A program made the position numbers and the translations under genes. Under the pieces are notes generated by a model. The model was not told where the DNA came from. It was given only the letters and a program-made list of their open reading frames with translations, and searched no databases. A stretch of 14,122 nucleotides of DNA, from contig JAUWTC010000016.1 of NCBI GenBank assembly GCA_030609785.1, positions 1 through 14,122 on the forward strand. Reading direction: 5' to 3'. Positions 1-14,122 of the stretch are shown here, piece by piece. Source of the DNA: Holophagae bacterium (lineage in GTDB: Bacteria; Acidobacteriota; Thermoanaerobaculia; Thermoanaerobaculales; Sulfomarinibacteraceae). Position 1 is the first letter of the stretch, and the number at the start of each line of letters is the position of its first letter.

Positions 1-163
1 ACACTTCGCGGTTGAAGGCATCGGTAGCGCGGTCACCCAGATCGGGCGTTTCAGTGTCACCATGTTGGCTTTCGGTGGTCCGCGCAGCCTGGACCAACTC
101 CTGGACTTCTTGCCGTTTCTTTTCCAGCCGTTTGCGGAAACGGTCCAGTTCGGTGCGTCTCAT
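1..163 (-). CDS. DksA/TraR-family protein, N-terminal part (runs off left edge)
   Basis: Only the first 54 codons are present. The start is the ATG whose complement is at 161-163, preceded on the minus strand by a strong Shine-Dalgarno sequence (AAGGGAGGACAC). The visible protein is a charged, helical N-terminus (MRRTELDRFRKRLEKKRQEV) followed by DLGDRATDAFNREV at residues 41-54. This D-x-x-D-x-A-x-D/E pattern is typical of the coiled-coil region of DksA/TraR-type regulators, which bind the RNA polymerase secondary channel. The diagnostic C-terminal four-cysteine zinc finger would lie outside the window, so it cannot be checked. The gene follows rlmH after 65 bp and may be the last gene of the rplU operon or have its own promoter. 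The family call is an inference from the short N-terminal segment. Confidence 0.62.
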   Translation of the reverse strand, partial: MRRTELDRFRKRLEKKRQEVQELVQAARTTESQHGDTETPDLGDRATDAFNREV

Positions 164-228
164 GGGCCGTGTCCTCCCTTCATTCCCCGAAGGCGGGAGA
201 CACCACAATTGTACATCTGATTTGTTCG

Positions 229-711
229 TTAGGACACGCCGGCCCGATGGTAGTTCCCTGGCCCGAGGATGTCGGTTGCTCGGTAGAGTTGTTCCCAGAC
301 CATCAGCCTGGCCAGCAGGTGGGGAAGGGTCATCGGACTGAGCGACAACACGACGTCGGCCCGGTCACGCAGGGAGGACGCAATGCCCAGATCAGAACCG
401 AGGGCGAAGGCTACGCCTGGAGGAGCCTGACGTTCGACCGACTGCAGGAGGTGGGCAAAATCGGCCGAAGTCCGGTTCCGGCCGCGCTCGTCGAGCACTA
501 CCAGTCGCCATCGGGGCGGGATGCGTGTCAACAGCGTCTCGGCTTCCCGAGTCAAGGCTGCCGCCGGGTTAGCCTCCCGAAGACCACTCGCCGGCTTGAG
601 CGCAATGTCCTCAGCGGGCCACCGACGGGAGACCCTGCGACGGAAGTCTTCGACCTGGGTCTCGTATGGGCTGCGGGACGGCCGGCCGAACCAGTAGACG
701 CAGACTCGCAT
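229..711 (-). CDS. rlmH: 23S rRNA (pseudouridine-1915 N3)-methyltransferase RlmH
   Basis: The protein has 160 aa, the usual length for this family. RlmH is a small SPOUT (alpha/beta-knot) enzyme that methylates pseudouridine 1915 in helix 69 of 23S rRNA on assembled 70S ribosomes, using SAM. Visible family marks are the N-terminal VYWFGRPSRSPYETQVEDF (residues 5-23), LDERG at 73-77, the SAM-loop segment LGSDLG at 104-109, SLSPMTLPH at 123-131, and the C-terminal EQLYRA...YHR at 140-156. The SAM loop in the family is usually IGGxxG; here the second glycine is a serine. The start is ATG at 711, two bases after the rsfS stop, which indicates co-transcription and probably translational coupling. 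It ends with TAA. The rsfS-rlmH pairing is widespread in bacteria. Confidence 0.93.
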   Translation of the reverse strand: MRVCVYWFGRPSRSPYETQVEDFRRRVSRRWPAEDIALKPASGLREANPAAALTREAETLLTRIPPRWRLVVLDERGRNRTSADFAHLLQSVERQAPPGVAFALGSDLGIASSLRDRADVVLSLSPMTLPHLLARLMVWEQLYRATDILGPGNYHRAGVS

Positions 712-713
712 AC

Positions 714-1106
714 CTACTCGGCGGAGTCGACAGGCGCCTCTTGATTTCCGGCCTCGGCGGGGAAGGCCTCAATCTGGGGGGCGTCGCCCCAGAGTCCCTC
801 GAGGTTGTAGTAGGCGCGGCGTTCTTCGGTGAAGACGTGCACGATCACGTCCCCGAAGTCGATCAGGATCCACTGACCACCGCCGCTGCCTTCAATATGA
901 AGAGGTTTGCGCTGAGCCTTGAGGCGTTTTCGTATCTCCGTCGCCACGGCATCGAGGTGCCGGTCCGACGAGGTCGAGCAGAGAACAAAGGCGTCGGTGA
1001 ACGAGGTCAGGTCCGACACGTCCAAAGCGGTGACGTCGAAGGCCTTCTTGTCGTGAGCCGCTGCGGTCGTATTTCGGACCAATTCCAGGGTATCGGGATC
1101 CAACAT
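714..1106 (-). CDS. rsfS: Ribosome silencing factor RsfS (Iojap/DUF143 family)
   Basis: The protein has 130 aa. RsfS binds ribosomal protein L14 and blocks joining of the 30S and 50S subunits, slowing translation in starvation. The hallmark segment WILIDFGDVIVHVFTEERR (79-97) followed by YYNLEGLWGDAP is present, as is the earlier TDAFVLCSTSSDRHLDAVA core. The C-terminal tail after about residue 110 is acidic and family-variable. The ATG (1106-1104) overlaps the nadD stop by one base (TGATG), so translation is probably coupled. The nadD-rsfS-rlmH order is a common conserved neighbourhood. There is no sign of truncation. Confidence 0.94.
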   Translation of the reverse strand: MLDPDTLELVRNTTAAAHDKKAFDVTALDVSDLTSFTDAFVLCSTSSDRHLDAVATEIRKRLKAQRKPLHIEGSGGGQWILIDFGDVIVHVFTEERRAYYNLEGLWGDAPQIEAFPAEAGNQEAPVDSAE

Positions 1107-1774
1107 CAGGCGGTTTCCTCTCCGTGACGACGGTACAAGCCATATTTCTCGATATAGGAAAACACCTCGTGCGGCACCAGTTCCCGGATTGGAAGTCCGA
1201 GGCGTTGACGCTCGCGGATGGATGTCCCCGAAATCGGGAAGGGCTCGTGGTTGAGCAGGTAAATCGTCTTGGTCTCAGCGTCGCTGACGTCCTCGAAGGG
1301 GGCGATGACGCACATACGGTCCCGGATTTCTTCGGGGACTCGAGCCTTCAATTTGTCCCCCCACATGTGGGCGCGGTGGAGCACTACCAGATGTGCAAGA
1401 TCGACCAAATCACGCCACCGGTCCCACGACCCGATCTGGGAGAAGGAGTCCGAGCCCATGATGAAGTAGGGGGTCTTGTCGGGGAAACGCTGGGTGAAGC
1501 GACGAACGGTATCGACAGTGTAGCTCGGGCCCGGTGTAAAAACCTCGGCGTCCGACGCGAAAAACCCCTCGTAGTGCAGTGTGGCGGTCGCCACCATCGC
1601 CAACCTGTGGGTGACGGGTGTCAACGGTTCGGCCAGCTTGTGCGGAGGTTCGCCGGCCGGCACGAAGTAGACGGCCTCGAAATGAAAAGTCTCGAATGCA
1701 CGGACCGTCGGGACCAGATGCCCCAGATGAAAGGGGTCGAAGCTGCCTCCGTAGACCGCGATGCGTCCGGTCAT
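1106..1774 (-). CDS. nadD: Nicotinate-nucleotide adenylyltransferase NadD
   Basis: The protein has 222 aa from the ATG at 1774; a TTG one codon upstream could also be used. NadD transfers AMP from ATP to nicotinate mononucleotide, giving deamido-NAD in the cytoplasmic NAD pathway. The nucleotidyltransferase signature GGSFDPFHLGH is at residues 9-19, with PGPSYTVDTV at 81-90, FIMGSDSF at 104-111 and the ISGTSIRER motif at 181-189; all are in their expected order. The ATG is preferred because it makes a TGATG overlap with the obg stop and has GAGGGAGGAC about 8 nt upstream, inside the end of obg. A second NAD gene, nadK, lies 5 kb away on the other strand. Confidence 0.95.
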   Translation of the reverse strand: MTGRIAVYGGSFDPFHLGHLVPTVRAFETFHFEAVYFVPAGEPPHKLAEPLTPVTHRLAMVATATLHYEGFFASDAEVFTPGPSYTVDTVRRFTQRFPDKTPYFIMGSDSFSQIGSWDRWRDLVDLAHLVVLHRAHMWGDKLKARVPEEIRDRMCVIAPFEDVSDAETKTIYLLNHEPFPISGTSIRERQRLGLPIRELVPHEVFSYIEKYGLYRRHGEETA

Positions 1775-2790
1775 CAATAGTCCTCCCTCTCGTCGCCGGT
1801 GAGTTCGAACAGAAGGTGGAGCAGTTGCACCACTCCTTCACCGGTGACTGCCGAGATCGCGTGGGTCTCGACATCGAATGCCGATCCTACATCGGCCAAG
1901 TCGATCAGGGCCTGATCCCGATCTAAAACGGCGTCCATTTTGGTTCCGACCAGGAGCCAGCGTCTCTCAGCCAGCGAGGGGCTGTGGGCGAAGAGTTCGT
2001 CGCGAATCGTCGTAACTCGCTCCTCGGGTGGGGGATCGACCGTTGAGAGGTCGACCAGGTGGACCAGGGCGCGACACCGCTCGATGTGGCGCAGAAATTG
2101 TGCGCCCAGGCCGGCGCCTTCGTGGGCGCCTTCTATCAGGCCCGGGATATCGGCCAGGACCAGCGTCCGGTAATCGTCACCGGGGGCCTTGACGACTCCG
2201 AGGTAAGGTTCCAGGGTGGTGAAGGGGTAATCAGCCACCTTGGGGCGGGCCGCCGAAATGCGTGACAGTAACGTGGATTTTCCGGCGTTCGGCAGGCCGA
2301 CCAGTCCGAGGTCGGCGATCAGCTTGAGCTCACATTCCAGGATTCGTTTTTGCCCGGGCTGGCCGTCGTCAGCGCGGCGCGGCGCCCGATTGGTTGATGT
2401 GGCAAAACGGGCGTTACCCCGGCCCCCTCTGCCCCCGTGAGCTACAACGAGCTGCTGGCCGGCTTCCGTCAGGTCGCCCAGTGTTTCACCGCTCCCGGCT
2501 TCGCGGACAATCGTGCCGGGGGGGACCCCCACGGTGACTGTGCGGCCTCCAGCTCCGGTCTTGTTGGAGCCGAGCCCATTCCGCCCCCGTTCGGCTGTGA
2601 CCAGGGATTGGCTGTGCAGGCTCAAGAGTGTGTTGAGATTGGGGTTGACGACGAAGATGACGTCGCCCCCTCGACCCCCGTCGCCCCCGTTGGGACCGCC
2701 GTGCGGCACAAACTTCTCCCGCCTGAAAGAAACGCAACCGTTACCGCCGTTCCCGGCGCGGACCGTGATCCTGGCGGAGTCAATCAGCAT
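1774..2790 (-). CDS. obg: Obg/CgtA GTPase
   Basis: The protein has 338 aa. This essential GTPase associates with the 50S subunit and acts in late ribosome assembly and stress signalling. Residues 1-157 form the glycine-rich Obg fold (AGNGGNG, GGPNGGDGGRGGD, GGRGGRGNARFA). The G domain follows: G1 GLPNAGKST 165-173, switch I DYPFTTLEP 187-195, G3 DIPGLIEGAHEGAGLG 214-229, G4 GTKMD 282-286 (NKxD in most GTPases, TKxD in many Obg proteins) and G5 SAVTGEG 313-319. The chain ends soon after the G domain, so the optional C-terminal OCT domain found in Firmicutes Obg is absent. The ATG is 66 bp after the rpmA stop; the Shine-Dalgarno sequence is modest (GAAGAG). Confidence 0.97.
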   Translation of the reverse strand: MLIDSARITVRAGNGGNGCVSFRREKFVPHGGPNGGDGGRGGDVIFVVNPNLNTLLSLHSQSLVTAERGRNGLGSNKTGAGGRTVTVGVPPGTIVREAGSGETLGDLTEAGQQLVVAHGGRGGRGNARFATSTNRAPRRADDGQPGQKRILECELKLIADLGLVGLPNAGKSTLLSRISAARPKVADYPFTTLEPYLGVVKAPGDDYRTLVLADIPGLIEGAHEGAGLGAQFLRHIERCRALVHLVDLSTVDPPPEERVTTIRDELFAHSPSLAERRWLLVGTKMDAVLDRDQALIDLADVGSAFDVETHAISAVTGEGVVQLLHLLFELTGDEREDY

Positions 2791-2856
2791 AGCTCTTCAG
2801 GCGTTGGTGGGAAGTGCTTTTGACGGTCAAACGCGGCGCCATGGCCTCGTTGAGAT

Positions 2857-3111
2857 TCAGGCCGTCAGGATGCTGATGAAGCGACCGAGCCGGCCACGGT
2901 TCTTGAACTGAACCCGGCCTTCAGCAGTGGCGAACAGCGTATCGTCCCGCCCCCGCATGACGTTGGTGCCCGGTTTGAAATGGGTGCCCCGCTGGCGGAC
3001 CAAAATTGTGCCCGCGGTCACCGGCTGGCCGTCACCGACCTTGGTTCCGAGGCGCTGTGCGTTGGAGTCGCGACCGTTGCGGCTGGAGCCCTGTCCTTTT
3101 TTATGAGCCAT
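2857..3111 (-). CDS. rpmA: 50S ribosomal protein L27
   Basis: The protein has 84 aa. L27 sits near the peptidyl-transferase centre, and its flexible N-terminus reaches the tRNA ends. It starts [20 protein letters not shown], a near-canonical L27 N-terminus without the cleavable extension seen in Firmicutes. [20 protein letters not shown] and [20 protein letters not shown] follow. It lies 8 bp downstream of rplU with a strong Shine-Dalgarno sequence in the gap, in the near-universal rplU-rpmA-obg order. Confidence 0.98.
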
Positions 3112-3119
3112 TGTTCCCC

Positions 3120-3443
3120 CTACGCCTCGATGCTTTCCACACGAACGCGGTAATAGTCCTGTCGGTGCCCCTGGGTTCTCTTGTAACCCTTGCGGCGTTT
3201 CTTCTTGAAGACGATGATCTTTTCGCCTCTGAGGGCATCGACCACCTGGGTCTTGACCAGAGCGCCTTCAACGACCGGCTTGCCAACCTGAATAGCGTCA
3301 CCCTGATTGATCAGCATGACATGGTCGAAGGTCAAGGGATCTCCGGCCTTCAGGTCGCGCTCGGTTCGCTCAACGTTCAATTCGTCGCCGGGGCTGACCC
3401 GGTATTGCTTTCCGCCGTGTTGGACAATTGCATAGTCAGTCAT
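3120..3443 (-). CDS. rplU: 50S ribosomal protein L21
   Basis: The protein has 107 aa from the ATG at 3443. L21 is a 23S rRNA-binding protein of the large subunit. [20 protein letters not shown] is the canonical L21 opening, and [25 protein letters not shown] is the conserved basic C-terminus. An in-frame start 20 codons further up (3503) is rejected: its residues do not look like L21, it falls inside the predicted promoter, and ATG 3443 has a good Shine-Dalgarno sequence (GAGGAGAGG). It is the first gene of the ribosomal block. Confidence 0.97.
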
Positions 3444-3449
3444 AACACA

Positions 3450-3458
3450 CCTCTCCTC
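3450..3458 (-). promoter_or_regulatory. Ribosome-binding site of rplU
   Basis: The minus strand reads GAGGAGAGG here, with 6 bases between it and the ATG at 3443. It fixes the L21 start and excludes the longer reading frame. Confidence 0.75.
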
Positions 3459-3474
3459 ACAAACGAGGACGGTC

Positions 3475-3503
3475 TTTGTAGCAGATAGGTCCTCGGCTGT
3501 CAA
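3475..3503 (-). promoter_or_regulatory. Sigma70-type promoter of the rplU operon
   Basis: On the minus strand a perfect -35 TTGACA (3503-3498) is followed by a 17-bp spacer and a -10 TACAAA (3480-3475; 4 of 6 match TATAAT). An A/T-rich tract lies just upstream of the -35 and could act as an UP element, as is common for ribosomal promoters. Transcription would start near 3468, leaving a leader of about 25 nt before L21. Confidence 0.75.
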
Positions 3504-3505
3504 TG

Positions 3506-3523
3506 AAAAAAGCTTTCAGCTTT
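3506..3523 (-). terminator. Possible weak intrinsic terminator after the methyltransferase gene
   Basis: On the minus strand AAAGCT (3523-3518), loop GAA and AGCTTT (3514-3509) can form a 6-bp stem. The T run continues for three more bases. The hairpin overlaps the TGA stop of the methyltransferase gene (3518-3516). The stem is A/T-rich and short, so termination would be weak. Its position directly before the rplU promoter makes sense for separating the two transcription units. Confidence 0.4.
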
Positions 3524-3531
3524 CGGCTCTC
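3511..3531 (-). repeat. Degenerate heptamer repeat (3 copies) at the methyltransferase 3' end
   Basis: The minus strand reads GAGAGCC, GAAAGCT, GAAAGCT in tandem with a strict 7-bp period. The first copies encode the final residues of the methyltransferase (RAES), and the last contains its stop. It resembles the short heptameric tandem repeats found in intergenic DNA of several phyla, but three copies is few. Confidence 0.4.
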
Positions 3532-4508
3532 AATAAGCGCCTACACCACATTGGTGGACTCCACCCGTGTTTGTCATCCTTGCGGCGCCGCGCTGTCAAG
3601 AGGACATAATCGCTGGGGAGAACATCTTCTCGGATCAGAATTTTTTCAAAGGCGATGAGAAGGGGGAGAATCTTACGGCCGGTAGCATCGTCCTCAAAAT
3701 GACCGGCGATGCCGTGAAGTAATGGGTCGAGGAGTGAGCCTCCGGTCATGCGTACCTCCTCTACCGCCAGGAAACGGTTGGCAATCGCCAGAAGGTCGCT
3801 GCTCCTGATGGCCTCAGACGGATCGTCGGCGACGACTTCTTCAAACGTCGGTCGCCAGGCGTCCCGGCACAACTGTCCCTTGAGATCTGTACACAGTCGT
3901 TCAGGAAGAGCGCGCCGTACAGCAGTGGCGATCTCGATCTGTCGATCCGTGAACTGCAGCCTATCGGGACCGACGTACTCCCGCATGAAAAACAGTCCCG
4001 CGGGAGTCAGACTCTTGTTGATCTCGGCAAAGAGTCTCTCCAGCCCACGGATGTGATGCAACGTGCCGACCGCGAAGATCAGGTCGAAGGTTGATTCCGA
4101 GTCGAGGCTGTCTTGTTCCAGGTCCATTCGGTGATATCGGAGAATCTCTCCCAGCCCGAGGCGGTCCGTGAGTTCCTTCTGAGTGACCAGAAGGTCCTGG
4201 CTAATATCGACCACGGTGACCTCCCGGAATCGACCCGTGCGGGCAAACTCGTTCGCCGGAGCAGTCTCGCCATTTGAGCAGCCGAGCGACAGGGCTCGGA
4301 GGGTCGGGCCTTCTGCCGGGTCTGGAATTCGAGACATGATGCTCTCGAGCCACGGTGTACTTCCGAATGCGGCCTCCATCTGGTAGGCGGATGCGATTTC
4401 CAAAGCCTCCCAGAAAACCTTGAAACCGCCAACGGCATAGACCTCGGCGGAGGAAGACCATTTTTCTTCGACTCTGCTGATCCGTCGAATGTCGTCATCA
4501 TCGTTCAT
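3516..4508 (-). CDS. Class I SAM-dependent methyltransferase, substrate unknown
   Basis: The protein has 330 aa from the ATG at 4508. This start is chosen over ATG 4532 because AGGGGGTC lies about 6 nt upstream of it. Motif I LSLGCSNG (73-80) is the SAM-binding glycine loop. VVDIS (99-103) carries the acidic residue after strand 2, and FDLIFAVGTLHHI (141-153) is the post-II region typical of methyltransferase type 11/12 folds. REYVGPDRLQFTDRQ (176-190) matches a signature seen in glycan- and natural-product-associated methyltransferases, as far as I recall. The remaining C-terminal half is not recognised. It follows the LTxxQ gene by 92 bp and ends at the rplU promoter. By eye it is less GC-rich than its neighbours, which could mean later acquisition. 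The methyl acceptor cannot be read from the sequence. Confidence 0.8.
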   Translation of the reverse strand: MNDDDDIRRISRVEEKWSSSAEVYAVGGFKVFWEALEIASAYQMEAAFGSTPWLESIMSRIPDPAEGPTLRALSLGCSNGETAPANEFARTGRFREVTVVDISQDLLVTQKELTDRLGLGEILRYHRMDLEQDSLDSESTFDLIFAVGTLHHIRGLERLFAEINKSLTPAGLFFMREYVGPDRLQFTDRQIEIATAVRRALPERLCTDLKGQLCRDAWRPTFEEVVADDPSEAIRSSDLLAIANRFLAVEEVRMTGGSLLDPLLHGIAGHFEDDATGRKILPLLIAFEKILIREDVLPSDYVLLTARRRKDDKHGWSPPMWCRRLLRAES

Positions 4509-4594
4509 CAAGAGACCCCCTGGATTCTCCATGCCTGCAGGTTGATTGTTACATGTCAGGCCAGGGAGGGTCCGGTCGCCAAGCCGAAGGGGTG

Positions 4595-4608
4595 GGGGCT
4601 CTAGCCCC
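4595..4608 (-). terminator. Small GC hairpin at the end of the LTxxQ gene
   Basis: GGGGC and GCCCC arms flank a 4-base loop and span the TAG stop of the LTxxQ gene (4601-4603). No T run follows on the minus strand, so it is at best a pause or RNA-protecting stem rather than a clear intrinsic terminator. Confidence 0.25.
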
Positions 4609-5098
4609 TCGGCCCCCCAGGTGGCCGTGGGCCGTTCATTGGTGGGCGAGGCCCTGGGCGGGGACCGTCAGGCCGTTGCCGCATGTGCTCGAGTCGTTCC
4701 CTGAGCGAGAGCATCTTCTTCCACTGCTCGTGGGTCACGACCTGCCGGACCGAGAGCAGCATTTCGAAACGCTCGGACTCCAGGAGGCGCCGGGCTTCCT
4801 GGAAATGCGCGAAGAATTGACGGATTGCCTTGGGGTCGAAATTCTCCTGCTCGACCTGGTTTTCCAGTGCGAGCTTGGACTTCTCGAGCTCCGCGTTGAG
4901 ATCGATCATGCGGGTCGCGTGGCCGTAGACCAGGTCCTTGATCCTGGCCTGTTGGTCGGCGGTCAGCTCGAGATGGGCGACGATGCGATCGTTCTCCCAC
5001 CACTTTCCCGGTGGGAGGTTGTAGTCCCGGGCGGCCGCGGGCAGAGCCGAGAGCACCAGGGCTCCCAGGGTGACCAGCAGAATGAGAGTGTGTCGCAT
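4601..5098 (-). CDS. Secreted LTxxQ-motif (Spy/CpxP-like) envelope protein
   Basis: The protein has 165 aa. A clear Sec signal peptide is present (MRHTLILLVTLGALVLSALP, then AAA before RDYNLPPG), so the product is periplasmic. LTADQ at residues 45-49 and a second copy-like VTHEQ at 121-125 flank a long helical segment (about 50-118). This is the LTxxQ arrangement of Spy/CpxP-type chaperones and heavy-metal-resistance proteins. The last 25 residues are rich in Pro, Gly and Arg with GPRP-type repeats and are probably disordered. The gene lies 13 bp after the anti-sigma gene with a strong Shine-Dalgarno sequence (AAGGAGA). The operon with an ECF sigma factor suggests that it senses or buffers envelope or metal stress, which is inferred from context. 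Confidence 0.78.
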   Translation of the reverse strand: MRHTLILLVTLGALVLSALPAAARDYNLPPGKWWENDRIVAHLELTADQQARIKDLVYGHATRMIDLNAELEKSKLALENQVEQENFDPKAIRQFFAHFQEARRLLESERFEMLLSVRQVVTHEQWKKMLSLRERLEHMRQRPDGPRPGPRPPMNGPRPPGGPRG

Positions 5099-5111
5099 GG
5101 TGTCTCCTTGC

Positions 5112-5594
5112 CTAAGAATTCTGGGCCCCGAACAGGGCCGTCAGGTCGTCGTCAGTGATGTTGTCGAGAACGTCGAAGTCGGGAATGCCGTCTTCGGCCA
5201 ACAAACTCTCGGCCTGAGCCAGGATCTCCTCGATTTCAATCTCCGGCCGGGGTGTGGGCACCGGCGCCGGGCCGCTCATGTGAACGACCATTCCGGTTCC
5301 GACGGCAAGAGTGATGGTGGCGGCTGCGGCCAACAGGGGGCTCAGCCACCGTCGCCGGACGGCGAGAGGCGCCGCCGACGAGTAGGGCAGGCGGTCGAGC
5401 ACCTTTTCCAGGTGAGCATCCCAATCCGGCGTTTCCTCTTCCATCGCTCGGCGCCGGTTTTCTACGTGGTCAAGAAACAGGTTCACGGAGCGGCGGCAGC
5501 TGACGCACTCTTCGAGGTGGGCCAGTCGCTCGGGCTCCAGAGGGATCCCGGCGGCGGCCGAGGCCAGTTCGTGGTCGTCGAGGTGGCGGCTCAT
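5112..5594 (-). CDS. Membrane anti-sigma factor with zinc-finger (ZAS-type) domain
   Basis: The protein has 160 aa. HLEECVSC at residues 26-33 gives the H-x3-C-x2-C zinc motif of ZAS anti-sigma domains, with an upstream HLDDHEL helix. The cytoplasmic domain is followed by one transmembrane segment at about 84-104 (LSPLLAAAATITLAVGTGMV). The acidic periplasmic tail (107-160) has no recognised sensor fold. Such proteins hold their cognate ECF sigma factor inactive at the membrane until a signal releases it. The start overlaps the sigma stop by 4 bp (ATGA), so the two are translationally coupled, the usual arrangement of a sigma/anti-sigma pair. Confidence 0.85.
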   Translation of the reverse strand: MSRHLDDHELASAAAGIPLEPERLAHLEECVSCRRSVNLFLDHVENRRRAMEEETPDWDAHLEKVLDRLPYSSAAPLAVRRRWLSPLLAAAATITLAVGTGMVVHMSGPAPVPTPRPEIEIEEILAQAESLLAEDGIPDFDVLDNITDDDLTALFGAQNS

Positions 5595-6190
5595 CGGATG
5601 TCTCCCAATTCTCTGCGCAGGCGATGGACGGCGCGGTGCAGCAGGGTTTTGACCGTTCCCGTGTGAACGTTGAGGCTGTCGGCGATCTCTTCCAGGTTCA
5701 TCTGGGCGTAAAAGCGGAGGCGAAAGACCTCTCGTTGACGGTCCGACAGACCCTGTTCGGCCTCCTTGAGACGGGAGATGGTCTGGCGTTGACGGGCCTG
5801 CTCTTCAGGCCCGGCCCGCTCGTCCGGAATGTCCAGCGTGGGTGAATGGTCGTCGCCATCCGCCTCGACCACGCGCAAACCTTCACGTCGTCGCTTTCGG
5901 AGGAGGTCCAGGCAGGTGTTGATGGCTATTCTCGTCACCCAGGTCGAAAAGGCCGCTCGCCCGTCGAAGGCGTCGAGGCGGGTGTAGGCCTTGATCAGGG
6001 CCTCCTGTGAGGCTGCGTCGGCCTCGTCGGCACCGACGTATTGTCGGCACACCAGCCACACGCGGCGCTGGTGTCGTGTGACAAGGACCCCGAAGGCTTC
6101 GCGATCCCCACCTTTGGCACTGTCGACCAGTTCCTTTTCGTCGAGAGGGGGCTGGTGGCGTGCGGCAGTCATCATCGTCGCTCGTTGCAC
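5591..6190 (-). CDS. ECF (sigma-24/RpoE-like) RNA polymerase sigma factor
   Basis: The protein has 199 aa. Sigma-2 occupies about residues 28-102: AFGVLVTRHQRRVWLVCRQY, then DEADAASQEALIKAY (core-binding and -10 region), then FSTWVTRIAINTCLDLLRKRRR. Sigma-4 occupies about 145-195: LSDRQREVFRLRFYAQMNLEEIADSLNVHTGTVKTLLHRA, a clear helix-turn-helix for -35 recognition. No sigma-3 is present, as expected for ECF factors. The start is not secure: ATGs at 6190, 6175 and 6172 are all possible and none has a strong Shine-Dalgarno sequence. It heads the unit with the anti-sigma and LTxxQ genes. I could not identify an autoregulated ECF promoter upstream. Confidence 0.92.
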   Translation of the reverse strand: MQRATMMTAARHQPPLDEKELVDSAKGGDREAFGVLVTRHQRRVWLVCRQYVGADEADAASQEALIKAYTRLDAFDGRAAFSTWVTRIAINTCLDLLRKRRREGLRVVEADGDDHSPTLDIPDERAGPEEQARQRQTISRLKEAEQGLSDRQREVFRLRFYAQMNLEEIADSLNVHTGTVKTLLHRAVHRLRRELGDIR

Positions 6191-6220
6191 ATCAGATGGA
6201 CGACCAAAACGGCTGAAGAG

Positions 6221-6248
6221 TTGACATCAGTTCATTATGGCGTATCGA
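6221..6248 (+). promoter_or_regulatory. Candidate promoter for the structured RNA / nadK leader
   Basis: The plus strand has a perfect -35 TTGACA (6221-6226), a 16-bp spacer and a partial -10 TATCGA (6243-6248; 3 of 6). Predicted initiation near 6253-6256 coincides with the 5' side of the outer stem of the structured region. The weak -10 keeps confidence moderate. The site lies in the divergent gap, inside the presumed leader of the sigma gene on the other strand. Confidence 0.42.
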
Positions 6249-6274
6249 TGTAGGAAACCCTCTCCGACGGGGCG

Positions 6275-6347
6275 TGCCAGATATGGCTTTCTTCATCGAG
6301 CAGACTTTCGGGCAACGGAGTCGTAGCGAAGAAAGCCATGCCTGGCA
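6275..6347 (+). repeat. Inverted repeat 1 (20-bp arms)
   Basis: Arms 6275-6294 and 6328-6347 pair over 20 positions with one A-C mismatch (6281/6341) and one G-U (6282/6340). In the 33-base loop, GACT (6303-6306) can pair with AGTC (6319-6322), extending the hairpin. Confidence 0.85.
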
Positions 6348-6351
6348 ACCC

Positions 6352-6402
6352 TCGGCGGTCGCGCCGGCAAACGAGTTTCCCGGTTGGGTCGTAGGCCGCC
6401 GA
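6352..6402 (+). repeat. Inverted repeat 2 (two-part stem)
   Basis: TCGGCGGTC (6352-6360) pairs with GGCCGCCGA (6394-6402) with one G-U. Inside, CCGG-x-AAAC (6364-6372) pairs with GTTT-x-CCGG (6375-6383), with one C-C mismatch, making a second helical segment. Confidence 0.7.
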
Positions 6403-6403
6403 T

Positions 6404-6466
6404 GTCCTTTTCCGGAGGGGCGGTCCCTCTCCCGTTTCGATAATTGCGGCCCCTCCGGGAAAGGAC
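6404..6466 (+). repeat. Inverted repeat 3 (18-bp arms)
   Basis: Arms GTCCTTTTCCGGAGGGGC (6404-6421) and GCCCCTCCGGGAAAGGAC (6449-6466) pair at all 18 positions with one G-U (6411/6459). The loop is 27 bases and holds a pyrimidine-rich stretch. No T run follows on either strand, so it does not look like a terminator. Confidence 0.85.
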
Positions 6467-6475
6467 TGAGCGGGG

Positions 6476-6489
6476 GCGCGCTTACGCGC
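6476..6489 (+). repeat. Small hairpin GCGCG-CTTA-CGCGC
   Basis: Five perfect G/C pairs enclose a CTTA tetraloop immediately downstream of inverted repeat 3. It is likely part of the same structured RNA. A further small hairpin, TGGG-AAA-CCCA, is at 6506-6516. Confidence 0.6.
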
Positions 6490-6571
6490 TACCGAAGGCC
6501 GGGGCTGGGAAACCCATCGAAACGCCCTCCTTTCCGGTACTATGGAGACCTCGGTGGAATGGGGGTGCTTG

Positions 6572-7438
6572 GTGAAGCGGCCGGAACGCGTCGGTGTGGT
6601 TCTCAAAGGTACGAGCAGTGAGGCGGTCGAACTGGGGCGCCAACTGCTGGTCGAACTGGAGCGGCTCGGGATCGAGGCCGTGTTGGATCAAGAAAGCTCG
6701 AAAACACTCGACTGCCCCGGTGAGGTGTCCCGGGCGGACCTTGCCTCCGTCACGGATCTGGTGGTTGTCCTCGGCGGGGATGGCACGCTGCTGTCGGTAA
6801 CTCGGAGTAATGTGGGTGAAACTCCGATCCTCGGCATCAACTTGGGCACGCTGGGTTTCCTGACCGAGCATTCGGTGGACCGGCTCTTTCCCCTGCTTCA
6901 TGCCGTCCTGGACGGTGACTTTGAGGTGGAAGAGCGGCAACGGCTGGAGGTCACGGTCGAGCGCCCCGGGCGCCAACCCATCGTCCGTCGAGCGCTCAAC
7001 GATGTGGTGATCAACAAGTCGGCCTTGGCGCGAATGGTCGTCCTTTCGGTGCACGTGGATGAGGCCTATCTCAGCCGATTCAAGGCCGATGGCTTGATCG
7101 TGGCGACGCCAACCGGGTCGACCGCCTACAACCTTTCCGCCGGTGGCCCGATCGTCTACCCGACAGTCGCCGTGGTGTTGGTAACACCGATTTGCCCTCA
7201 CGCCCTGACGAACCGGCCGATCGCCCTGCCCCTGGACTCGGTGATCGACATCCGTCTGGAGAGTCGTTCCGAGGAAGTCTATTTGACCCTGGACGGTCAA
7301 GAAGGATTTCCCCTGACGCCGCGAGACCTGGTTCGAATCCGGCACTGTTCGGAACCGGTTCGCCTGGTGACGGACCCGGGCCAATCTTATTTCCACGTGT
7401 TGCACCGGAAATTGAAGTGGGGAGAACGAGGAGGCTGA
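6572..7438 (+). CDS. nadK: NAD kinase
   Basis: The protein has 288 aa from GTG 6572. NadK phosphorylates NAD to NADP in the cytoplasm. The diagnostic GGDGT motif is at residues 68-72, followed by GINLGTLGFLTE (88-99), NDVVI (143-147), the ATP/NAD site ATPTGSTAY (178-186) with SAGGPIVYP, and DGQ (241-243). All are in order, so the gene is intact. GTG 6572 is preferred over ATG 6542 because GGGGGT sits 6 nt upstream and the protein then begins KRPERVGVVLKG, close to the usual NadK start. The longer start would overlap the end of the structured region. It is first in a nadK-tamB-Omp85 unit, and its 3' end overlaps tamB by 22 bp. Confidence 0.95.
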   Translation: MKRPERVGVVLKGTSSEAVELGRQLLVELERLGIEAVLDQESSKTLDCPGEVSRADLASVTDLVVVLGGDGTLLSVTRSNVGETPILGINLGTLGFLTEHSVDRLFPLLHAVLDGDFEVEERQRLEVTVERPGRQPIVRRALNDVVINKSALARMVVLSVHVDEAYLSRFKADGLIVATPTGSTAYNLSAGGPIVYPTVAVVLVTPICPHALTNRPIALPLDSVIDIRLESRSEEVYLTLDGQEGFPLTPRDLVRIRHCSEPVRLVTDPGQSYFHVLHRKLKWGERGG

Positions 7439-10400
7439 GGTACCGCCACCTCCGGCGCACGATCATTGCGGTGTCGGGGGCGTTGGCGGTCGTCGTACTC
7501 CTGGTCCTTAGCCTGTGGCGGGTCCTGGAGAGCGAAGCCGTGCGTTCCTTCACGGCCGGAAGGTTGGAACGAGCGGCAAAAACCGTAGCCGACGTCGACT
7601 TGGAGATCGGTGATCTCGGGTGGACGTTGGTACCACCCCGTATGGTGCTCTCGGACGTGCGACTCGAGGGGGGGGCCGTCCGCGCCGAGTTGGATCAGGC
7701 CGCGGTTGAACTGGGCGCCTTGTTCGTGGCGCGGCGAACGGTCGTGTTGGACACGGTCGAGGCCAGGGGCATTCGTGTGTTCCTGCGCGAAGGGGCGACG
7801 TTGGAAAAACGGTCCGACCGGTCTCCCGTGCGCATCATCGTTCGCCATCTGGACCTCAAGGAGATTGACGCCGAAGGCACAGGCCTGCCGGGCGGGTTCG
7901 GGCTCGTGATCGACGGCGGCGACATGTCATGGTTGCAGGAGCGGGGCGATACGCGGGGCTTCCTTTCGATTGAAAATGTTGAGTTGGACGTGCCGGGGCT
8001 GGAGCCCGTTGCCCTGGGTGTTGATGCGAGCTTTCTCCGCCGGCAGGGCGAGCTCGAGGTGCCGACTGTACGTCTTTCAGGGATCGATTTCGATGTCGAG
8101 GGTACCGCCAGGTGGAACGGAGAGGCTCTGACGGCTCGCCTTCGGGCTCGACTTGGGCTCGGAGAACTGGACAGGATCATTCGAACTCGAAGCCTGCTCG
8201 AGGGCAGGATCACGGTAGATGCCGATATCGACACGGCGAGGGAGGCCATCGTTGAAGCCCATCTGGCGTCAGAGCGGGTGGTCGTTGGGGGTTTTCCGCT
8301 CGAGGGGCTGCAGGCTTCTGTCGAGGTAGGGACCGGAGGGTTGGCGGGGCGGGTGCATCAGGGCAGGTTCTTTGGGGGGCGCCTCGAGGGTCGGTATCGG
8401 CTTGGACGTTTTGCACTGCCCTTCCCTCACGAAGTTGAGGCCAGCTGCAGCGGGTTCGATCTGGCGGAACTGTTGGGCAAACTGGGTGTCCCCTCGGGTG
8501 GCTTGAGCAGCAGCGCAGACATCACAGCCGACTTCAAATGGAATAGCGATCACTTCCCCGAGGGCGACGGCGACGCCACGGTCGTATTTCAGGGTGTCGA
8601 GGGGCGGCTGCCCGTGACGGGTTTGTTGACTTTGAGGCTCAGCCCCGAGGGCCTGCTTCAGTTTGCGGCTGACGATCTGAGCGTCGGATCATCGAGGGTT
8701 CACTTGGAGGGTCCGCTGGTGGTCGGCGCCTGGGCGCCGGAGTGGGGCATTCATGTGGAACCGGCCCAGCTTGCCGAAATTCTGCCCGCCGTCAATCAGT
8801 GGGTGGGCACCGAGGTCTTTCCGACAGAAATCTCCGGTCAGGGCACTATGGACATTGGGCTGTCAGGCCCCTGGAAGCAACTGACGGTCGGTATCAGAAT
8901 GGACCTGAAGGAGGTCAAATACCCGCCGATAGCGCTTGACAGGGTGGTGCTGGATGCATCGATCGCGGGGGGTGAGTGCCGGCTCGCGAGCGGGCGTTAT
9001 CGTTTGGGCTCTGGTGGCGGGCAAATTGAAGGAGCCCTCAGGTGGGCCCCTGAACCCGGAGAAGACCCGTTGGATCTTCAGATCGACGGTCACCAGCTCC
9101 CGCTGGATGTCGTCGCATCCTGGATCGATATTCCTCATGGTGTTGTAGCCGGTGAGGCTTCCTTTACCGGTGGTCTTCGCGGTTCGTTCGACGACAGCCG
9201 CGGCTCGTGGGCGCTGGGCCTTTCCGAGGTCGATGTCGCGGGCACGAGAGTCGGTTCAGGCTCGGCAACGGTCAACCTTCGCGGTGGCGCGTTCACGGCC
9301 TCGGGCCTGAATTTCGACCAGGGGCTCGAGGGCCAGGTGCGGTGGGATCTGGTCGAGGACAATCTCATTGGTGGTTTGGGCTGGGACGGAATGTCGTTCG
9401 AGACCCTTCCCGGAGGCCTGCACCGGCTTTTCGGGCATGTGTTCGACTGGCATGCGTCGTTCGAGTGGCCATTGGCTGAGGCCCTTCCGATGGGCCGGCT
9501 GGAGATCACTGGAGAGGGTTCACGCTTCAGTGCCAACCTGGATCAATCGGGTCTGAGGGCGTCGGCGACGGTCGACGGCACGGCTTCGAGCGAACTGGAG
9601 GCCGAATTCGATGACGACGGCTCGTCGTGGTCCGGTCAGGGTGAGATTCGGGTCGAGGCGGTGGATGTTCTGGGCCGTCGACTGGCCCCCGAGGTCAGTC
9701 CTCCGCTGACTGGGTCCATTAATGTGCCGCTGAGAATATGGGGCCAGGGGGGCCAGGTTCTTGGGCTTGAAGGCGCCTTCGAGGACAGTGAGTTGCGTGT
9801 GGGCGCCCAGCGGGTTGAAATCATCGGTGATCAGGGCTTTCGGTGGGACTCGACGGGTTTTCGGCTGGGCGGCCTGGAAATCGACGTCGGCGGAGACCAG
9901 GTCTTCCTCCGGGGAGGCATCGACGCTGAGGGTCAGTTGGAGGGTAACGTCTCGGGAGTCTTCGACGCGCAACTGCTCAGGGTCTTTCTGCCCGATTGGG
10001 AGCCCGCCGGCCGGGCCACGGGCACGGTCGAAATTCTCGGTCAGGTCGATACGCCCCGATTGGAGGGCATCGCGAGGGTCGAGCGGGGCTCCTTCCGTCT
10101 GCCGGGCACTCGGACGGTCGTCGGCGATGTCGACGGCTCCCTCTTCTTGTCTGCGGGCGAGGTGGCACTGGAGGGTTTGGGCTTCAAGTTTATGCGGGGT
10201 CGTGGTCGTGGCCGTGGGCGGATCCTCGTTGACGGAGGCGAGGCCCACCTTCGGCTGGACGGGACGATTGAGGGATTGGACTTTCCGCTGTTTCCCGGTT
10301 TTGTGCCCCGGATCGACGGACAGTGGGCCCTGGAGGGACCGGTAGATGATCTGGAGCTGTCGGGAGATCTCGTCGTCACCCGCGGTGAGGTTCGGCGGCA

Positions 10401-11193
10401 GGATGACATCGCATCCTTGTTGATGGATTGGTTTGGTCAAGTGGGGCCTCCGGTGGAGGATGGGATCCGATTGGATTTGCACGTCCGCGCCGACGAGAAC
10501 CTGGTGTCCCGCAGTCCCTTCGTCCGGCTGGAGGGCAGTGCTGATCTCAACATTACAGGCACCGACGCGCGGCCGGGACTGGTGGGCAGTGTCGAATTCA
10601 TGGAGGGTGGCGAGTTCACCCTGCAGGGGATCCGCTACGAGCTCGAGCGGGGCCAGATCAGTTTCTCCGACCCGACCCGAATGGATCCGATGCTGGATTT
10701 CCAGGCAAGGGCCGCGATTCGGGAATACGAGGTTTGGTTGAGCCTGACAGGAACGATCGACCGATTGGTTCCGACGGTGTCTTCGGATCCACCGTTGAAC
10801 CCCGCAGAGATTTACTCGTTGATGGCCTTGGGTCAGGTGGGTCGAAGTGAGGCGGGAGGGGCCGTCGGGATGACTCTGGCCTCGACCCTATTGACCCGAA
10901 GGATGAACGAGGTCCTGGGGAGCCGGGAGCAGTGGTTGTTGCCGGTGGATCAAATTCGGGTCGATCCCTTCATCGAGTCGGCAACAGGCGATCCCTCGGC
11001 TCGCGTCACCGTCGTCAAACAGTTGAGCCCCTCGGTTACCGTCACCATGCAGTCCAACATCTCCGGAGACATGGACGAGATCATCAGTGCCCGGTGGTAC
11101 CTGGGGTCGGGTTTCTTTGTCGAGGCCTCCCGCGACTCGCGGAACAGCGACGGCAGCTACGGCCTCGATTTCAAGATGCGAAGGCGGTATTGA
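7417..11193 (+). CDS. tamB: TamB-family (DUF490) inner-membrane/periplasmic translocation protein
   Basis: The protein is about 1258 aa from GTG 7417, close to the E. coli TamB length. TamB bridges inner and outer membranes with an Omp85 partner, acting in outer-membrane protein insertion and phospholipid transport. A basic N-terminus (VGRTRRLRYRHLRR) is followed by a signal anchor at about 15-34. A long beta-rich periplasmic body with AsmA-like character comes next. The C-terminal DUF490 region is clear: LNPAEIYSLMALGQVG near 1127-1142, then TLLTRRMNEVLG and a terminal FFVEASRDSRNSDGSYGLDFKMRRRY. The frame is open 75 codons further upstream, inside nadK, but those residues look like shadow coding. 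The GTG start gives the expected signal anchor. RGRGRGRG occurs at nucleotides 10196-10219. The stop overlaps the next ATG (TGATG). Confidence 0.9.
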   Translation: MGRTRRLRYRHLRRTIIAVSGALAVVVLLVLSLWRVLESEAVRSFTAGRLERAAKTVADVDLEIGDLGWTLVPPRMVLSDVRLEGGAVRAELDQAAVELGALFVARRTVVLDTVEARGIRVFLREGATLEKRSDRSPVRIIVRHLDLKEIDAEGTGLPGGFGLVIDGGDMSWLQERGDTRGFLSIENVELDVPGLEPVALGVDASFLRRQGELEVPTVRLSGIDFDVEGTARWNGEALTARLRARLGLGELDRIIRTRSLLEGRITVDADIDTAREAIVEAHLASERVVVGGFPLEGLQASVEVGTGGLAGRVHQGRFFGGRLEGRYRLGRFALPFPHEVEASCSGFDLAELLGKLGVPSGGLSSSADITADFKWNSDHFPEGDGDATVVFQGVEGRLPVTGLLTLRLSPEGLLQFAADDLSVGSSRVHLEGPLVVGAWAPEWGIHVEPAQLAEILPAVNQWVGTEVFPTEISGQGTMDIGLSGPWKQLTVGIRMDLKEVKYPPIALDRVVLDASIAGGECRLASGRYRLGSGGGQIEGALRWAPEPGEDPLDLQIDGHQLPLDVVASWIDIPHGVVAGEASFTGGLRGSFDDSRGSWALGLSEVDVAGTRVGSGSATVNLRGGAFTASGLNFDQGLEGQVRWDLVEDNLIGGLGWDGMSFETLPGGLHRLFGHVFDWHASFEWPLAEALPMGRLEITGEGSRFSANLDQSGLRASATVDGTASSELEAEFDDDGSSWSGQGEIRVEAVDVLGRRLAPEVSPPLTGSINVPLRIWGQGGQVLGLEGAFEDSELRVGAQRVEIIGDQGFRWDSTGFRLGGLEIDVGGDQVFLRGGIDAEGQLEGNVSGVFDAQLLRVFLPDWEPAGRATGTVEILGQVDTPRLEGIARVERGSFRLPGTRTVVGDVDGSLFLSAGEVALEGLGFKFMRGRGRGRGRILVDGGEAHLRLDGTIEGLDFPLFPGFVPRIDGQWALEGPVDDLELSGDLVVTRGEVRRQDDIASLLMDWFGQVGPPVEDGIRLDLHVRADENLVSRSPFVRLEGSADLNITGTDARPGLVGSVEFMEGGEFTLQGIRYELERGQISFSDPTRMDPMLDFQARAAIREYEVWLSLTGTIDRLVPTVSSDPPLNPAEIYSLMALGQVGRSEAGGAVGMTLASTLLTRRMNEVLGSREQWLLPVDQIRVDPFIESATGDPSARVTVVKQLSPSVTVTMQSNISGDMDEIISARWYLGSGFFVEASRDSRNSDGSYGLDFKMRRRY

Positions 11194-14122
11194 TGGGGGG
11201 GTGGAGGGTGCCCGGCCTGACGCGATCTCTCAAGAAACTTCTGGGGAGAGTGGTTGACATACAGGTTCCCATTGAACATTCAACGTCCAACGTTGGACGT
11301 TCTTTCAGTTCATTCCGTATCACAAGGTTTTTTCGGATTCATCGAAATGACCGAGGCCTGTCGGGACCGTTTTCCCACTTTTCAAAGCAGTTCAGGGGCC
11401 GTTTGTTGATCGTGGTGGCGGTATTGGTCGTGGTGGCGGCCAATCCCCTATTCGCCCAGGAAGCCCCCGTTGCGGCGATCGAGGTTCAGGCGGGAGGTTG
11501 GGAGTCGGGTCGAGATATCGAGGGCATCCTTGGACTCGAAATCGGCAAGCCAATAGATCGCCGACAGGTTCGCCAGGGCATTCAAGTCCTGATGGCCGCC
11601 GGAGAGTTTTCGTGGATCCGTATTCGAACCGGGCCTGGAGCCGATGGCCTCAAGGTGACGGTGGAATTGGACCTCCACCCGCGTCTTTCGGTACTGGACA
11701 TCGATGTGCCATCGGTATGGTGGGAGTTCAGGGTCAAACGGTGGTTGGACATCGAGGTTGGCGACCCTGTCAATCCCGGACGGTTCGAGGCGGCCGCCCG
11801 ACGGATTCGACGTCGCATCGAGAGGCGTGGTTATCCCGATGTCACGGTCGATCCCTATCTCTCCCTGGACCGAGGGGGCCACAAAGTCAGCGCAACTCTG
11901 GAGGTACGGCCCGGGGCTCGGGCGATGTTGGCGGGCATTGAAATCGAAGGGCTCTCGGAGGGGCTCGACCCTCAAGGCTTCATGCCGGACATTGATGTCG
12001 GCCGAAAATTGACCGAGGCCGCGGTCGACGAACTTCGGGAGACGATCGAACACAGGATGCGGTTGGCGGGGTACTGGGAAGCCAAGGCAGTGAGCGTGGA
12101 GCGCGCGGGCCCGGCCGGCGCCTCGGTTTTGAGGGTGCACGTGGAAGAGGGCCCCCTCTATCGCCTGGAACTCGAGGCGCCGGAGGGGCTGGAGACAACG
12201 GCGTTCGAAGCCGTGCCCGATGTCGCCGAAGAGGATCTCAATCCCGCACAGACCGACGCATTGGCGGAGACCATTGTGGAGCGGCTCCAAGAGAAAGGGT
12301 ATCCGGTGGCCACGGCGTCGGCCGAACTGGTTTCCGGACTGGAGGATGACGCGGTTCTCAGGGTTCGGGTCGTCCCGGGACCGATGCTCCGGGTGACGGA
12401 AATAGGTTTCCCGGGTGCGGGCCGACTGGAGGCAAAACGGCTCGCCAAAACGGTCTCGGTCAAAAAGGGAGTGGGCAAGGCCGGAAAACCGTTGACTGCC
12501 GAACGACTGGAAATGGACCGAGTGGCTCTCGAAGATCTCTACCGTCGCAACGGGTGTCAGGATGTGACGGTCACGGAGCCGGTGGTGACACCGACCGATG
12601 AAGGGGGTCTTCGGATCGATTTTCCGATCGATGAGGGGCTCAGGTGGAGTGTGGACGCCTTTCGGGTGGAGGGGGCGCCGGCGGAGGCCTTGGGCCGAAC
12701 CGACGACGACCTTTACCAGTTGGAGGTGACCGAGGCGTGGGATCCACGGGATCTGGAACTCCTGATCGATCGTTGGAAACGAGCAATGGCCGATGTCGGC
12801 TATCCCGAGGCTCGAGTCACTGCGGATGTCGAGACCCCTGAAGCCGGGCGGGTTGCCGTGGTTCTATTGGTTCAGCCGGGTCCCTACGTGCGATTGGGAC
12901 GGGTTTTGATTGCGGGTCTGACCAAGACGAAGACGTCGGTTGTGGAACGGGCACTCGGTGTCGCCGGTCTCAAGGAGGGGGCGCCCTATTCCCAGACAAC
13001 GATCAACCGGGCACAGCAGGAATTGTACCGCCTGGGGTTGTTTCGACGTGTGGCGATCGTGCCGATCCCGGGCCAGGAACGACGGGTTGACCGAGGTTTG
13101 GTTGTCCGGCTGGAAGAGGGTCTGCAGCGTTCCTACCTGGTGGGACTGGGCTGGGGTACCGAAGATAAATTCCGTCTGACGTTGGGGTGGTCTCATCTCA
13201 ACCTCTTCGGTGGCGCCCATGCCTTGTCCCTGGAGACCCGGTACTCCGACCGCGAGTTCCGTTACCAAGTCGGGCTGCGTGAGCCGCTTCTTCCCTGGGT
13301 CGAGCAGCCTGGTTTTTTCGCCCTGTACCGCACGGAAGAGACGTTCACCGATTGGGAACAGTTGCGGTACGGCCTGTGGTTTGAGGTCGGCGACCGGCTC
13401 AAAGTGCCCTTCCGGCACTGGGTGCGCTACGAATTCCAGGTCGTCGAGCCCGATGCCCCGGACGAAATTCTGTCGGATCTTGAGCGAGAACAGCAACAGA
13501 TCAAGCTCTCATCGATCACCGTTCCCCTGGAGTGGGACTACCGGAACGACATGCTCAGCCCCACCTCGGGATACCTGATCACCCTGGCTCCGGAGTATGC
13601 GTTTCCGCTCTTCAGTGCCGAGACCGAGTTTTTTAAACTCCGTGCGGGCATTTCCCACTACCTCGACACCTCCGTTGGTCGGGTCAACTGGGGCATTCGG
13701 GTGGGGGCTATCCGCGTAGCAGACCTGGATCCCGATGAGCCTGCCAACCTCCAGATTCCGCTGGCCAGCCGTTTCTTTGCCGGTGGTCCGACTTCTCACC
13801 GTGCCTTCAGGACCGACCGTCTGGGTATTCCGGGCGAGACCTTGGCCGAGGACGGGACAGCCACCGGAGGGAACGCGTTGGTGTTGGCGAACGTGGAATT
13901 CGAGAAGCCTATTTGGGGGGCCCTGAACGGCGTGATCTTCATCGACGGGGGGAACGTCTGGATCGAACCCGGAGACATCGAGTTTGGCGATTTCCGATGG
14001 GGCGTGGGGGCGGGTCTGCGTTTCGAGACGCCGGCCGGGCCCTTTCGGCTCGAGTACGGCCATAAGCTCGAGCGTTTCGAGGGTGAGAGTTCGGGTGAGC
14101 TGCATTTTTCGTTCGGGATGGC
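11193..14122 (+). CDS. Omp85-family outer-membrane assembly protein (BamA/TamA-like) with seven POTRA repeats; partial at right edge
   Basis: The frame is open from ATG 11193 to the window edge (976 codons, no stop seen). It ends ELHFSFGMA, so only a few residues are probably missing. A hydrophobic signal segment LLIVVAVLVVVAANPLFA is at residues 71-88, then seven successive POTRA-like units at about 92-166, 167-244, 245-323, 324-399, 400-485, 486-566 and 567-645. The last is the most canonical (VVERALGVAGLKEGAPYS, LYRLGLFRRVAI). The barrel follows from 646. FFAGGPTSHRAF (861-872) is the L6 motif, usually (V/I)RG(F/Y), here HRAF. GPFRLEYGHKL near the end is conserved. Pairing with tamB suggests the TamA role; a BamA role is also possible. 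The 70-residue leader before the signal is odd. TTG 11403 or 11406, after AGGGG, is an alternative start. Confidence 0.88.
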   Translation, partial: MGGWRVPGLTRSLKKLLGRVVDIQVPIEHSTSNVGRSFSSFRITRFFRIHRNDRGLSGPFSHFSKQFRGRLLIVVAVLVVVAANPLFAQEAPVAAIEVQAGGWESGRDIEGILGLEIGKPIDRRQVRQGIQVLMAAGEFSWIRIRTGPGADGLKVTVELDLHPRLSVLDIDVPSVWWEFRVKRWLDIEVGDPVNPGRFEAAARRIRRRIERRGYPDVTVDPYLSLDRGGHKVSATLEVRPGARAMLAGIEIEGLSEGLDPQGFMPDIDVGRKLTEAAVDELRETIEHRMRLAGYWEAKAVSVERAGPAGASVLRVHVEEGPLYRLELEAPEGLETTAFEAVPDVAEEDLNPAQTDALAETIVERLQEKGYPVATASAELVSGLEDDAVLRVRVVPGPMLRVTEIGFPGAGRLEAKRLAKTVSVKKGVGKAGKPLTAERLEMDRVALEDLYRRNGCQDVTVTEPVVTPTDEGGLRIDFPIDEGLRWSVDAFRVEGAPAEALGRTDDDLYQLEVTEAWDPRDLELLIDRWKRAMADVGYPEARVTADVETPEAGRVAVVLLVQPGPYVRLGRVLIAGLTKTKTSVVERALGVAGLKEGAPYSQTTINRAQQELYRLGLFRRVAIVPIPGQERRVDRGLVVRLEEGLQRSYLVGLGWGTEDKFRLTLGWSHLNLFGGAHALSLETRYSDREFRYQVGLREPLLPWVEQPGFFALYRTEETFTDWEQLRYGLWFEVGDRLKVPFRHWVRYEFQVVEPDAPDEILSDLEREQQQIKLSSITVPLEWDYRNDMLSPTSGYLITLAPEYAFPLFSAETEFFKLRAGISHYLDTSVGRVNWGIRVGAIRVADLDPDEPANLQIPLASRFFAGGPTSHRAFRTDRLGIPGETLAEDGTATGGNALVLANVEFEKPIWGALNGVIFIDGGNVWIEPGDIEFGDFRWGVGAGLRFETPAGPFRLEYGHKLERFEGESSGELHFSFGM
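11274..11301. repeat. Heptamer-periodic element with 20-bp perfect palindrome
   Basis: GAACATT, CAACGTC, CAACGTT and GGACGTT follow each other with a 7-bp period. Within them 11282-11301 is a perfect palindrome, AACGTCCAACGTTGGACGTT. It lies 15 bp downstream of a TTGACA (11254-11259) that lacks a convincing -10. It is either an operator-like site or a member of a dispersed heptamer repeat. It sits in a locally AT-richer stretch inside the first codons of the Omp85 reading frame. Confidence 0.6.

Follow-up and report, generated by a model that had tools for sequence, protein, structure and literature searches.

A dispersed, structured intergenic repeat in one family of uncultured acidobacteria

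The window, a stretch of 14,122 nucleotides at the start of contig JAUWTC010000016.1 from a Holophagae bacterium, carries an ECF sigma factor gene and, divergently from it, nadK (Table 1). The intergenic segment at 6251–6509 is one copy of a dispersed intergenic repeat rather than an RNA gene tied to nadK alone. Towards either end of the element, conservation declines gradually, and the first 7–8 bases of the window copy differ from the family consensus AGAGCGCC. The direct repeat GGAAACCC at the junctions of the window copy is not relied on, since a scan for target-site duplications revealed no excess. At L067, partial 5´ ends of the element stand in tandem within the 110 bases before position 583, with a unit of ~54 bases, which suggests that the element also includes some 18–24 bases upstream of AGAGCGCC. 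The alignments of nadK mostly begin at residue 3–18, and its true start may be the GTG near 6572.

Table 1. Coordinates of the repeat copy, its structural parts and the neighbouring genes in the window.
Feature	Position	Strand	Basis or remark
ECF sigma factor gene, divergent neighbour	5591..6190	-	Name from the earlier note and reading of the translation
Conserved repeat body, one copy	6251..6509	+	Alignment of 67 copies; covariance model R1 score 234.3 bits, the copy itself being among the R1 training rows
GGAAACCC	6253..6260, direct repeat at 6508-6515	+	Possible short duplication at the junctions of the window copy
Domain A: P1 (6268-6272 with 6349-6354) closes long hairpin P2	6268..6354	+	Covariation
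P2	6276-6277/6345-6346 and 6280-6294/6328-6342	+	Within domain A; covariation
Linker, conserved, without covarying stem; GTAG adjoins P3	6355..6393	+	Conservation line of the alignment
Domain B: P3 (6394-6397 with 6497-6500, GGCC/GGCC) encloses P4 and P5	6394..6500	+	Consensus fold
Long hairpin P4 (6403-6420 with 6451-6467)	6403..6467	+	Covariation
Hairpin P5 (6471-6478 with 6487-6494)	6471..6494	+	Covariation
nadK, downstream neighbour	6542..7438	+	Matches in 57 of 59 genomes, its own included

The predicted fold energy of 6250–6545 is -143.1 kcal/mol, and on each strand none of 200 dinucleotide shuffles folds as well (z = -4.06 on the plus strand and -3.60 on the minus strand), which agrees with the view of an earlier note, made from the letters of the window, that its stems are unlikely by chance. 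That note placed three long inverted repeats and small hairpins at 6253–6535 and closed them with complementary outer segments. Two of the long repeats are P2 and P4, and a small hairpin is present as P5; the second long repeat, taken as ~6352–6402, is complementary but lies outside the covarying consensus. The outer segments pair on paper, but 6523–6535 falls beyond the conserved element, which spans only ~6251–6509, and within the segment 6269–6274 the bases 6269–6272 are already taken by the covarying stem P1, so that the consensus closers are P1 and P3. By eye, CGGCG at 6352–6356 can also pair with CGCCG at 6397–6401 as an alternative to P1 and P3, outside the covarying consensus. Three of the 46 consensus pairs are mismatched in the window copy (6281/6341, 6403/6467 and 6474/6491), and a variant of P5 that is ~27 bases longer is present in other copies of the 67-copy alignment. 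The note did not recognise RNase P, tmRNA, 6S, SRP RNA or a familiar riboswitch in it, and no known family was found in Rfam: the window has no match at gathering thresholds, and lax thresholds return only microRNA hairpins that are sub-threshold and at chance level. Nor was a description of the element found in openly licensed papers.

The repeat is abundant in the genome of the window (G000; 2.8 Mb, 457 contigs, ~80% complete). A BLAST search of 6200–6545 against this genome yields at least 84 aligned pieces, at least 46 of them at E 1e-7 or better, from the best 40 of 127 first-look candidates and with the window copy included; that copy aside, the pieces at E 1e-7 or better are 69–86% identical. 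In a similar query of 28 genomes, in which up to the best 27 candidates per genome were scored, the three other species of the genus gave at least 29, 27 and 27 pieces and a sister genus at least 12 weak ones. A two-motif pattern, its matches counted in full, occurs 86 times in G000, and 60, 49, 32, 62, 72, 26 and 34 times in G001, G002, G003, G004, G005, G016 and G013, respectively, while the reversed pattern, as a control, matches 0, 0, 0, 0, 1, 2, 1 and 12 times in the same order. The pattern reports some copies twice and includes a few matches that are not elements; it recovers 50 of the 67 copies in the main alignment, 8 of the 12 copies from G004 and 17 of the 22 from G005 and G016. From its count and its sensitivity, we estimate that G000 holds roughly 100 copies.

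Two covariance models delimit the distribution, both searched with stricter filters and with the best 20 (R1) or best 13 (R2) candidates per genome scored. R1, built from the 67 genus copies, detects the repeat in 16 of 99 genomes at E 0.01, of which 15 are among the 20 genomes of family f1 and one, elsewhere, is borderline (0.0096). R2 was built from A4, an alignment of 22 copies of genus g3 that had themselves been found with R1, because alignment A3 (502 columns) is too wide for a model. At E 0.001 it matches 15 of the 148 genomes of the class, including 14 of the 20 of f1; the one match outside f1 lies in the neighbouring family and spans a single hairpin. Within f1, G008, G011, G012 and G017 have no match to either model. 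The repeat is thus found in one bacterial family and nowhere else convincingly. Among the matches listed for a 22-base pattern in named genomes, all but one lie in four metagenome-assembled genomes titled Thermoanaerobaculales or Holophagae. Contig QNAI01000232.1 (L212), labelled Verrucomicrobia, bears two strong copies (3891–4146 and 2731–2987; 247 and 197 bits) and may be misbinned DNA. Phages and plasmids gave no match to the element, and viral contigs gave none to the exact 22-base pattern, which fits only 30 of the 67 copies.

The covariation alignment contains 67 copies from G000–G003. It was drawn from 128 profile matches, 70 of which reach at least 130 bits and near full length, a selection that under-represents damaged copies. 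Six helices with 46 pairs in all make up the consensus, and 28 of these pairs change on both sides. Standard pairs fill 95.2% of the paired cells, compared with 85.3% when the 3´ letters are shuffled and 38–52% when the partners are slid. Across the 67 copies, 286 cells are double-sided compensatory, against a shuffled mean of 67.9 (sd 9.5), and none of 500 shuffles attains any of the five observed values. The main helix of P2 (93.2% paired) and P4 (93.5%) change on both sides in 10 of 13 and 13 of 15 pairs, respectively, as do 2 of 5 pairs in P1 (99.4%) and 3 of 7 in P5 (95.5%); P3 hardly varies, so covariation lends it no support of its own. Compensatory changes have preserved the fold, as the earlier note had anticipated for a multi-hairpin structure. 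In G005 and G016, which represent genus g3, the stem sequences are quite different from those of the genus copies, and despite this divergence the motifs GGGGCGTGCC, GGCAACCC-CGG, AGGCCGCCG and GAAGGCCGG recur. GTAG is present in 60 of the 67 genus copies, 5 of 12 copies in G004 and 1 of 22 in G005 and G016. Within family f1, the fold is kept more than the letters.

A protein-coding gene, which the note had named as an alternative to be looked for, was rejected. Each of the six frames is open in 14–24 of the 67 copies, compared with 6–12 in shuffles, none is open consistently, and the copy lengths are spread evenly over all three remainders. A simple codon-usage gene caller, trained on the window, placed genes on both sides of 52 of 77 copies; the four arrangements of flanking gene orientation occur 14, 14, 12 and 12 times, and 3 of the 52 copies overlap a gene by more than 30 bases. 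The copies are dispersed regardless of gene orientation. The search for a gene recurring beside copies found just translations of the element and a few orthologous or small groups, with no unrelated recurrent gene. Pairs or clusters of copies within ~2 kb, direct or inverted, are seen at L044, L052, L059, L068 and L073.

The element at the window site lies between a TTGACA block, seen by eye in G000, G001, G003 and G004, and the start of nadK, a placement that would suit a cis-regulatory leader RNA or a discrete small RNA for nadK. The note proposed a discrete RNA belonging between the sigma factor gene and nadK. Instead, tens of copies per genome occupy unrelated intergenic sites in both orientations, which largely refutes a role of this kind. 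The nadK site of G001 has no element, the copy at that of G003 is damaged and lacks ~75 bases of P2, and a strict promoter scan reported none at the window site. We regard a leader or small RNA for nadK as very improbable.

A degenerate array of CAGNNN/CCGNNN hexamers lies directly 3´ of the element, within 0–100 bases, and is strongly strand-specific in the genus (L039–L075 and others). On the strand of the element, the hexamer motifs reach 30.2 and 14.4 per kb in the first two 50-base bins, compared with 1–4 elsewhere. The array occurs on both sides of the element in G005 and G016 and was not seen in G004, and its first reading as a retroposon tail was set aside on these grounds.

The stems show a wobble pattern that favours the plus strand. 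In the 67 genus copies, with pairs derived on the plus strand, G-U outnumbers A-C in the paired columns by 165 to 30, and plus-strand G-U is still in excess (32 to 17) with a structure derived from the minus strand. The plus-strand excess that the note had observed therefore holds over the genus, but it is gone with the minus-derived structure in G004 (minus G-U 20, A-C 18) and in G005 and G016 (21 and 21). For pairs predicted from both strands, a test that covered the genus and G005/G016, the ratios are 31 to 10 and 21 to 7, respectively. The plus strand is the more stable in just 32 of 67 copies folded singly; it is thus the wobble pattern, rather than stability, that supports the strand claim.

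The hairpin types are combined in many ways. The stem types of P2 show no significant association with those of P4 (p 0.09); the neighbouring P4 and P5 types are associated (p 0.001), and so are the P2 base types and P5 types (p 0.0075), which speaks against free assortment. Two contig ends of G005 (L167:114–358 and L169:121–372) appear to be two versions of one locus. They are near-identical on both sides, in P2 and in P5, whereas the two P4 arms and part of the linker differ between them. The simplest reading of this difference is ectopic gene conversion, with segmental duplication as the alternative. That both P4 arms differ together also fits a mutational origin of the compensatory changes, in which template switching between hairpin arms copies the palindrome and selection on a folded strand plays no part. 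However, P1, whose arms lie ~77 bases apart around P2, covaries as well, and copying of one arm from the other would not be expected to leave more G-U than A-C on one strand; we consider arm copying improbable as the source of the covariation.

Site occupancy differs between sister species. Ten flanks of G000 were searched in three sister species; seven matched, at 17 loci, all of them without an element scoring above 60 bits. The view that the copies are ancient and fixed was dropped after this result. Both flanks matched in ten comparisons, at five sites, again with no element above 60 bits. L312, which contains a run of N, was set aside, and an intact element is absent from all nine clean comparisons, two of which keep remnants (L309, 3´; L318, 5´). 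The first empty sites are too diverged to define junctions, and L222 keeps an apparent remnant of the element.

Where orthologous copies exist, they differ in conservation. Among the matches listed, at loci mostly fetched because they hold the element, 16 orthologous pairs at ten loci were compared. In four pairs, at four of the ten loci, the element is 0.90–0.95 identical and the flanks are 0.76–0.87, with the 100-base bins beside the element ranging from 0.55 to 0.93. The other 12 pairs are 0.69–0.82 identical, which is comparable to random copies (mean 0.755 over 2211 pairs, 95th percentile 0.816). The four conserved pairs argue for local constraint or for recent exchange between species, and the better conservation of the element than of its flanks suggests that it is of use to the host at these loci. 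All copies could, by extension, be dispersed elements with a host function, such as protein-binding sites or transcript-processing signals, whose structure is kept in place, and the maintenance of the structure across genera is in line with such a function. Against it, the sites in sister species often lack an intact copy, the copies show no orientation preference, and the orthologue set was drawn from the matches listed, at loci fetched for the most part for holding the element. A general host function thus appears unlikely, if worth keeping in view, and we favour a mobile-type origin of the repeat.

Recent transposition should leave some near-identical pairs of copies, and short-read assemblies may hide them. 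Within a genome, no such pair is observed: the maximum identity among the 67 aligned copies is 0.87, two cross-species pairs aside, and the highest values elsewhere are 0.87 in G004, 0.91 in G005 (possibly one locus twice) and 0.90 in G016. The scan for target-site duplications, of low power given uncertain ends and diverged empty sites, found a match of six or more bases in 36 of 66 copies and in 113 of 200 mismatched controls.

Candidate movers were sought among protein domains. Among 13 genomes, RVT_1 reverse transcriptase, sought as the mark of a retroposed element such as a group II intron or retron, was detected only in G010, which carries the element, and not in the incomplete assemblies G000–G009, G011 and G012. 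Y1_Tnp occurs in 10 of the 13 and was not found in G011 or in G000 and G001, both incomplete; one of the 20 Y1 loci fetched (of 28 matches) has a copy of the element. At that locus, the Y1 transposase gene of G002 (L110:903–1916) lies ~220 bases from an element copy at 2139–2397. A single-strand transposase acting in trans is a possible but unproven mover.

Dispersed structured copies would also result if the guide-RNA scaffold of an IscB/TnpB-type system had spread and its nuclease had not. HEARO RNA has multi-copy structured forms without an ORF, and the copies described here are likewise numerous, structured and free of a neighbouring ORF. However, no HEARO (RF02033) or other plausible Rfam match appears even at lax thresholds, the TnpB domain was found in none of nine genomes in a search with working controls, and the IscB RRXRR domain in none of nine in a search in which no control rang. 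We give the scaffold reading hardly any weight. It would also set the repeat beside HEARO and omega RNAs, which PMC9755519 presents as structured RNA tied to a mobile system.

Among known systems, the closest are the BOX and RUP elements of Streptococcus pneumoniae. According to PMC3049150, the S. pneumoniae genome holds 125 BOX and 110 RUP copies that are predicted to form RNA stem-loops, BOX being modular; about half of the insertions are common to all strains, and the elements are judged probably parasitic. Compared by description, the acidobacterial repeat resembles them in copy number, intergenic placement and modularity. The same paper reports terminal inverted repeats, target-site duplications and enrichment between convergent genes for BOX and RUP, whereas the acidobacterial repeat has ends that fade gradually, no excess of target-site duplications in our low-power scan, and 12 of 52 copies between convergent genes, a raw count without background. 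It further differs from BOX and RUP, as they are described there, in its two-domain fold of 250 bases with heavy compensatory change. By analogy, the best reading is that the repeat would work like BOX elements.

Other comparisons are more partial. REPs, according to PMC3733652 and PMC8266576, are high-copy extragenic palindromes of 20–40 bases that TnpA-REP (RAYT) recognises as folded single-stranded DNA. Like REPs so described, most genus copies of the repeat (60/67) have GTAG beside a stem; unlike them, the repeat is ~259 bases long, carries GTAG in 1 of 22 copies of genus g3, and is present in two genomes (G000 and G001) in which no Y1 transposase was found. The intergenic regions of Borrelia plasmids contain five separate structured repeats, three of them closely linked to protein genes, according to PMC2674063, and these share with the acidobacterial repeat many compensatory stem changes.

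Taken together, the element probably represents a family of structured repeats that are intergenic, of mobile type and non-autonomous, with copies of ~250 bases. It is presented here as a new family of structured repeats with dispersed copies, unusual in the size of its two-domain fold, the strength of its covariation, the strand bias of its wobble pairs and the lack of sharp ends. We infer that an enzyme supplied in trans would have recognised the folded plus strand, as RNA or single-stranded DNA, and would have spread the copies, which would later have evolved mostly by ectopic gene conversion and loss. The window copy would then be an insertion between the sigma factor gene and nadK, possibly inside the nadK leader, with no required role for nadK. 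A bolder and rather doubtful proposal is that the repeat is a new class of mobile element, in which the 250-base two-domain fold of one strand is recognised and structure is kept above sequence; its mover would be a not-yet-known enzyme, either an unrecognised single-strand recombinase or one acting by an RNA-mediated route. In this proposal the hosts would have taken the element into use in part, a view suggested by those orthologous copies whose conservation is unusually high.

Tens of copies per genome, over several genera, provide enough covariation to establish how a dispersed bacterial repeat folds and to indicate one strand, here in an uncultured acidobacterial lineage. The example cautions against taking every covarying structure next to a single gene for a riboswitch or a small RNA gene, and the repeat provides a specific target in the search for the protein that recognises such folds.
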